Program-made: the position numbers and the translations under genes
In this document: positions 1-64,000 of the stretch, piece after piece
How positions within the stretch are numbered: the first letter of the stretch is position 1
Layout: each line of letters opens with the position of its first letter
The notes under the pieces: model-generated
Seen by the model: the letters and a program-made list of their open reading frames with translations, nothing else
The model's database searches: none
What the model was told of the DNA's origin: nothing
NCBI RefSeq assembly: GCF_023921805.1
Contig: NZ_CP074197.1
Location: 1,488,001-1,552,000 of the forward strand
Reading direction: 5' to 3'
Source of the DNA: Ruminococcus sp. FMBCY1
GTDB taxonomy: Bacteria; Bacillota; Clostridia; Oscillospirales; Acutalibacteraceae
DNA length: 64,000 nt

Positions 1-990
1 GCCTTTTCCTCTGCCGTTAAGACGCTGAATGCCTTTGCCCTTAAGCTTAAATACATCGCCCGGCTGTGTACCCTCGTGAACCTGATACGAAACCTTGCCG
101 TCGAGAGTAGGAACAACCACCTCTGCGCCGAGAGCAGCCTGTGCAAATGTGAGAGGAAGATTGCACCATACATCATCGCCTCTGCGTTCAAATACAGGAT
201 GCGGCTGAACATTTACATATACATGAAGGTCACCCGACGGGCCGCCGTTGTAACCTGCGTTGCCTCTGCCGCCGACATTAAGAATCTGCTGGTCTTTAAT
301 GCCTGCCGGAACTGTAATATCAACAGTTTTAGTCCTGCGCTTTCTGCCCGAACCGCCGCACTTAGGGCAAGGACTGTCAATAATCTTGCCTTTACCGTGA
401 CAAGCGTCACAGGCACGCTGTGTCTGAACAACTCCGAAAGGTGAACGCTGGCTGATTGTAACTCTGCCCGAGCCTCCGCACACAGAGCAGGTCTTAGGCT
501 GAGTACCGGGTTTTGCGCCCGTACCGTGACATTCGTCACAAGAAGAAACGCAATCGTAGCTTACGGTCTTTTTACAGCCCTTTGCAGCCTCTTCAAATGA
601 AATATAAATGCTTGCCTCAACATCGCTGCCTCGGCTCGGAGCATTAGGATTATTGGAGCGTCTGCCTCCGAATCCGCCGAAAAAGCTTGAAAAAATATCA
701 TCTATATCAATGCCCTGACCGTATGCACCGTAACCGCCTGCGCCGCCCGCACCGAAGTTAGGGTCTACGCCTGCGTGACCGTACTGGTCATAGCGGGCTT
801 TTTTATCTTTATCTGAAAGTACCTCGTAAGCCTCGTTGACTTCTTTGAATTTTTCTTCACATTCCTTATCTCCCGGATGGAGGTCAGGGTGGTACTTTTT
901 AGCGCTCTGACGGTAAGCCTTTTTAATTTCATCTTCGCTTGCTCCCTTAGAAACGCCAAGCACCTCGTAATAATCTCTTTTATCTGCCAT
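1..990 (-). CDS. dnaJ: Chaperone protein DnaJ (partial, C-terminus off window)
   Basis: Hsp40 co-chaperone that delivers clients to DnaK and stimulates its ATPase in the cytoplasm. Read on the minus strand it begins [17 protein letters not shown], the J domain, with the HPD motif near residue 34 (KKYHPDLHP). A Gly/Phe-rich stretch follows, then the CxxCxGxG zinc-finger repeats between about positions 350 and 540. The 330 codons present are open throughout; DnaJ is usually about 380 residues, so roughly the last 50 are beyond position 1. Two ATGs are adjacent (991-993 and 988-990); the second is better spaced from the AAAGGTGAG ribosome site. It is the last gene of the hrcA-grpE-dnaK-dnaJ operon, 177 bp after dnaK. 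Confidence 0.96.
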
Positions 991-1167
991 CATTCTCACC
1001 TTTTAATAACTTGTTATCAGCTGTATAAAGGTTATCTATATACGCTGTCAAAAATCCATACAGTGCTAAAGGAGCCGTTGCAAAAAACAGCCCCTTTAAC
1101 AAATTTTAACAGGAAAAACAAATGAAGTCAATCATTGTGTAAATCTATTTATAGGTGCCGTTTTTAA

Positions 1168-3045
<1,878 letters not shown>

Positions 3046-3078
3046 TTACTTTTATACTGATTTATTTATATAAAGGTC

Positions 3079-3627
3079 TTAGTCGCAATTTGCAACCTGA
3101 ACCATTGCATGACGAATAATTTTATCACCGATTTTGTAACCTGTCTGGAACACCTGTGAAATACAGTTCTTTTCAAAATTCTCATCGTCAATCTTTGAGA
3201 TTGCGTTGTGAATTTCCGGATTAAACTCCTCACCCTGCGCACCGAAAGGCTCAACCTTGAGCTTTTCAAGCGACTTTGCAAGCTGATTTGAAATAAGCTC
3301 AATGCCCTTTAAAATTTCGGGGTCACAATCTTTTAAATTTGTAATAGCCATCTGAATACTGTCTGCTACAGGCAAAAGCTCTGTAACCGCCTTTGCTGTT
3401 GCGTCATCATAAATAGAAAGCTTTTCGTTTGCTGTACGCTTGCGGTAGTTGTCATACTCGGCACAAAGGCGAAGATATTTGTCTTTCTGTGAGTTGAGCT
3501 CCTCCTCAAGTTCAGCTATTTTTTTGGCGGTTTCATCAATTTCTTCCGTAACCGCTTCAGCTGTCTGTTCGGATGTATTCTCGTTTACAACAGCTTCGTC
3601 TTTTGTCACTTCTTTTTTCTTTGACAT
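3079..3627 (-). CDS. grpE: Nucleotide exchange factor GrpE
   Basis: Co-chaperone that releases ADP from DnaK. The protein has 182 residues: an acidic, charged N-terminal third (MSKKKEVTKDEAVV onward), a long coiled coil (about residues 30-75, containing LCAEYDNYRKRTANEK), and a C-terminal beta-wing domain with the hallmark EFNPEIHNAIS and the ending VFQTGYKIGDKIIRHAMVQV. An AAAGGAAAGGT-type ribosome site precedes the ATG. The gene sits 30 bp after hrcA and 60 bp before dnaK, the standard order of the class I heat-shock operon. Confidence 0.98.
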   Translation of the reverse strand: MSKKKEVTKDEAVVNENTSEQTAEAVTEEIDETAKKIAELEEELNSQKDKYLRLCAEYDNYRKRTANEKLSIYDDATAKAVTELLPVADSIQMAITNLKDCDPEILKGIELISNQLAKSLEKLKVEPFGAQGEEFNPEIHNAISKIDDENFEKNCISQVFQTGYKIGDKIIRHAMVQVANCD

Positions 3628-3657
3628 ATTACCTTTCCTTTCTATATTAATTCTATA

Positions 3658-4686
3658 TTAATGCTCTATAAGCTCGCTTATTATTTTACTTACACATTCG
3701 CTTATACATTCTATAATCGAAATCACTCTGCCGTAATCCGTTCGTATCGGAGCTATTACGGCAAGCGTACCGGACGGTGTATCTTTTACGCTATAGCTTG
3801 AAGAAATTACCGAGCTGTACGCAAGTTCTATACGGCTGTTTTCTGTACCTATACTTACCGAAGTACCTATCGGCAGGCTTGTAAGAACACCTGCAAGATC
3901 TCCTTTCCTTGAAAGAAGTTCAATTACATTTCTTGCCGCAAGAAAATTTACATTCTGCATAAACAACGGCTTTGTCTGACCGCTCAAAAAGATTCCGACT
4001 TCGTTTGCCTTGTCTGCCGCATCTTTTATCGCCGTAAGCACACTTGGCATAAAGAGCGATAACTCGCCAAATCTTGCCGCTGCCGTCTGTATAAACGGAC
4101 GATTTATCGAAGAAAGCCTTACTCCGTCAAACAATTCGTTAAGCGCTTTGTCAAACACTTCAAGAATTTCGGGAGTGATTATAAATTCGCATCTGAAAAG
4201 CTGATTTTTTATAATGCCGTTTGAGGCAATTACAACAGTCATTGCCGTGTGCGAACCCGTCTGCACAAAGCTGATTTTGTGAATCCTGCTTTCTGCGGAA
4301 TTCGGTGCTGTGGCAACTGCGGTAAGTCCTGTCAGCTCCGAAAGAAGATCTGCCGCCGATTTTAAAATATTTTCGGGTGATTCGGCATTTCTGTAAAGTT
4401 TATCCTCCACAAGTTCTCTGCCCCGCTGTGACACCGCCACAATCTTCATAAGATTGTCAACATAGTATCTGTAGCCCTGCTGAGTAGGTATTCTGCCTGC
4501 CGATGTATGCGGCTGAACAAGATAACCCTTTTGTGTGAGGTCTGCCATATCATTTCTTACCGTAGCCGATGAAACTTTTAAATCCGTTTCGTCTATCAGA
4601 GTTTTTGAACCTACAGGCTCACCTGTCTTTATAAAGTTTTCAACAACAGCCGAAAGAATTTTTTGCTTTCTTTCCGCAAGCTCCAT
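3658..4686 (-). CDS. hrcA: Heat-inducible transcription repressor HrcA
   Basis: Repressor of class I heat-shock genes that binds the CIRCE operator and depends on GroEL. The N-terminal winged helix begins MELAERKQKILSAVVENFI and contains SSATVRNDMADL, a typical HrcA recognition segment; a GAF-like domain follows. It has 342 residues from the chosen ATG at 4684-4686, which is preceded by GAGAGGTGAT. An in-frame GTG nine bases upstream is part of that ribosome site and is rejected as a start. It is the first gene of the operon, with CIRCE between it and its promoter, so it should autoregulate. Confidence 0.97.
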   Translation of the reverse strand: MELAERKQKILSAVVENFIKTGEPVGSKTLIDETDLKVSSATVRNDMADLTQKGYLVQPHTSAGRIPTQQGYRYYVDNLMKIVAVSQRGRELVEDKLYRNAESPENILKSAADLLSELTGLTAVATAPNSAESRIHKISFVQTGSHTAMTVVIASNGIIKNQLFRCEFIITPEILEVFDKALNELFDGVRLSSINRPFIQTAAARFGELSLFMPSVLTAIKDAADKANEVGIFLSGQTKPLFMQNVNFLAARNVIELLSRKGDLAGVLTSLPIGTSVSIGTENSRIELAYSSVISSSYSVKDTPSGTLAVIAPIRTDYGRVISIIECISECVSKIISELIEH

Positions 4687-4720
4687 AGGTATCACCTCTC
4701 TGCCTGCGTTTTTTGTTGTT

Positions 4721-4747
4721 TTAGCACTCTCTGTGTGTGAGTGCTAA
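4721..4747. promoter_or_regulatory. CIRCE operator (HrcA binding site)
   Basis: A perfect CIRCE element, TTAGCACTC-N9-GAGTGCTAA, 34 bp before the hrcA start codon and just downstream of its promoter. HrcA bound here would block transcription of the whole hrcA-grpE-dnaK-dnaJ operon. Confidence 0.98.
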
Positions 4748-4760
4748 CTCTTATGCTTAT

Positions 4761-4789
4761 ACTATAATCTTAAAGTCAGCAAAAGTCAA
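4761..4789 (-). promoter_or_regulatory. Sigma-A promoter of the hrcA operon
   Basis: On the minus strand TTGACT (4784-4789), a 17-bp spacer, then TATAGT (4761-4766). The start of transcription would fall at about 4754, directly before the CIRCE element. Confidence 0.85.
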
Positions 4790-4846
4790 GAGTTTTATCA
4801 GAAAAATTTTACTTTTCAAAAACTTTTCACAAATCCGTCACCATTA

Positions 4847-4876
4847 TTGACATTTCAGCGCAAAATATACTATAAT
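4847..4876 (+). promoter_or_regulatory. Sigma-A promoter of the ATP-grasp gene
   Basis: TTGACA (4847-4852), an 18-bp spacer and TATAAT (4871-4876), both boxes consensus. It drives the gene starting at 4968 and leaves a leader of about 85 nt. It is back to back with the hrcA promoter. Confidence 0.8.
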
Positions 4877-4967
4877 GGAAGTTATATTGACAAATACACC
4901 CTTAACTACACAAAATGGCTTAAATTAGCCGTAATTTTGATACAACTAAGATACAAAAGAGGTTATT

Positions 4968-5990
4968 ATGAGAATCGGTTACTTTTTCAGAGTTTGCTCC
5001 GGCGCAACATTCAGCAAACTTTCCGGCGCAATAAATACCGTTCACACAAAATCCGGCAAAAACAAAGCCGGCATTTTCTTTGATATGGTAGGTTGCTTTT
5101 TTAAATACAGAGCGGGATATAATGACTATGTTCTGTTTGAATACTACAATATGACTGCAGACCAACGCAAAACGTATATGACACGCTTTAAAAACAAGCG
5201 TTTTATGTTAATGCAGAACGATCTTACAAGTGCCGAAATATTTAACGATAAAAGATTATTTGATACCAGATTTGCAAAATATCTTGGCAGACGGGTACTT
5301 GTAATTGAGGAAAAGATTACTTTGGAGCAATTCAGCGAATTTATTAAGCCTTGGGATGTTTTCATTGCAAAGCCTGCTTTCGGCGAATGCGGCAAAGGCA
5401 TTGAAAAACTTGTTAAAGCGGACTTTAAGAGTGACGAAGAATTTTATAATTATGTTTTTGACAAAGAAAACGAATTCGGTGTACTTGAAGAGGCAATAAA
5501 ACAACACCCCGATGTTTCAAAAATTTATCCTCACTCAATTAACTGCTTAAGAATTGCCACACTTGTGGTAGACGGCAAGCCGAATATTTTGTATGCGGTG
5601 TTTAAAACAGGAAATAACGGTAAATTTGTAGATAATCTTGAAAACGGCGGTTTTGCCTGTCACTTTGACCTCGATACAGGTACGGTAACAGGGCCGGGAC
5701 ATACTTCCGATATGGAAATTGCATACGAACACCCGTATTCGGGAATAAAATTTAAAGGTTTTAAAATTCCTTACTGCGAAGAGGTCAAGGAGCTTGTTAA
5801 AAATGCGGCACTGGAAGAACCCGAATTTAAGTATTGCGGTTGGGATGTATGCATTTCGGAGAACGGACCTGCGATTATCGAGGGCAATGACTATGCGGCA
5901 TATGACTTTCCGCAGTTACCCGACGAAGATACTCCAAAGGTCGGATTAATTTCAATTATAAAGCAGTATATTCCCGACCTTAAACTTTAA
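4968..5990 (+). CDS. Sugar-transfer-associated ATP-grasp protein
   Basis: A 340-residue protein with the look of the sugar-transfer-associated ATP-grasp family, usually found in polysaccharide loci. Visible features are the N-terminal segment FDMVGCFFKYRAGYNDYV, an ATP-grasp core with FIAKPAFGECGKGIEKL (about residues 131-147), and a C-terminal metal/ATP segment AIIEGNDYAAYDFPQLP. The chemistry expected is an ATP-dependent carboxylate-amine or similar ligation, with unknown substrate. It has its own consensus promoter and no other polysaccharide gene beside it; only a small membrane protein follows, 35 bp downstream. The ribosome site AAAAGAGG is close to the ATG. Confidence 0.75.
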   Translation: MRIGYFFRVCSGATFSKLSGAINTVHTKSGKNKAGIFFDMVGCFFKYRAGYNDYVLFEYYNMTADQRKTYMTRFKNKRFMLMQNDLTSAEIFNDKRLFDTRFAKYLGRRVLVIEEKITLEQFSEFIKPWDVFIAKPAFGECGKGIEKLVKADFKSDEEFYNYVFDKENEFGVLEEAIKQHPDVSKIYPHSINCLRIATLVVDGKPNILYAVFKTGNNGKFVDNLENGGFACHFDLDTGTVTGPGHTSDMEIAYEHPYSGIKFKGFKIPYCEEVKELVKNAALEEPEFKYCGWDVCISENGPAIIEGNDYAAYDFPQLPDEDTPKVGLISIIKQYIPDLKL

Positions 5991-6025
5991 ATCATTAATA
6001 CATTAGATTTATAGGAGATCAACAA

Positions 6026-6292
6026 ATGGAAACCATAAAATCCTTTTACTTTATATTATGGGCAATAATCGCTCTGTATATGTTCGTATCGGCAAAAAAG
6101 CTCGGTTCTTTGTGCTACATCATCGGGGGTTTTTTCAGCTTTATGACTGTATGGTACGCTATGAACAGTTTTTCGGGAATTGCAATGTTTGACGGTGTGC
6201 TCGGCATTGTGTTTAAATGTGTAGTAGGCGCTTTCCTGCTCGGCTTTGTACTGATTTATGTAATCGGTAAACTAAAAAAGAATAAGAAATAA
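6026..6292 (+). CDS. Small multi-pass membrane protein, function unknown
   Basis: An 88-residue hydrophobic protein with about three membrane segments (residues 7-22, 28-48 and 58-80) and a basic tail KLKKNKK, which suggests a cytoplasmic C-terminus. The ribosome site TAGGAGATC precedes the ATG. It is 35 bp after the ATP-grasp gene and is followed by a strong terminator, so the two probably form one transcript. I recognise no family. Confidence 0.7.
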   Translation: METIKSFYFILWAIIALYMFVSAKKLGSLCYIIGGFFSFMTVWYAMNSFSGIAMFDGVLGIVFKCVVGAFLLGFVLIYVIGKLKKNKK

Positions 6293-6321
6293 AATTTTAA
6301 ATCAATTACAGGCTTAAAAGC

Positions 6322-6370
6322 ATAACCCCTCCGGCAACGCTGTTAATATGCGTTGTCGGAGGGGTTATTG
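6322..6370 (+). terminator. Rho-independent terminator
   Basis: A 17-bp stem, AACCCCTCCGGCAACGC pairing with GCGTTGTCGGAGGGGTT (one mismatch), around a short loop, followed by ATTGTTGTT. It ends the ATP-grasp/membrane-protein transcript. Confidence 0.85.
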
Positions 6371-6451
6371 TTGTTGCCAAACTTTGCATATACAAAAAGC
6401 TTTTCAAAATATGTCGCATTAGAACAAATTTTAAAAACAATGTAAAAATAA

Positions 6452-6480
6452 TTGACAGGGACTATATCTGATTTTATAAT
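6452..6480 (+). promoter_or_regulatory. Sigma-A promoter of the ABC exporter operon
   Basis: TTGACA, a 17-bp spacer and TATAAT, a perfect consensus promoter 37 bp before the start of the ATP-binding gene. Confidence 0.88.
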
Positions 6481-6516
6481 ATTTATATAAATACATTCAT
6501 ATAAAGGACTGATATT

Positions 6517-7239
6517 ATGATAAAATTCAATAATGTTACAAAGGTATTTAACAACACTTTAAAAGCAGTAGACGACCTGTCTTTTACTGTAAATAAAGGC
6601 GAAATTGTAGGTTTTATCGGACCGAACGGTTCGGGCAAAACCACCACAATCAAAATGCTTACAGGTATTCTCTCAAGTGACAGCGGTGAAATAAGCATCA
6701 ACGGTCACGACATAAAAAAAGAACCGCTTGAGGCAAAGAAAAGTATCGGTTACATTGCCGACAGTCCCGATATGTTCTTAAGGCTCAAAGGAATTGAGTT
6801 TCTCAATTTCATCGGTGACATCTACAAAGTTCCGTCAGATGTGCGCAAAAAGAGATTTACCGAAGTTTGCGACAGATTCGGACTTACCGACAGCTTAAAC
6901 GCACCTATGCTAAGCTACTCGCACGGTATGCGTCAGAAAATTATGGTTGCCGCCGCACTTGTGCACAATCCCGATGTATGGATTCTTGACGAACCGCTCA
7001 TCGGTCTTGACCCTAAGAGTGCTTTTGAACTGAAAGCTATGATGCGTGAACACGCAGATGCGGGTAACTGCGTATTTTTCTCCACCCACATACTTGAAGT
7101 TGCCGAAAAACTCTGCGACAAGGTTATCATAATAAAAAAGGGCAAATCGCTTTATGACGGCACTCTCGATAATCTTTGTAGTCAGAACACAGGCAAATCA
7201 CTTGAACAAATCTTTTTGGAGCTGACTGAAAATGAGTAA
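6517..7239 (+). CDS. ABC transporter ATP-binding protein
   Basis: A 240-residue nucleotide-binding subunit. Walker A is GPNGSGKTTT (about residues 36-45), the signature is SYSHGMRQK (about 133-141; the usual LSGGQ is degenerate, as in many exporters of this type), Walker B is VWILDEP, and the switch histidine follows in FFSTHILEVAE. It overlaps the following permease gene by 8 bp, so the two are translationally coupled. The substrate cannot be told from sequence. Confidence 0.93.
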   Translation: MIKFNNVTKVFNNTLKAVDDLSFTVNKGEIVGFIGPNGSGKTTTIKMLTGILSSDSGEISINGHDIKKEPLEAKKSIGYIADSPDMFLRLKGIEFLNFIGDIYKVPSDVRKKRFTEVCDRFGLTDSLNAPMLSYSHGMRQKIMVAAALVHNPDVWILDEPLIGLDPKSAFELKAMMREHADAGNCVFFSTHILEVAEKLCDKVIIIKKGKSLYDGTLDNLCSQNTGKSLEQIFLELTENE

Positions 7240-8923
7240 TTTTTTTAATTTATTAAAAACCTTTATAAAAACAACCGAGCTAACCTCCGCAGAAAAAAAG
7301 CGTTCCAAACATTTTTATACAATTATGGGTACGGCGGTTGTGCTTCTTATTATGATACCGGCAGGTGCGCTTGTCGGAATAATCACCTATGCTCTAACAC
7401 TTGGCGTAATGACATACGGCGGAGCAACACAGGGTGCGGAAGTAATTTTACATATTATTTCTATCCTTTCCGTAGTATTCGGAATTAATGTAATTATCAA
7501 TATATTTTATTTTTCAAACGATATTGAAAATCTCATTCCTCTTCCGTTAAAGCCGAGAGAAATCGTAAGCGCAAAGTTTGCTTATTCCCTGCTTTCGGAA
7601 AACATAATGGAATTTATCCTTATTCTCGGCGCTTGCGTAGGCTTTATGTCGGCAAAGGGATTTTCGCTTACAGGTGTTATAACTTCAATAATCGGCATAC
7701 TTACCGTTCCCATTATTCCTCTTGCTTACTGCGGAATTATTGCCGTTATATTTATGTACTTTACCCACTCGGTAAAAAATCGTGATTTCCTCAATAAAAT
7801 TACAGGTATCGGCACTGCCGTGCTTATAGTCGGCGCATTGGTTGCTCTCGTAAGCATCAGCGGATTTAATCCCGACGCAATCGTTACTTCGCTTGCAAGC
7901 GCAGACAACGGATTTTTAAATGTTATGAACTTTATTTTTCCGCACATTCCGCTTATGATGGATTCTATCTCAAGCGAATCCGTATATCAACTGCTTTTAT
8001 ACTTGCTTGCAAATGTAATTTTTGTTGCAGTCTTCCTTTTCCTTGCGTCAAAAATGTATATCAAAGGTGTGTCGGACATCAATACCACAAAATCCAAACG
8101 CAGTAAAAGCATTGCAAGTCAGGCTGTTGAAGAATCAACCCAAAAAGGAGTTTTTGCAAGTTATTTGAAAAAAGAATTTCTTATCCTTTTCAGAACTCCG
8201 CCTTTCTTTATGGACTGCATAGCCATTAACCTTTTGTGGCCTGTTTTTATGGCTGTTATTATGATTTTGCAGGGCAGTACAAACTTTTTGTCGGGCACAC
8301 TTACACCGTACCTTGCGGGAGATCAAAAAAGTATTACTGTAATTACCGTAGCGGCTGTTGTAATTTCCGCCCTTGTCACGGCAATTAACAGTATCGCTTC
8401 TTCCGCAATTTCAAGAGAGGGCAAGCACTTCCAATTTATGCGCTATATTCCCGTTACATTAAGAGTTCAACTGAATGCAAAAGCACTTACAAGTATAATC
8501 ATCAGCGGCTCTGTTATGGTGCTCTATGTAATTGCATTTAATATTTACTGCGCAATTCTCGCAGACAGCTTTAACCCGTTTGTATTCATCGTAATTCCGC
8601 TTATACATATTCTTTTAAGCCTTATCTGCGTTGTTTTTGTAACCTACCTCGGTATATTCTTGGACACAATAAACCCTAAACTTGTATGGGACGATGAAAT
8701 CAACGCTTTGCGAGGTAACTACAATACCGTAATCAATGCAGCCATAATTATAGCAATTACCGCCGCTATTTGTGCAATTTCTCTTGTATTGCTATGGATT
8801 TTTGGCGTTGAACCTGTTATAATTAACCTTGGACTTGTTATTGTTATGTATGTGCTTGCGGTTTTTGCACAAAGGCTTTGCCTTAGCAAGGGTGTAAAAA
8901 ATCTTGAACAAACCGAAAGCTGA
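7232..8923 (+). CDS. ABC transporter permease (putative exporter)
   Basis: A 563-residue integral membrane protein with about 12 hydrophobic segments in two halves, separated near residues 285-300 by a charged cytoplasmic stretch (NTTKSKRSKSIASQAVEEST). The design and length fit the large putative exporter permeases that pair with a single soluble ATPase. It starts inside the last codons of the ATPase gene (ATG at 7232). pncB starts 47 bp downstream and may be cotranscribed. The substrate is unknown. Confidence 0.85.
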   Translation: MSNFFNLLKTFIKTTELTSAEKKRSKHFYTIMGTAVVLLIMIPAGALVGIITYALTLGVMTYGGATQGAEVILHIISILSVVFGINVIINIFYFSNDIENLIPLPLKPREIVSAKFAYSLLSENIMEFILILGACVGFMSAKGFSLTGVITSIIGILTVPIIPLAYCGIIAVIFMYFTHSVKNRDFLNKITGIGTAVLIVGALVALVSISGFNPDAIVTSLASADNGFLNVMNFIFPHIPLMMDSISSESVYQLLLYLLANVIFVAVFLFLASKMYIKGVSDINTTKSKRSKSIASQAVEESTQKGVFASYLKKEFLILFRTPPFFMDCIAINLLWPVFMAVIMILQGSTNFLSGTLTPYLAGDQKSITVITVAAVVISALVTAINSIASSAISREGKHFQFMRYIPVTLRVQLNAKALTSIIISGSVMVLYVIAFNIYCAILADSFNPFVFIVIPLIHILLSLICVVFVTYLGIFLDTINPKLVWDDEINALRGNYNTVINAAIIIAITAAICAISLVLLWIFGVEPVIINLGLVIVMYVLAVFAQRLCLSKGVKNLEQTES

Positions 8924-8970
8924 TAGATTCGAAACACAATGCAAATCAAATTTTATTAAGGTGATTTATA

Positions 8971-10416
8971 ATGACAGAAACTAACTATTCCATGCTCTGC
9001 GATTTTTACGAGCTTACAATGTCAAACGGCTATTTTAAAAACGGCTTTTACAAAAAGACTGTTTACTTCGACCTTTTCTTCCGCAAAGTACCCGACAACG
9101 GCGGTTTTGCCATTGCGGCAGGCCTTGAGCAGGTAATTGACTACATCAAAAATCTCCACTTCTCCGAAACCGATATTGAATATCTTAGAGAAAAAGGAAT
9201 TTTTGACGAAGAATTTTTAAAATATCTTTCAAATTTCAAATTCACAGGTGATATTTACGCTATTCCCGAGGGAACTCCTATCTTCCCTAACGAACCGATT
9301 ATTACGGTAAAAGCTCCTGCCATAGAGGCACAGCTTATCGAAACATTTTTACTTCTTACAATCAATCATCAGACTCTCATTGCAACAAAGGCAAACAGAA
9401 TTGTTCGTGCCGCACAGGGCAGAACTGTTCTTGAGTTTGGTTCTCGCCGTGCACAGGGCGCAACAGGTGCCGTTGACGGTGCAAGAGCCGCATACATAGG
9501 CGGTTGTGCCGGTACAGCCTGCACACTTACAGACGCACTTTACGGCGTACCCGCAGGCGGCACAATGGCTCATTCCTGGATTCAGATGTTCGACAACGAA
9601 TATACAGCATTCCGCACCTACTGCGAGCTTTATCCTGAGAACCCGACACTTCTTGTCGATACTTACAACACGCTTAAAAGCGGCGTTCCGAACGCAATAA
9701 GAGTATTTAAAGAAGTGCTTGTTCCAAAGGGCATTAACAAATTTGCAATTCGTCTTGATTCGGGCGATATTTCTTACCTTTCTAAAAAAGCGAGAAAAAT
9801 GCTTGACGAGGCAGGACTTGAAAACTGCAAAATTGTTGCGTCAAACTCACTCGACGAGTACCTTATCCGTGACCTTATGATGCAGGGTGCACAGGTCGAT
9901 GTTTTCGGAGTTGGCGAAAGACTTATAACTTCGTCAAGTTCGCCTGTATTCGGCGGTGTATATAAACTTGTTGCCGTTGAAGAACCCACAAGCGGCGAAA
10001 TTATCCCGAAAATCAAAGTCAGCGAGAACACATCAAAAATCACAAATCCTCATTTCAAAAAACTTTACCGTTATTATGACAACGAGAGCGGCAAGGCTCT
10101 TGCCGACGAACTTTGCGTGTACGACGAAGTAATGGATTTCTCAAAACCACACACCATTTTCGACCAGAATGCAACATGGAAAGCAAAAACTCTCACAGAC
10201 TTTACCGCAAAAGAATTACTTGTACCGATATTTAAGGACGGCAAGTGCGTGTATGAATCGCCAAAGATTGAAGATATTGCAAAATACTGCAAAGACCAAA
10301 TCGGACTCCTTTGGGACGAGGTAAAGCGATTTGAGAACCCGCACAACTACTATGTTGACCTCTCGAAAAAACTTTGGGACATCAAAAACATTCTTTTAAA
10401 TATCTATCAGAGTTAA
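8971..10416 (+). CDS. pncB: Nicotinate phosphoribosyltransferase
   Basis: Makes nicotinate mononucleotide from nicotinate and PRPP in NAD salvage (Preiss-Handler route). The 481-residue protein begins TNYSMLCDFYELTMSNGYF, the usual N-terminus, and carries EFGSRRAQG, the active-site histidine region GGTMAHSWIQMF and the phosphate-binding FAIRLDSGDISYLS. The length is normal. The ribosome site AAGGTGATT precedes the ATG. It follows the ABC exporter permease by 47 bp and precedes the dockerin/CAP gene by 16 bp, with no promoter or terminator visible between them. Confidence 0.96.
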   Translation: MTETNYSMLCDFYELTMSNGYFKNGFYKKTVYFDLFFRKVPDNGGFAIAAGLEQVIDYIKNLHFSETDIEYLREKGIFDEEFLKYLSNFKFTGDIYAIPEGTPIFPNEPIITVKAPAIEAQLIETFLLLTINHQTLIATKANRIVRAAQGRTVLEFGSRRAQGATGAVDGARAAYIGGCAGTACTLTDALYGVPAGGTMAHSWIQMFDNEYTAFRTYCELYPENPTLLVDTYNTLKSGVPNAIRVFKEVLVPKGINKFAIRLDSGDISYLSKKARKMLDEAGLENCKIVASNSLDEYLIRDLMMQGAQVDVFGVGERLITSSSSPVFGGVYKLVAVEEPTSGEIIPKIKVSENTSKITNPHFKKLYRYYDNESGKALADELCVYDEVMDFSKPHTIFDQNATWKAKTLTDFTAKELLVPIFKDGKCVYESPKIEDIAKYCKDQIGLLWDEVKRFENPHNYYVDLSKKLWDIKNILLNIYQS

Positions 10417-10432
10417 AATCACAGGAGTTCAT

Positions 10433-11182
10433 ATGATAAATTTAAAACAAATTATCGCCGTAACACTTACCGCCACAGCAGTAGCGGCAACTGCAATTGT
10501 TTCGGCATCAGCACTTGATACGCAAAAATACGACTTAAACGATGACGGCAGATTTGATGTGCAGGATGTTACATACTTGCAGATAAAAATAGCAGGTGAC
10601 GGAGAACTGACAGACAATCAGAAAAAAATTGCCGACTATAACAATGACGGCAAAATTGATGTTCAGGATGTAACCTCGGCTCAAATGCTCATTTCGGGAG
10701 GAGAAACTCCGACACAGCCTGCAACACAGCCGACCACCGTACAACCGACTTCACAACCGCAGCCTACCACACAGCCGAGCGGATCTGCAAGCTATAATAA
10801 AGAATTTGCCGATAAGGTAATTGAACTTGTAAATGCGGCACGGGCAAAAGAGGGACTTTCTCCTCTCACAAAAGACACAACTCTTACAAACCTTTCAAAC
10901 ATTCGTTCAAAAGAAACAGCAACTCTGTTTTCACACCAGCGCCCTGACGGCACAAGCTGGTCTATGGTTTTAAAGCAGAATAATGTTTCGTACACTTCGG
11001 CAGCCGAAAACATTGCCGCAGGACAGAACACACCCGAAGCTGTAGTAAAAGAATGGATGAATTCTCCGTCGCACAGAGCAAACATAATGAACAGCAAATA
11101 TAACAAAATCGGTGTTTCGTGTTATGTTGACCAAAATGCTCCGTACAGATATTATTGGGAACAGTTGTTTATTAAGGGCTAA
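10433..11182 (+). CDS. Secreted CAP (SCP/PR1) domain protein with N-terminal type I dockerin
   Basis: A 249-residue exported protein. A signal peptide (about residues 1-27) is followed directly by two dockerin-type calcium-binding repeats, DLNDDGRFDVQDV and DYNNDGKIDVQDV (about 35-88), a Pro/Thr/Gln linker (about 93-120), and a CAP domain containing SHQRPDGTSW, AENIA and HRANIMN. Type I dockerins bind cohesins, so the protein may be displayed on a scaffold; the role of bacterial CAP domains is generally unknown. Dockerins usually sit at the C-terminus, so the N-terminal placement is less common. The ribosome site AGGAG precedes the ATG; a short repeat starts at the stop codon. Confidence 0.88.
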   Translation: MINLKQIIAVTLTATAVAATAIVSASALDTQKYDLNDDGRFDVQDVTYLQIKIAGDGELTDNQKKIADYNNDGKIDVQDVTSAQMLISGGETPTQPATQPTTVQPTSQPQPTTQPSGSASYNKEFADKVIELVNAARAKEGLSPLTKDTTLTNLSNIRSKETATLFSHQRPDGTSWSMVLKQNNVSYTSAAENIAAGQNTPEAVVKEWMNSPSHRANIMNSKYNKIGVSCYVDQNAPYRYYWEQLFIKG

Positions 11183-11257
11183 CGCAAACTCCGATAGCCA
11201 ACCGGCTTGCTGTTTGGCAGCTTAAACACAATAGCGAAAACCTTTCAATTATGAAAA
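11181..11257 (+). repeat. Solo copy of the palindromic CAAACAG repeat module
   Basis: About 77 bp (GATAGCCAACCGGCTTGC, then TGTTTGGCAGCTT and so on) matching, with substitutions, the modules at 12188-12273 (opposite strand) and 29789-29872 (same strand). It begins at the stop codon of the CAP gene, so it was inserted at, or forms, that gene's 3' end. Confidence 0.6.
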
Positions 11258-11278
11258 CAAACAAGAAAATAGGCTTTT

Positions 11279-11316
11279 TAACACCGTCAACTCTTTGCGC
11301 TGACGGTGTTTTCTTT
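11279..11316 (+). terminator. Rho-independent terminator
   Basis: ACACCGTCA, an 11-nt loop, TGACGGTGT, then TTTCTTT. It closes the pncB/CAP transcription unit. Confidence 0.85.
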
Positions 11317-11399
11317 GCATAATAATTTTTCACCTGTTTTGTGAAAATCGATGCAAAAACTCTGACCAAAAATTCGACTGTTTAATTTTGCTAAAAATA

Positions 11400-11428
11400 T
11401 TGACTGTTATACGCAGAATTGATATAAT
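11400..11428 (+). promoter_or_regulatory. Sigma-A promoter of the K+ channel gene
   Basis: TTGACT, a 17-bp spacer, TATAAT, ending 28 bp before the channel start codon. Confidence 0.82.
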
Positions 11429-11456
11429 TTTGTTATAAAAGGCAGGCGGTGAAGAT

Positions 11457-11876
11457 ATGAAAAAAACTCGGCTGATAAAAATTATACTTAAACGGACAGG
11501 AGCACTTAAGTTTTTGACAACATACATAATAATATTTGCAGGTGTAAGCATTGGTGTATGGATAGTTGAGCCGAACATAAAAACTCCGATTGACAGTGTA
11601 TGGTACTGTTTCAGCGTAGCCACGACCATAGGTTTTGGCGACATAACCGCCGTTACGATACTCGGCAGGGCAATGTCGATTTTCCTGTCGATATGTTCCA
11701 TACTGATAATAGCGGTAGTACCGGGAATTATTACAAGCTATTATATTGAGAGTACAAAGCTAAAGGAAAAGGAAAGTATAGCAAAATTTCTTGACGACCT
11801 CGAACATCTGCCTGAACTTTCAAAAGAGGATTTACAAAGCCTTTCGGAAAAGGTAAAAAAGTTTAATAGGAAGTAA
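11457..11876 (+). CDS. Two-TM potassium ion channel protein
   Basis: A 139-residue pore protein. Residues about 20-37 and 73-93 are membrane helices flanking a pore loop whose selectivity filter TTIGFGD is the K+ channel signature. The last 40 residues are charged and cytoplasmic, with no RCK/TrkA domain, so gating is unclear. It would work as a tetramer. It is a single-gene unit with its own promoter. Confidence 0.88.
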   Translation: MKKTRLIKIILKRTGALKFLTTYIIIFAGVSIGVWIVEPNIKTPIDSVWYCFSVATTIGFGDITAVTILGRAMSIFLSICSILIIAVVPGIITSYYIESTKLKEKESIAKFLDDLEHLPELSKEDLQSLSEKVKKFNRK

Positions 11877-11925
11877 TATTAAATCATTTTAAAATTTTCG
11901 TTCCGATTTAGTCTAAGCTATTTGC

Positions 11926-12371
11926 TAAATTATGTTTTAGCAGAGTGTCGGTCGGGCATTGAATTTTAGCTAACGCTAAATTATCCTCCCAAAAAATAAA
12001 AAAGTTTACTCAATTTTTTCAAAAATTGCGGGTTTGGGCAGCGCCCATAAAATCTTCCGATACAACAATTTATCAGGCGCAAACAGCCACGCTGTTTGCG
12101 TGCTAAAACTAAGTTTGCTAAAACAGGCGACAGCCTTTTAGAAAAGAAATAATTAACTTTTTCATTATATAACGAATGTCTTTTATTGTTGCTATCGCAT
12201 TTAAAGGCTTTCGCCGTTGTGTTCAAGCCGCCAAACAGCGAGCTGTTTGGCTATCGTCAGATTGCGTAATCGGAAAGTATTTGTGGGCTTTGCCCACACC
12301 CACGACCTTTGAAAAGGTCGACCAAACTTTTATAATTACTTGTCGAAACAATTTGCCAAACCGTAATTTAT
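11926..12371. repeat. Long inverted-repeat element, copy A (MITE-like)
   Basis: A non-coding 446-bp element. The left end (AAATTATGTTTTAGC, then GTCGGTCGGGCATTGAA, then GCGGGTTTGGGCAGCGCCC at about 12028) is nearly identical to the left end of the element at 29653-30216. The right end (GGGCTTTGCCCACACCC, then GACCTTTGAAAAGGTCGACC, then GCCAAACCGTAATTTA) is an imperfect inverted copy of the left. Two palindromic modules (GCAAACAGCCACGCTGTTTG at 12079 and CCAAACAGCGAGCTGTTTGG at 12231) lie inside in opposite orientations. ORFs of 60-80 codons cross it on both strands but look like chance products of repeat DNA. It fills most of the 570-bp gap between the channel gene and ribF. Confidence 0.75.
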
Positions 12372-12406
12372 TATTGTTATCCCACATTTAAAACAGAACC
12401 ATAAAT

Positions 12407-12443
12407 GTAAAAGCCTGACAACATTCAAATCTGTTGTCAGGCT
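12407..12443 (-). terminator. Rho-independent terminator of ribF
   Basis: AGCCTGACAAC and GTTGTCAGGCT around a 10-nt loop; on the minus strand the stem is followed by TTTTAC. It lies directly downstream of the ribF stop codon. Confidence 0.8.
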
Positions 12444-12448
12444 GATTA

Positions 12449-13375
12449 TTATAAATTATTAATTTCAGAAAACATTTTCTCGGCTGTCTTTGCGTTGTCA
12501 AAGATAGCTTTTTTCAATTCATCAAGCGAAGAAAATTTCTTTTCGCCTCTTATAAAATCTATAAGCCGCACATCTACCGTCTTGCCGTACAACTCTTCTC
12601 CACTGTAGTCGGGCATCCAAGTTTCGCAAAGCGGGGCAAAATTGCCTACTGTCGGTTTTACTCCTATATTTGTAACGCCGCAGAATTTTCTGCCGTCATC
12701 AAGAGTAACGCACGATGCATACACGCCAAACTTCGGCACAACAAGTTCTTCGTGCAAAGACTGATTAAGAGTCGGTGTTCCGAGTTCTCTGCCCAAGTGC
12801 TGACCGTGTACAACCTCTCCGCCGAATCCGAAATATGAACCTAAAAGTTCGTTTGCCCTGCGCATATTTCCGTCCTTAATAAGTTCACGGATAAGCGTTG
12901 ACGAAACTACTCCCTCTTTTTCTTCAACAGGCGGCAAAACCTGCAACTCAATTCCGTTTTCCTTGCAAATTTCGGCGAGCAGCTCGGTATTTCCCTCGCC
13001 GTTTTTACCGAAAGTGTAATTAAAACCGCAGCAAAGTTTTTTTGCTTTCAGAGTTTTTATTAACATATCTTCCACAAATTTTCGTGGCGCAACATCAACA
13101 ACCGACTTGAAATCGCACATATACAGGTGCTGTATTCCGATTTCGGACAGCACTGTTTTTTTATCTTCAACGCTCATCAACGCCTCTTGCGGTTGATTTT
13201 TAAGCACACTTTTCGGACTTTGTGCAAAGGTAAAGCAAATCGGCACAAGTCCGTTTTCACTGCCCCTTACCGCCTCGCCGATAACCTTGCGGTGACCGAT
13301 GTGCAAGCCGTCAAAAAAGCCGAGTGCCGCTGATGTATTTTGTTTTTCGGGTAATAATTCAAAAAAAGTTTGCAT
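12449..13375 (-). CDS. ribF: Bifunctional riboflavin kinase / FAD synthetase
   Basis: Converts riboflavin to FMN and FMN to FAD. The N-terminal nucleotidyltransferase domain has ALGFFDGLHIGHRKVI (HIGH-type motif) and SSTLIRELI; the C-terminal flavokinase domain begins near FGGEVVHGQHLGRELGTPT, with the NIGVKPTVG motif following. It has 308 residues from the ATG at 13375; an ATG at 13387 would add four residues but its AAGG is only one base away, so the inner start is preferred. It lies 37 bp downstream of a Nudix gene on the same strand. Confidence 0.95.
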   Translation of the reverse strand: MQTFFELLPEKQNTSAALGFFDGLHIGHRKVIGEAVRGSENGLVPICFTFAQSPKSVLKNQPQEALMSVEDKKTVLSEIGIQHLYMCDFKSVVDVAPRKFVEDMLIKTLKAKKLCCGFNYTFGKNGEGNTELLAEICKENGIELQVLPPVEEKEGVVSSTLIRELIKDGNMRRANELLGSYFGFGGEVVHGQHLGRELGTPTLNQSLHEELVVPKFGVYASCVTLDDGRKFCGVTNIGVKPTVGNFAPLCETWMPDYSGEELYGKTVDVRLIDFIRGEKKFSSLDELKKAIFDNAKTAEKMFSEINNL

Positions 13376-13412
13376 ATATTTATTCATACCTTAATTGCAG
13401 AGCATCTGCAAG

Positions 13413-13958
13413 TTAAATTTTTCCGCTTTTAAGCAGCATTGCCGTTTTCAGCACGGCTACTTGAGTTTTTGCATCCGGCAACTGATTGTTGAGCACCATT
13501 TCAACCGCCTTGTCGAGCGGAATTTTCTCGACATCCAAAAATTCGCCCTCGTCAGGCTTGCTTTCACCCTCGCTCTTTATTCTGCATACATAAAGATGAA
13601 TTATCTCGTTGGTGTAGCCGGGTGACGGATAAAGCTGACCGAGTGAAGTATAAGAATATCCCTGTGCGCCTGTTTCTTCAAGCAATTCACGCTTGCCGTT
13701 TTCAAGCGGAGTTGAGCCTTTTTCGAGCTTGCCTGCAGGAAGCTCAAGCACAACCTCTTTGTACGGATAACGAAATTGTCTTACAAAAAGCAGGTTGTTG
13801 TCGTTGTCAAGGGCGGCTACGGTAACTCCGCCGGGGTGATTTACAACTTCCCTTTTAGACTTTTTACCGTCCTCAAGTTCAACATCGTCAAGGGTAATAT
13901 GCAAAATTCTGCCGTCAAAAACAGAAGTGCTGTTTATGGTTTTTTCAAAAAGTTTCAT
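13413..13958 (-). CDS. Nudix hydrolase, ADP-ribose pyrophosphatase type
   Basis: A 181-residue Nudix protein that probably cleaves ADP-ribose or related nucleotide sugars. The N-terminal beta region (INSTSVFDGRILHITLDDVE) and RQFRYPYKEVVLELPAGKLE are typical of the ADP-ribose pyrophosphatase subfamily. The Nudix box reads GKLEKGSTPLENGKRELLEE, then TG: the metal-binding REx2EE is intact, but the conserved first Glu (Gx5E) is Ser. The ribosome site GAGGTATAGGT precedes the ATG. It is cotranscribed with ribF. Confidence 0.9.
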   Translation of the reverse strand: MKLFEKTINSTSVFDGRILHITLDDVELEDGKKSKREVVNHPGGVTVAALDNDNNLLFVRQFRYPYKEVVLELPAGKLEKGSTPLENGKRELLEETGAQGYSYTSLGQLYPSPGYTNEIIHLYVCRIKSEGESKPDEGEFLDVEKIPLDKAVEMVLNNQLPDAKTQVAVLKTAMLLKSGKI

Positions 13959-14012
13959 ACCTATACCTCATTTGAATTTTAATTTAAGGAAAAAAACAGA
14001 AAGGAAATTTTT

Positions 14013-14906
14013 ATGACAGACTACAATGTAATGCCCGACTACCAGACCAGAAGAAAAATTATTAACGACATCTGCGAAAAATACAGTTTTGTTCATCATT
14101 CATTCGCAGGCAAAAGCGTATGCGGCAGATGTATTGATGTTTTGCACATCGGCAACACAAAAAACTGCGTGCTTTACTGCGCAGGCTTTCACGGTTCCGA
14201 ATATCTTACCGTTACGGCGGTTCTCAAATTTTTTGAACAATGCGCCGATGCAATGGAGAACGATTCCGTTGTCGGTCGCTATAAAATACGAGATTTTCTC
14301 CGTGAAAAAGGACTTACGATTGTGCCTTGCGTAAATCCCGACGGAGTTGAAATCGCAATTCACGGCTCCGATGCCGCTCTCAAATACAAATCTCTTGTGG
14401 AAAAAGCCTCTAAAGAAAACAAAGTCTGGCAGGCAAACGCAAGGGGTGTGGACATTAACCACAACTTCAACGCAGGTTGGAACGAGCTTAAAAACCGTGA
14501 ACTGAGTATGAACATAAAAGCTCCATCCGCCACCCGTTTCGGCGGCAACGCTCCCGAAAGCGAGCCTGAAACCAAGGCGCTCACAAACCTGTGCAAACGC
14601 AACAACTTTGACCGTGCCATTGCTTTTCACAGTCAGGGCAGAGAGATTTACTGCTCGTTCGGCAAGCACACTCCCGTTATGAGTTTTCGACTTGCGTCCG
14701 TACTCTCCCAAGCAAGCGGTTACAATATCTCTGTACCCGAGGATATTGCGACAGGCGGCGGCTTTAAAGATTGGTTTATTGAAAAATTCCGCCGTCCGGC
14801 TCTCACCATAGAAATGGGAAAAGGCAAAAACCCCTTGCCGCTCTCCGATTTTGAACCCGAATACAAAATTATGCTGAATATGCTCTGCCTCGGAGTTATT
14901 GTATAA
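14013..14906 (+). CDS. M14-family zinc carboxypeptidase
   Basis: A 297-residue metallopeptidase without a signal peptide, so likely cytoplasmic. The first zinc-ligand pair is HGSEY (HxxE, about residue 59), GVDINHNF matches the substrate-binding segment, a later histidine in AFHSQGREIY supplies the third ligand, and the catalytic Glu is in LTIEMGKGKNPL near the end. Such proteins act on peptidoglycan peptides or gamma-D-glutamyl links; the substrate here is not known. The ribosome site AAAGGAAATTTTT precedes the ATG. It diverges from the Nudix/ribF unit. Confidence 0.87.
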   Translation: MTDYNVMPDYQTRRKIINDICEKYSFVHHSFAGKSVCGRCIDVLHIGNTKNCVLYCAGFHGSEYLTVTAVLKFFEQCADAMENDSVVGRYKIRDFLREKGLTIVPCVNPDGVEIAIHGSDAALKYKSLVEKASKENKVWQANARGVDINHNFNAGWNELKNRELSMNIKAPSATRFGGNAPESEPETKALTNLCKRNNFDRAIAFHSQGREIYCSFGKHTPVMSFRLASVLSQASGYNISVPEDIATGGGFKDWFIEKFRRPALTIEMGKGKNPLPLSDFEPEYKIMLNMLCLGVIV

Positions 14907-14969
14907 TTTTTGTGTTTTTGAGTTTTTATGTCAGTAAATTAATCAGAATTCAGCAGAGAGTTTTGCAAA

Positions 14970-15021
14970 AATTATAAAAGTTCGGTCAAACTTTTCAAAG
15001 GCTTGACCTGAATTCTAAAAT
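14970..15021. repeat. Short palindromic copy of the GGTTGACC repeat family
   Basis: A 52-bp imperfect palindrome, ATTATAAAAGTTCGGTCAAA, then CTTTTCAAAGGCTTGACC. It is the same unit as at 34008-34064 and in the right ends of the long elements. It lies between the M14 gene and asnB. Confidence 0.55.
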
Positions 15022-15135
15022 CTTTTAATCTTAACCGTGCGCTAAACAATAATTCCCTCCGCCTTTTGATAAAAAGCCGACTTACTAATCCTAATTTTCC
15101 AACTGAAAAATATTTTATTCTGTGGTTATAATCAT

Positions 15136-15167
15136 CTGCCCGACAACCGCTTAGTGGTGTCGGGCAG
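15136..15167 (-). terminator. Hairpin downstream of asnB, probable terminator
   Basis: CTGCCCGACA and TGTCGGGCAG with partial inner pairing form a strong stem 22 bp after the asnB stop. A clean T-run is missing on the minus strand, so the assignment as a terminator is moderate. Confidence 0.5.
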
Positions 15168-15189
15168 TTATATTTTATACGGTTTTTAA

Positions 15190-17658
15190 TCAGTCCTCGT
15201 CATCAAAGAACTTAATTGACTTTACGATTTCGTCAATCGCCTCGTCTGAAATTACATTCGGTTCATCAAGATATTTTGAGCGCTTTTCAATGCCCTCAAT
15301 AGCCATTTCAAGCTCCTCCTGCGGAGTGCTCGGTTTCTTTGGCTTTTCATAAACCTCTTTGTCCTCCGGATTTGAAATATTTACATATTCCTCTTCCTTT
15401 GGTGTTTCTTCAACCTGTGCAGGCTCTTGCTCCTGCGGTTCATCTTCAATTACAGGCTCGTCCTCGATTTTTTCTTCCTCGGACTTTACCTCTTCTGCAG
15501 GCTCTTCATTTTCAGCCTTAACTTCTTCGGCTTTAACCTCTTGCGGCTGATTTTCCGTCTTAACTTCTTCTACGGCATCTTCTTTAACAGGTTCTGTCTC
15601 GTTTTCGGCTTTTTCCGCCTTTACGGGTTCTTTTTCCGCTGTCTGCGCCTTTTCAGCCTTTTGTGCCGATTTATCTATGCCAAAGTTTGGTGCGTCATAA
15701 TCTTTGTCAAGCTTTTCAGCCTCCGTCATAATAGCCTCGCCAAACTCGTTAAGCTTTTTTTCCTGTCTTGCCTCGGCAATTGCTCTTAATTCGTCAAGGT
15801 GATTTACAGGCTTTTCTACCTTTTCGTTGTCCTCGTTAAAGTAAATATCATACCATACAAGGAATACATAGATTGTCCATACCTTACGGCTGTTATCCTC
15901 TTTGTTGCTGAAATGCTCATCAAGCCAACGAATGAGAATATCTGTATTAAAGAATTTCTCGGCAGTTTTGCCCTTAAACTTTTTCTTTACAACATTATAA
16001 TACTTCTCATCTCTGAGCCATACTCTTGTAGGAACAGGGAAACCGAGTTTTTCTTTTTCGGCTGTAGCCTCCGGCATATGGCGAACGGCAGCCTTACGCA
16101 TAGCGTACTTAGTATTGTGACGGTTGCAACGAAGCTTTGTAGGAAGGGTGGACGCAACCTTGAATACTTCTTTATCAAGGAACGGAACTCTAAGCTCAAG
16201 AGAGTTTGCCATACTCATTCTGTCGGCTTTTAAAAGAATATCGCCTACCAGCCACATATTGATGTCAAGATACTGCATCTTTGTAACATCGTCATATCTG
16301 CGGCAACGGTAGTAATATTTCTTTGCATAATCCTGCGGACGGCTTGCAATGTTAGGGTCTTTTAAAAGTTCTCTCTTTTCTTTATAATCATACATAAAGG
16401 CATTACCGATATAGCGCTCCTCAAGCGGGTCTGTCGCTCTGATAAGGTAATCTCTGCCCTTGATGTCAGGGAGTTTTTTACATACGGCTCTGATTGCTTT
16501 TCTGATACAATGCGGAACGATTGTCTGATAAATTTTAAATACTCTCGGCTCATTGTAGCAAGTATAGCCGCCGAACAATTCGTCTGCGCCCTCACCCGAA
16601 AGTACAACCTTTACATACTCGCTTGCAAGTCTTGATACAAAGTAAAGCGCAATACAAGATGGGTCGGCAAGCGGCTGGTCCATATGATACTGTACGGTAG
16701 GAACTGCATCCCAGAATTCTTCGCTTGAAATAAGGTGTGTATGATGTTCAACACCGATTTTCTCACTAAGACCCTTTGCCCAGCTGATTTCGTTGTAGTG
16801 CTCGCCAAAATCAAAGCCTACCGTAAAAGTTTTCTGGTCTGCAAAATATGTTGAAACATAGCTTGAGTCAACACCGCTTGAAAGGAAACAACCAACCTCA
16901 ACATCAGCGATTTTGTGGGCATTTACCGAATTTTCAAATACCTTTTCAATTGAGTTGACAGCCTCTTCCTCGGTAAGCTCTTCATTAGGATTAAAACGAG
17001 CCTCCCAATAGCGTGTAGTTTCCACTTCGCCGTCTTTGTACCAAAGGTAGTGACCCGGCATAAGGCAGAATACACCCTCAAAGAAAGTTTCGGGCGGAAC
17101 AGCGTACTGATATGAAAGGTATGTATCGAGTGCTCTTTTGTTAAACCTCTTAACAAACTTAGGGTGCTCAAGAATACTCTTGATTTCACTCGCATAAACA
17201 AATTCGCCGTCAATCATTGTGTAGTGCATCGGCTTAATGCCAAAGAAGTCACGGGCAACAAAAACGGAGTTATCCTTTGTATTATAAATAGCAAAGCCGA
17301 ACATTCCTCTGAGCTTTAAGAGGAGATCCTCTCTCCACTCCTCAAAGCCGTGAATAAGCACTTCGCTGTCGGTGTCTGTATAGAATTTATGTCCCTTTTC
17401 AATAAGAACTTTTCTTAACTCTCTGTAGTTATAAATTTCTCCGTTAAAAGTGAGAACAAGTGTTTTATCCTCGTTATAAATCGGCTGATGACCTGCGTCA
17501 AGGTCAATAATTGAAAGTCGGCGAAAACCCATTGCGATGTGATCGTCCATAAACACACCGTCGGAGTCAGGTCCTCTGTGAGTGATGACATCGGTCATAT
17601 TTTTAATGACCTTATCTCTGTCGATAACTTCGCCTGTAAAGCCACAAATACCGCACAT
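15190..17658 (-). CDS. asnB: Asparagine synthase (glutamine-hydrolysing) with long acidic C-terminal tail
   Basis: Makes asparagine from aspartate, glutamine and ATP. The N-terminal glutaminase begins MCGICGFTGEV with the nucleophile Cys2 and the RGPDSDG motif; the synthetase domain has the P-loop FLSSGVDSSYV (about residues 260-270) and SGEGADELFGGY. The protein has 822 residues, whereas AsnB is normally about 610-640. The last 200 or so are a Glu/Lys/Ala/Pro-rich, low-complexity tail ending in a more ordered segment (NVISDEAIDEIVKSIKFFDD). There is no frameshift between core and tail. It has its own sigma-A promoter. Confidence 0.93.
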   Translation of the reverse strand: MCGICGFTGEVIDRDKVIKNMTDVITHRGPDSDGVFMDDHIAMGFRRLSIIDLDAGHQPIYNEDKTLVLTFNGEIYNYRELRKVLIEKGHKFYTDTDSEVLIHGFEEWREDLLLKLRGMFGFAIYNTKDNSVFVARDFFGIKPMHYTMIDGEFVYASEIKSILEHPKFVKRFNKRALDTYLSYQYAVPPETFFEGVFCLMPGHYLWYKDGEVETTRYWEARFNPNEELTEEEAVNSIEKVFENSVNAHKIADVEVGCFLSSGVDSSYVSTYFADQKTFTVGFDFGEHYNEISWAKGLSEKIGVEHHTHLISSEEFWDAVPTVQYHMDQPLADPSCIALYFVSRLASEYVKVVLSGEGADELFGGYTCYNEPRVFKIYQTIVPHCIRKAIRAVCKKLPDIKGRDYLIRATDPLEERYIGNAFMYDYKEKRELLKDPNIASRPQDYAKKYYYRCRRYDDVTKMQYLDINMWLVGDILLKADRMSMANSLELRVPFLDKEVFKVASTLPTKLRCNRHNTKYAMRKAAVRHMPEATAEKEKLGFPVPTRVWLRDEKYYNVVKKKFKGKTAEKFFNTDILIRWLDEHFSNKEDNSRKVWTIYVFLVWYDIYFNEDNEKVEKPVNHLDELRAIAEARQEKKLNEFGEAIMTEAEKLDKDYDAPNFGIDKSAQKAEKAQTAEKEPVKAEKAENETEPVKEDAVEEVKTENQPQEVKAEEVKAENEEPAEEVKSEEEKIEDEPVIEDEPQEQEPAQVEETPKEEEYVNISNPEDKEVYEKPKKPSTPQEELEMAIEGIEKRSKYLDEPNVISDEAIDEIVKSIKFFDDED

Positions 17659-17717
17659 ATATAAAACCCCTTTCGGTAATCTGTCAAAACAAAATTTTGT
17701 AATTGCATATATAGATT

Positions 17718-17746
17718 ATTGTATCATAATTAATTGCTAAATTCAA
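17718..17746 (-). promoter_or_regulatory. Sigma-A promoter of asnB
   Basis: On the minus strand TTGAAT (17741-17746), a 17-bp spacer and TACAAT (17718-17723). The ribosome site AAAGGGG precedes the asnB ATG. Confidence 0.75.
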
Positions 17747-17840
17747 CAGTAAGAACTCATATAATACGCTTATTTGCCAAAAAGAAATATAGGAAAATCT
17801 ATATAAAAACGGTTCTGTTTAAAATGTTTAGTAATATCAA

Positions 17841-17916
17841 TAAATTATGGTTTAACAAATTGATTTGCCAATCAATTATAAAAGTTTGGTAAATCATTTT
17901 GCCAAACCATAAATTA
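17841..17916. repeat. Mini inverted-repeat element (76 bp)
   Basis: A single palindrome: left arm TAAATTATGGTTTAACAAAT, right arm ending TTGCCAAACCATAAATTA, with roughly 27 of 31 positions pairing around AATCAATTATAAAAG. The arms match the outer ends of the long elements at 11926 and 29653. The flanking GGTTCTGTTTAAAATGTT (from 17810) matches, in reverse, the AACATTTAAAACAGAACC tail seen beside other copies. The rest of the 320-bp gap between asnB and the next gene holds only the asnB promoter and a terminator. Confidence 0.65.
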
Positions 17917-17944
17917 CCCCAATTTTTGACAAAAGCAGTACAAA

Positions 17945-17975
17945 CAAAAAAGCCGCTCTGAACAAGCGGCTTTTT
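17945..17975 (-). terminator. Rho-independent terminator
   Basis: AAAAAGCCGCT, a 7-nt loop, AGCGGCTTTTT. A T-run follows the stem on both strands. It ends the long minus-strand operon just past the zinc-ribbon gene. Confidence 0.88.
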
Positions 17976-17980
17976 ATCGG

Positions 17981-18397
17981 TTATATTTTCTTATCAAATT
18001 CACTTCCGCATTTAGGGCAGTGTACTCTGTGTTTACCTTTTACATTTCGTACTCTAAGCTGTGCCTTGCAGATAGGACACTTTAAGTAACGGTATTCTTT
18101 GCGGTCACGAATTTTTTTATAAGTCAGCTTAAACCAACCTGTAACGGCATTGTAAACAGGCATAAAAGCTCGGTTTTCCGCACTTCTTTTGGAGATATTG
18201 CGTGAAAGCGAACGAAACACGGTAATAACAATTATCGCAATTTCAAAGGCGTCGATAATCAGCGTCGGTATCGGTGCAAACACAAAGATATTTACAAACC
18301 ATAGCACAAGAAACAGCACAAAAAGGCAGTTGTTAAGCTTATCTGTACCGTATCTGCCCTGCATAAAAACTGCAAATTTCTGCATTAAATTTCGCAT
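17981..18397 (-). CDS. Small membrane protein with C-terminal zinc ribbon
   Basis: A 138-residue protein with two adjacent hydrophobic segments (about residues 22-43 and 46-62) and a C-terminal zinc ribbon, LKCPICKAQLRVRNVKGKH then CPKCGSEFDKK, giving two CPxC knuckles. The ATG at 18395-18397 is chosen because AAAGGG lies nine bases upstream; a TTG further out would overlap that site. It is the last gene before the terminator. The function is unknown. Confidence 0.7.
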   Translation of the reverse strand: MRNLMQKFAVFMQGRYGTDKLNNCLFVLFLVLWFVNIFVFAPIPTLIIDAFEIAIIVITVFRSLSRNISKRSAENRAFMPVYNAVTGWFKLTYKKIRDRKEYRYLKCPICKAQLRVRNVKGKHRVHCPKCGSEFDKKI

Positions 18398-18476
18398 AAC
18401 ATCAATCCCTTTCAAAAGCTATTTTATCATACGCTTTTATGTTTTGCAATATACAAAAGCCAAAATAAAGGCATTA

Positions 18477-19334
18477 TTAATTTCTTATATAATCGGCGCA
18501 GAAATACACATATTTTACATCTGCAATAACCGCCGAATGTTCTGTCTTTACAACAATTGTTTTCTTGTTCTTAACGCTCATCTCTGCTACGATTTCGGTA
18601 ATGTTGCAGGTTTCGGGAGAATAATTAAACTTCTCCATAAATTCTTCGGTTGTATATACCTCCGAATTATATCCCTCAAAAAGTTCCAGATTATCGTAAT
18701 CTATCAGCTTGTACTCGTCAAGCAAAAGTTCAATGCCAATGTCGGCATTTGTAAGCGAATCAATATAATACGGTGCGTCATTCAGGAAAAGTCCCGTCTT
18801 AAGACTGCCGATAGACACTGTGATGTCTGAATTTACCGCAAGTTCGCCGTAACCTGTGTCGCCGTTAATGCCGCTGTTAATGTCGGCGCTTACAACATAC
18901 GCAGGAGTCATATTTATTTGGGTGATTGCCTGTGCAATTTCACCCTCAACCTTGCCCGAAAATCCTGTACCGAGCAGACAGTCCACAACAATGTCGTATC
19001 CCTCAAAATTGCCTGCCTCATAAAGTGATATTTCATTAACGCCCAGTGATTTTGCAAGTTGATAATAATAAAGTCCGTCTTTTGAAAAGCCTTCAACAGC
19101 TCTCACAATTGTACAAGCCATAGAATGTCTTGCAAGAATACACGCAAGCGCATAACCGTCGCCGCCGTTGTTGCCCTTGCCGCATACAACGCAGGTTTTT
19201 CCCGCAAACTTCACTTTATCAAAAATGCCCTGTGCCGCTCTCATCATAAGCTCTGCCGAAGGGGTACGCTCCGCAATTGTGCGTGCGTCACTTTCTCTCA
19301 TATTTTTAACAGATACTACTTTTTCAAAATCCAT
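18477..19334 (-). CDS. nnrE: NAD(P)H-hydrate epimerase (YjeF N-terminal domain) with C-terminal extension
   Basis: Repairs damaged NAD(P)H by epimerising R- and S-NAD(P)HX. The Rossmann-like YjeF domain shows VVCGKGNNGGDGYALA (about residues 46-61), DCLLGTGFSGKV and VVSADINSGINGDTG. It has 285 residues from the ATG at 19332-19334 (GAAAGGAAA site). The ADP-dependent dehydratase domain usually fused to it is absent. Instead about 80 unassigned residues follow (from LLDEYKLIDYDNLELFEGY). The gene lies 22 bp after an HprK-like gene at the end of the coenzyme operon. Confidence 0.85.
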   Translation of the reverse strand: MDFEKVVSVKNMRESDARTIAERTPSAELMMRAAQGIFDKVKFAGKTCVVCGKGNNGGDGYALACILARHSMACTIVRAVEGFSKDGLYYYQLAKSLGVNEISLYEAGNFEGYDIVVDCLLGTGFSGKVEGEIAQAITQINMTPAYVVSADINSGINGDTGYGELAVNSDITVSIGSLKTGLFLNDAPYYIDSLTNADIGIELLLDEYKLIDYDNLELFEGYNSEVYTTEEFMEKFNYSPETCNITEIVAEMSVKNKKTIVVKTEHSAVIADVKYVYFCADYIRN

Positions 19335-19356
19335 AGTAATTTCCTTTCGATAAGCG

Positions 19357-20052
19357 TTATTTACAAATTGCGTCGTACGCCGCCGTAACCGCATCGTCAC
19401 TTATTGTGCAATGCAATGAATACAAATCGACAGCCGAGAAAATCTCGTCGTACAATTCAAGAATTTTGCTCATTCTGTCTTGTTTTTTGGAAATTAAAGT
19501 TGCCTCAAGCAGTTTCGGAAAAACTTTTCCCGCACTTACCTTTTCGGCATAATTTACTCTGTCACGCTCAAGCAGGAACACCGCTCCGAGCGGTGCAGAA
19601 ATATTTGCTCCGATATTTGACTTGCCCATCCACGGAGTTCCGTAAACATAAAAAACTCCGCCTTTTTTCCTGATTATCGGTTTGTCATCGTTAATCATCT
19701 GCACCCTGCCGCCAAAATGCCTTTGCCAAAGTGCAGTGTGTGTGGATTTTCCTGTTCCGCTCGGCGCAGAAAAAACATAAGCGCCGCCGTCGAACATTAA
19801 AGCCGAACTGTGAAAGAAAAGTCCGTCATAGTTGTCAAGAATTTCTCTGCAAACCAAGGTATTGATTATACAGCTTTCGCTAAGGTAATCAATTCCGCCG
19901 CCGGCAACCAATCTGTCAATCTCGCTTTGCTCTGCCTCAACACAAAAGTCAGCCGTCTTTTCATCTGTGATATAAGCTGCAAGCTGTTTGCTTGTTTTTT
20001 CATATTTGGGGTTTATCTCAATATTAAGGTCGGCTATTTTGTATATCGGCAT
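19357..20052 (-). CDS. HPr kinase-like P-loop protein
   Basis: A 231-residue cytoplasmic protein resembling the C-terminal half of HPr kinase/phosphorylase: the P-loop is FSAPSGTGKSTHTALW (about residues 92-107), preceded by FFHSSALMFDGGAYV and followed by INDDKPIIRKKGGVFYVYGT (Walker B-like). It lacks the N-terminal HPr kinase domain, so it should not be called HPr kinase. Similar stand-alone proteins occur beside PqqD-like and peptide-modification genes, but none is here. The start at 20050-20052 follows GGAGGAAGAA; an in-frame TTG upstream is part of that site. It is cotranscribed with birA (12 bp). Confidence 0.7.
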   Translation of the reverse strand: MPIYKIADLNIEINPKYEKTSKQLAAYITDEKTADFCVEAEQSEIDRLVAGGGIDYLSESCIINTLVCREILDNYDGLFFHSSALMFDGGAYVFSAPSGTGKSTHTALWQRHFGGRVQMINDDKPIIRKKGGVFYVYGTPWMGKSNIGANISAPLGAVFLLERDRVNYAEKVSAGKVFPKLLEATLISKKQDRMSKILELYDEIFSAVDLYSLHCTISDDAVTAAYDAICK

Positions 20053-20064
20053 TTCTTCCTCCAA

Positions 20065-21042
20065 TTAATAGATACCCTGAACCGTTACTTCTCCGGAATT
20101 TACTGTGTGCAGAGTACCGTCCTCAAGTTTTACGACCAACTCGCCGTTATTGTCAATTTTTTCAGCTACTCCGTTCAGCTGCTGTGAATTTCTGAAAAAG
20201 CTGACATTTCTGCCGATAGTTGCACAGAGCGAAGTGTATTCTTTGAGAGCCTTTTCGGTAAGTCGTAAATCATTAGTCAAAAGTTCTCTTTCAAGATATT
20301 CGATAACAACCGCCAAAAACTCGTTGCGGTCGATATGCTTGCCTGTTTCAAGGAATATTGATGTAGCTTTGTGCGCAATTTCCTGCGGAAACTGCGTATG
20401 CTCAACATTTATGCCTATACCCGTAATTGTGTATTCAACCGCAGAAAATTCAGCGCTTAGTTCGGTAAGTATGCCCACAAGTTTTTTATGTCCGGTGATA
20501 ATATCGTTAGGCCACTTGATTTTGCAGTCAATGCCTGTATAATCCCTTATTGCCTTGCACACCGCAAGACCTGCAAGCGGTGTGATACCTGTAATTTCAT
20601 TGGGTGCAAGGTCGGGGCGAAGCAGAAAAGAAAATGCAATTCCGTCATCTTTCTTTGTCTGCCATACTCTGCCAAGTCTGCCCTTGCCTTTTGTCTGTTC
20701 TCTTGCCGCAACCAAAGTTCCGCTTTCGCAGTCCTCTGCACCGAGAGTTTTTAAATAATCGTTTGTAGATGTTACCGAATCCAGAACAATAAGATTTTTA
20801 CCGATAAGATTTGTATTCAGATGTGATTTTACCGCATATTTGTTGAGATGCTCCGGATACGCAACCAGCTTGTAGCCTTTGCGTGTAATCGAGTCAAAAA
20901 CATATCCCTGTGACTTGAGAGTGTTTATGGCTTTCCATACGGCCTGACGGGAAACTCCGAGCTGTGTCGAAAGCTCTTGTCCGGAAATATAATCTTCTGT
21001 TTGAGAGAGAAGTTCAACTATTTTCTCATGCATAAAAATCAT
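20065..21042 (-). CDS. birA: Bifunctional biotin-protein ligase / biotin operon repressor BirA
   Basis: Attaches biotin to carboxylase subunits and, through its N-terminal helix-turn-helix, can repress biotin genes. Domains: winged HTH (about residues 4-65, LSTQLGVSRQAVWKAINTL), ligase core with TSTNDYL, the biotinyl-AMP loop KGKGRLGRVWQ and KWPNDIITGHKKL, then a C-terminal SH3-like domain. It has 325 residues. An ATG nine bases downstream (MHEKIVELL) is an alternative start with an equally weak ribosome site. It sits between coaBC and the HprK-like gene in the cofactor operon. Confidence 0.94.
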   Translation of the reverse strand: MIFMHEKIVELLSQTEDYISGQELSTQLGVSRQAVWKAINTLKSQGYVFDSITRKGYKLVAYPEHLNKYAVKSHLNTNLIGKNLIVLDSVTSTNDYLKTLGAEDCESGTLVAAREQTKGKGRLGRVWQTKKDDGIAFSFLLRPDLAPNEITGITPLAGLAVCKAIRDYTGIDCKIKWPNDIITGHKKLVGILTELSAEFSAVEYTITGIGINVEHTQFPQEIAHKATSIFLETGKHIDRNEFLAVVIEYLERELLTNDLRLTEKALKEYTSLCATIGRNVSFFRNSQQLNGVAEKIDNNGELVVKLEDGTLHTVNSGEVTVQGIY

Positions 21043-21069
21043 CCAATCTGAAAATCTTATTTTAAATTA

Positions 21070-22260
21070 TTATTTATTAATTTCTGCGATTCTGTCAAGG
21101 ATTTTGTCCGCAACCTCTGTTTTGGACATTATACCAAGTTCTGTTATATTCGTTTTGTCTATAACGGTAACAACATTCGTGTCACCCTGAAAGCCTGCAC
21201 CTTCAACCTTTAAGTTGTTGCAAACTATCATATCAAGGTTTTTATTTTCAAGTTTTTTTCTTGAATTTTCGGTCATATTTTTGGTTTCCATCGAAAATCC
21301 GCAAATAAACCTATCCTTTTTATTTTTTCCGAGTTCTTTTAATATGTCTTTTGTCGGTTCAAGCTCTATGCTGTCCATTCCGTCTGCTTTTTTAAGCTTA
21401 TCGTCTGCAATCCGCTTTGGTCTGAAATCAGCTACCGCCGCTGCCTTTATAACAATATCGGTATTTTCAAATTCCGCAGTGACCGCATTGTACATATCTT
21501 CTGCAGTGGTTATATATATCATTTTTACAAAAGGAACAGGCGGTAAATTCACCTTGCCCGACACAAGAGTAACCTCCGCACCTCTAAGCATGGCCTGTCT
21601 TGCAACGGCATAACCCATTTTGCCCGAAGAATGATTTGTAATATAGCGAACAGGGTCGATACTCTCTTGAGTAGGGCCTGCGGTAACAAGCACCCTTTTT
21701 CCTTTGAAATCCTGTTTATCCGACAATGCTCTTTCAAGATAGTCGAGCAACACCTGCTCATCGGGCATTTTGCCCTTACCGATTGTACCGCAGGCAAGTC
21801 TGCCCTCGGCAGGCGGAACTATAATATATCCGAATCGTTCAAGTTTTGCAATATTGTCTTGAACAATTGGATTTTCGTACATATTTGTATTCATGGCAGG
21901 CGAAATAATAACAGGGCACTTGCATGCCATAACAGTGGTAGTAAGCATATCGTCTGCAATTCCGTTTGCTATTTTGCCGATAACATTTGCGGATGCAGGC
22001 GCAATTATAAATGCGTCAGCACTTACAGCAAGAGAAATATGCGCAACATTATACTGAACATTTCTGTCAAAAGTATCAATAATGCATTTGTGCTTTGTAA
22101 GCTCCTCAAAGGTTAGAGGATTAATAAAATTCGTTGCATTTTCAGTCATAAGCACATTGACATTACAACCTTTTTTAACAAGTGCGCTTGCAACATTTGC
22201 CGATTTGTAAGCGGCAATGCTGCTTGTCACACCAAGAATTATGTTCTTGCCTTTAAACAT
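21070..22260 (-). CDS. coaBC: Phosphopantothenoylcysteine synthetase/decarboxylase CoaBC
   Basis: Two consecutive CoA steps: CTP-dependent coupling of 4'-phosphopantothenate to cysteine, then FMN-dependent decarboxylation to 4'-phosphopantetheine. The N-terminal flavoprotein (about residues 1-180) shows GVTSSIAAYKS, HISLAVSADAFIIAPASANV and PAMNTNMYENP. The C-terminal synthetase shows VLVTAGPTQESIDPVRYITN and KAAAVADFRPK. The length of 396 is normal. The start codon immediately follows the panD stop in the plus direction, i.e. panD-coaBC order with a one-base gap. Confidence 0.97.
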   Translation of the reverse strand: MFKGKNIILGVTSSIAAYKSANVASALVKKGCNVNVLMTENATNFINPLTFEELTKHKCIIDTFDRNVQYNVAHISLAVSADAFIIAPASANVIGKIANGIADDMLTTTVMACKCPVIISPAMNTNMYENPIVQDNIAKLERFGYIIVPPAEGRLACGTIGKGKMPDEQVLLDYLERALSDKQDFKGKRVLVTAGPTQESIDPVRYITNHSSGKMGYAVARQAMLRGAEVTLVSGKVNLPPVPFVKMIYITTAEDMYNAVTAEFENTDIVIKAAAVADFRPKRIADDKLKKADGMDSIELEPTKDILKELGKNKKDRFICGFSMETKNMTENSRKKLENKNLDMIVCNNLKVEGAGFQGDTNVVTVIDKTNITELGIMSKTEVADKILDRIAEINK

Positions 22261-22261
22261 T

Positions 22262-22657
22262 TCAGTCCTCCATATCCTTTAAAAGACCGTGTTTTTCGTA
22301 TGATGTAATTCTTGTAATGCGGTTGTCGTCGTCGACAAACACAACCTTTGGCTTGTGCTCTAAAGCCTTTGTATTGTCAATTTGAGCATAGCTCATAATA
22401 ATTACCTTGTCGCCCTTTTGCACACATCTTGCCGCTGCGCCGTTAAGACAGATAACACCCGAGCCTTCCTCACCTGCAATAACATAGGTTTCAAAACGCT
22501 GACCGTTGTTTACATCGGCAATCTGTACTTTTTCGTACTCCATTATGCCCGACGCTTTCATTAATGCCTCGTCAATGGTGATTGAGCCTACATAATCAAG
22601 CTCTGCCTGAGTAACAGTTGCACGGTGAATTTTACTTTTAAGCATTGTAACTGTCAT
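22262..22657 (-). CDS. panD: Aspartate 1-decarboxylase PanD
   Basis: Pyruvoyl enzyme that makes beta-alanine for pantothenate. The self-cleavage site Gly-Ser is in [14 protein letters not shown] (Ser at about residue 25), preceded by [16 protein letters not shown], a family hallmark; the later [10 protein letters not shown]-type segment ([16 protein letters not shown]) is also present. It has 131 residues from the ATG at 22655-22657, which follows AAAGGGAGAG; a longer reading frame upstream covers that ribosome site. It is cotranscribed with panC (26 bp) and coaBC (1 bp). Confidence 0.97.
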
Positions 22658-22683
22658 AACTCTCTCCCTTTCTGAAAACACGC

Positions 22684-23541
22684 TTACAGTGTGTCGATGT
22701 CAACAATAAAGTTGTCAATAAGTCTTGTCTTGCCGATATAAACGGCAATTGCGGTAAGCACATAGCCTTTGTATTCATCAATAGGTGTAATGCTGAGTGC
22801 GTCTACCACGCTTACATAGTCAATCTTTGCAAGCGGTTCTGCCGAAATGCACTTTTTCATAGCGTCAATTACGGTTTGAGCGTTACGCTCGCCGTCCTCA
22901 ACCATTTTCTTGCCGAGTGCAATACTCTTGCTAAGCACAAGTGCCGCCTGTCTTTCTTCGGCTGAAAGGTAAGTGTTTCTTGAGCTTTTTGCAAGGCCGT
23001 CTGCCTCACGAACGATAGGGCAACCCTTGATTTCAATATCAAAATTAAGGTCAGCTACCATTCTCTTAATAATAGCAAGCTGTTGAGCGTCCTTTTCGCC
23101 AAAATACGCTCTGTCCGGCGCAACAATATTAAAGAGCTTGCTTACAACTGTGCAAACACCGCCGAAATGAGTCGGTCTTGTTTTGCCGCAAAGTTCTTTT
23201 GTAAGATTATTCATTACAACATTTGTTGAAAATCCGTTCGGATACATTTCCTCGGGTGTCGGATTAAAAATAAGGCTTGCGCCTGCATTTGTGCAAAGCT
23301 CGGTATCCTTTTCAATATCTCTCGGGTAGCTTTCCAAATCCTCGTTCGGAGCAAACTGAATAGGGTTTACAAAAATGCTTACAACTACTCTGTCATTTTC
23401 TTTTACTGCTCTGTCAATAAGGCTCTTGTGACCCTCATGAAGATATCCCATTGTCGGCACAAGACCTACTGTAAGTCCCTGCTTTTTCCATTCTTTAACC
23501 TGCTGTCTTACTTCCGCAACAGAACCTGTACGCTTAATCAT
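22684..23541 (-). CDS. panC: Pantothenate synthetase PanC
   Basis: ATP-dependent condensation of pantoate with beta-alanine. It has 285 residues, with [15 protein letters not shown] (HxGH nucleotide motif, about residues 28-42), [16 protein letters not shown] and [10 protein letters not shown] in the expected order, and SSRNTYLS (KMSKS-equivalent) near residue 185. The ATG overlaps the panB stop codon by four bases (ATGA), which implies translational coupling. Confidence 0.97.
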
Positions 23542-24377
23542 TTTTCTTCCTCCATAACCTTTTCCATCACATTTTCATCTATCTTAAAGCAATGCTCTTC
23601 ACTTGGGAAAGCACCTGACTTGGTTTCGTTTATATAATCGGTAAATGCCTGTCGCATAAATGTACCGGCATCTGCATATTTCTTAACAAATTTCGGTGTA
23701 TAGTCGCTGAACATTCCGAGCATATCCTGATATACAAGCACCTGACCGTCACAGCCTGCGCCTGCACCGATACCGATAGTCGGAATATCGAGAATACTTG
23801 TAACATATTCCGCAAGTTTTGCGGGAACGCACTCAAGCACAACCGCAAAAGCGCCTGCCTCTTGTACGGCAAGAGCGTCTTTAACAAGTTTTTTAGCGGA
23901 AAGCTCGTCCTTGCACTGAACTTTAAATCCGCCGAAAGCATTTACAGACTGCGGAGTAAGTCCGAGATGTGCCATAACAGGAATACCTGCCTGTGTAATA
24001 GCTTTGATTGCCTCGCAAACACTTTCGCCGCCCTCAAGTTTTACTGCGCCTGCGTTAGCCTCTTTCATAAGTCTGCCCGCATTTACAAGTGCGTCATAAA
24101 CAGAGGTCTGGTATGACATAAACGGCATATCCACAACTACCATTGCCTCTTTTGCGCCTCTTGCAACCGCCGCACCGTGATGAATCATATCTTCCATAGT
24201 AACGGCAACTGTGCTGTCATATCCTAAAATTACATTACCCAGTGAATCGCCGACCAAAATAGCATCTACACCGGACTCATCCATAAGCTTTGCAGTTGAA
24301 TAATCGTAGGCGGTAAGCATTGTAAGCTTTTCTCCCGACTGCTTAGCTTTGGCAAATGTTGTTACAGTTTTTTTCAT
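23538..24377 (-). CDS. panB: 3-methyl-2-oxobutanoate hydroxymethyltransferase PanB
   Basis: Makes ketopantoate from 2-ketoisovalerate and 5,10-methylene-THF, the first step of pantothenate synthesis. It has 279 residues, with [54 protein letters not shown] and [19 protein letters not shown] as family blocks. It is the first gene of the operon and lies behind a leader with an attenuator-type hairpin. The ribosome site AAGGAGAATTACC precedes the ATG. Confidence 0.97.
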
Positions 24378-24413
24378 TGGTAATTCTCCTTAAAAGTATT
24401 TGAACATACCGCT

Positions 24414-24452
24414 AAAAAGAAATAAAAGGATTTACAAAAACTAAGTAAATCC
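24414..24452 (-). terminator. Attenuator-type terminator in the panB leader
   Basis: On the minus strand GGATTTAC, a 9-nt loop, GTAAATCC, then TTTTATTTCTTTTT. It stands about 35 bp before the panB start codon and within the transcript, so it should cause premature termination unless an upstream structure prevents it. Confidence 0.75.
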
Positions 24453-24459
24453 CGTACCG

Positions 24460-24505
24460 CTTTCCGTATTGTCCTGTTCCGAGCGGATACAGGCGAACGG
24501 ATAAT
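24460..24505 (-). ncRNA. Candidate pan-motif RNA upstream of panB
   Basis: On the minus strand CCGT-TCG-CCTGT-A-TCCGCTCGGA-ACAGG-ACAAT-ACGG forms an interrupted hairpin with a bulged A between the two upper helices. A pan RNA motif with conserved bulged adenines is known upstream of panB operons in Firmicutes; position and gene context fit, and an intrinsic terminator follows. The assignment is by position and shape only. Confidence 0.45.
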
Positions 24506-24555
24506 AGTAAAAATATAAAGTGGTACAGTTTCAAAGCGAATACTATCCATCATTT

Positions 24556-24584
24556 ATAGTACCACATATGGCGAAAAATTGCAA
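24556..24584 (-). promoter_or_regulatory. Probable promoter of the panB operon
   Basis: On the minus strand TTGCAA (24579-24584), a 17-bp spacer, TACTAT (24556-24561). This would give a leader of about 170 nt carrying the candidate pan motif and the terminator. Confidence 0.5.
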
Positions 24585-24630
24585 TATTATTATGATTTTG
24601 CAAGCAACAGTGTGTAACAAAATTTTTCGG

Positions 24631-24658
24631 TGAACAGCTTTAAAAAATTTGTTATAAT
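24631..24658 (+). promoter_or_regulatory. Promoter of the 28-residue peptide gene
   Basis: TGAACA, a 16-bp spacer, then a consensus TATAAT (24653-24658). Transcription would begin near 24665, at the left arm of the 14-bp inverted repeat. Confidence 0.6.
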
Positions 24659-24721
24659 GTCAAATGTAAAGAAACGGTGGCGGCTGTTTCAGCTCCCTTG
24701 CGAAAGGGGGTGTTATATTTT

Positions 24722-24808
24722 ATGGTCGAGAGTATTACATACTTAATTGCATTTGCTATTGCTTTGACAGCAGTAAATGAAATCATAAAGAACATAAGAA
24801 AGAAATAA
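24722..24808 (+). CDS. 28-residue hydrophobic peptide, candidate type I toxin
   Basis: The sequence MVESITYLIAFAIALTAVNE then IIKNIRKK has one membrane-spanning segment (about residues 5-21) and a basic tail, the layout of Fst/holin-like type I toxin peptides. A strong ribosome site, GAAAGGGGGTG, lies upstream with a rather long gap to the ATG. It has its own promoter, a convergent antisense promoter 88 bp past its stop, and flanking inverted repeats. Toxicity is inference; the ORF, signals and repeats are seen directly. Confidence 0.6.
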   Translation: MVESITYLIAFAIALTAVNEIIKNIRKK

Positions 24809-24889
24809 CCGCCCTGTAGTGCAAGTACAAGGCGGTTGTTAAAAAATAACTAAATCGTTTTAGCGAAACAGCTAAAGCCGTTTCTTTAC
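24800..24889 (-). ncRNA. Predicted antisense RNA (about 90 nt)
   Basis: The predicted transcript from the consensus minus-strand promoter at 24896-24924 starts near 24889 and runs through the hairpin at 24808-24836 into a T-rich stretch (TATTTCTTTCTT). It is complementary to the 3' part of the peptide mRNA, including its stop codon. By analogy with known type I antitoxins it could block that mRNA; this is an inference from layout. Confidence 0.5.
24808..24836 (-). terminator. Terminator hairpin between convergent transcripts
   Basis: ACCGCC and GGCGGT with inner partial pairing. The T-rich tail is on the minus strand (TATTTCTTTCTT), so it terminates the antisense RNA; the plus strand has only TTGTT after the stem. 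Confidence 0.7.
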
Positions 24890-24895
24890 ATCTTT

Positions 24896-24924
24896 ATTAT
24901 ACAGCACTTATAAGTTAAAATCAA
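24896..24924 (-). promoter_or_regulatory. Antisense promoter of the small-peptide locus
   Basis: On the minus strand TTGATT (24919-24924), a 17-bp spacer and TATAAT (24896-24901). It is stronger by consensus than the sense promoter, as is usual for antitoxin RNAs. Confidence 0.75.
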
Positions 24925-24929
24925 TAACA

Positions 24930-24957
24930 AAAGCAGGGCACAATCCCTGCTTTTTTA
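24930..24957. terminator. Bidirectional terminator
   Basis: AAGCAGGG, CACAAT, CCCTGCTT flanked by A-run and T-run (TTTTTTATTT on plus, TTTTGTTATTG on minus). It can end the sense peptide mRNA on plus and the Nif11-like gene on minus, whose stop codon it touches. Confidence 0.8.
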
Positions 24958-25236
24958 TTTGCACCATTCGAGAGTAAGGAAAAATTGCTCATAGGTATCG
25001 TCCCAACCGTCAATTCCGTTTACTCCGCCGCCGTTCACGCTTCTTAACTTTGAATCGTTCATATCCTGACCGCAGGCAAACAGTTCGCCTATCTTTATAT
25101 CATAGCCAAGACTTTGACAAAGCGAGCAAAATTCGGATACGGGATCTTCCGCATTTTTTGTGGCAATTAATTTTTCTTTCAACTCTTTATTGCCCTTAGC
25201 TTCTTTTAAAAGTCTGTCAAGCTCGTGTTGTATCAC
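24955..25236 (-). CDS. Nif11-like leader peptide / RiPP precursor candidate
   Basis: A 93-residue protein. Residues about 15-55 (ELKEKLIATKNAEDPVSEFC then SLCQSLGYDIKIGELFA) resemble the Nif11-type leader domain, and SVNGGGVNG contains the double-glycine position after which such leaders are cut, leaving a short acidic and aromatic C-terminal segment with one Cys (LTLEWCK). No modification enzyme, protease or exporter is adjacent, so if real it is an orphan precursor. The GTG at 25234-25236 is chosen because CGGAG lies seven bases upstream; the longer TTG frame overlaps it. The family call is from pattern memory only. Confidence 0.5.
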   Translation of the reverse strand: MIQHELDRLLKEAKGNKELKEKLIATKNAEDPVSEFCSLCQSLGYDIKIGELFACGQDMNDSKLRSVNGGGVNGIDGWDDTYEQFFLTLEWCK

Positions 25237-25248
25237 AAAATCACTCCG

Positions 25249-25282
25249 TAACAAACAAGGTCACCCAAGCGGATGACCTTTA
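25249..25282 (-). terminator. Terminator of the 49-residue membrane peptide gene
   Basis: AAGGTCA and TGACCTT around a 10-nt loop, followed on the minus strand by GTTTGT. It separates this gene from the Nif11-like gene. Confidence 0.6.
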
Positions 25283-25288
25283 AGAATT

Positions 25289-25438
25289 TTATTCAATAGA
25301 GCTGTCGAGGTACTCCATAAGCTCTTCATCGTCTTTCTTCTGCTTATCTTTAACAATGAAGAAAGCTGTAAGCGCAGCAGAAGCTACGGCAACCGCCGAA
25401 ATAATGCTGATTATGAGCCAAAAATGTTTCTTTTTCAT
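25289..25438 (-). CDS. 49-residue single-span membrane protein
   Basis: The sequence MKKKHFWLIISIISAVAVA onward has one hydrophobic helix (about residues 6-28) and an acidic/basic tail (KDKQKKDDEELMEYLDSSIE). GGGAGG stands nine bases before the ATG, and a terminator follows, so the small ORF looks genuine. There are no other family features; the function is unknown. Confidence 0.7.
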   Translation of the reverse strand: MKKKHFWLIISIISAVAVASAALTAFFIVKDKQKKDDEELMEYLDSSIE

Positions 25439-25535
25439 ATGTTATTCCTCCCGATTATGTTAAATTAACGGCAATATTATATGCGTATTATCTAAATATA
25501 TTCTACCATTTTTCAAAAAAATGTCAACATAAAAA

Positions 25536-25566
25536 CAAAAAAAGCAGAGAAAAATCTCTGCTTTTA
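25536..25566 (-). terminator. Rho-independent terminator of rpsT
   Basis: AAAAGCAGAGA, a 4-nt loop, TCTCTGCTTTT, followed by further Ts on the minus strand. Confidence 0.88.
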
Positions 25567-25590
25567 AGGTTGCAATTCAAAATCTTTAAC

Positions 25591-25851
25591 TTATGCAGAT
25601 GCATTAAGTCTTTTTGCAAGAGATGACTTGCTTCTTGCAGCTGTATTCTTATGCATAATACCCTTAGCTGCTGCCTGGTCGATTTTCTTCATAGCAAGAC
25701 TAACTGCCTCTGTTTTGTTGGCAGCATTAGTGTCAACAGCGTAGTAAGCCTTTTTGATAACTGTCTTTAAAGCTGACTTTACAGCCTTGTTCTGAGCTGT
25801 CTTAGTAGCGATAACCTTTACACGCTTTTTTGCAGATTTAATGTTTGGCAT
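25591..25851 (-). CDS. rpsT: Ribosomal protein bS20
   Basis: An 86-residue basic, helical ribosomal protein of the 30S subunit: it starts [13 protein letters not shown] and contains [20 protein letters not shown] near the C-terminus, both S20 hallmarks. It has an AAGGAGGTG ribosome site, its own promoter and terminator, and is monocistronic as usual. Confidence 0.98.
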
Positions 25852-25888
25852 TGTCCCACCTCCTTAAAGTATCAGTCATATGTCAATT

Positions 25889-25917
25889 ATAATAGCATAT
25901 AACTTCAAAAAATGCAA
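25889..25917 (-). promoter_or_regulatory. Promoter of rpsT
   Basis: On the minus strand TTGCAT (25912-25917), a 17-bp spacer, TATTAT (25889-25894), about 40 bp before the start codon. Confidence 0.65.
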
Positions 25918-26023
25918 GAGATTTAAGAAAAAAACTCTGATTTTCTTTCTTTTTACGCAAAATTTTCCTGTGTATATAAATTTTCGCAGTCGATTTTACT
26001 ATACATTATATAATACGCAAAAA

Positions 26024-26632
26024 TCAAAGCTTTATTTTTGAATAATCCGACACCCGAAAGTTATTGTCAAAACTCTTTAAAGTGCCCACAACCATATCCG
26101 TGGTAATCTTTGCCATATGCGCAGGCTCAAGAGCGTTTTCATCGGTAAGCCAATGCTTGAAAAGTCCCATACCGCCGGAAATGCAAAAATCAAAAACATA
26201 TCTTAGATCATACAAATTTTTAACCATACCGCTTTCAAATATTTTCTTTATCCTTTCCGACACAAAGGTTTCGACCTGACGGATAAAAGAAATGTCGCCG
26301 TTTTCGCTTACAAGAGCAACGCAGATTTCACGGTTGTCATTCAAAATATTATAAATGTGCTCAAAGAATCTGCACATCTCTTCTTCACTGTTTGTCGGCG
26401 GATACAAATCTATTGCATTCTTAAATTCCTCCAAAAGCTCGCTTTCGAGTTCAGCCACCATACTGTATATATCGGTATAGTGCAGATAGAAAGTCGAACG
26501 GTTAATATCAACCTCTTCAACCAGCTCTTTTACCGTGATTTCCTTTATGCTTTTTTTCTTTGTAAGTACCGCAAGTCCGTGCCTCAACGCCGCCTTTGTT
26601 TTTCTTACACGCCTGTCTGTTCGTACTGCCAT
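26024..26632 (-). CDS. TetR/AcrR-family transcriptional regulator
   Basis: A 202-residue regulator. The N-terminal helix-turn-helix is ITVKELVEEVDINRSTFYLHYTD (about residues 31-53, TetR type); the rest is the helical ligand-binding domain. It is transcribed away from a YhgE/Pip-family gene, with a shared 200-bp region containing its promoter and a candidate palindromic operator, so it probably represses itself and that neighbour. Confidence 0.9.
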   Translation of the reverse strand: MAVRTDRRVRKTKAALRHGLAVLTKKKSIKEITVKELVEEVDINRSTFYLHYTDIYSMVAELESELLEEFKNAIDLYPPTNSEEEMCRFFEHIYNILNDNREICVALVSENGDISFIRQVETFVSERIKKIFESGMVKNLYDLRYVFDFCISGGMGLFKHWLTDENALEPAHMAKITTDMVVGTLKSFDNNFRVSDYSKIKL

Positions 26633-26679
26633 AATTTATTCACCAATCCTCAACATTATTACATCAAATGTCTATTATT

Positions 26680-26713
26680 AAACATAAGCGTTAATTTTAA
26701 TGCTTGAATGTTT
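26680..26713. promoter_or_regulatory. Candidate operator of the TetR regulator
   Basis: An imperfect palindrome, AAACATAAGCGTTAA then TTTTAATGCTTGAATGTTT, centred on TTAATTTTAA, between the TetR promoter and its start codon. Size and place fit a TetR-type operator. Confidence 0.5.
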
Positions 26714-26724
26714 CTTTTATAGAT

Positions 26725-26753
26725 ATTATAATATATATCGCAAAGAAAATCAA
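26725..26753 (-). promoter_or_regulatory. Promoter of the TetR gene
   Basis: On the minus strand TTGATT (26748-26753), a 17-bp spacer and TATAAT (26725-26730). On the plus strand a TATAAT at 26773-26778 with a poor -35 box may serve the divergent gene. Confidence 0.75.
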
Positions 26754-26829
26754 CACCTTATCTATTAAAATATATAATATAGTTTAATAACAACGGAGTT
26801 GATTAGTGCAAAGAAAGGAGAATACTGTT

Positions 26830-29547
26830 ATGGTAAAGCAGGAATGGAAAAGCCTGTGGCGTAACAAGATACTGATGATTGTATTAGTATTCATCATTGC
26901 AATCCCTGCAATTTACACCACGCTTTTCCTCGGTTCAATGTGGGACCCATACGGCAAACTCGATGAATTGCCTGTCGCAGTGGTAAACCTTGACGAACCG
27001 GTCGAGTATGAGGGCGAAACCCTTAATGTAGGTCAAAAACTTGTTGACAAGCTCAAAGAAGACGGCTCGCTGTGTTTTAACTTTACAGACGCAGACCAAG
27101 CCGAGCGTGGACTTAAAAACGGTACTTACTATATGGTAATCACCGTTCCAAAGAATTTCTCTGAAAACGCTACCACTCTTATGGACACAGTTCCAAAGAA
27201 GATGGAACTTGACTACAAGACAAATCCGGGTACAAATTATATAGCAATGAAAATGAGCGAAACCGCTCTTGAAAAAATCAAGACATCGGTCGCTCAGGAG
27301 GTCACAAAGACCTATGCCGAAACAATCTTTGATAAGATTTCCGAGGCGGGTGACGGTATGAAAGACGCCGCAGACGGTGCAGGCGAAATTTATGACGGCA
27401 CAGAAAAACTTTCGGACGGCAACAAAACTATTTCAGATAATTTAAAAACTTTGTCGGAAGGCACACTTACTTTTAAAGACGGCACAAGCGAACTCAAGGT
27501 TGGTCTTTCATCTTACCTTGACGGTGTAAATCAGCTTTCAGACGGCTCAACTACACTTGCAAACGGTGCTACATCTTTACTTACAGGTGCATTAAAGCTC
27601 AATGACGGCGCAAATTCACTTTCCGACGGTACAAAAACTCTCACATCAGGTACAGCCACTCTTGAGAGCGGCGCAAAAACACTTGAAAGCGGTTTAAAAA
27701 CCTATACAGACGGTGTAAAACAGGCTAATGACGGTGCGGCTGCACTTAACGCAAACAGTTCGGCACTTACAGCCGGCGCACAGCAGCTTACCGCAGGCAA
27801 CGAACAGCTTTCATCAGGCAGTGCGCAAATTCTCGGCGGACTTAATCAGATGAGCAGTACAGTAAAAAGCGGTTTGCCGAGCGAAGATACAATCACACAG
27901 CTTAGCAACGGACTTGATACTTATTCGGCAGCTATCGGCAAGATGAACGATGAATTGCAGAACACTTCACTTCCGAGCGAGGAAGAGCTTGCAGCTCTCA
28001 ATGCTGTTAAAACCGATCTTACAAACAGCCTTACAAACGCAGGCGATAACGCAAAATCACTTTATGTGCTTGCGGCTCAATTGCAGGCAAGCGGCGATTT
28101 ACAGACTGCCGCTCAAGTAAAAGAAATTGCAGACAGCCTTGCGGCAAATGTTACAACAGCAGCAAATGACGCAACAGCAATCGGCGCAGTATTTGAGCAG
28201 GTTACTCCTTCACTTTCAAAGGTAACAGAGCTTAAAAACGGTGTTGCTCAGCTTAACGAAAACAAAGAGCTTGTTCTCGACGGTGCTAAGACAGCCGTAA
28301 ACGGAATGTACAGCGGTCTTGCAAATGTAAGCTACGCACTTGATACTCAGATTATTCCGGGTATGTCAACTCTTGACGGAGGTATTTCACAGGTATCTGA
28401 CGGTGCTAAGTCGCTATCAAGCGGTCTTACATCATACACAAGCGGTGTTGCACAGGTAGGCGGCGGACTTACACAGCTTAACGATAATTCGGCTCAATTA
28501 AATTCAGGTGCAAATCAGCTTTCAAGCGGTGCGAGTCAGCTTTCAAGCGGTGCTAAATCACTTGACAGCGGTGCTGATGAATTAAAGAGCGGTACTAAGA
28601 CTCTTGCAGACGGTACTAAAACTCTTGATGACGGTACAAAAACACTCACAAGCGGTTTTGCTACTCTTACAGCAAACAATTCAAAACTTACAAGCGGTGC
28701 TAATCAGCTTGCCGACGGTGCAGTAACACTTAACGATGGCGCAGGTCAGCTTTACGACGGTTCGATTACACTCGGCAACGGACTTTCAGACCTTAAGGAC
28801 GGTGCAAACACCTTAAAGACAGGTCTTGAAGACGGACAAAAGACAATAGACGAAAACAAGGGCGACGATGCAGTATATGAAATGATTTCAAGCCCTGTAA
28901 AATCAAACGAAACTAAGATTTCAAATGTAGAAAATAACGGTCACGCAATGGCGGCTTATATGATGTGCGTTGGTTTGTGGGTACTTTGTATAGCATTCTG
29001 TATTATGTATCCTCTCACCGAGCACCATGGCACAATCAAGTCAGGTTTCTCTTGGTGGCTAAGCAAAGCAGGCATTGCTTATCTCGTAGCACTTGTTGCC
29101 GCTTATGCAATGATAGGTTCACTCCAGTTGTTCTTACACTTTGAACCTACCGAGCTTTTAAACACATTCCTCGTAGCAGGAATTACCGCAATCGCATTTA
29201 TGTCAATTCTTTACTTCTTCAATGTATGGCTTGGTAAGGTAGGCAGCTTCTTAATGCTTATCTTCATGGTTGTACAGCTTGCAGGTTCTGCAGGTACTTA
29301 CCCAATCGAAATTTCAGGCGACTTCGTTGCTACAATTCACAAGTGGTTGCCATTCAGCTATGCTGTTGACGCATTCAGAGGTACAATTTCAGGTAACGGC
29401 AATATCCTTGAAGTAACAATCGTTCTTCTCTCAATTGCAATTATCTTTACACTCCTCACAATTATGATGTTCAACATCAGAGCAAAGATGATTAAGAATA
29501 ACAAGAAAGGTCTTTACGACTTTATCGAAAAATGCGGTTTAGCTTAA
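26830..29547 (+). CDS. YhgE/Pip-family membrane protein
   Basis: A 905-residue membrane protein of the YhgE/phage-infection-protein family (ABC-2-like membrane domains). One N-terminal membrane helix (about residues 13-32) is followed by an extracytoplasmic domain with AVVNLDEPVEYEGE, then about 400 residues of repeats of the form LxxGAxxLxxG (SDGTKTLTSGTATLESGAKT), and a C-terminal block of about six membrane helices. Family members are linked to phage receptors and type VII secretion. The start ATG at 26830 follows AAAGGAG; an upstream GTG frame covers that site. It is divergent from a TetR gene that likely controls it. Confidence 0.88.
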   Translation: MVKQEWKSLWRNKILMIVLVFIIAIPAIYTTLFLGSMWDPYGKLDELPVAVVNLDEPVEYEGETLNVGQKLVDKLKEDGSLCFNFTDADQAERGLKNGTYYMVITVPKNFSENATTLMDTVPKKMELDYKTNPGTNYIAMKMSETALEKIKTSVAQEVTKTYAETIFDKISEAGDGMKDAADGAGEIYDGTEKLSDGNKTISDNLKTLSEGTLTFKDGTSELKVGLSSYLDGVNQLSDGSTTLANGATSLLTGALKLNDGANSLSDGTKTLTSGTATLESGAKTLESGLKTYTDGVKQANDGAAALNANSSALTAGAQQLTAGNEQLSSGSAQILGGLNQMSSTVKSGLPSEDTITQLSNGLDTYSAAIGKMNDELQNTSLPSEEELAALNAVKTDLTNSLTNAGDNAKSLYVLAAQLQASGDLQTAAQVKEIADSLAANVTTAANDATAIGAVFEQVTPSLSKVTELKNGVAQLNENKELVLDGAKTAVNGMYSGLANVSYALDTQIIPGMSTLDGGISQVSDGAKSLSSGLTSYTSGVAQVGGGLTQLNDNSAQLNSGANQLSSGASQLSSGAKSLDSGADELKSGTKTLADGTKTLDDGTKTLTSGFATLTANNSKLTSGANQLADGAVTLNDGAGQLYDGSITLGNGLSDLKDGANTLKTGLEDGQKTIDENKGDDAVYEMISSPVKSNETKISNVENNGHAMAAYMMCVGLWVLCIAFCIMYPLTEHHGTIKSGFSWWLSKAGIAYLVALVAAYAMIGSLQLFLHFEPTELLNTFLVAGITAIAFMSILYFFNVWLGKVGSFLMLIFMVVQLAGSAGTYPIEISGDFVATIHKWLPFSYAVDAFRGTISGNGNILEVTIVLLSIAIIFTLLTIMMFNIRAKMIKNNKKGLYDFIEKCGLA

Positions 29548-29572
29548 TGCAAAGCTCAAATAAATAAACAGC

Positions 29573-29604
29573 AAAATCCGACTTCATTATGAGGTCGGAT
29601 TTTT
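29573..29604 (+). terminator. Rho-independent terminator
   Basis: AAAATCCGACTTC and GAGGTCGGATTTT around a short loop, with T-run TTTTTG. It ends the YhgE/Pip gene. Confidence 0.88.
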
Positions 29605-29652
29605 GCTGTTTAACATAGAATTATTTTTTACGATTTTTATTCAAAGTGTAAG

Positions 29653-30216
29653 AAAATTATGGTTTAGCGGAGTGTCGGTCGGGCATTGAAATTTAGCTAA
29701 CGCTAAATTATCCTCCCAAAAACAAAAAAGTTTACTCAATTTTTTCAAAAATTGCGGGTTTGGGCAGCGCCCATAAATACTTTCCGCTTACGCAATCTGA
29801 CGATAGCCAAACAGCGAGCTGTTTGGCGGCTTGAGCGCAACGGCGAATGCCCTTAAATGCGATAGCAACAAAAAGAAAAGCTACGCTACTAAAACTACTA
29901 ATTTGCCACTTTTTAAGGGCAAATTAGCCACACACGCAAACTTTTGCATCCTTTATATTATCTTTTCTCTAAGACCGCTAAAGTGTGACTTTCTTACTTT
30001 CTGCCACTTATTAATCTTGACTTTTGTTTTATTTTAAGGTCTTGAACAATCTAAGGTTTATTTATCCTATGATATAAATTCAACCATTTGTTTTTATTAA
30101 AAATCAGTGTGTTTTTAATGTTTTATGGGCTCTGCCCAAACCCGCAACCCTTTAAAAAGGGTTGACCTAAATTTTGAATTTATTATACTAAACTTTATGT
30201 GGCAAACCATAATTTA
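29653..30216. repeat. Long inverted-repeat element, copy B (MITE-like)
   Basis: A 564-bp non-coding element with outer ends AAATTATGGTTTAGC and GGCAAACCATAATTTA, inner ends GCGGGTTTGGGCAGCGCCC (29754) and GGGCTCTGCCCAAACCCGC (30127), and a hairpin AACCCTTTAAAAAGGGTT beside the right end. The left 125 bp are nearly identical to copy A at 11926. A palindromic module (CCAAACAGCGAGCTGTTTGG) lies at 29789-29872. The centre (29880-30110) is unique to this copy and contains a stem CTAATTTGCC / GGCAAATTAG. It fills nearly all of the 700-bp gap between YhgE/Pip and hydF; no credible gene is inside. Confidence 0.75.
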
Positions 30217-30253
30217 CTCCACAAAAGCATATAACTTTTGTGAGGTCGTTTCA

Positions 30254-31435
30254 TCATATTTTATTTACAAACAAACTGCCATTAAAAATTCCACGCATAT
30301 ATGAAATTGCTATGCCGTAGTTTGTAAACGGTACGCCTGCGTTTTCGGCTTTTTGTCTGCGGCTGTCAACTTCTTTTTCGTTAAGCATACAGCCGCCGCA
30401 ATGTATTACAAGTTTATATTTTGTAAGGTCAGAGGGAAAATCTCTGCCCGAGCTTGTTTCTGTTTTTATGCTCTTACCCGTGTATTTTCTTAAAAGCCGT
30501 GGAAGTTTTACCGTGCCAATATCATCGCATTGGCGGTGGTGAGTACATCCCTCGCTTATAAGAATCGTGTCACCGTCACAAAGCGAATCTATAGCTTTTG
30601 CACCCTTTGCGGCAGTGTCAAGCACGCCCTTATACCTTGCCATAAGAATTGAAAAAGAAGTAAGTCTGATGTCTTTCGGGGTGAGTTTTGCGATTGCCGC
30701 AAAAGCCTGACTGTCGGTAATTACAAGCGACGGCTTTTGGGCAAGCGAGTTCAAAGTCTGTTCAAATTCGCTGTCCCTCGTTACAACGGCGATTGCGCCC
30801 GAATCGAGAATTTCCCGTATTACCATTTGCTGTGGCAAAATTATTCTGCCTTTTGGCGCAGCCTTGTCTATCGGCACAACAAGCACTACCGTATCACCTG
30901 CGCTAATTAAATCCGAGCAAAGCGTTCTCTGCTCTCTGTCGGATTTTAACAGGCTTGCTATTCTTTCTTTCAACTCAAAAACACCTGTATTTTGTTCTGC
31001 GCTTACAAGCATTCCGTCATCTGTATGCGGTGGATTTTTCAGCAAATCAGCCTTGTTATAAGCCACAACATACGGTATGTTTTTCTGTTCAAACAGATTT
31101 ATAAGTTCAGAATCTGCCGCTGTTTTTCCCATCGAACCGTCAACCACAAGCACTGCAATATCCGTTCCGTCAAGCACTTGTCTTGCCTTTTCAATCCGCA
31201 TTTCACCAAGACTGCCCTCATCGTCAATACCCGGTGTATCAATTATTACAACAGGACCGAGCGGCAACAGTTCCATAGCTTTCATTACAGGGTCCGTAGT
31301 AGTGCCCTTAATATCGGATACAACCGACAAATTCTGCCCCGTAACCGCATTTACAAGGCTTGATTTTCCTGCATTGCGCTTGCCGAAAAATGCAATATGC
31401 ACCCTCTCGGCAAGCGGAGTATCATTAAGTCCCAT
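30254..31435 (-). CDS. hydF: [FeFe]-hydrogenase maturation GTPase HydF
   Basis: Scaffold on which the diiron part of the H-cluster is assembled. The N-terminal GTPase domain shows GKRNAGKSSLVNA (P-loop), IKGTTTDPV (G2), DTPGIDDEG (G3) and NKADLL (G4). The C-terminal domain has the [4Fe-4S] ligands CTHH and CGGCMLN in the CxH-x~50-CxxC pattern. It has 393 residues from the ATG at 31433-31435, after AGAGGTG; a GTG within that site is rejected. It is the last gene of hydE-hydG-hydF, 9 bp after hydG. Confidence 0.96.
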   Translation of the reverse strand: MGLNDTPLAERVHIAFFGKRNAGKSSLVNAVTGQNLSVVSDIKGTTTDPVMKAMELLPLGPVVIIDTPGIDDEGSLGEMRIEKARQVLDGTDIAVLVVDGSMGKTAADSELINLFEQKNIPYVVAYNKADLLKNPPHTDDGMLVSAEQNTGVFELKERIASLLKSDREQRTLCSDLISAGDTVVLVVPIDKAAPKGRIILPQQMVIREILDSGAIAVVTRDSEFEQTLNSLAQKPSLVITDSQAFAAIAKLTPKDIRLTSFSILMARYKGVLDTAAKGAKAIDSLCDGDTILISEGCTHHRQCDDIGTVKLPRLLRKYTGKSIKTETSSGRDFPSDLTKYKLVIHCGGCMLNEKEVDSRRQKAENAGVPFTNYGIAISYMRGIFNGSLFVNKI

Positions 31436-31444
31436 AAGCACCTC

Positions 31445-32863
31445 TTAAAAACGAAAATCCCGACTGCCGTTTTCTATCTCTGCAATGTGTTGTGCGGCAA
31501 TTTTTCTTACTTTTTCATTGGGAATTTTCAAAAGCTCTTTTTCAATCAGCTTTTCTCCGATTTTTCTTGTGTCCTCGCTTGCATAGTCCATAAGATACTC
31601 CTTAAGCGTCATAAGCGCATTTGGATGACAGCAGTTTTGAATCTGACCGCTTTTGCAAAGCGACATAAATCTGTCGCCCGTCCTGCCCTCACGATAACAA
31701 GCCGTGCAGAATGACGGGATATAGCCAAGGCTTATTAGCCAATTTACAACCTCGTCAAGCGTACGATTGTCCGACACATCAAATTGAGCCGTATTCTCGT
31801 CCTCTTTTTCGGGTTCGGCATAACCGCCAACGCTTGTGCAGGACGCACCGCTGATTTGCGACACACCGAGTCTTATTACCTTTTCACGCACCGCCTTACT
31901 CTCTCTGGTCGAAATAATCATACCCGTGTACGGTACGGAAATTCTTATCAGTGCGCAAATTTTCGCAAAAGTTTCATCATCTATTCCGTTGTCAAATGAG
32001 TCTGGATCTATATCGTCTGCGTGCTTAATTCGTGGGACGCTGATTGTATGCGGACCTACTCCGTGAACCGCCTCAAGATGCTCTGCGTGCATTAAAAGTC
32101 CCGCAAATTCATAGCGGTAAAGTTCCAATCCAAACAGCACGCCAATTCCCACATCGTCAATTCCTCCCTGCATTGCCCTGTCCATTGCCTCGGTATGGTA
32201 ATCGTAATTATGTTTCGGACCTGTGGGGTGGAGCTCTTCGTAGCTCTTTTTGTTGTAAGTTTCCTGAAAAAGAATATAAGTTCCTATGCCGGCATCCTTT
32301 AGCTTTCTGTAATTTTCAACCGTGGTGGCGGCAATATTTACATTAACTCGTCTGATTGCGCCGTTTTTATGGTTAATTGAATAAATCGTCTTTATGCACT
32401 CAAGAATGTACTCAATCGGATTGTTTACGGGGTCTTCGCCCGCTTCAATCGCAAGCCTTTTGTGCCCCATATCCTGCAATGCGATAACCTCGCTCTTCAC
32501 TTCTTCCTGCGTAAGTTTTTTACGACAGATATGTTTATTTTTAAGATGATACGGGCAGTAAACACAACCGTTTACACAATAATTTGAAAGATAAAGAGGG
32601 GCAAACATAACGATTCTGTCGCCGTAAAAATCTTTTTTTATCTGCTCGGCAAGGTCATAAATTTTTGCAATTCTTTCGCTGTCCTCGCACGCAAGCAATA
32701 CGCTTGCCTCCCTGTGGTCAAGTCCTTTTCTAAGCCTTGCCTTGTCGATGATTTTGTCTATGAGTGCAAGGTTATCTTTGTTTTCGTCTGCATATTTTAG
32801 GGTGTCGAGAATTTCACCGTCGTTAATAAATTCCTCTGCTTTAAGAGATTTTTTGTCATACAT
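31445..32863 (-). CDS. hydG: [FeFe]-hydrogenase maturase HydG (tyrosine lyase, radical SAM)
   Basis: Radical SAM enzyme that splits tyrosine to give the CO and CN ligands of the H-cluster. The SAM cluster motif is CVNGCVYC (Cx3Cx2C, about residues 92-99), and the C-terminal auxiliary cluster motif CTACYREGRTGDRFMSLCK fits Cx2Cx22C with the final C in NCCHP. It has 472 residues from the ATG at 32861-32863, which follows GGAAAGGAAA; an upstream TTG frame overlaps that site. It is cotranscribed with hydE (24 bp) and hydF. Confidence 0.95.
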   Translation of the reverse strand: MYDKKSLKAEEFINDGEILDTLKYADENKDNLALIDKIIDKARLRKGLDHREASVLLACEDSERIAKIYDLAEQIKKDFYGDRIVMFAPLYLSNYCVNGCVYCPYHLKNKHICRKKLTQEEVKSEVIALQDMGHKRLAIEAGEDPVNNPIEYILECIKTIYSINHKNGAIRRVNVNIAATTVENYRKLKDAGIGTYILFQETYNKKSYEELHPTGPKHNYDYHTEAMDRAMQGGIDDVGIGVLFGLELYRYEFAGLLMHAEHLEAVHGVGPHTISVPRIKHADDIDPDSFDNGIDDETFAKICALIRISVPYTGMIISTRESKAVREKVIRLGVSQISGASCTSVGGYAEPEKEDENTAQFDVSDNRTLDEVVNWLISLGYIPSFCTACYREGRTGDRFMSLCKSGQIQNCCHPNALMTLKEYLMDYASEDTRKIGEKLIEKELLKIPNEKVRKIAAQHIAEIENGSRDFRF

Positions 32864-32887
32864 TTCATATTTCCTTTCCTGTCGCAA

Positions 32888-33934
32888 CTAAGGAGCAATA
32901 TAATTTCCCACATCGGTCACAACTTCGTAGCCGATTGACTTCATTCTGTTTTTCATACAACTTATGCACAGCGCCGACTCGTCACCCGTACAAATTTTAT
33001 TATCGTACAGAGAATAATCCTTTCTGTGCTCAAGCGGAGAAAGGTTTGGCATAACCACATTTGCGCCGTGCAGTATTCCCTTTTCCCTGCCGTTGATGTC
33101 CGCCGTACCGAGTGCGGTTGTTGACGGCAGCAGTACGCTCGGCAACAGCAGTCTTATTATTGAGATGAGCATAAGGCAAAGCCGCACACTGCCTGTAGGC
33201 TGCTTGGCAAACGGCGTGTCTTTATGCGGAATAAACGGGCCTATACCGCACATCTGCGGATTGAGGTTTTTTATAAAAATCAGATCATCCGCAAGATTTT
33301 CGGCGGTCTGAAAAGGCGAACCGACCATAAAACCTGCACCTGTCTGATAACCTATTTTTTTAAGATTGTACAGGCAATCGAGCCTGTTTTGATGCGACAT
33401 ATTGTCAGGGTGTAATTTTTCGTAATGCTCTTTGTCTGCCGTTTCGTGACGAAGAAGATATCGGTCTGCACCCGAATCAAACAGTCTTTTGTAACTTTCG
33501 TAACTGCGTTCGCCGAGAGAAAGCGTTACTGCGCAGTCGGGATATTTTTGCTTGATTTTTTGCACAATATCGCACATAACATCATCGGTAAAATATCCGT
33601 CCTCTCCGCCCTGCAAAACAAAGGTGCGAAAACCGAGCGGGTAGCCTGTATCGCAGCACTGCAAAATCTGCTCTTTTGAGAGGCGGTAACGAACGGCATC
33701 TGCATTTGACCTGCGTATACCGCAGTAAAGGCAGTCATTTTTACAAATACTTGAAATCTCAATCAAACCACGGATATACACCTTGTTACCGTAGTATTTT
33801 TGTGCCGTCTGCTGTGCCTTTTTGCGCAGGTACTCAAGTTCTTCGTCTGTAACAGTATTTATTAATGCTGTAAACTCTGCTCTGTCTGCATTGTGATAGG
33901 CGTAGAGCTTATCTATAATTTCATAATTTTTCAT
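32888..33934 (-). CDS. hydE: [FeFe]-hydrogenase maturase HydE (radical SAM)
   Basis: Radical SAM enzyme of H-cluster assembly. The motif is CKNDCLYCGIRR (Cx3Cx2C, about residues 49-60); VLQGGEDGYF and GFMVGSPFQT are typical HydE/BioB-like segments. The start is placed at MKNYEIIDKL (33934), which matches the usual N-terminus of the family; an ATG at 33973 would add 13 residues and neither site has a strong Shine-Dalgarno sequence. A C-terminal Cys trio (CISC plus an earlier Cys in CTGDES) could bind a second cluster, as in some HydE. It is the first gene of the maturase operon. Confidence 0.92.
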   Translation of the reverse strand: MKNYEIIDKLYAYHNADRAEFTALINTVTDEELEYLRKKAQQTAQKYYGNKVYIRGLIEISSICKNDCLYCGIRRSNADAVRYRLSKEQILQCCDTGYPLGFRTFVLQGGEDGYFTDDVMCDIVQKIKQKYPDCAVTLSLGERSYESYKRLFDSGADRYLLRHETADKEHYEKLHPDNMSHQNRLDCLYNLKKIGYQTGAGFMVGSPFQTAENLADDLIFIKNLNPQMCGIGPFIPHKDTPFAKQPTGSVRLCLMLISIIRLLLPSVLLPSTTALGTADINGREKGILHGANVVMPNLSPLEHRKDYSLYDNKICTGDESALCISCMKNRMKSIGYEVVTDVGNYIAP

Positions 33935-34007
33935 ATTCTTTAATAAAACGCTGTACGGGTAATACTTTTGCATTGCCTGTTGGGATTTGGTTTGGAGTAA
34001 AGATTAA

Positions 34008-34083
34008 ATAATTTTTAAAATTTAGGTCAAGCCTTTAAAAAGGTTGACCAAACTTTTATAATTTTGTAAAAAGTATGGTTTAT
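34008..34083. repeat. Palindromic GGTTGACC repeat copy
   Basis: A palindrome reading TTTAGGTCAAGCCTTT / AAAAGGTTGACCAAAC flanked by ATTTTTAAAAT and TTTTATAATT, then TATGGTTTATT. It is the same unit as the right-end hairpin of the long elements. Confidence 0.6.
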
Positions 34084-34120
34084 TAAAACGCAACTCATCT
34101 GCATCAAAAATATTCTTTTA

Positions 34121-34151
34121 AAAATCGGCAGGAACAAAATTCCTGCCGACA
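34121..34151 (-). terminator. Rho-independent terminator
   Basis: TCGGCAGGAA and TTCCTGCCGA, followed on the minus strand by TTTTTAAAA. It ends the unit containing the TPM remnant and possibly the SPFH genes. Confidence 0.85.
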
Positions 34152-34210
34152 GTTTGTAAAAATTCTGATTTTGTTCTTAAGCCGATATAAAGAACACCGT
34201 TGTTGCAAAT

Positions 34211-34650
34211 TTAAAAATGTCTGCCACCGCCGCCGTGTGATGAATGACTTGAACGGTGACTGCTGCTGCTCCTGTGACTTCTGTGCGACGACGAGCTTGA
34301 GCTTGAATTCGACACGGTAGTATAAGTCACATTTTTGTATAAAAACTGATCTCTGCTTTCCGTAAGGTTAAGCGAGCTGTTTTTAGCAAGGTCATAACTC
34401 GCACCCTTGCCGTTTTTGCCGTAAGCGTAACGAACGCCCAGACTGACAAGAAATCCTGCCAAGCCGCCCATCAGCATAAACACTATACCGTAGAGAAAGC
34501 CTTTTATAACCTTCTCAAGCGGAGTAAGCTGTGCTTCAATTATATTGCTGTAGCTTGCGTCTTTGCTTGTATCTACACCCGCATTATAGTATTGCTCAAC
34601 CGTTTCGATAAATTCATCGCAAGCGCCGTCATAGTCGCCGCTTCTGAACA
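34211..34650 (-). pseudogene. C-terminal remnant of a TPM-domain membrane protein
   Basis: Reading on from the stop at 34667, the frame gives SGDYDGACDEFIETVEQYY, a membrane segment (GFLYGIVFMLMGGLAGFLVS), SLNLTESRDQFLYKNVTYT and a Ser/His-rich tail ending GGGGRHF. This is the C-terminal end expected of a TPM-domain (phosphatase-like) exported protein. The signal peptide and most of the TPM domain are missing. The remnant is joined to a broken zinc-ribbon gene, so a deletion probably fused the two. An internal ATG at 34483 opens a 90-residue ORF that is unlikely to be functional. Confidence 0.7.
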
Positions 34651-35213
34651 GGTCATAATACGAAGTTTAGGTATATCGTCTGTCACCGGATTTCCAGTGC
34701 CTGTACTTTTTGCCCCTTGCCGTCATATGAGAATCCTGTTGAGTATCTATGTACCAATATGGGAAATATACTCCTGTCATTTTCTCAATATTTGAGTCGC
34801 TTAAAAAATCTTTGGGCAAAAACTTTTTACCTTTTGTTTTATCCCATAAAAGCTGAAACAGCTTGTTCTCGTGACAACTTAAACGGAATAATTCTGTCGG
34901 GTCTGAAATCTCCCGACAATCTGCCCTTGAGCACAACAGGATTGTGGCAGTAAAAGCAGGTTGTTGCCGCTGTAGATGAAGTGGTAACAACCTCTGCGCC
35001 GCAGGAATCGCAATGGAACACATAACCGTCGTGCAATTCCTCTTTAAATTCCTGTTGGCTGTCAGCACCGCTTTATTCCCTTTCGGCGTAAATTTGCTGA
35101 ATCTTCTCCGGAGAAAACTCCGAAAGACAGTATTCACAGCAAAATCTTTGCCTTTGCGGGTTAAAAGTAAGCGGTGCCGCACAGGATGGGCAGTTATAAT
35201 TGACTGTACCCAT
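34640..35213 (-). pseudogene. Broken TFIIB-type zinc-ribbon protein gene
   Basis: From the ATG at 35211-35213 the frame gives MGTVNYNCPSCAAPLTFN and CCEYCLSEFSP, then an in-frame TAA at 35073-35075. The same frame resumes with HCDSCGAEVV and TCFYCHNPVVL to AVSAFMG, stops at 34839, and the homologous reading continues one base shifted as LLWDKTKGKKFLPKDF, GVYFPYWYID and TWRSGD-like HWKSGDRRYT, with another TAA at 34667. Two stops and one frameshift mark decay. The stops are TAA, which argues against recoding. Confidence 0.75.
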
Positions 35214-35235
35214 TTATTGCCTTATCCCTCTTAAA

Positions 35236-36504
35236 TTATTCTGCCTTTGTACCGCATTCAGGACAGAACTTCTGATTTTCTTTTAATTCATATCCGCAGT
35301 TTACACAGAAATGCTTTTTAGGTGCGTCAGGCTTTTTTGCGCCGCATTCAGGGCAGAATTTGCCTGTATTTACCGCACCGCAAGCGCAAGTCCAGCTATC
35401 TGCCGACTGAGGCTGTACAGGCTGTTGAGCGTTCTGCTGCGGCTGAGCAGGCTGTGCGCCGCCAAGCGGATTGCCCTGTGGCTGTTGAGGCTGCTGTGGC
35501 TGCTGATTATTGTAGTGTGGGTTCTGCTGATAGCCGCCGAGGATATTACCGCCTGCATTCATACCCATGCCCATACCCATAAAGCCTGCCATTGCGCCGT
35601 TTGAGTTTGAGCCTGCCGCTTTCATACCTTCGGCAACATTAGCTGCTACATAGCCCTGCTGAACCGCTGCGTCCGAAAGCATTGCGCCCTTGTTTCTCAT
35701 ATTGATAAGCTCTGTGCTCTCGTCATTGTAAGAAATGTTGATAGCAACTGCCTGAACCTGGAAACCACGCTGCTGCTCCCATTCCTGGTCGAGAGTTTTA
35801 GCCATATACTGACCGAATTCACGGGATTTACCCTTAATAAAGCTGATTCTGTAACCGTCAGCAGAGAAGTTGTTGATAGCAGAACTTAAAGCTGCCTCAA
35901 ACTCTGTGTTATACTGGATTGACTTTGACTTGTAGTCAAACGGCTGACAAGCTGTTACAAGACCCTTGTCGATTACTTCCTGATAGAACTTAAGCGGGTC
36001 GGTAATCTTAATAGAATATGTACCGTGCGCACGGAGAAAAAGTTCTGCATTGTAGAAACTGTCGAAGTAGTTTACAACATTCTTTGTGCCGAAAAGAATA
36101 CCTGTAATTTCGGCAAGATTGATGTAAATTACATACTGCGACTGTGACGGAATTCCGCCGTATTTAATACGGGAGAATGTTTCTTTAAGAGAGTCGCCAA
36201 ACTGACCGCAGAAAAGTGACGGCATTGAGCTGTTGCTTACCTGGTAATAACCCGGTTCTGCAGTAAAGTCAACTACCTTACCGCCGTCAATAAGGAGCAT
36301 ACACTGGTTGTCATATACCTGAATAACCGAACCGTTTGATACGATGTTTGGTGTGCCCTTTGTGTTTTGAGATGTGCCGTGTGTTATCTTTTCACCGGGA
36401 ACCATTGCGAGAGTTCCGCTCATTGGTCTTGGCTGAATAACCTCCTGCCAAGAATCTGCCAATCCGCCTTTAACCGAGTTAATGGCTGCTCTGATAATGC
36501 CCAT
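35236..36504 (-). CDS. SPFH-domain protein with C-terminal double zinc ribbon (YdjI-like)
   Basis: A 422-residue protein of the SPFH/virion-core type. The N-terminal half (MGIIRAAINSVKGGLADSWQ, VYDNQCMLLIDGGKVVDFT, EPGYYQV) is the SPFH fold. A Gly/Met-rich segment (GAMAGFMGMGMGMNAGGN) and a Gln/Pro linker follow (about residues 300-365), then two ribbons, CACGAVNTGKFCPECG and CVNCGYELKENQKFCPECG. Such proteins sit with zinc-ribbon and TPM genes in many Firmicutes and may organise membrane stress complexes. Here the neighbouring TPM and zinc-ribbon genes are broken. Confidence 0.85.
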   Translation of the reverse strand: MGIIRAAINSVKGGLADSWQEVIQPRPMSGTLAMVPGEKITHGTSQNTKGTPNIVSNGSVIQVYDNQCMLLIDGGKVVDFTAEPGYYQVSNSSMPSLFCGQFGDSLKETFSRIKYGGIPSQSQYVIYINLAEITGILFGTKNVVNYFDSFYNAELFLRAHGTYSIKITDPLKFYQEVIDKGLVTACQPFDYKSKSIQYNTEFEAALSSAINNFSADGYRISFIKGKSREFGQYMAKTLDQEWEQQRGFQVQAVAINISYNDESTELINMRNKGAMLSDAAVQQGYVAANVAEGMKAAGSNSNGAMAGFMGMGMGMNAGGNILGGYQQNPHYNNQQPQQPQQPQGNPLGGAQPAQPQQNAQQPVQPQSADSWTCACGAVNTGKFCPECGAKKPDAPKKHFCVNCGYELKENQKFCPECGTKAE

Positions 36505-36617
36505 AGTCTTATCTCCTTTACAAGAAATTTTCTTTATTTTTTAATTTTTGTGAGCTGATATAATTGCACTGAAACGAAGGTTTTTGCTTTAGATTAAATC
36601 TTCTTAATCTGTTACAG

Positions 36618-36701
36618 GTTTGTTTTCAAAAATGTTGGGGTAACAAATAAATTATTATTTAACACACAAGTTAAACAAAGCAATTTGCTAAACCATAATT
36701 C
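36618..36701. repeat. Degenerate copy of the dispersed repeat family
   Basis: It contains TTTGTTTTCAAAAATGTT, GGGGTAACAAATAAATTATT and, further on, CAATTTGCTAAACCATAATT, the reverse-oriented tail and outer-end motifs of the family. It lies between the SPFH gene and the next gene downstream on the map. Confidence 0.5.
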
Positions 36702-36742
36702 ACTCTGATTTTCAACATTGCCTAAGTGCAATTGTTTATAAA

Positions 36743-37555
36743 TTAATATGGTCTTGTAGCGTTGGTTTGTTCTCTTATTGACGAGAATTTCCACGCTCTT
36801 ATGTTAATTTCCGTAATGCCTGTGCCGCAGTATTCACAGAATTTCTGACCTAAGTTCTTAATCGGTGCGCCGCAGTTAGGGCAATTAATACCAAGTCCCT
36901 CACTGCCGTTTGCAACCATGTCAACATTCTGTATGTACACAAGCTCGGTTTCGTAAACACTTTGAGTTTTCATATCCCTGCTGCCGTAAACCACACTGCC
37001 TGCGGCGTCGGTGGTATAGGCATAAGAACCTACAGACGATACAAACAAAATCCTTGCGGTTGCGCCGTCCTTTGTGTATCGTGAAATCTCCGTACGGTGA
37101 ATTACAATATCATCGTAATTCTGCTTGTAGCCTCTGTTTGACAGGTCGGTAATAATACTCTTTACGCTGTCTTTTAAGGCTGTGGAGCACTCGCCGTACA
37201 AAAGCTTCGGATTTTTTTCCTCAATTGAGTTCATATAACTGCGCAGTACGGTTTCTGACTTTTGTTTGTAATCGTCATAGTCAAACTCCGGGAAATCTCT
37301 TTGTATTCTCGGCAGGCAAAGGCCCGTCATAGCCTGCAAAGAGCGTGGAGTTTCACTCATTTCCCTTTTCTGATTATTGATTCCCTGTACAAAAGAATCC
37401 GTACCGAACATATTTCTTGAAATCTGTCTGATTCCGTGTTTTATTTTATAGACTGCCACCGCAATGGCAATGGCAGCCGCTGCAATCAATACAAGTGTAA
37501 CTATAAGTCCGACAGGCACACCTGACGAAACCGCTCCGACAAACAATTGATTCAT
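36743..37555 (-). CDS. Membrane protein with zinc ribbon, Tim44-like middle domain
   Basis: A 270-residue protein with one N-terminal membrane helix (about residues 12-40), a soluble middle domain (CLPRIQRDFPEFDYDDYKQK onward) that resembles the Tim44/NTF2-like domain seen in similar Firmicute proteins, and a zinc ribbon CPNCGAPIKNLGQKFCEYCG (about 224-243). It lies 3 bp downstream of aspS on the minus strand, wait-free coupling likely, and upstream of the SPFH gene. The function is unknown. Confidence 0.7.
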   Translation of the reverse strand: MNQLFVGAVSSGVPVGLIVTLVLIAAAAIAIAVAVYKIKHGIRQISRNMFGTDSFVQGINNQKREMSETPRSLQAMTGLCLPRIQRDFPEFDYDDYKQKSETVLRSYMNSIEEKNPKLLYGECSTALKDSVKSIITDLSNRGYKQNYDDIVIHRTEISRYTKDGATARILFVSSVGSYAYTTDAAGSVVYGSRDMKTQSVYETELVYIQNVDMVANGSEGLGINCPNCGAPIKNLGQKFCEYCGTGITEINIRAWKFSSIREQTNATRPY

Positions 37556-37558
37556 CGT

Positions 37559-39334
37559 TTACTCCTGCGGTTTTACTGAAATTCCGAGAACATCGAGGCT
37601 CTCATCGTCAACAACGGACGGACAAGCTGACATAAGCTCGCTTGCATTCTGAACCTTAGGGAATGCCGTAACATCACGAAGGCTGTCTGTACCGCACATA
37701 AGCATTGTAACACGGTCAAGGCCAATGCCCATACCGCCGTGTGGCGGAGCGCCGTACTTATACGCTTCTACAAGGAAGCCGAATTTTGCTTCAATTTCCT
37801 CGTCGGTAAGTTTTAATGCCTTAAACATTCTCTGCTGTAACTCATAATCTGTAATACGCATTGAACCGCTTGAAAGCTCTGTTCCGTTAAGAGTGAGGTC
37901 GTAAGCCTTTGCAATAACCTTTGACGGGTCTGTGTCGAGGTACTGCAAGCACTCTTCCTTAGGCATTGTAAACGGATGATGCATTGCAAGCCACTCGCCG
38001 CTCTCTTCGTCATACTCAAAGAACGGGAAGTCAACAATCCAGAGGAACTTAAATTCATCGGGAATAATGTCGAGAACCTTTGCGACCTTAAGTCTTAATG
38101 CACCGAGAGTTGTAAGAACTGTGCTGTTTTTATCGGCAACAATGAAGATTACATCGCCCTTCTCTGCACCGAGTCTTTCGTAAATAGCGGAAAGCTCTTC
38201 CTCTGTCATAAACTTCTTAAATGATGCATTCGGCTCGTCAACCCATCTTACATAGGCAAGACCCTTTGCACCGATGCCCTTTACATACTCTGTAAGTTTG
38301 TCAATTTCTTTTCTTGTATATACAGACGCCGCATTCTTTGCAACAATGGCACGAACAGAACCGCCGTTTTCAATAGCGCTTGTAAATACGCTGAAGCCGC
38401 AGTCCTTTACGAGGTCGGAGATATTCTGAATCTTCATATCGAAACGAATATCAGGCTTATCTGAACCGTAGTTCTCCATAGCGTCGTTGTATGTCATTTT
38501 CTCAAACGGAGTTACAAGCTCCTTGCCAAGCACTTCTTTAAACAAACGCTTGAAAAGTCCCTCGTTGATTTCCATAATTTCGTCCATATCAACAAACGAA
38601 AGCTCCATATCAATCTGTGTAAACTCAGGCTGACGGTCGGCTCTTAAGTCCTCATCTCTGAAACAACGGGCAAGCTGAATGTAACGGTCAAAACCCGATA
38701 CCATCAAAAGCTGCTTGTAAATCTGCGGTGACTGCGGAAGAGCATAGAACTTTCCCTTGTGGATTCTTGACGGTACAAGGTAATCTCTTGCGCCCTCCGG
38801 AGTTGATTTAATCATCATCGGAGTTTCAATCTCAATAAAGCCGTTCTCGTAGAAATAATCTCTTGCAACCTTTGCAATCTTACTTCTCATAATAATGTTG
38901 TTCTGAATAGGACGGCGGCGAAGGTCAAGATAACGGTATTTAAGTCTTAACTCCTCGTTTGTGCTTGTTTCGTCAACAATTTCAAAAGGCGGTGTCTGTG
39001 CCTTTGAAAGAACTCTAAGGTCTGTTACCATAACCTCAATATCGCCTGTAGGAATATCCTTGTTCTTGGAGCTTCTCTCACATACTATGCCTTTTGCCGC
39101 CAAAACATACTCACTGCGGCAAGCAAAAGCTTTATCAAAAATTTCTTTATCCGTCTTATCGTTAAAAGCAAGCTGAACAATGCCTGTGCGGTCACGAAGG
39201 TCAATAAAAATAAGCTGACCGAGGTCACGGCAACGCTGTACCCAACCGCAAACTGTTACTTCTCTGCCGACATCGCCGATTCTAAGGTCGGAGCAATAGT
39301 CGGTTCGTTTAAGTCCTGTCATAAATTCTGCCAT
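37559..39334 (-). CDS. aspS: Aspartyl-tRNA synthetase
   Basis: Class II synthetase charging tRNA-Asp. It has 591 residues: an OB-fold anticodon domain (VTVCGWVQRCRDLGQLIFID), motif 1/2 of the catalytic core (ETPMMIKSTPEGARDYLVPS, RCFRDEDLRADRQPEFTQID), the bacterial GAD insertion, and motif 3 GIGLDRVTMLM near the end. It is 34 bp after hisS, the common hisS-aspS order. Confidence 0.98.
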   Translation of the reverse strand: MAEFMTGLKRTDYCSDLRIGDVGREVTVCGWVQRCRDLGQLIFIDLRDRTGIVQLAFNDKTDKEIFDKAFACRSEYVLAAKGIVCERSSKNKDIPTGDIEVMVTDLRVLSKAQTPPFEIVDETSTNEELRLKYRYLDLRRRPIQNNIIMRSKIAKVARDYFYENGFIEIETPMMIKSTPEGARDYLVPSRIHKGKFYALPQSPQIYKQLLMVSGFDRYIQLARCFRDEDLRADRQPEFTQIDMELSFVDMDEIMEINEGLFKRLFKEVLGKELVTPFEKMTYNDAMENYGSDKPDIRFDMKIQNISDLVKDCGFSVFTSAIENGGSVRAIVAKNAASVYTRKEIDKLTEYVKGIGAKGLAYVRWVDEPNASFKKFMTEEELSAIYERLGAEKGDVIFIVADKNSTVLTTLGALRLKVAKVLDIIPDEFKFLWIVDFPFFEYDEESGEWLAMHHPFTMPKEECLQYLDTDPSKVIAKAYDLTLNGTELSSGSMRITDYELQQRMFKALKLTDEEIEAKFGFLVEAYKYGAPPHGGMGIGLDRVTMLMCGTDSLRDVTAFPKVQNASELMSACPSVVDDESLDVLGISVKPQE

Positions 39335-39368
39335 TTTTGTATATCTCCTTAAATTAAGTTGTCAACGC

Positions 39369-40664
39369 TTACAGCTTAAAGCTGTCAACATCGGCAAGCT
39401 GAAGTACCATAAATTTCTCTGCAAATGTATCGTCAAGTACAATTTCAGTCTGCTCGCCGCTCGACATATTCTTAATAACTGCCTTGCCCTGCTCAATCTC
39501 ATTGTCGCCGAGCACCATAGAGAACTTTGCGCCGATTTTGTCGGCATATTTCATCTGTGCTCTTAATCCTCTGCCTACAACATCGGTTTCGGCAATAAGT
39601 CCGCAGGAACGGACAGCTTTGATAATTTCAAATGATTTAAGCGACGCACTCTCGCCCATAACAGCAACATAGAGGTCGCAGGTTGACGGTTTCGGAATTT
39701 CAATGCCCTGTTTGTCCATAAGCATTAAAAGTCTTTCAATGCCCATTGCAAATCCGAGTGACGGCAAGTGCTTTCCGCCGAGCTCCTCAATAAGTCCGTC
39801 GTATCTGCCGCCGCCGCAAACTGTGCCTTGAGCACCGATAAAGTCGGTAACGAACTCAAAAACAGTTTTTGTGTAGTAGTCAAGACCACGAACTATTGTA
39901 GGATTTACTGTATATTCAACACCTGCGGCATCAAGGTATTTCTGAACGCTTGCAAAGTGCTCTTTACACTCGTCGCAAAGATAATCTGTAATTTTAGGTG
40001 CGCCCTGTGCAATCTTTGAGCAGACAGGACTTTTACAGTCGAGTATTCTCATCGGGTTCTTTTCAAGTCTTGAATTGCAGGTTTCGCAAAGCTCGTCTTT
40101 GTATCCGTAAAAATACTCCTTGAGCGCCTTGTGGTACTCGGCACGACAAGTAGGACAGCCGATAGAATTAATTTCAAGTCTGAGCTGTTTAATGCCAAGG
40201 CGGTCAAAAATAGACTGTGCGGCGCAGATAAGCTCTGCATCGGCAACAGGTGACTGTGTACCGTAGCACTCAAGACCGAATTGGTGGAACTCTCTTAATC
40301 TGCCTGCCTGCGGCTTTTCGTAGCGGTAGCAAGACACAAAATAGCTTGCCTTGATAGGTAAGCTGTCATTTACAAGACCGTGCTCAAGCACTGCTCTTGC
40401 TGCGCCTGCCGTACCCTCGGGACGAAGTGTAACACTTTCTCCGCCCTTTGTATCGAATGTGTACATTTCTTTCTGAACAACATCTGTTGTCTGACCCACA
40501 CCTCTTGCAAAAAGCTCTGTGTGCTCAAAAACAGGTGTACGAATCTCTTTAAATCCGTAAGCCGCCGATTCTTTACGCATAACATCTTCAACGAACTGCC
40601 AGCGGTAGCTGTCCTTTGGCAAAACATCTTCTGTGCCCTTAATCTTTTTGGTGATTACTCCCAT
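39369..40664 (-). CDS. hisS: Histidyl-tRNA synthetase
   Basis: Class II synthetase charging tRNA-His. It has 431 residues starting MGVITKKIKGTEDVLPKDS; it shows TLRPEGTAGAARAVLEHG, RYEKPQAGRLREFHQFGLE (motif 2), the histidine motifs GLDYYTKTVFEF and GGGRYDGLIEELGG, and motif 3 GFAMGIERLLML. The ATG at 40662-40664 follows GGAGGAAAT; an in-frame TTG upstream is part of that site. No T-box is seen in the 98-bp gap to mgsA. Confidence 0.98.
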   Translation of the reverse strand: MGVITKKIKGTEDVLPKDSYRWQFVEDVMRKESAAYGFKEIRTPVFEHTELFARGVGQTTDVVQKEMYTFDTKGGESVTLRPEGTAGAARAVLEHGLVNDSLPIKASYFVSCYRYEKPQAGRLREFHQFGLECYGTQSPVADAELICAAQSIFDRLGIKQLRLEINSIGCPTCRAEYHKALKEYFYGYKDELCETCNSRLEKNPMRILDCKSPVCSKIAQGAPKITDYLCDECKEHFASVQKYLDAAGVEYTVNPTIVRGLDYYTKTVFEFVTDFIGAQGTVCGGGRYDGLIEELGGKHLPSLGFAMGIERLLMLMDKQGIEIPKPSTCDLYVAVMGESASLKSFEIIKAVRSCGLIAETDVVGRGLRAQMKYADKIGAKFSMVLGDNEIEQGKAVIKNMSSGEQTEIVLDDTFAEKFMVLQLADVDSFKL

Positions 40665-40762
40665 TATTTCCTCCAAATTATAAAACCTTTTATATTAATC
40701 GAAAATTCCGTATAAACACAATTATCGGGCAGCACAAAACCGCCCGACAATGAAATCGTTTT

Positions 40763-41158
40763 TTACTTTAAAATATTTCTCCAGTCAAGGTCGCCACGCT
40801 CAAGACCGTGAATAAGTACCTCTGCGGTTGCGATGTTTGTAGCAACAGGAATATTGTGCATATCGCAAAGTCTGAGCATATTCATATCGTTAGGCTCATT
40901 AGGCTTTGGATTGAGCGGATCTCTGAAAAAGAGAAGCATATCAACTTCGTTGCAGGCAATTCTTGCCGCAATCTGCTGACTGCCGCCCTGTGAGCCTGCC
41001 AAAAACTTCTGAATTGTAAGGCCTGTTGCCTCTGAAACCATTTTGCCCGTAGTGCCTGTCGCACAAAGGTTATTTCTGCTTAAAACACCGCAGTAAGCAA
41101 TGCAGAACTGAACCATAAGTTCCTTTTTTTCATCGTGCGCAATAAGAGCAATATTCAT
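40763..41158 (-). CDS. mgsA: Methylglyoxal synthase
   Basis: Converts dihydroxyacetone phosphate to methylglyoxal, a bypass that frees phosphate. It has 131 residues, with MNIALIAHDEKK, TGTTGKM (phosphate loop), SGPQGGDQQI-type GSQGGSQQIAARI and LLFFRDPLNPKPNEPND (catalytic Asp) in order. The start ATG at 41156-41158 follows GGGAGGAATTT; the GTG two codons earlier is less well placed. It lies between minD and hisS. A hairpin (TCGGGC / GCCCGA, 40725-40749) follows it. Confidence 0.96.
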   Translation of the reverse strand: MNIALIAHDEKKELMVQFCIAYCGVLSRNNLCATGTTGKMVSEATGLTIQKFLAGSQGGSQQIAARIACNEVDMLLFFRDPLNPKPNEPNDMNMLRLCDMHNIPVATNIATAEVLIHGLERGDLDWRNILK

Positions 41159-41188
41159 ACACAAATTCCTCCCTATATATTAAAAGGC

Positions 41189-41929
41189 TTATCCTTTAAA
41201 TGCCAAGGGAACTCTTTGCCCCTCAAGCCTTCGTGCCAGACAATCAAAAACCGATGCTGCGGCACTCCAGTTAAGCCCTGCAACTCCACGCTGCATAATA
41301 ACTGATATTCTTATGTCAAACGGTACAAGTGCGATAAGTTGAGTTTGTACCGCATCAATAACTTCGTCAAGGTCGGCATAAAAACCGAGCTCGGTAAAAG
41401 TTTTTCTGTCAAAGCGGTTTATAACAAGCCTTTGATTTTTTATACCCAAAGCGTCAAGCTTGTTTTTTACTTTTAATCCGCCTCTTACGCTTGTCGGCTC
41501 TGCGTTGGCTACAATAAGCGCCCTGTCGGCGGGCGTAGCAGCTGTAACAAAGCCCGAGCCGATGCCTGCGGGTGAATCAATAATAACAAAATCATAGTCA
41601 GCTTTTAATGTATCGACAAGCTGACGGAATACCCCGGGACTAAGCTCGTTATCGGTGTCAAAAGGTGCCGCCATAAGATAAAGATTCTCATTGTTTTTAC
41701 TTTTATAAACTGCGTCTGTAAAAGAACAGTTACCGCTTACGGCATCTGCCGCATCAAAAACAATGTCGTTTTCCATATCGAGCATAATATCAAGACCACG
41801 CATACCGCAGTCGCAGTCGATAAGCAAAACTTTTTTGCCCTGTTTAATAAGGGCAACCGAAAGGCAAATGCACACTGTTGACTTTCCCGTGCCTCCTTTT
41901 CCGGAGGCTACAACTATAACATTATCCAT
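41189..41929 (-). CDS. minD: MinD-type ParA ATPase
   Basis: A 246-residue P-loop ATPase of the MinD/FlhG class. It has the deviant Walker A VVASGKGGTGKSTVC, LLIDCDCGMRGLDIML and FVIIDSPAGIGSGF. MinD directs MinC to keep FtsZ from the poles, but no minC or minE is beside it and the C-terminus (RVPLAFKG) has no obvious amphipathic membrane helix. An orphan MinD or a related positioning ATPase are both possible. It is upstream of mgsA (30 bp). Confidence 0.8.
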   Translation of the reverse strand: MDNVIVVASGKGGTGKSTVCICLSVALIKQGKKVLLIDCDCGMRGLDIMLDMENDIVFDAADAVSGNCSFTDAVYKSKNNENLYLMAAPFDTDNELSPGVFRQLVDTLKADYDFVIIDSPAGIGSGFVTAATPADRALIVANAEPTSVRGGLKVKNKLDALGIKNQRLVINRFDRKTFTELGFYADLDEVIDAVQTQLIALVPFDIRISVIMQRGVAGLNWSAAASVFDCLARRLEGQRVPLAFKG

Positions 41930-41950
41930 AATACATACTACCTCTGAATT

Positions 41951-41979
41951 ATTCTATCATATTTTTGTCAAAAGAGCAA
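41951..41979 (-). promoter_or_regulatory. Possible promoter of minD
   Basis: On the minus strand TTGCTC (41974-41979), a 17-bp spacer, TAGAAT (41951-41956). It is a moderate match. Confidence 0.45.
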
Positions 41980-42404
41980 TAAAAGTAAGTAATTTTATCA
42001 AACAAAAATTATATAGACTTTTTATGCAAAATATATAATTTTATCGTTATACTTTTTGGGTTTTTACATTTTTACCATAATTTAATGGTAAAATTATACT
42101 AAATTATCGTTTGATTTTTTCTGTTATAAAATCTCTTGCGAATTTGCAGTCCGTTATTTTAAATGCAAGTACAGCTTGTATATAATTCTTAATTGCTCCG
42201 TATTCGGTTTTTATGTAAATAAAAATTTTAAAAATGCAGTTTGTTTTTAAATTATATCACCTTTTGCCGTCAAAACAAGTATTATTTTGGGAGCGATAAA
42301 TTTTTCGGCAAAAAATATTTCAGCTATGTGCTTATGTGGCAAAAATCACTGATTTTTCAGGTATATACAAAATCCGCAGCAATTTATTTATCATTTTCCG
42401 CACG
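41980..42404. other. AT-rich intergenic region without a recognisable gene
   Basis: About 425 bp of AT-rich DNA between minD and a surface-protein remnant. A 67-codon ORF on the plus strand (42241-42444) has no ribosome site or family features. I see no RNA gene or clear repeat. Confidence 0.5.
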
Positions 42405-42433
42405 CAAAAAACAGCCCACATTTGTGAGCTGTT
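42405..42433 (-). terminator. Terminator downstream of the surface-protein remnant
   Basis: On the minus strand AACAGCTCAC, AAAT, GTGGGCTGTT, then TTTTG. It belongs to the gene whose 3' end survives at 42456. Confidence 0.75.
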
Positions 42434-42455
42434 CCGAAGTATAGTTTAGCATTTA

Positions 42456-42630
42456 TTAAGCAGGGTTTTGTAACATTCCCTGTGAGTCAACATTAATTGT
42501 AGCTGTGATTGTCTTTGTGGTTTTGTCGCCGGTGAAATATACAAGTTTGTAGGTTGCTGTGCCCGCTCTTTTGCCTGTAAGATTAAAGGTGTACTTGTTT
42601 GTCTTAAAATCGTAATTTACATTAATCTTT
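42456..42630 (-). pseudogene. C-terminal remnant of a gene cut by a repeat element
   Basis: The minus strand encodes INVNYDFKTNKYTFNLTG, KRAGTATYKLVYFTGDKTTK and TITATINVDSQGMLQNPA before TAA (42456-42458), an Ig-like or beta-sandwich end of the kind found in secreted proteins. No start codon or ribosome site is available; the coding sense runs straight into the dispersed repeat at 42627. The terminator downstream is intact. It is a remnant left by insertion or by deletion next to the repeat. Confidence 0.65.
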
Positions 42631-42720
42631 AAAAAGGTTGACCAAACTTTTATAATTGATTGGCAAATAAATTTGCTAAGCCTTAATTTATTAATGTTAT
42701 CTCAACATTTAAGACAGAAC
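42627..42720. repeat. Dispersed repeat copy with full tail
   Basis: It runs TTTAAAAAGGTTGACC, AAACTTTTATAATTGATTGG, AATTTGCTAAGCCTTAATTT and TTAATGTTATCTCAACATTT to AAGACAGAAC. It matches the right end of copy A at 12316-12400 over most of its length and abuts the gene remnant at 42456-42630. Confidence 0.7.
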
Positions 42721-42771
42721 AAATAAAGCCACTTTAACAAGCCGTATCTTAACTTAATTTTTATAAAAGCG

Positions 42772-42805
42772 AAAAGGTCTATTGTCTTACGACAATAGAC
42801 CTTTT
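42772..42805 (-). terminator. Terminator of the tRNA operon
   Basis: AAAAGGTCTATTGTC, TTAC, GACAATAGACCTTTT, a perfect 15-bp stem with a T-run, just past tRNA-Leu. Confidence 0.9.
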
Positions 42806-42807
42806 CA

Positions 42808-42895
42808 TGGTGCCGGTGACCGGACTTGAACCGGTACGGTCGCAATGACCGAGGGATTTTAAGTCCCTTGTGTCTGCCTATTCCACCACACCGGC
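42808..42895 (-). tRNA. tRNA-Leu (anticodon TAA)
   Basis: The minus strand gives an acceptor stem GCCGGTG, a long variable arm (CTCGGTCATTGCGACCGT), T-loop GGTTCAAGTCC and an encoded CCA. The anticodon loop CTTAAAA reads TAA. Confidence 0.97.
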
Positions 42896-42903
42896 TAATT
42901 GTT

Positions 42904-42978
42904 TGGTGACCCGGACGAGAATCGAACTCGTGTTACCGCCGTGAAAGGGCGGTGTCTTAACCGCTTGACCACCGGGCC
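42904..42978 (-). tRNA. tRNA-Glu (anticodon TTC)
   Basis: The minus strand starts GGCCCGGTGGTCAAGCGG; the anticodon loop CTTTCAC reads TTC, the T-loop is GTTCGATTC and CCA is encoded. Confidence 0.97.
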
Positions 42979-42981
42979 GTA

Positions 42982-43058
42982 TGGTAGCGGAAATAGGACT
43001 TGAACCTACGACACCTCGGGTATGAACCGAGTGCTCTAGCCAGCTGAGCTATTCCGCC
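42982..43058 (-). tRNA. tRNA-Met (anticodon CAT, elongator type)
   Basis: The minus strand starts GGCGGAATAGCTCAGCTGG; the anticodon loop TTCATAC reads CAT, and the acceptor ends CCGCTACCA. The G-T rather than C-A mismatch at the first pair and the absence of three G-C pairs in the anticodon stem favour the elongator over the initiator. Confidence 0.95.
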
Positions 43059-43090
43059 ATCTGTTCGCCAACATCAAATCAGCAAGATAG

Positions 43091-43119
43091 ATTATAATAT
43101 AACAGCCCCAATTTGTCAA
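43091..43119 (-). promoter_or_regulatory. Promoter of the tRNA Met-Glu-Leu operon
   Basis: On the minus strand TTGACA (43114-43119), a 17-bp spacer, TATAAT (43091-43096), full consensus, 33 bp before tRNA-Met. Confidence 0.9.
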
Positions 43120-43309
43120 GGGCTTTTTAAAAGTTTTTTGAAATTTTTTTAATTTTTTTCAAAAAACTTAAAAGCATCAGTATTTTACTGCTTTTTTCGT
43201 GAAGAAAAACACAGAAAGCAACGGTTGCTGTCGTTTTAATACATATCTTTACGCTGTTTTTATTGTTAGCCGATAAATAATTTTTATTCTTAAAAATAAA
43301 ATCAGTGCG

Positions 43310-43340
43310 GTTGCCCCCTACTTTTAAAGCAGGGAGCAAC
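43310..43340 (-). terminator. Hairpin downstream of nifJ, probable terminator
   Basis: On the minus strand GTTGCTCCCTGC, 7-nt loop, GTAGGGGGCAAC, then GATTTTATTTTT a few bases later. Confidence 0.6.
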
Positions 43341-43376
43341 GCAAATTTATTAAATTTTATTTATTACTTTATAAAA

Positions 43377-46300
43377 TTACTCTGCATCAGGAAGACTTGC
43401 AAGTTTTTCAAGGTGAGCGTACTTCTCTTCTGCAACCTTTTCAGCCTTAGCAAAGAGCTGTTCTGCTCTTTCAGGGAATGAACGGGTAAGTGAGTTATAA
43501 CGAACCTCACCCATAATAAAGTCACGATAAGAAGCGCTTGGAGCCTTGCAATCGAGCATAAACGGATTCTTGCCCTCATCGGCACGGCGTGGGTCATAAC
43601 GGAAGATATTCCAATAACCTGCCTCAACAGCCTTCTTCTCTTCCTGCTGAGCAATGCTCATACCGCCCTTAATACCGTGGTTGATACATGGAGCGTAGCA
43701 GATAACAAGTGACGGGCCGTTGTAGCTTTCAGCCTCTACCATAGCCTTGAGTACCTGATTGTTGTCAGCGCCCATTGCACACTGTGCTACATATACATAG
43801 CCGTAGCTCATAGCGATAGCGGCAAGGTCTTTCTTCTTAACAGACTTACCTGCAGCGGCAAACTGTGCAACAGAACCTACAGGAGTAGCCTTAGAAGCCT
43901 GTCCGCCTGTATTTGAGTAAACCTCTGTATCGAATACGAGAATATTTACATTTTCGCCTGATGCGATAACATGGTCAAGACCGCCAAAGCCGATATCGTA
44001 AGCCCAACCGTCACCGCCGAAGATCCACATTGACTTCTTAGCAAGTTCGTCTTTGTCGATAAGTGTCTTCTTGGCAAGTTCGCCAACCTTAGCGTCATCA
44101 ACATTCTTTTCAAGCTCTGCAATAAGTGCGTCTGTTGCAGGACGGCTTGCTGTTGAATCGCAAACTGTGTCGAGGTAGTTCTGACAAGCTGTCTTTAACT
44201 CGTCGCTGTCTGTATCTTTCTGAATGTTCTCAACATACTCTACAAGTCTGTTGCGGATAGCTTTCTGACCGAGAGCCATACCAAGACCAAACTCGGCGTT
44301 ATCCTCAAAGAGTGAGTTCTGCCAAGCAGGACCAAAGCCTTTCTTGTTCTTTGTGTATGGTGTTGCCGGAGCAGATGCACCCCAAATTGATGAACAGCCT
44401 GTTGCATTGGCAATGAACATTCTGTCACCGAAGAGCTGTGTAACGAGCTTAGCATAAGGTGTTTCACCGCAGCCTGCGCAAGCACCCGAGAACTCAAGGA
44501 GCGGCTGCTTAAACTGGCTGCCCTTAACTGTAGAGAACTTAAACTTAGCGGCTACTTCAGGCTTTTCGTCAAGAGTTACCGCATAATCAAATACAGCCTG
44601 CTCTGCACGCTGGCTGTCGATTGACTTCATTGTAAGAGCCTTTTCGCCCTTCTTGCCCGGACATACATTAGCACAAGCGCCGCAGCCTGTACAGTCAAGT
44701 GTAGATACAGTCATAACGAACTTGAGCTCCTTAAGACCGATCATTGGAATGCTCTTTGTGCCCTGCGGAGCGGCCGCAAGCTCGTCCTCTGTCATAGCAA
44801 CAGGACGGATTACAGCGTGAGGACATACGATAGCACACTTGTTACACTGAATACAGTTGTCTGAATTCCACTCAGGAACATCAACTGCGATACCACGCTT
44901 TTCATAAGCGGCTGAACCGTTAGGAGCAGTACCGTCAACATGATCCATAAATGCAGATACAGGGAGCTTGTTGCCCTTGTACTCATTTACAGGCTTGAGG
45001 ATACCGTTTACATACTCAACGAGTGCGCCCTCGCCCGGAACTACATCGCTTGCCTTATCGTCAGCGGCATTTGCCCAATCAGCAGGAATTTCAACCTTCT
45101 TGAGGTCTTCCATACCACGATCAATAGCTGCGTAGTTCATATCTACGATAGCCTGACCTTTCTTCATATATGACTTCTTAGCGGCTGCCTTCATAAGCTC
45201 CTTAGCCTTTTCAGCCGGGATAATGTCAGCAATCTTAAAGAATGCTGACTGAAGAACAGTGTTGATTCTGCCGCCAAGACCGATTTCCTTACCGATCTTA
45301 ATACCGTCGATTGTGTAGAAATTGATATTTCTTGTAGCAAGAATTCTCTTCATCTTGCCAGGGAATCTTTCTGAAAGCTCGTCAACATCCCAAGGACAGT
45401 TGAGGAGGAATGAACCGCCTTCCTTGAGGTCGTCTACGATGTCGTACTTGTCAACATATGATGGGTTATGACAAGCAACGAAGTCAGCCTTAGAAATGTA
45501 ATAAGTTGATTTGATAGGCTGATTACCGAAACGCAGGTGAGAAACCGTAAGACCGCCCGACTTCTTTGAGTCATAAGCAAAGTAGCCCTGTGCGTACATA
45601 TCGGTATTGTCACCGATAATCTTGATTGAGTTCTTGTTTGCACCTACTGTACCGTCGGCGCCAAGACCCCAGAACTTACATGAATGTGTACCCTTTGGAG
45701 TTGTGTCAGGGTTTTCAACAATCGGGAGTGAAAGGTTTGTAACATCATCAACAATGCCGATTGTAAATCTTCTCTTAGGAGCGTCGCTCTCTGCGTTTCT
45801 GTAAACGGCAATGATGTCGGCAGGAGTTGTATCCTTAGAACCAAGACCGTATCTGCCTGTGTAAACCTTTACGCCGGCAAAGTCAGAACCGTTGATAGCA
45901 GCAAGAACATCAAGATAAAGAGGCTCACCGATTGAACCCGGCTCTTTTGTTCTGTCAAGAACAGAGATAGTTTTAACTGTCTTAGGAAGCTCGCTTAAAA
46001 GGTAATCTGCAACGAACGGTCTGTAAAGGTGAACCTTTAAAAGACCAACCTTTTCGCCTGCAGCGTTAAGGAAGTCTACAACCTCTTCTGCACAATCACA
46101 TACAGAACCCATAGCAACGATAATGTGCTCTGCATCCTCTGCACCGTAGTAGTTGAACGGCTTGTAGTTTGTGCCGATCTTCTCGTTTACTTTGTTCATA
46201 TATTCAACAACAACTTCGGGTACTGCATCGTAGTACTTGTTGCAGGCCTCTCTTGCCTGGAAGAAGATGTCGTCGTTCTGAGCTGTACCTCTTGTTACAG

Positions 46301-46937
46301 GGTGCTCAGGGTTAAGTGCTCTTCTGCGGAATGCCTCTACTGCGTCCCAATCGAGCATATCTGCGAGATCCGCATAATCCCACTCTTCAATCTTCTGAAT
46401 CTCGTGAGAGGTTCTGAAACCGTCAAAGAAGTGGAGGAAAGGAACTCTGCCCTTGATAGCCGAAAGATGTGCAACGGCAGCAAGGTCCATACATTCCTGT
46501 GGGTTGTTTGAACAGAGCATTGCATAGCCTGTCTGACGGCAAGCATAAATATCTGAATGGTCACCGAAAATTGAAAGAGCGTGGCTTGTAAGAGCACGGG
46601 CAGATACATGAATTACGCCCGGTAAAAGCTCGCCTGCCATCTTGTACATATTCGGAATCATAAGAAGCAAGCCCTGTGAAGCTGTGTAAGTTGTGGTTAA
46701 AGCACCGGCTGCAAGCGAACCGTGAACCGCACCGGAAGCACCGCCTTCCGACTGCATTTCCGTAACCTGTACTTCTCTGCCGAAAAGGTTTTTAGTGCCC
46801 ATTGCCGAGAACTTATCGGTAAGGTCAGCCATTACGGAAGAAGGTGTGATAGGATAGATAGCAGCAACATCTGTAAACGCATAAGAAACATGAGCAACAG
46901 CGCTGTTACCGTCCATAGTTTTCATTTTTCTTGCCAT
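43377..46937 (-). CDS. nifJ: Pyruvate:ferredoxin (flavodoxin) oxidoreductase
   Basis: Oxidises pyruvate to acetyl-CoA and CO2 and reduces ferredoxin, the central fermentative reaction. It is a single chain of 1186 residues as usual. It starts MARKMKTMDGNSAVAHVSYAFT; the ferredoxin domain has CIQCNKCAIVCPH and CTGCGACANVCPG (about residues 685-760). The C-terminal TPP domain has ACAGCGETPY, GDGWAYDIGFGG and NTGGQASKATPVG. The ribosome site AAGGAGGAC precedes the ATG. It is monocistronic, with a promoter at 47026-47054 and palindromes that may bind regulators. Confidence 0.98.
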   Translation of the reverse strand: MARKMKTMDGNSAVAHVSYAFTDVAAIYPITPSSVMADLTDKFSAMGTKNLFGREVQVTEMQSEGGASGAVHGSLAAGALTTTYTASQGLLLMIPNMYKMAGELLPGVIHVSARALTSHALSIFGDHSDIYACRQTGYAMLCSNNPQECMDLAAVAHLSAIKGRVPFLHFFDGFRTSHEIQKIEEWDYADLADMLDWDAVEAFRRRALNPEHPVTRGTAQNDDIFFQAREACNKYYDAVPEVVVEYMNKVNEKIGTNYKPFNYYGAEDAEHIIVAMGSVCDCAEEVVDFLNAAGEKVGLLKVHLYRPFVADYLLSELPKTVKTISVLDRTKEPGSIGEPLYLDVLAAINGSDFAGVKVYTGRYGLGSKDTTPADIIAVYRNAESDAPKRRFTIGIVDDVTNLSLPIVENPDTTPKGTHSCKFWGLGADGTVGANKNSIKIIGDNTDMYAQGYFAYDSKKSGGLTVSHLRFGNQPIKSTYYISKADFVACHNPSYVDKYDIVDDLKEGGSFLLNCPWDVDELSERFPGKMKRILATRNINFYTIDGIKIGKEIGLGGRINTVLQSAFFKIADIIPAEKAKELMKAAAKKSYMKKGQAIVDMNYAAIDRGMEDLKKVEIPADWANAADDKASDVVPGEGALVEYVNGILKPVNEYKGNKLPVSAFMDHVDGTAPNGSAAYEKRGIAVDVPEWNSDNCIQCNKCAIVCPHAVIRPVAMTEDELAAAPQGTKSIPMIGLKELKFVMTVSTLDCTGCGACANVCPGKKGEKALTMKSIDSQRAEQAVFDYAVTLDEKPEVAAKFKFSTVKGSQFKQPLLEFSGACAGCGETPYAKLVTQLFGDRMFIANATGCSSIWGASAPATPYTKNKKGFGPAWQNSLFEDNAEFGLGMALGQKAIRNRLVEYVENIQKDTDSDELKTACQNYLDTVCDSTASRPATDALIAELEKNVDDAKVGELAKKTLIDKDELAKKSMWIFGGDGWAYDIGFGGLDHVIASGENVNILVFDTEVYSNTGGQASKATPVGSVAQFAAAGKSVKKKDLAAIAMSYGYVYVAQCAMGADNNQVLKAMVEAESYNGPSLVICYAPCINHGIKGGMSIAQQEEKKAVEAGYWNIFRYDPRRADEGKNPFMLDCKAPSASYRDFIMGEVRYNSLTRSFPERAEQLFAKAEKVAEEKYAHLEKLASLPDAE

Positions 46938-47003
46938 TGGAATTGTCCTCCTTAAAGTATGTCAGCGACAACACCGTTTGCCGCATTTAATACAATTTTT
47001 AAA

Positions 47004-47054
47004 GATACATACTGTATCATAATAAATTTTAACACTTAAATGTTAATTTGTAAA
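47004..47054 (-). promoter_or_regulatory. nifJ promoter with two palindromes
   Basis: On the minus strand TTTACA (47049-47054), a 17-bp spacer and TAAAAT (47026-47031). A palindrome TTAACA-N6-TGTTAA (47029-47046) covers the spacer and -10 box, and GATACA-TAC-TGTATC (47004-47018) follows just downstream. Both are placed as repressor sites would be. The regulator is unknown. Confidence 0.55.
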
Positions 47055-47442
47055 GAGGTTTTCAACAATAACGCATATGTTTTCGCCCGATTTTTCTAAA
47101 ACTTTACCAAATATTTTAAATTTCCGCATAAAACCGAGTTTTTCGCCGATTCAGGTGATTTTTAGACAAAACAAAAGTTTGTTAATTGCCATAAAACCGT
47201 AAAATTCGTCAATAATTTTTATACGCAAAAAATTGTTATACATACATTATGCGAAAATTGTATTATTTTGGCAAGAAAACATACAACTTAACGGCTGATA
47301 TTTTTGAAAATAATAGTCATTTTTATTAAAGAAATTATATTGCGATTAAAGAATTAAAATTAAACAAAAAAAGCGTATAATAGTTTGGATAATCAATTGA
47401 CATAATATGACTTTATATAACTTTATAAGGCACGGAGGCAGT
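47055..47442. other. AT-rich divergent intergenic region
   Basis: About 390 bp between the nifJ promoter and the activase gene. It contains a TATAAT at 47376-47381 with a poor -35 box, probably the activase promoter, and is otherwise AT-rich without a gene or strong hairpin. Confidence 0.4.
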
Positions 47443-50349
47443 ATGTTGAAATTAGGACTTGACATTGGCTCAACTACAATAAAATGCGTTGTTTTGGACG
47501 AAGAAAATAAAATTATATACAGCACCTACGAACGACATTATTCTCAAATAACCGAGAAAATTGCCGAAATTCTCGCAACTGTACGCAGTAAGGTAAAGGG
47601 TGTTGAAAACGCAGCCGTTGCGCTTTCCGGTTCTGCCGGTATGGGCGTTGCGGAGTCAAGCAACATTGACTTTGTGCAGGAAGTTTACGCAACAAGAGTT
47701 GCTACAAATACATTTATTCCGGGCACAGATGTTGTCATTGAACTCGGCGGTGAGGACGCAAAAATTCTGTTCCTCACAAACGGTCTTGAAGTGCGTATGA
47801 ACGGTACCTGTGCCGGCGGTACCGGTGCATTCATCGACCAGATGGCAACACTGCTCAATGTTCCGCTTGAAGATCTTGACGAACTTGCAAAGCAGTACGA
47901 AAAAACATACACTATCGCATCACGCTGCGGCGTATTTGCAAAGACGGATATTCAGCCTCTTTTAAACCAAGGCGCAAGAAAGAGCGATATAGCCGAAAGT
48001 ATCTTCAACGCCGTTGTAAGCCAGACTGTCGCAGGTCTTGCACAGGGACGAGAAATTGAAGGTCAGGTTGTATATCTCGGTGGTCCTCTCACCTTTATGA
48101 GCGAGCTTAGAAACTGCTTTGACAGAACTTTAAACACAAAGGGTATATGCCCTGAAAATTCACTTTACTTTGTTGCCTGCGGTGCGGCACTTTGCGCCGA
48201 AAAAACAATTGACTTTGACAAGGTAATCGAAGAAGTAAAAAATTACCGTGGAAGCGGCAACTTTGCCTTTAACCCTCCGCTTTTCAAAGACGAAGAAGAT
48301 TACAAAAAATTCTCTGACCGTCACGCAAAAGCAACCGTTCTTCAAAAGGAACTTAAAGGCTACAAAGGCAAGGCTTATGTGGGTATGGACGCAGGCTCTA
48401 CCACCGTTAAGGGCGTTGTTCTCAACGACGACGGCGAACTTCTTTATTCAAAATATCTTCCGTCAAAAGGAAATCCTGTAGAGATTATCAAAGGTTTTCT
48501 TGAGGAAGTCTATGCAATCAACCCCGAAATCAACATAGTTTCTTCTGCCGTTACAGGTTACGGCGAAGAGATTATAAAGAACGCTTTTGATGTTGACTAC
48601 GGCATAGTAGAAACAATTGCGCATTTCACTGCCGCAAAATACTTTATGCCCGATGTTGAATTTATCATCGACATCGGCGGTCAGGACATCAAATGCTTTA
48701 AAATTCACAACGGCGCAATCGACAACATCTTCCTTAACGAGGCTTGTTCTTCCGGATGCGGCAGTTTCTTGCAGACATTCGCAAACGCTCTCGGTTACGA
48801 AATTGCCGACTTTGCAAAGCTCGGACTTTTTGCAAAGCGCCCTGTTGACCTCGGTTCGAGATGTACGGTATTTATGAACTCAAGCGTTAAACAGGCTCAA
48901 AAGGACGGCGCAACAATCGAGGATATTTCCGCAGGTCTTTCCTTAAGCGTTGTAAAGAATGCACTCTACAAAGTTATCAGAGCGTCAAGCCCTGACGAAC
49001 TCGGCAAAAGAGTTGTTGTACAGGGCGGCACATTCCTTAACGACGCCGTACTCCGTGCATTTGAGCAGGAAATGGGCGTTGAGGTTGTTCGACCTAACAT
49101 TGCGGGTCTTATGGGCGCATACGGTGCGGCGCTATATTCAAAAAATAAATCAAAAGGCAACGGCAAGAGTAAACTTGCAAATAAAGAGACTCTCAAAAAC
49201 TTTGTTCACGATATAAAGGTTACAAACTGCGGTATGTGCAGCAACAACTGCCGACTTACAATCAACAGCTTTGGCGGCGGCAGAAGATTTATTGCAGGCA
49301 ACCGTTGTGAGCGTCCGATTACAAAGAAATCGCAGTCGAGCGAACTCAATATGTACGCTCTGAAGCTCAAACTGCTCGAAGAGTACAAACCTGTAGAGGG
49401 ACTCCGTGGTAAGCTCGGTATGCCTATGGCGCTCAATATGTTTGAAATGTACCCGTTCTGGTACAGATTCTTTACAGAACTTAAGTTTGAAGTATTCCAC
49501 TCACCGTTCTCGACAAGAAAGATATATCAGCGCGGACAGCAGACAATTCCGAGTGATACAATTTGTTTCCCTGCAAAACTTGTGCACGGACACATTCAGA
49601 CTTTGATTGACGAGGGAGCAGAAACTATTTTCTACCCTTGTATGTCATACAACTTTGACGAACACCTCGGCGATAACCACTACAACTGTCCTGTTGTTGC
49701 CTACTATCCCGAAGTTATCAACAACAATATGAAAGATGTGCAGAAAATCTGCTTTATAAAGGAATACTTCGGAGTACATATACCAAAGCATTTCCCGCAG
49801 AAAGCATATGAGGCACTTTCTAAATATTTCCCCGACCTTACACTTAACGAGGTAAGAAAGGCCGCAAAACTTGCTTATGACGAACAGGATAAGTACAGGA
49901 AAAAGGTAATCGCAAAGGGCAACGAGATTATTGAAAAAGCCGAAAAAGAGGGTAAAAAGATAATGGTGCTTGCCGGCAGACCTTACCATGTAGACCCCGA
50001 AATCAACCACGGCATTGATAAACTTATTTCGAGTTTTAATGTAGCAATCGTCAGCGAAGATGTTGTATCTCCGAGGGTTGAGAAATTCCACACCAATGTA
50101 CTTAACCAGTGGACATATCATTCAAGACTGTACGCTGCCGCTAAGTATGTTACAACAAGAAAGGATATGGAGCTTATACAGCTTGTTTCCTTTGGCTGCG
50201 GCGTAGATGCCATTACTACCGACGAGGTAAGAGAAATTCTTGAAAAAGAGGGCAAAATCTACACACAGATTAAAATTGACGAAATCACAAATCTTGGTGC
50301 AGTTAAAATTCGTATCCGCAGCTTGCTTGCTGCTATTGACAACGATTAA
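47443..50349 (+). CDS. 2-hydroxyacyl-CoA dehydratase activator (BadF/BcrA ATPase family, tandem)
   Basis: A 968-residue protein with two ASKHA ATPase modules, LGLDIGSTTIKCVVLDEE (about residues 3-20) and YVGMDAGSTTVKGVVLNDD (about 312-330). Each has the Cys-containing loops of the [4Fe-4S] activator (GTCAGGTGAFIDQMA; EACSSGCGSFLQTFA). A C-terminal Cys-rich region (TNCGMCSNNCRLTINSFGGG) and a dehydratase-like domain follow. Activators of this type fire one electron into 2-hydroxyacyl-CoA dehydratases using ATP. The ATG at 47443 follows GGAGGCAG. The partner gene follows at 26 bp. Confidence 0.85.
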   Translation: MLKLGLDIGSTTIKCVVLDEENKIIYSTYERHYSQITEKIAEILATVRSKVKGVENAAVALSGSAGMGVAESSNIDFVQEVYATRVATNTFIPGTDVVIELGGEDAKILFLTNGLEVRMNGTCAGGTGAFIDQMATLLNVPLEDLDELAKQYEKTYTIASRCGVFAKTDIQPLLNQGARKSDIAESIFNAVVSQTVAGLAQGREIEGQVVYLGGPLTFMSELRNCFDRTLNTKGICPENSLYFVACGAALCAEKTIDFDKVIEEVKNYRGSGNFAFNPPLFKDEEDYKKFSDRHAKATVLQKELKGYKGKAYVGMDAGSTTVKGVVLNDDGELLYSKYLPSKGNPVEIIKGFLEEVYAINPEINIVSSAVTGYGEEIIKNAFDVDYGIVETIAHFTAAKYFMPDVEFIIDIGGQDIKCFKIHNGAIDNIFLNEACSSGCGSFLQTFANALGYEIADFAKLGLFAKRPVDLGSRCTVFMNSSVKQAQKDGATIEDISAGLSLSVVKNALYKVIRASSPDELGKRVVVQGGTFLNDAVLRAFEQEMGVEVVRPNIAGLMGAYGAALYSKNKSKGNGKSKLANKETLKNFVHDIKVTNCGMCSNNCRLTINSFGGGRRFIAGNRCERPITKKSQSSELNMYALKLKLLEEYKPVEGLRGKLGMPMALNMFEMYPFWYRFFTELKFEVFHSPFSTRKIYQRGQQTIPSDTICFPAKLVHGHIQTLIDEGAETIFYPCMSYNFDEHLGDNHYNCPVVAYYPEVINNNMKDVQKICFIKEYFGVHIPKHFPQKAYEALSKYFPDLTLNEVRKAAKLAYDEQDKYRKKVIAKGNEIIEKAEKEGKKIMVLAGRPYHVDPEINHGIDKLISSFNVAIVSEDVVSPRVEKFHTNVLNQWTYHSRLYAAAKYVTTRKDMELIQLVSFGCGVDAITTDEVREILEKEGKIYTQIKIDEITNLGAVKIRIRSLLAAIDND

Positions 50350-50375
50350 CCACCGTTTGAAAGGTTGTGCTTTAA

Positions 50376-51677
50376 ATGGCTGAACTTAAATATGACAGCA
50401 AAACAGGTCGTTTGCTTTTTACAAAAGAAATGAAAAAGGAATACACAATCCTTATGCCGAATATGGCACCTATTCATTTCAATATACTTCAGAATGTTTT
50501 TAACTACTACGGCTACAAGTCGGAACTTCTCGACACCTGCGGCCCTGAAATTGCACAGACAGGTCTTAAATATGTTCATAACGACACCTGTTACCCTGCG
50601 CTCCTTGTAATCGGACAGTTTATACACGCTTTACAGAGTGGCAAATACGATGTGCATAAAACAGCGCTTATGATTACCCAAACAGGCGGCGGCTGTCGTG
50701 CCTCAAACTATATCTTCCTGTTAAGAAAAGCGCTTAAAAAAGCAGGTTTTGAGTTTGTACCCGTAATCTCGCTTTCTTTCGGTATGGAAAAGAACAGCGG
50801 TTTTTCGCTCACACTTCCGCTTATCAGAAGATTTGTCGGCGGTCTTGTTTACGGCGATCAGCTTATGCTCCTTTCTAACCAGACAAAGCCTTATGAGGTA
50901 AATAAAGGCGAAAGTATGGCGCTTGTTGCCGATTGGAGCGATAAGATTTCTAAAATGCTTATCGAGGGCAACGGCTATACGCTTGAAGAAATTGACGAAA
51001 ATCTTGATAAAATCACAAAATCTTTTTCGGAAATTAAGCTTAATAAAGTGCCAAAGGTTAAAGTCGGCATCGTAGGCGAAATTTATGTAAAATATTCCAA
51101 AATGGCGAATAACGGACTTGAGGATTTTTTGGCTTCACAGGACTGCGAGGTTTGTGTGCCGGGTCTTATGGGCTTTGCTTCATTTAAGGTTGACAACCGA
51201 ATTGAGGACGCCAAACTTTACGGCGGTGCAAAGATTAAATCCACATTTTGTAAAATGCTGCTTGACTACCTCACAAAACTCGAAGCACTTATGATTGAAT
51301 CGGCAAAGAAATATAACTTCGTTCCGCCGCACGAATACGCTCATACAAAACAGCTTGTAAAGGGCATTATCGGATACGGCAGCAAAATGGGCGAGGGTTG
51401 GTTACTTACCGCAGAAATGCTTGAGCTTGCCGAAACAGGCTACGAAAACATTGTTTGTACACAGCCCTTCGGCTGTCTGCCGAACCACATCAACGGCAAG
51501 GGCGCTATCCGCAAAATCAAGGAAGTAAACCCGAAAGCAAACATAGTTACAATAGACTACGACCCGGGTGCGCCAAAGGTAAACCAGGAAAACAGAATCA
51601 AGCTTATGCTTGCTGTAGCAAAAGAGGAGCTTAATAAAGAGCTTGCCGAAAAACAGGACGCAGAGCAAAAATCTTAA
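50376..51677 (+). CDS. 2-hydroxyacyl-CoA dehydratase-related protein
   Basis: A 433-residue protein related to the HgdB/YjiM-type dehydratase subunits. It has Cys residues in HNDTCYPALLVIGQF, TQTGGGCRASNYIFLLRK and CTQPFGCLPNHINGKG, likely cluster or substrate ligands, and ends with IDYDPGAPKVNQENRIKLML. Its substrate is unknown; no acyl-CoA or amino-acid fermentation genes are beside it. Together with the preceding activator (26 bp upstream) it adds up to about 1,400 residues. In many Clostridia I recall this as one polypeptide. Confidence 0.8.
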   Translation: MAELKYDSKTGRLLFTKEMKKEYTILMPNMAPIHFNILQNVFNYYGYKSELLDTCGPEIAQTGLKYVHNDTCYPALLVIGQFIHALQSGKYDVHKTALMITQTGGGCRASNYIFLLRKALKKAGFEFVPVISLSFGMEKNSGFSLTLPLIRRFVGGLVYGDQLMLLSNQTKPYEVNKGESMALVADWSDKISKMLIEGNGYTLEEIDENLDKITKSFSEIKLNKVPKVKVGIVGEIYVKYSKMANNGLEDFLASQDCEVCVPGLMGFASFKVDNRIEDAKLYGGAKIKSTFCKMLLDYLTKLEALMIESAKKYNFVPPHEYAHTKQLVKGIIGYGSKMGEGWLLTAEMLELAETGYENIVCTQPFGCLPNHINGKGAIRKIKEVNPKANIVTIDYDPGAPKVNQENRIKLMLAVAKEELNKELAEKQDAEQKS

Positions 51678-51742
51678 CAAAAAGCAGTCCGAGAATAAAT
51701 AAATCGGACTGACTTATTTTTAGGTTCTTTATCAAAAGTCGG

Positions 51743-51860
51743 AGTAAATTTGATTTAGCGCACGAGTTAAGCAAAATGATTTAAAAATTTAGGTCAAACC
51801 TTTATAATTGCTTGGCAAAACAGTTTGCTGAATAATATACCAAAAATTTAAAACAGAATC
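51743..51860. repeat. Dispersed repeat copy
   Basis: AGTAAATTTGATTTAGC, then AATTTAGGTCAAACCTTTAT, then CTTGGCAAAACAGTTTGCTG and AATTTAAAACAGAATC. It carries the outer end, the GGTCAAACC hairpin half and the tail of the family, in the order seen in the right end of copy A. Confidence 0.6.
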
Positions 51861-51927
51861 TTTTTAGAAAATAAACATCAACACTTACATATAATAATGT
51901 ATGACAAAATTTTAAGAGGTGAAACGA

Positions 51928-52752
51928 GTGAAAAAAAATAAAAACAAGGCACAAAAGGCAAAAAAGCCGCACACTTTGCTTATCAGTGTTAAGCAAAACA
52001 AGGAGCTTGCCGCACTTTACTTTATACTAAGGCTTGTAATTATATTTATATTTGTTCTCAACATCATCCGTGGCAAATACGAAAGCGCAATGACTTGCGG
52101 ACTTACATTTATACTTATGTTGATTCCGTCGTTCATTGACCGCAGTCTTCACATAGAACTGCCGAGCGTGCTTGAAACCTTTATGATACTGTTTGTATTC
52201 TCGGCAAATATTCTCGGTGAAATCGGTTCATTCTATGAAAAAATACCTTTTCTCGACACAATTCTTCATACGCTGAACGGTTTTATCTGCGCAGGCGTGG
52301 GATTCGGACTTACCGATATTTTGAACCGCAGTAAAAGGGTTAAATTTAACCTTTCCCCTATCTTTGTATGCCTGTTCTCGTTCTGTTTTTCAATGACGGC
52401 AGGTACAGTTTGGGAATTTTTCGAGTTTGGTGTTGACACTTTTCTCGGCAAAGATATGCAGAAAGACACAATCGTCACAACAATCAACTCTACCCTGCTT
52501 TCGGGCAACGATACAAACGCCGTTACCCATATAAGCGGAATAACCTCTACAACCGTAAACGGCAAAGACCTCGGCATCAACGGCTACCTCGACATCGGTC
52601 TTATTGATACAATGAAAGATTTAATGGTAAACTTTGTCGGCGCAGTTGTGTTTAACGGTTTGGGATTTATCTACCTTAAAAACAGAGGCAAAAAAGCAAG
52701 TTTCCTAAATAACTTTATCCCGAAAAAAGCCGAAGATATTACAGAAGAATAA
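51928..52752 (+). CDS. Multi-pass membrane protein, YjdF/DUF2238-like
   Basis: A 274-residue protein with a basic N-terminus (KKNKNKAQKAKKPH), about six membrane helices and the segment TAGTVWEFFEFGVDTFLGKDMQ, which recalls the conserved WEFFE region of the DUF2238 family. The GTG at 51928 is chosen over GTG 51919 because AAGAGGTG lies just before it and overlaps the earlier codon. It has its own terminator. The function is unknown. Confidence 0.75.
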   Translation: MKKNKNKAQKAKKPHTLLISVKQNKELAALYFILRLVIIFIFVLNIIRGKYESAMTCGLTFILMLIPSFIDRSLHIELPSVLETFMILFVFSANILGEIGSFYEKIPFLDTILHTLNGFICAGVGFGLTDILNRSKRVKFNLSPIFVCLFSFCFSMTAGTVWEFFEFGVDTFLGKDMQKDTIVTTINSTLLSGNDTNAVTHISGITSTTVNGKDLGINGYLDIGLIDTMKDLMVNFVGAVVFNGLGFIYLKNRGKKASFLNNFIPKKAEDITEE

Positions 52753-52763
52753 GTTTAACAATC

Positions 52764-52805
52764 AAAAATCCGACAGTAGTAAAAACTATTGTCGGATTTT
52801 TTGTT
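52764..52805 (+). terminator. Rho-independent terminator
   Basis: AAAATCCGACA and TGTCGGATTTT around GTAGTAAAAACTAT, with a T-run (TTTTTTG). Confidence 0.9.
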
Positions 52806-52819
52806 GTATCCTAATTATT

Positions 52820-52850
52820 GGTAACATTGATAAATTATGACTTATCAAAC
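52820..52850. repeat. Truncated copy of the dispersed repeat tail
   Basis: GGTAACATTGATAAATTATG then ACTTATC is the reverse orientation of the AACCATAATTTATTAATGTTA tail segment. It lies at the left edge of an AT-rich island. Confidence 0.45.
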
Positions 52851-52952
52851 TAAGTAATAAAATGTAGCCAATTAACGTTTAGATAGCACAGGCAAATGAA
52901 TTTCAATAATTCTTTCAAAATAACATAATCACTTTAATATAAATAAGTTATG

Positions 52953-53702
52953 TTATTTTAAAATATATCTGCCCTCTTCTTTATATATTTCTTGCTTACC
53001 GTCAACACAAAATGCTGGCCTGATGCCATTCATATTGCATGCATTCGTGCTTCCAATTTCACCTTCCGGTCCTACTGCATATACACAAGAATCATATGTA
53101 GAATCCGCACTTCTTAACCACCAACTTACAGTAAACTTTCCATTATTCGTAGTAGCAAAACGATTCTTATTATCTTTAAAATACAACAATGGCACCCCTT
53201 CAACTCCGACATGCCCATTTTTTTTATATCCAAGTTCAGTAAAAGACAACAAAAACACTTTTCTTACAATAGTTATCACGCTATCATCTATTTGATTCAA
53301 GCATCGTTCATCTAAAATCTCTATTTCCGAATCTTGAATTAAGCAACGAGTTTGAATAGGTAAATTATCAAAAAACTCTCCCATTAAGTAATTATCAATT
53401 TCGCTTTCTTCATAGTAAGCCGAATAATCACTAACTCTTCTATTCTCTGGAAGAATTTCTTTTCTTAACAAAAGTGTTTTACCATTATAATCATTAGTTA
53501 ATACAATATATGGAACAAATCCTGTTTTTTCTTCAATATATATGATTGGTTCAATTTTACATTTTTCAGAATACGCCAAATCACTTATTGTATTATATTC
53601 CTCGGTTACTGTTTGTCTTTTACTACAAGCATTTAATAGAACTCCAAGAACAATTGCTAATACTACTACTTTTAATACTACTTTATACTTTTTTCTGAAC
53701 AC
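52953..53702 (-). CDS. Lipoprotein with DUF6273-like domain
   Basis: A 249-residue protein with a lipoprotein signal peptide whose lipobox is LLNACSK (Cys about residue 26). The C-terminal part has WWLRSADS, a glycine-rich stretch and GIRPAFCVD, the pattern of DUF6273-type domains found in Clostridia surface proteins. The start is GTG with AAGGAG nine bases away. The gene is visibly more AT-rich than its neighbours and sits next to a chimeric ORF, so it may be acquired DNA. The function is unknown. Confidence 0.75.
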   Translation of the reverse strand: MFRKKYKVVLKVVVLAIVLGVLLNACSKRQTVTEEYNTISDLAYSEKCKIEPIIYIEEKTGFVPYIVLTNDYNGKTLLLRKEILPENRRVSDYSAYYEESEIDNYLMGEFFDNLPIQTRCLIQDSEIEILDERCLNQIDDSVITIVRKVFLLSFTELGYKKNGHVGVEGVPLLYFKDNKNRFATTNNGKFTVSWWLRSADSTYDSCVYAVGPEGEIGSTNACNMNGIRPAFCVDGKQEIYKEEGRYILK

Positions 53703-53714
53703 TTATGTGGCTCC

Positions 53715-54158
53715 TTAATTTCTCTGCTTTTTACGTCTTATTTTTGTAAATGCCATACACATCACTATACTTACCATGATTACAGCCATTAGGCTCCAAA
53801 ATCCAACTGCAGATTCGTCTCCTGTTGAAACAGATTCTATCTTTTCTCCTCCATTTTCATTTGTTCCCGAACCAGAATTGTTACCTGTATTATTATCTTT
53901 TCCCGAATCAGGATTTTCCGATTGAATATCAACAAATGTCAGGGGCTGTGTGCTTTGAGATACTGTTTTAATTTTCAGTTTATTATTATAATATTTTTTA
54001 TTGCTGAAATCTATTATAGCTTTATTACAGCGATAATGATAGCTTAGCAAAATCTCGTTACTTATTGTATCACTTTTGTTTTTATACTCTATATAAAGCC
54101 ACTTGCCCTCATGAATAGCTTTAAATATATTTCTTCCTATGCTGTTAATTACCCTCAC
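53715..54158 (-). pseudogene. Chimeric ORF: helicase fragments joined to a surface-protein tail
   Basis: A 147-codon ORF made of pieces from different protein types. Residues 1-35 (VINSIGRNIFKAIHEGKWLY, IEYKNKSD) look like the N-terminus of large Clostridial AAA/SF1 helicases. Residues about 37-75 (LLSYHYRCNKAIIDFSNKKY, YNNKLKIKT) look like an internal SF1 helicase motif. The remainder is a Ser/Gly/Asn linker and an anchor-like tail: a STGD motif, a membrane helix and KIRRKKQRN, as in sortase-anchored proteins. Two internal deletions would create this. It is probably not functional, though it is open and preceded by AAAGGCG. Confidence 0.55.
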
Positions 54159-54249
54159 CGCCTTTAGTTCTTATATTTCACTGAAATCATTATAGCATAA
54201 ATATTTCATAAAACAACAATTTTATACTAAAAATATTAAAATTTATCCA

Positions 54250-54284
54250 CGCAAAAATAAACACCCGACTAAAAAGCCGAGTGT
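54250..54284 (-). terminator. Terminator of the surface-acylation genes
   Basis: On the minus strand ACACTCGGC, TTTTTA, GTCGGGTGT, then TTATTTTT. It lies just downstream of the DHHW gene that ends at 54308. Confidence 0.8.
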
Positions 54285-54307
54285 CAATTTTACCGCTATT
54301 AATCATT

Positions 54308-55489
54308 TTACGACAGCCACGCAATGTCGGTATCGGTTGCAAGGTTATCTATGCCGTAGAGCACCAGGATATTATCGGGTTTTTCCTGCTGTGCAAGTTC
54401 TGAAATGCTGTTTTTGTAATAACGCATATCGACGAGTATTACCTCACTGTAATTTTCTGCAAGGAACGGCGCAAGACAATGTGAAAAGCTGTCCTTTACA
54501 AGGATAATTTTTCCGCCTGTGGCATTTGTATTCTTGATTCTTGTCATTGCGTGGTTTCCGTCTATGAATACAGGGTATTTATCGTCCTCTTCAAGATGAT
54601 TGTAGAAATACATTGAGTGGTAATCCTGTTTTTCGTCGCCCTCAATAATCTCTACGCTGATATTCTTTTCGGTGTTATTTTTATTGTTCCAAATTTCAAT
54701 GGTATCCGGCTGTGTGAGCCAAAAACCGCTTGTTGAGTAGGTTGTACCGTAGAAATCGTTGTACTTTTCGACCGTAAACAGGCTCTTGTCGGCAGGGGTT
54801 ATTCCGAGCGACTTGCATATTTCCGTATAACCCGTATATGCACCTGCCGTTGTCCAATGATGGTCGGTTTTGTAGTAAAGCTGCGTGCCGTTTGCATAGG
54901 CATTTTTGAATGTGGAACGCAAATCCACAAAATCCGCACCGCTTTCGGTAAGCACTTTCTGTGCGTTCTCGATTTTTTCGTCATCTGTATATGTATCGTG
55001 AACCGCAGGAAGAACATCATTTGCGATGTAGCCTGTTGACGGCACAAGTGTTACCGTTACGGGAACATCGACTGATTTCGCAAAATCTGCGATTGTCTGC
55101 ACATTGCTCTCAAGTGTGTCGGTATCAAGTATCGGCTTATTTATAAGGTAGCCGTTCTTACAATTGTAAACACCGTCTGCGCCGTTGTTGCCGACAGAGA
55201 GATTAAAGTAAGCGTTTGCGCCTACCCATTGGGTACGCATAGGAAAATGGTCGGCAAAGTATTTTTCAAAATCAGTGCCGAATTTGCCGTCAAGCACAGA
55301 ATTTACCGACACTGTCGGGAATTTTTGCAAATATCTTTTTTCGCTTGAGCTGTAATCCGCTTTTGGATTTATCAAAAACCAGATTGCAAAGCCGAATATA
55401 AAAATTATAAATACAAAGCTCGGCAGATGTCGGCAGACAGGCTTTGAGGATTCCATATGTTTTGCTGAATGTTTTGCTGCATATTTCAT
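54308..55489 (-). CDS. DHHW-family (AlgJ/AlgX-like SGNH) protein, probable surface-polymer acetylation
   Basis: A 393-residue protein with an N-terminal membrane anchor (about residues 24-41) and an extracytoplasmic SGNH-type domain carrying the signature KTDHHWTTAGAY (about residue 212) and an SGNH-like Ser in VKDSFSHCLAPF. Such proteins work with an MBOAT partner to transfer acetyl groups to exported polysaccharides. The MBOAT gene is 21 bp upstream in the same transcript. The ribosome site AAAGGAG precedes the ATG. A second DHHW gene is at 58883. Confidence 0.85.
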   Translation of the reverse strand: MKYAAKHSAKHMESSKPVCRHLPSFVFIIFIFGFAIWFLINPKADYSSSEKRYLQKFPTVSVNSVLDGKFGTDFEKYFADHFPMRTQWVGANAYFNLSVGNNGADGVYNCKNGYLINKPILDTDTLESNVQTIADFAKSVDVPVTVTLVPSTGYIANDVLPAVHDTYTDDEKIENAQKVLTESGADFVDLRSTFKNAYANGTQLYYKTDHHWTTAGAYTGYTEICKSLGITPADKSLFTVEKYNDFYGTTYSTSGFWLTQPDTIEIWNNKNNTEKNISVEIIEGDEKQDYHSMYFYNHLEEDDKYPVFIDGNHAMTRIKNTNATGGKIILVKDSFSHCLAPFLAENYSEVILVDMRYYKNSISELAQQEKPDNILVLYGIDNLATDTDIAWLS

Positions 55490-55510
55490 AAATACTCTCC
55501 TTTCCTACCG

Positions 55511-56905
55511 TTAAAATCTGAAATATAGGAACGGGTTATAGCTCTGATTTACAAGTGAGGCTGTGCAAAGTACAAGCACAATTGCAACAAATGCGGTCTG
55601 CGCAAAACCGATATACTTTGTATTCTGTACCTTTGCATAAAGCTTTGCCGCAAGCGGTGTGCTTGCAACAGCCGCTGCAATGATAAGCGGCAGGTACGAA
55701 AGTATAAGATTTAAAGCCTGCTCGCCGCAGATACCGTTGCCGAAGTTAAACAAATCTCCGAGGAATGTACCGAGCTTGCTCATATCTGTAAAGTAGAAAA
55801 GTCCCCAGCCGATAACTACTATAAACATTGTGTAGATATGCTGAATTGCCGATGGCAGTTTGTCGAGAACCTTTTTGAAAACAAATTTTTCAAAAATAAG
55901 CAAAACGCCGTAGTAAAGTCCCCATAATACAAAGTTCCATGACGCACCATGCCAAATGCCTGTAAGTCCCCACACAATGAGGAGGTTAAGCACCTGTCTT
56001 TTTACGCCCTTTCTGTTGCCGCCGAGCGGAATATAAACATATTCCTTAAACCATGTGGAAAGCGAAATGTGCCATCTTCTCCAAAACTCGGTAACAGATT
56101 TTGAAATGTACGGATAGTTAAAGTTTTTGAGGAACTCAAAGCCGAGCATATTGCCGAGACCGCAAGCCATATCGGAATAACCCGAAAAGTCAAAATAAAG
56201 CTGAAAGCTGTACGCTATAATTCCTACCCAAGTGCCGACAACGCCGTTTTCGTCGGTTGTGGCAAACATTGCCGTGCTAAGATTACCCATCTGATTTGCA
56301 ATCAAAACTTTCTTGCCAAGACCGATTATAAACAGATTTACACCCTTTGTAAACTCGTCCAAGGTTTCTTTTCTGTTTGTGAGCTGTTCGGCAACATCAC
56401 GGTAACGAACGATAGGGCCTGCAATCAACTGCGGAAAAAGCGCTACATATGTACCGAAGTTAATCGGATTTTTGGATACGGGCGCATCGCCTCTGTAAAC
56501 ATCAATTACATAACTCATTGTCTGGAATGTATAGAAGCTGATACCGATCGGCAAAGAAATCTGCGGAGTCGGCAGATTCAGGAACGGCAGCATATTAACG
56601 GTTTCCACAATCATTCCCGTGTACTTAAACACAGCGAGTGTGCCGATGTCGATAACGCAGGTAAGTATCAGCACAAGTTTCCGCTTTTTCGGGTCATCTT
56701 TAAATTTATCTACAAGGTATCCGCCTATGTAGTTTACGGCTATGTTTATGAGCATAAGCACGATAAGTTTCGGCTCGCCCCAGCCGTAGAACAAAAGGTT
56801 TATAAAGAACAGAAAAATGTTTCTGCCTTTTCTCGGCACAATGTAATATATGAGCAGAGTAAGCGGCAGATACGCAAACATAAATACAAGGCTTGAAAAA
56901 ACCAA
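55511..56905 (-). CDS. MBOAT-family O-acyltransferase (AlgI/DltB-like)
   Basis: A 464-residue polytopic membrane enzyme that passes acyl groups across the membrane to surface polymers. It carries FWRRWHISLSTWFKEYVYIP and the catalytic His in GLTGIWHGASWNFVLWG. The start is TTG at 56903-56905 giving MVFSSLVFMFAYLPLTLL, the usual family N-terminus, with GGGGG upstream; a TTG at 56920 is rejected because it overlaps the ribosome site. It is coupled with the DHHW gene downstream. Confidence 0.9.
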   Translation of the reverse strand: MVFSSLVFMFAYLPLTLLIYYIVPRKGRNIFLFFINLLFYGWGEPKLIVLMLINIAVNYIGGYLVDKFKDDPKKRKLVLILTCVIDIGTLAVFKYTGMIVETVNMLPFLNLPTPQISLPIGISFYTFQTMSYVIDVYRGDAPVSKNPINFGTYVALFPQLIAGPIVRYRDVAEQLTNRKETLDEFTKGVNLFIIGLGKKVLIANQMGNLSTAMFATTDENGVVGTWVGIIAYSFQLYFDFSGYSDMACGLGNMLGFEFLKNFNYPYISKSVTEFWRRWHISLSTWFKEYVYIPLGGNRKGVKRQVLNLLIVWGLTGIWHGASWNFVLWGLYYGVLLIFEKFVFKKVLDKLPSAIQHIYTMFIVVIGWGLFYFTDMSKLGTFLGDLFNFGNGICGEQALNLILSYLPLIIAAAVASTPLAAKLYAKVQNTKYIGFAQTAFVAIVLVLCTASLVNQSYNPFLYFRF

Positions 56906-56970
56906 TCTGTATACCCCCAAATATTCTATAAAATAAGTACAAAATCAAGCGTTATATATCCTTTTTAACC

Positions 56971-57012
56971 TGACAATTCATTGCTCTGAACGCAATATAA
57001 TAATTGTCGGGA
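56971..57012 (-). other. Extended hairpin in the MBOAT gene leader
   Basis: On the minus strand CCCGACAATT pairs with AATTGTCAGG, and inside it ATTGC pairs with GCAAT around GTTCAGA. It lies about 65 bp before the MBOAT start. It could be a leader structure or a second terminator after the M23 gene; no T-run follows. Confidence 0.35.
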
Positions 57013-57030
57013 TTTGCACACCATAAAATA

Positions 57031-57052
57031 CCCTCACCGCTTTTGGTGAGGG
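57031..57052 (-). terminator. Terminator after the M23 gene
   Basis: CCCTCACC, 6-nt loop, GGTGAGGG, followed on the minus strand by TATTTTAT. Confidence 0.65.
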
Positions 57053-57138
57053 CGATTACTGTTTATTTTACATTATTTTTATGGTACAGTCAATGAAATT
57101 AAAGCAAATATAATTGCTGTCCTCGAATTTTGGCATTA

Positions 57139-58104
57139 TCAACTAATTTCTTTAAAAGAAAACTCTCTTTTAAACTCTTTTGTTTCACTGTTTCTGACGG
57201 TTGAGCTTTTATGCTGTTCAAGGGTACTTATGAGTGCGTACATATCCACCCATATTTCGTTGTCGCTTTCCTTTTGGCTTTCGTCAAAAACAAGCTCAAG
57301 CCCTATATGGAGATGGCTTTCGGTAATTCCGTTTATGTTTTCGGTATCGCTGTAACCTGTTCTGCCCACATAGCCTATAACATCGCCTGCCGTAACCGTA
57401 TCGCCCTCCTTGAGGTTCTCAGCATAGGGGCGGTTCTGCCGCAAATGCGCATAATACCAATACCTTTTATTGTCAAGCGAGCGTATGCCGATTCGCCAAC
57501 CGCCGTATCTGTTCCAGCCGAGGCACTCGACCTTGCCCGATTCAACGGCTATAACGGGAGTACCGACTGCCGACATCAGGTCGTGTCCCAAATGCGGTCT
57601 TGTGTATCCGAATGTCCGCTTTGCACCGAAGTCATCGTAATGCGAATACGGAAAAGTCTTTGCAATCGGCGAAAACCACCGCACTCCGTAGTCCTGCTTT
57701 ATACTGCCGTCAGACTGTTCTTCCTCAAAATTTCCAACCATACCGCTGAGCACTGCCGTATATACATTATAATAATATGTATAGTATTTCATATCCTTGG
57801 TAAGCTCGGCTATTGTTTTGCCGTCTTTCAGCTTTTCGCAGAGGTTATCCATATCGCTTTGCTTGTATTTTGAAAAATCGCCGCCGTATTTTGCGCCGAG
57901 GTACGATAAAATTTCTATATAATTCAGTTTGGTATCTTCCGACTGTGAAGAAACATCGTAACTGACGGCTTTTTGCAGAGCGTCTGCCGTAACATTAAAT
58001 TCCGCATACTTTATAAAATTATCGGTTTCCTTTCCGCCGACAATCGTCATAACCGAACAGGCAAGCACAAAAGCAGAAATAAGCAATAAAATAATCCGTT
58101 TCAT
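57139..58104 (-). CDS. M23-family metallopeptidase (LytM domain), exported
   Basis: A 321-residue exported protein with an N-terminal signal or membrane anchor (about residues 3-22) and a C-terminal LytM domain. The zinc ligands are in RPHLGHDLMS (HxxxD) and ESHLHIGLEL (HxH), and the strand GTPVIAVESGKVECLGWN is typical. It would cut peptidoglycan cross-links, or be a SpoIIQ-like non-enzymatic partner; both metal motifs are intact. Its start codon is inside a very strong hairpin. It lies between two DHHW genes. Confidence 0.88.
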   Translation of the reverse strand: MKRIILLLISAFVLACSVMTIVGGKETDNFIKYAEFNVTADALQKAVSYDVSSQSEDTKLNYIEILSYLGAKYGGDFSKYKQSDMDNLCEKLKDGKTIAELTKDMKYYTYYYNVYTAVLSGMVGNFEEEQSDGSIKQDYGVRWFSPIAKTFPYSHYDDFGAKRTFGYTRPHLGHDLMSAVGTPVIAVESGKVECLGWNRYGGWRIGIRSLDNKRYWYYAHLRQNRPYAENLKEGDTVTAGDVIGYVGRTGYSDTENINGITESHLHIGLELVFDESQKESDNEIWVDMYALISTLEQHKSSTVRNSETKEFKREFSFKEIS

Positions 58105-58138
58105 ATATAATCACCCGATTATATATATGAAACGGATT
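58093..58138 (-). promoter_or_regulatory. Hairpin enclosing the start codon and ribosome site of the M23 gene
   Basis: A near-perfect inverted repeat of 20 and 22 nt (AATCCGTTTCATATATAATC at 58093-58112; its partner at 58117-58138 has one extra AT) around ACCC. In the mRNA the loop holds the GGGT of the ribosome site and the 3' arm holds ATGAAACGGATT, the first four codons. Translation should be blocked unless the stem opens. Confidence 0.75.
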
Positions 58139-58143
58139 TCAAA

Positions 58144-58842
58144 TTAATTTCTCATTAAATGTATTGCGGTTTCGGCTTTTTCTATAATTCTTAAATCGTT
58201 GTCATAGGTGCAAAGTTTTCGTGCCTGCTGGAGGTCAACCCAGATGTAACTGTCGATTTCTTCCTCCTGAATTTTTACGCTGTCGGTAAACGCCTGTGCA
58301 AGGAAGAACACTACCCGCTTGCGAATTTTGCCGAACGGGCAATACTCGCTGATTTCTCTAAATCCCTTTGCAAGGGTAACATCAAGCCCTGTTTCCTCTT
58401 TGATTTCTCTCAAAGCGGTTTCCTGCTCGTTTTCGTCGTTTTCTATATGACCTTTCGGAAAGCTCCAATATCTGCCGTTGCTGTTCTTCACAAGCAATAC
58501 CTTTGTATTCTGCTTGTTGCGGTAAAAAATCACCGCACCGCAGGATTTTTCGTAAAGACAGCTTATACTCTCCACTTTTACATTACGCAAGCGGGCAAGT
58601 ATTTTTTTAAGCTCCGGCTCGTAATAAATCTCTCCGTACGGAGCGACTATGAATTTATCGCCCTTGAGTCCCTCAAATTTGGCAACGGCAATAACCACAC
58701 CGTCAAAGTATTCTTCAACTCTGTCCTTGCGTGTAACAAGATAAGCGCTTTTGTTTGAAAAGGAATTGCCCGAAACATAGGCGGAGAAAAAACCTTTTCC
58801 GACCTTGCCAAACACATTTACTCTTACATTTTCCGCAAGCAT
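58144..58842 (-). CDS. Nudix hydrolase with N-terminal PF-unknown domain
   Basis: A 232-residue protein. The Nudix half (about residues 100-225) has a full Nudix box, GHIENDENEQETALREIKEE then TGL, of the Ap4A-hydrolase/MutT type, preceded by GRYWSFPKGH. The first 95 residues (MLAENVRVNVFGKVGKGFFS onward) form a separate domain with PYGEIYYEPELKK that I do not recognise with confidence. It sits between the second DHHW gene and M23, so a role in nucleotide or activated-precursor turnover is possible. The ribosome site AAGGAGG precedes the ATG. Confidence 0.8.
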   Translation of the reverse strand: MLAENVRVNVFGKVGKGFFSAYVSGNSFSNKSAYLVTRKDRVEEYFDGVVIAVAKFEGLKGDKFIVAPYGEIYYEPELKKILARLRNVKVESISCLYEKSCGAVIFYRNKQNTKVLLVKNSNGRYWSFPKGHIENDENEQETALREIKEETGLDVTLAKGFREISEYCPFGKIRKRVVFFLAQAFTDSVKIQEEEIDSYIWVDLQQARKLCTYDNDLRIIEKAETAIHLMRN

Positions 58843-58882
58843 TGCCGCTGCCTCCTTTCTTAATTCAAATAAAAATCAACAA

Positions 58883-60178
58883 TTAATTCAGTAAGCCGTC
58901 CATACTGTCGAGCTGTACCTGAGTATTTGCACTCATAATGCCGTTGAGGTAAAGAACCTCTGTAATGCCGTTCTGCTTGCAGTAGTCTGCAAGATTCTGT
59001 CCGAAATATCTGAAATCTATAATATGAACTTCGGAATAATTATTTGTAAGATACGGTGAGAATGCGTTGCCGTAGCTTTCTTTGACAACGGCAATCTTCT
59101 TGCCCGTACCGTTTTCGGAATCGGAATGTAAAACCGTGAGCGGATTGTCGCCCATAATAAATAAACTGTATGTATTTGAACCCGCCTCCGCATACTGATA
59201 ATAAGGCGAATCGTAGTTTGATACAGTGCCGTTTGAATCCGTAATATCCATTGTAACATTATAAGGGAATGTCCAATAGCTTACGGTATCGGTTGTAAGT
59301 CCGTCATTTGTGTTTGCAAACGAACCCGTAAAGCCCTCAATTTTATTTTCCGTGCAAGTGCTTAAATCAAGAACAGCCTGATTTGTTGCCTCCGCAAACG
59401 CTGTATATGCGTAATATGCGCCAAGTCCTGTCCAGTGGTGGTCGGAATTGTAATAAACATATTCGTTGCAGTGCTCGGCAATTTTGTTGTAAGCATTTAT
59501 CGGTGTTACAGAGCTGTTTAGCTTTGAATAAATCTGCTTGATGTTCTCTGCCTGTGAATCCGACGGAGCGGAGCTGTTTTTAAGTCTTTGCGGAAGTCCC
59601 ATTTCCGTATGGTTGGGAACAACCATATTGTAAACCTTAATTCCGCTTAACTTCTGCTGATAGCTGTTGATTGAATCGGCATAAAGCTGTGCTCTGTATT
59701 CATCGCCGCCGAAAAGCTCATATGCGGCGCCGTTCCAGATGTAAGCGTTTGTACCCATATATCCTGTTGTGTTATCGTCCTTAATATTAGGCGTAACAAA
59801 ATTAAGTGCCGCTGCGTTTGCTGCTTGTGTTGCGGGTTGAGTGGTTGCTGCCTGTGTAGGCGGTATTGTTTTATCGGAATTATTGTCAACTTTTTTGTCC
59901 GAACCGGTACAGGCTCTGAACATTGAAGAAATTATTGTGATTATAAGTATTAATATAAGTATTCCAACACTTACAATAATAATGCGGTTTCTAAGTCTTC
60001 TGCTGAATCTTTTTCTTTTAGGCGGCTTGCGATGCACATTATTTCGATTATTAGGTACAGGCCCTCTGCCGTTTTGCGGCGGTCTGTTCATCGGCTGACG
60101 GTATTCTCTCCTGTATTGACTGCGTTGAGCCGCAACTCTGTCGTCATCAAAATAGTCTAAGTTGTATTTATCTGCCAT
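58883..60178 (-). CDS. DHHW-family protein with cytoplasmic basic N-terminus
   Basis: A 431-residue protein. A charged, Arg/Pro/Asn-rich cytoplasmic start (RREYRQPMNRPPQNGRG) is followed by one membrane helix (IIIVSVGILILILIITIISS, about residues 66-85), a Thr/Gln/Ala linker, and an SGNH-like domain with NSDHHWTGLGAYYAY (about residue 247) and VVKESYGNAFSPYL. It probably takes part in surface-polymer acylation with the MBOAT protein. The start ATG at 60176-60178 follows GGGAGAG; an upstream TTG frame is rejected. It is first in the cluster. Confidence 0.82.
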   Translation of the reverse strand: MADKYNLDYFDDDRVAAQRSQYRREYRQPMNRPPQNGRGPVPNNRNNVHRKPPKRKRFSRRLRNRIIIVSVGILILILIITIISSMFRACTGSDKKVDNNSDKTIPPTQAATTQPATQAANAAALNFVTPNIKDDNTTGYMGTNAYIWNGAAYELFGGDEYRAQLYADSINSYQQKLSGIKVYNMVVPNHTEMGLPQRLKNSSAPSDSQAENIKQIYSKLNSSVTPINAYNKIAEHCNEYVYYNSDHHWTGLGAYYAYTAFAEATNQAVLDLSTCTENKIEGFTGSFANTNDGLTTDTVSYWTFPYNVTMDITDSNGTVSNYDSPYYQYAEAGSNTYSLFIMGDNPLTVLHSDSENGTGKKIAVVKESYGNAFSPYLTNNYSEVHIIDFRYFGQNLADYCKQNGITEVLYLNGIMSANTQVQLDSMDGLLN

Positions 60179-60264
60179 ATATACACTCTCCCGTCTTAAA
60201 AAAAGCAACAGATAATTAAACGCTGTTTCCTCATTATATCATTATATTAATTAAAGCATATTTT

Positions 60265-60293
60265 ATTATACAACATATTTAGTCTAAAAACAA
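60265..60293 (-). promoter_or_regulatory. Promoter of the DHHW/Nudix/M23 unit
   Basis: On the minus strand TTGTTT (60288-60293), a 17-bp spacer, TATAAT (60265-60270), 87 bp before the DHHW start. Confidence 0.65.
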
Positions 60294-60373
60294 TACAATT
60301 TTTCATTTTTCGAGTAAATCCGCAAATGCGGCAAATATTTACATCCATAAGCAAAACAGATTTTAAAATAGAG

Positions 60374-60402
60374 TTGAAACAAAAGGAAAAATACGATATA
60401 AT
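60374..60402 (+). promoter_or_regulatory. Promoter of coaX
   Basis: TTGAAA, a 17-bp spacer, TATAAT, ending 49 bp before the coaX ATG. Confidence 0.75.
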
Positions 60403-60451
60403 TTAGAGTTGCAGGATGTTTTTTCCAAGCAATTACAATGAGGTGATATTT

Positions 60452-61216
60452 ATGTTGCTATGCACGGATGTGGGCAATACAAATATAAAATTTGCACTTT
60501 ACAAAGGTGAAAAACTGCTTATGAAGTTAAGATTTTCCACTAATCGCAGTAAAACCGCCGACGATTACGCAGTTGACCTTTATACTATATTCAGAATAAA
60601 CAATGTTGATGTAAACGAAATTAACGGCTCAATAATCTCAAGCGTAGTACCCATAGTAACCGACCTGCTCGGAAAAGCTATTTTTACTGTGGCAAATGTA
60701 GAAAGTTTGGTTGTCGGACCGGGCATTAAAACAGGTCTTGACATTCGCCTTGACAACCCCGGCGCCGTAGGCTCGGACATTGTATGTATGTGCGTTGCTT
60801 TAAAAGAACAGTACCCCTGCCCGGTAATCGTAATCGGAATGGGCACTGCCACAACCATTCTTTATATGAACGAGCACAAGGCTTATTGCGGCGGAGTTAT
60901 TTTGCCGGGTGTGCAGATTTCACTTGACGCACTTACCGCAAAATGCGCACTTTTGCCGTCGGTCAGTTTTTCTGCGCCGCAAAAGGCAATCGGAACAAAT
61001 ACTGCCGACTGTATACGCAGCGGCATAATTTACGGCAATGCCGCAATGATTGACGGCGTAATCGACCGCTTTGAAGCGGAAACGGGTCACAAATGCACTC
61101 TTGTTGCAACAGGCGGATTTGCACCGCACATTGTAAAGTTCTGCAAAAAAGACATTACCGTAAACGACGACCTTGTACTCGAGGGATTAAGACTTATATA
61201 CGAAAAGAATCTGTAA
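60452..61216 (+). CDS. coaX: Type III pantothenate kinase CoaX
   Basis: Phosphorylates pantothenate, the first committed step from vitamin to CoA, by the feedback-insensitive type III enzyme. It has 254 residues, with MLLCTDVGNTNIKFALYKGE (phosphate 1), ISSVVP, GPGIKTGLDIRLDNPGAVGSD and MGTATTILYMN (phosphate 2), and a third phosphate-loop region CTLVATGGFAPHI. The ATG at 60452 follows GAGGTGAT. It is a single gene with promoter and terminator, and it complements the panBCD/coaBC operon. Confidence 0.96.
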   Translation: MLLCTDVGNTNIKFALYKGEKLLMKLRFSTNRSKTADDYAVDLYTIFRINNVDVNEINGSIISSVVPIVTDLLGKAIFTVANVESLVVGPGIKTGLDIRLDNPGAVGSDIVCMCVALKEQYPCPVIVIGMGTATTILYMNEHKAYCGGVILPGVQISLDALTAKCALLPSVSFSAPQKAIGTNTADCIRSGIIYGNAAMIDGVIDRFEAETGHKCTLVATGGFAPHIVKFCKKDITVNDDLVLEGLRLIYEKNL

Positions 61217-61270
61217 TTATTCGATTTTCAATAATATACAATTTTGTTTTAAACTGCATATCTGTTTGTG

Positions 61271-61306
61271 CACCCTTTTGAATTATTGCATCAAAAGGGT
61301 GTTTTT
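61271..61306 (+). terminator. Rho-independent terminator of coaX
   Basis: CACCCTTTTGA, 9-nt loop, TCAAAAGGGTG, then TTTTTATTATT. Confidence 0.9.
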
Positions 61307-61607
61307 ATTATTCCTTTTATAAATTTGTATTTGATGTTCACATCATTTTTACTAAAAAAGCAAACTCGTTAAACACATACAATTTTGTATGTGTAGAAAT
61401 TTTGCTGATAAACATTTTTGTTTTTGTATAATTTTATTTATTAGTGTGGCGGTTATTTGTTTTTTGTTTCAAAAATATATACATAATTACCAAATAATAA
61501 AATTTTGCATTTTTTAATTTAACAAATATAACAAAGATTTTGTTATATTTGTACAAAATTCTCTTGTTCGCATATAAAATCGTCAAATTTACCGCATTTT
61601 AGCAGTA
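61307..61607. other. Very AT-rich intergenic region before the exopolysaccharide genes
   Basis: About 300 bp of AT-rich DNA with scattered A/T runs between the coaX terminator and the promoter of the cps genes. I see no gene or RNA in it. Confidence 0.4.
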
Positions 61608-61636
61608 TTGATTTTTAAGTTGTTTTCAAATATAAT
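61608..61636 (+). promoter_or_regulatory. Promoter of the exopolysaccharide operon
   Basis: TTGATT (61608-61613), a 17-bp spacer, TATAAT (61631-61636). The leader is about 95 nt and ends with GGGAGGAG before the ATG. Confidence 0.75.
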
Positions 61637-61738
61637 AGTAATGTTATATTTTGAAGAATTATCGGCTTTTATGTTGATTATTGCAACTGCGAAAATGCAT
61701 TTGCGTTTGCTGTAAAAGCTGGGAGGAGAATCATTTTA

Positions 61739-62455
61739 ATGGAAATATCGTTTAAGGACATAACAAGAGTAATTAAGAAAAACATCGTTTTCATTTTGGT
61801 TGTATCGTGTTTATTTGCAATCATATCGGTTTTTGTAACTACATTTTTTATTCAGAAAACATACACCTCAAGCGTAAAGCTCTATGTTGAAACAAACTAC
61901 AACACTTCCTCTGCTATGGAAGACAACCAGAGTGTAAACTACGCTAAAAACCTTGTTTTAACCTACATTGAGCTGCTCGATTCAAACACATTTTACAGCG
62001 AGGTTTCAAAGGAGCTCCACGAAAAATACACAGCGTCACAGCTCAAAGCTATGATTAAGTTTGAAAGCATTGAGGATACCGAGGTATTTAAGGCGATAGT
62101 TGTATCGCCAAGTCCTTATGAATCAAAAGAAATAGGCGACTCCATTGCTAAAATAGCACCTAAGATAATCGCAAATGTAAAGGACAACGCAAAACTCAAG
62201 ATTGTCGATGAGGCAGATACACCGAAAGTGCCTACATCACCGAATGTAACAAGAAACACAATTATTGCATTTCTCGGCGGACTTATACTTGCTCTTATCA
62301 TTTCATTTGTTCGTGACTTCCTCGATGTGAAGATTAAATACAACGAAGAAATGACAACTATTCTTGATCTTCCTATTCTTGCCGCAATTCCTGACTTTGA
62401 GTATTTTTCAAATCAGAAAAATGCAAACAAATACGGCAACAGATACGGCAAATAA
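61739..62455 (+). CDS. Polysaccharide chain-length/co-polymerase protein (CpsC/YveK type)
   Basis: A 238-residue Wzz-family membrane protein that works with the following tyrosine kinase to control polysaccharide polymerisation. The two membrane helices flank an extracytoplasmic domain: helix 1 about residues 17-38 (FILVVSCLFAIISVFVTTFF) and helix 2 about 178-196, preceded by the Pro-rich PKVPTSPNVTRN. The N-terminal MEISFKDITRVIKKN is typical. The ribosome site is GGGAGGAG. It is the first gene of the operon. Confidence 0.9.
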   Translation: MEISFKDITRVIKKNIVFILVVSCLFAIISVFVTTFFIQKTYTSSVKLYVETNYNTSSAMEDNQSVNYAKNLVLTYIELLDSNTFYSEVSKELHEKYTASQLKAMIKFESIEDTEVFKAIVVSPSPYESKEIGDSIAKIAPKIIANVKDNAKLKIVDEADTPKVPTSPNVTRNTIIAFLGGLILALIISFVRDFLDVKIKYNEEMTTILDLPILAAIPDFEYFSNQKNANKYGNRYGK

Positions 62456-62474
62456 GTAAAGGAGTTACACAGCA

Positions 62475-63194
62475 ATGAAAAAGAATAAAACAAAAATTGA
62501 TCGTTCAATAGATACTGATGTTCTCGGCTTTCAGGTTCGTGAATCATACAAAGCCGCAAGAACAAACATAGCTTATTCAATTCTCAAAAAAGGCTGCAAA
62601 AAGGTAGCTTTTACATCATCGACAAAAAGTGAAGGCAAAACCGTAACCTCTATCAATGTTGCGTCGGCACTTGCTCAGCAGGTTGACACCAAGGTGCTTG
62701 TAGTTGAGTGCGACCTTCGCCGTCCGAGAGTAAACACAGCACTTAAAATTGAGCCTACACCCGGTCTTACAAACTATCTTAATGACGAGTGTTCGCTTGA
62801 GGACATTATAAAGGACACTAAGATTGACAACCTCAAGGCGATTGCCTACGGCGCAATTCCTCCTAACCCGTCCGAGCTGCTTGCGAGTGAGGCTATGGCT
62901 GACCTTATCAAGACGGCTGAAAAAGAGTACGACTACATTATTTTTGACACACCGCCTGTCGGCATCGTAATCGATGCAGTTCCGATTCTTAAGGCAGCGG
63001 ACGGTGTTGTAATTGTTGCAAGAAACAACTCAACTACATATCCCGAGCTTGCAAAAACCGTAGAAACAGTCGAGCGTACAGATGCAAAAATCATCGGAGT
63101 TATTCTTAACAGAGTTAAACCGCAGGAAACAAGAAAAGGCAAGGGTTACTACTCAAGATACGGCGGATATTACAGCAGTTCAACCAAAGACTAA
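62475..63194 (+). CDS. Capsular polysaccharide tyrosine kinase (CpsD/YwqD type)
   Basis: A 239-residue BY-kinase. Walker A is FTSSTKSEGKTVTSIN, Walker A' is VLVVECDLRRPRVN, and Walker B is YDYIIFDTPPVGI. The C-terminal tyrosine cluster YYSRYGGYYSS is the autophosphorylation tail. It pairs with the CpsC protein 19 bp upstream, whose cytoplasmic end activates it. Confidence 0.93.
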   Translation: MKKNKTKIDRSIDTDVLGFQVRESYKAARTNIAYSILKKGCKKVAFTSSTKSEGKTVTSINVASALAQQVDTKVLVVECDLRRPRVNTALKIEPTPGLTNYLNDECSLEDIIKDTKIDNLKAIAYGAIPPNPSELLASEAMADLIKTAEKEYDYIIFDTPPVGIVIDAVPILKAADGVVIVARNNSTTYPELAKTVETVERTDAKIIGVILNRVKPQETRKGKGYYSRYGGYYSSSTKD

Positions 63195-63283
63195 TCTTTA
63201 ATACTTCAGAGCAATTTTATTTAATTACACAGGTAATTAATTGGGTATAATAAAAATTTACGGAGGATAAAACGGAAGCAATT

Positions 63284-63958
63284 ATGGGAAAAGCAAATAT
63301 TACCGACACATCGAAAGCGGCAGCATCAAACACACATTCAGTTAAACCGAAGCCGATTTACGATTTTGTAAAGCGTGTTTTCGATATTGTATGTTCACTC
63401 ATCGGTTTGATTGTTCTTTCACCTGTTTTTATCATTATTTCCATACTTATAAAAACCACAAGCGAAGGTCCTGTTTTCTTTGCGCACAAGCGTGTCGGCA
63501 AAGGCGGCAAAACAATAAAAATCTATAAGTTCAGAAGTATGGTAACAAATGCGGAAGAACTTATAAAGCAGTTCACACCCGAGCAAAAAGCCGAATACGA
63601 AAGAAACTTTAAGCTTGAAAACGACCCTCGAGTTACAAAAGTAGGAAAATTTATGAGAAAAACAAGTCTTGACGAACTTCCACAGCTTATTAACATTCTT
63701 AAGGGCGATATTTCTGTTGTAGGCCCTCGCCCCGTTATGGATGTTGAAACTAAAATTTACGGTAACTACCGCAATATGCTGCTCAGCGTAAAGCCGGGTC
63801 TTACAGGCTTTTGGGCGGCAAACGGCAGAAGCGCCACTACATACACACGCAGAAGAGCTATGGAAATTTACTATGTAAAGAACCGTTCCGTATTACTTGA
63901 TTTAAAAATAATTTTCAAAACATTTATTTCTGTATTTAAGCGTGTAGGTGCGATTTAA
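63284..63958 (+). CDS. Undecaprenyl-phosphate sugar phosphotransferase
   Basis: Starts the repeat unit by moving a sugar-1-phosphate onto undecaprenyl phosphate. It has 224 residues: one N-terminal membrane segment (about residues 32-52) and the catalytic domain with GPVFFAHKRVGKGGKTIKIY, KFRSMV, the RKTSLDELPQLINILKGD motif and SVVGPRPV. It lacks the extra membrane helices of WbaP, so it is the short PglC-like form. The sugar is not predictable. A GGAGG site lies 17 nt before the ATG. Confidence 0.93.
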   Translation: MGKANITDTSKAAASNTHSVKPKPIYDFVKRVFDIVCSLIGLIVLSPVFIIISILIKTTSEGPVFFAHKRVGKGGKTIKIYKFRSMVTNAEELIKQFTPEQKAEYERNFKLENDPRVTKVGKFMRKTSLDELPQLINILKGDISVVGPRPVMDVETKIYGNYRNMLLSVKPGLTGFWAANGRSATTYTRRRAMEIYYVKNRSVLLDLKIIFKTFISVFKRVGAI

Positions 63959-63970
63959 GGAGGAAAAGCA

Positions 63971-64000
63971 ATGAAAGCTGTATTACTTGCAGGTGGCTTT
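63971..64000 (+). CDS. Sugar nucleotidyltransferase (partial, runs off window)
   Basis: Only ten codons are visible: MKAVLLAGGF, the nucleotide-binding start of glucose-1-phosphate nucleotidyl- or cytidylyltransferases. It follows the sugar transferase by 12 bp with GGAGGAAAAGC as ribosome site. The exact enzyme cannot be told. Confidence 0.6.
   Translation, partial: MKAVLLAGGF

Follow-up and report, generated by a model that had tools for sequence, protein, structure and literature searches.

A palindrome over the start site of an M23 peptidase gene of Ruminococcus sp. FMBCY1 as a candidate lock on read-through translation

In Ruminococcus sp. FMBCY1, the start codon of an M23 peptidase gene lies within a long palindrome immediately behind the stop codon of a Nudix hydrolase gene. 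What does such a structure do to the expression of the peptidase, and how did it arise at this place? We analysed the locus in a window of 64,000 nucleotides (the whole stretch of DNA considered, whose coordinates are used below) and compared it with loci of the same genus. The features of the locus are collected in Table 1.

Table 1. Genes and signals around the start of the M23 peptidase gene (window coordinates)
Feature	Position	Strand	Remarks
DHHW-family gene upstream of Nudix	58883..60208	minus	Pfam PF14286
Nudix hydrolase gene, 232 aa	58144..58842	minus	Pfam PF00293, 69.1 bits; ends 5 bases from the stem
Probable degenerate -35 element ATTAAT	58143..58148	minus	13 nt before the -10 element; overlaps the Nudix stop codon TAA
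Left (5') arm	58117..58138, 22 nt	minus	AATCCGTTTCATATATATAATC; derived part, absent from relatives
Probable -10 element CATATATATAA, sigma-E type	58119..58129	minus, within the left arm	positional homology with CATA of relatives; spoIIIAA
Loop GGGT	58113..58116	minus	opening bases of GGGTGAT (58116-58110), the Shine-Dalgarno sequence
Right (3') arm	58093..58112, 20 nt	minus	GATTATATATGAAACGGATT; contains ATG and codons 2-4; start-region bases common with the relative L193/L071
ATG start codon of M23 peptidase	58102..58104	minus	
U-rich tract ATTTTATTGC	58083..58092	minus	immediately 3' of the stem; the hairpin is thus somewhat terminator-like
M23 peptidase gene, 321 aa	57139..58104	minus	Pfam PF01551, 62.2 bits
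Terminator-like hairpin 3' of the M23 gene	57030..57053	minus	

The start-site hairpin and its predicted fold

The palindrome occupies 46 bases of the minus (mRNA) strand, 58138-58093. The outer 17 bp of the hairpin are perfect, and a 2-nt TA bulge is found on the left-arm side. The stem has five G-C pairs overall, three of them close to the base. The Shine-Dalgarno sequence is split by the hairpin, so that GGGT is the unpaired loop and GAT belongs to the stem, as do the ATG and codons 2-4. The preliminary description had the coordinates and the pairing of this 20/22-nt inverted repeat with its 4-nt loop right, and the distance of five bases between the Nudix stop codon and the stem is borne out as well (Nudix ends at 58144, the stem begins at 58138). 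Its statement that the ribosome site and the first codons are locked holds for GAT, the ATG and codons 2-4, but not for GGGT, which stays unpaired.

The predicted fold of the 101-nt start region has an energy of -26.7 kcal/mol (z -4.63), and none of 200 shuffled sequences was equally stable; this supports the earlier claim that the start codon is sequestered in the Nudix-M23 RNA. In the model of the long Nudix-M23 RNA, every base of the ATG is paired with a probability of at least 0.96 at temperatures up to 60 C. A search for Rfam families in the region 57000-61000 gave ten matches up to E 5, none of which reached its gathering score.

The hairpin is far beyond chance expectation. Sampling 464 kb of the same genome yielded 42 perfect inverted repeats with arms no shorter than 12 bp and loops of 3-30, and the M23 palindrome, at 17 bp, is tied for the second longest of them; a first-order Markov null of five times this length produced eight repeats, the longest of 15 bp. 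Twenty-eight of the 42, the M23 palindrome included, lie at most 80 nt downstream of a called stop codon. A simple script called 725 starts in 864 kb of this genome, and at two of them, those of the M23 gene and of a nuclease gene, a perfect arm of more than 10 bp covers the Shine-Dalgarno sequence or start and has its partner upstream. The symmetric control, in which partners were sought downstream, gave 14, 14 and 12 bp as its largest arms, and the starts concerned seem to be miscalled.

The nuclease-like gene (241 aa) has an 18-bp perfect hairpin on the minus strand that ends right before its ATG (L107:18937-18983, corresponding to G000:C1:258937-258983). The Shine-Dalgarno sequence GAGGT is in the right arm, and the -10 box of a TTGAAA-17-TATAAT pattern is in the left arm. 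This hairpin was rejected as a conserved sibling of the M23 structure, as none of the 12 orthologues with a called start (13 were fetched) has such an arm; one orthologue, L183, has about ten pairs over the start with a longer loop. Another hairpin covers the ribosome site of a 197-aa gene on the plus strand of locus L133 (start at 1015). We take this gene to resemble an AbiEi-type antitoxin, and the hairpin may be its autoregulatory operator. In locus L125, the ribosome site CTTTAGGAGG of a 190-aa membrane-protein-like gene pairs with the upstream sequence TCTCCTAAAG (minus strand, start at about 2150, position 17851 of the reverse strand).

Related loci and the origin of the palindrome

A search of 161 genomes of the genus with the M23 protein gave matches with E of 1e-60 or better in 22 genomes, the own genome included. 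The best identity is 73%, and three strains of Ruminococcus bromii are among the close relatives. The comparison set consisted of 21 other distinct M23 start regions, including one partial locus (L013). None of these 21 same-genus orthologues has a perfect arm of more than 10 bp over the M23 start. Three have arms of 10 bp (TTTTTCATAT/ATATGAAAAA), one has 8 bp, and the others have at most 6 bp. When arms were swapped, the own pair (-21.9 kcal/mol) was matched in stability by none of 22 swaps; at the 11 other M23 promoters tested, the native pair was equalled or surpassed by between 3 and 18 of the 22 swaps. The hairpin being absent from the relatives and their native arms having no clear edge over swapped ones, there is no sign of selection on it, and as far as the compared genomes go it is a property of its own lineage. 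A conserved RNA switch is rejected on these two grounds. The preliminary description had named conservation of the pairing in related genomes as a check on its reading; all 21 same-genus orthologues lack the pairing. The case that it had named as refuting, a relative with the gene pair and no pairing potential, was not found either, as none of these orthologues shows the Nudix-M23 pair.

According to the family searches, Nudix and M23 are flanked here by DHHW and MBOAT genes. Nudix was found in 33 of the 35 other same-genus genomes searched, and the DHHW motif precedes it in 22 of the 24 related loci fetched; the Nudix gene was located by motif in 15 of these 24 loci, nine being missed. Of 16 other loci examined, 11 have the MBOAT start motif behind M23 within the stretch that was fetched. 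On the other hand, the Nudix signature was found upstream of M23 in none of the 21 other distinct loci (fetched stretch, up to 1.5 kb). The DHHW-Nudix and M23-MBOAT blocks are thus apart in the relatives and meet only here among the loci compared, and the palindrome is positioned exactly at their junction. The co-directional ORF upstream is 39 nt away from the M23 ATG here, against 74-1221 nt in the 21 relatives, and a strict scan found a terminator match inside that gap in ten of the 21. Terminator-like hairpins were also seen by eye downstream of Nudix in loci L147, L149, L153 and L154. As the joint is present in a single genome, an assembly error at this point may also be considered.

One relative (L193/L071) contains the start-region bases ATGAAACGGATTAT (the same 14 bases) and lacks the left arm; hence the right arm is the older one, to which the left arm was added. 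This comparison suggests how the palindrome could have been formed. A rearrangement would have brought the DHHW-Nudix block, with its 3' end, up against the promoter region of the M23-MBOAT block, and would have deleted the upstream spacing of M23 together with a terminator of the kind found in many relatives. At the joint, the M23 start region would have been copied in reverse complement to a place upstream of itself, probably via template switching, with CATATA and TATATG, half-repeats that are partly found in relatives, as conceivable seeds. The original palindrome may have been a perfect one of 20 bp, with the 2-nt bulge added by a later slip of TA. Template switching is described as able to make perfect stems in one event (PMC8794818, available part).

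A candidate sigma-E-type promoter in the left arm

The upstream regions of the M23 genes contain CATA 22-27 nt upstream of the start in 14 of the 21 relatives, and lack it in seven. In 12 of those 14 it has the form CATAnnnnTTA, mostly followed by CGGTGAT. Among 12 distinct M23 promoters, a set from which the own locus and two near-identical rows were dropped, ATA is located exactly 19 nt upstream of CATA in eight, and any other offset (4 to 24) occurs in at most three; the spacer between the two elements differs among the relatives. The same arrangement is seen upstream of spoIIIAA, a classical sigma-E target. Counting plain CATA at all offsets places ATA 19 nt before it in 17 of 30 loci, among them 14 of the 21 loci within the genus, with at most four at any other offset from 13 to 25. 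If the full CATAnnnnTTA is required, ATA is at offset 19 in 12 of the 30 loci and at each other offset in none. By sequence likeness, the CATA elements of the M23 relatives thus look like a sigma-E-type promoter. For C. difficile, the available part of PMC3789822 describes like -10 elements for sigma-E and sigma-K, gives CATATAAT for the latter, and assigns ATA to the -35 element of sigma-E. The Ruminococcus bromii group is able to sporulate, according to the title of PMC5814915. In the genome considered, a SpoIVA match is above the cut-off, and the best sigma-E match (343.4 bits) is just below its cut-off of 348.6. Its spoIIIAA has CTTTTT instead of ATA at the -35 place, and no CATA[C/T]A was found in the 1.5 kb fetched upstream of its spoIVA.

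At the M23 starts in L003-L006, L186 and L190-L194, the -10 element is so near the Shine-Dalgarno sequence that the RNA would begin there, with a leader of about 10 nt. The starts in L002, L013, L031, L184, L185 and L188 have no CATA nearby and share the sequence TCATATTATGCT or TCATATGATGCT about 55-60 nt upstream, perhaps another promoter type.

The left arm of the palindrome sits where the relatives have this promoter-like element, so the likely logic of the locus differs from the earlier reading. The position of the candidate promoter is homologous to that of the relatives' element, but the own copy, ATTAAT with CATATATATAA, is weak. The identical ATTAAT hexamer occupies the -35 place in L197. 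A sigma-E matrix built from 11 relatives, of which three are near-identical, gives the own putative promoter 13.1 against 20.0-26.8 in the relatives, whose scores are inflated by their use in training. This matrix was rejected as a genome-wide finder, being barely above the reversed control in 464 kb (118 versus 97 sites scoring above 9, and 23 versus 9 above 13), and so it is position that argues for the own candidate. The own copy is perhaps weaker because the joint cut into the promoter. The predicted start of transcription is on the Shine-Dalgarno sequence, and the leader would be unusually short. In the model, the start site is not stably folded in RNAs beginning at positions 14-19, counting from the C of CATA (-2.3 to -1.1 kcal/mol).

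These data suggest two fates of the M23 message. In RNA reading through from Nudix, the palindrome would fold and shut the ATG, and it may double as a weak terminator. RNA initiated at the own sigma-E-type promoter would have its 5' end close to the loop and, missing the left arm, would be accessible to ribosomes. The net effect would be an M23 gene that is silent in the growth-phase read-through mRNA and expressed solely from its own promoter, which is probably one active in sporulation. We assign a probability of about 0.45 to this reading as a whole, that is, to a rearrangement combined with a start-site lock on Nudix read-through and an open own-promoter RNA, in the logic of phage T4 gene e. 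Here the activity of the promoter in this genome, the occurrence of read-through and the importance of the lock are inferred rather than observed. It is rather unlikely, though conceivable, that the fusion and the read-through insulator arose together, the start region having been copied backwards into its own promoter with the result that read-through is locked and the sporulation RNA is free.

If the lock reading is right, a single mutation at a rearrangement joint can create a start-codon lock that shields a stage-specific gene against a neighbour newly placed upstream; many gene fusions raise this problem. The M23 peptidase of the Ruminococcus bromii group then becomes a candidate mother-cell gene. 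The model predicts a silent and a translated M23 RNA, distinguished by nothing but the left arm.

Competing explanations and known systems

Two other explanations are serious rivals to the start-site lock. In the foremost of them, the inverted repeat is a neutral mutational scar, left by template switching at the rearrangement, unselected and perhaps harmless or mildly damaging. Its occurrence in one genome, its exact position at the joint, the derived left arm and the lack of a clear advantage of native pairing in the relatives all agree with this, as does the fate of the other long start-site hairpin of the genome, that of the nuclease gene, which is likewise missing in the 12 orthologues with a called start; and perfect stems can be produced by template switching in a single event (PMC8794818, as far as available). 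Yet silencing of read-through would follow physically from the hairpin, selected or not, and with the promoter in the arm the gene's own transcript would be spared. We consider a mere scar possible and hold it with some doubt. The hairpin might also be a new intrinsic terminator of the DHHW-Nudix operon that replaced the one lost at the joint, the hiding of the start codon being secondary. The stem is followed by ATTTTATT, the terminator-like hairpins behind Nudix in several relatives fit this explanation, and so does the frequent position of long inverted repeats shortly past stop codons. However, the AT-rich stem with its few G-C pairs and the interrupted U-tract speak against such a role, and the terminator scan did not pick up the hairpin; a replacement terminator thus seems improbable.

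The remaining explanations are weaker still. According to the preliminary description, ribosomes finishing Nudix would open the stem, and M23 would then be made in proportion to Nudix. The short distance between the Nudix stop codon and the stem makes such opening possible. However, masking 10-12 nt past the stop codon leaves -12.8 to -8.7 kcal/mol in the model, with the ATG still covered, the Nudix stop and the M23 start are 39 nt apart, and the gene pair occurs in none of the 21 related loci. The effect of terminating ribosomes would therefore be weak, and translational coupling is quite improbable. A regulator could instead bind the palindrome as a DNA operator over promoter and start. The palindrome does overlap the probable promoter, and start-site palindromes are present at the AbiEi-like and nuclease genes of the same genome, but the palindrome is not conserved in the orthologues, and a genome search for the 21-nt core with up to three mismatches returned the core itself as the sole match. 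With no second copy, a repeated element or regulon operator is rejected, and an operator at this site is very improbable. An RNA thermometer, the other proposal of the preliminary description, agrees with the location of the hairpin over the start codon and with little else: in the model the stem is closed up to 60 C, where the unpaired probability of the ATG is at most 0.04 per base, and the best Rfam thermometer match, with 25.8 bits, is far below its gathering score of 125. This explanation is rejected in silico, and we give it practically no weight.

Several known systems share parts of the proposed arrangement. In IS10 and IS50, the transposase mRNA is inhibited by fold-back. As proposed for M23, RNA reading through from outside hides the start of a downstream gene; the M23 locus differs in being a single chromosomal gene, with no insertion sequence noticed. 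The origin of the palindrome has its counterpart in the RNA hairpins formed by template switching, as presented in the accessible part of PMC8794818, where a reverse-complement arm beside its template likewise yields a perfect stem, whereas the M23 palindrome is at a gene joint and covers a start codon and a promoter. The sigma-E promoters of endospore formers (PMC3789822) combine an ATA -35 with a CATA-type -10, a pair also seen at spoIIIAA in this genus; compared with them, the M23 candidate is degenerate, and the distance from its -10 element to the Shine-Dalgarno sequence is very short.

The closest likeness is to gene e of phage T4. Its long early RNA forms an inhibitory structure that lowers lysozyme 100-fold, and late promoters just upstream of the ribosome site give RNA without the 5' part (PMC3014915, available sections). 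A similar promoter-in-hairpin arrangement is described for I-TevI (PMC2988022, available sections), and segB and Aeh1 mobE likewise have a late promoter within an RBS-sequestering hairpin (PMC3014915, PMC2988022). Among the papers listed in literature searches no cellular example of such control was recognised, which is no proof of absence. The M23 locus differs from the T4 type in several respects: it belongs to a bacterial chromosome, its sigma-E-type promoter is only inferred, the hairpin is found in one genome and is not conserved, the Shine-Dalgarno sequence is partly in the loop, and the arrangement is known from sequence alone. It resembles the T4 type in that a stable hairpin is predicted over the start region in the long RNA, so that RNA initiated upstream would hide the start; a candidate stage-specific promoter, well placed by comparison with the relatives but weak in its own sequence, may also lie in the DNA of the 5' arm. 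If fusion and insulator did arise together, T4-type promoter-in-hairpin control would have originated here in one step, on a bacterial chromosome, and the nuclease gene of the same genome, with TTGAAA-17-TATAAT reaching into its left arm, would be a second, independent case.
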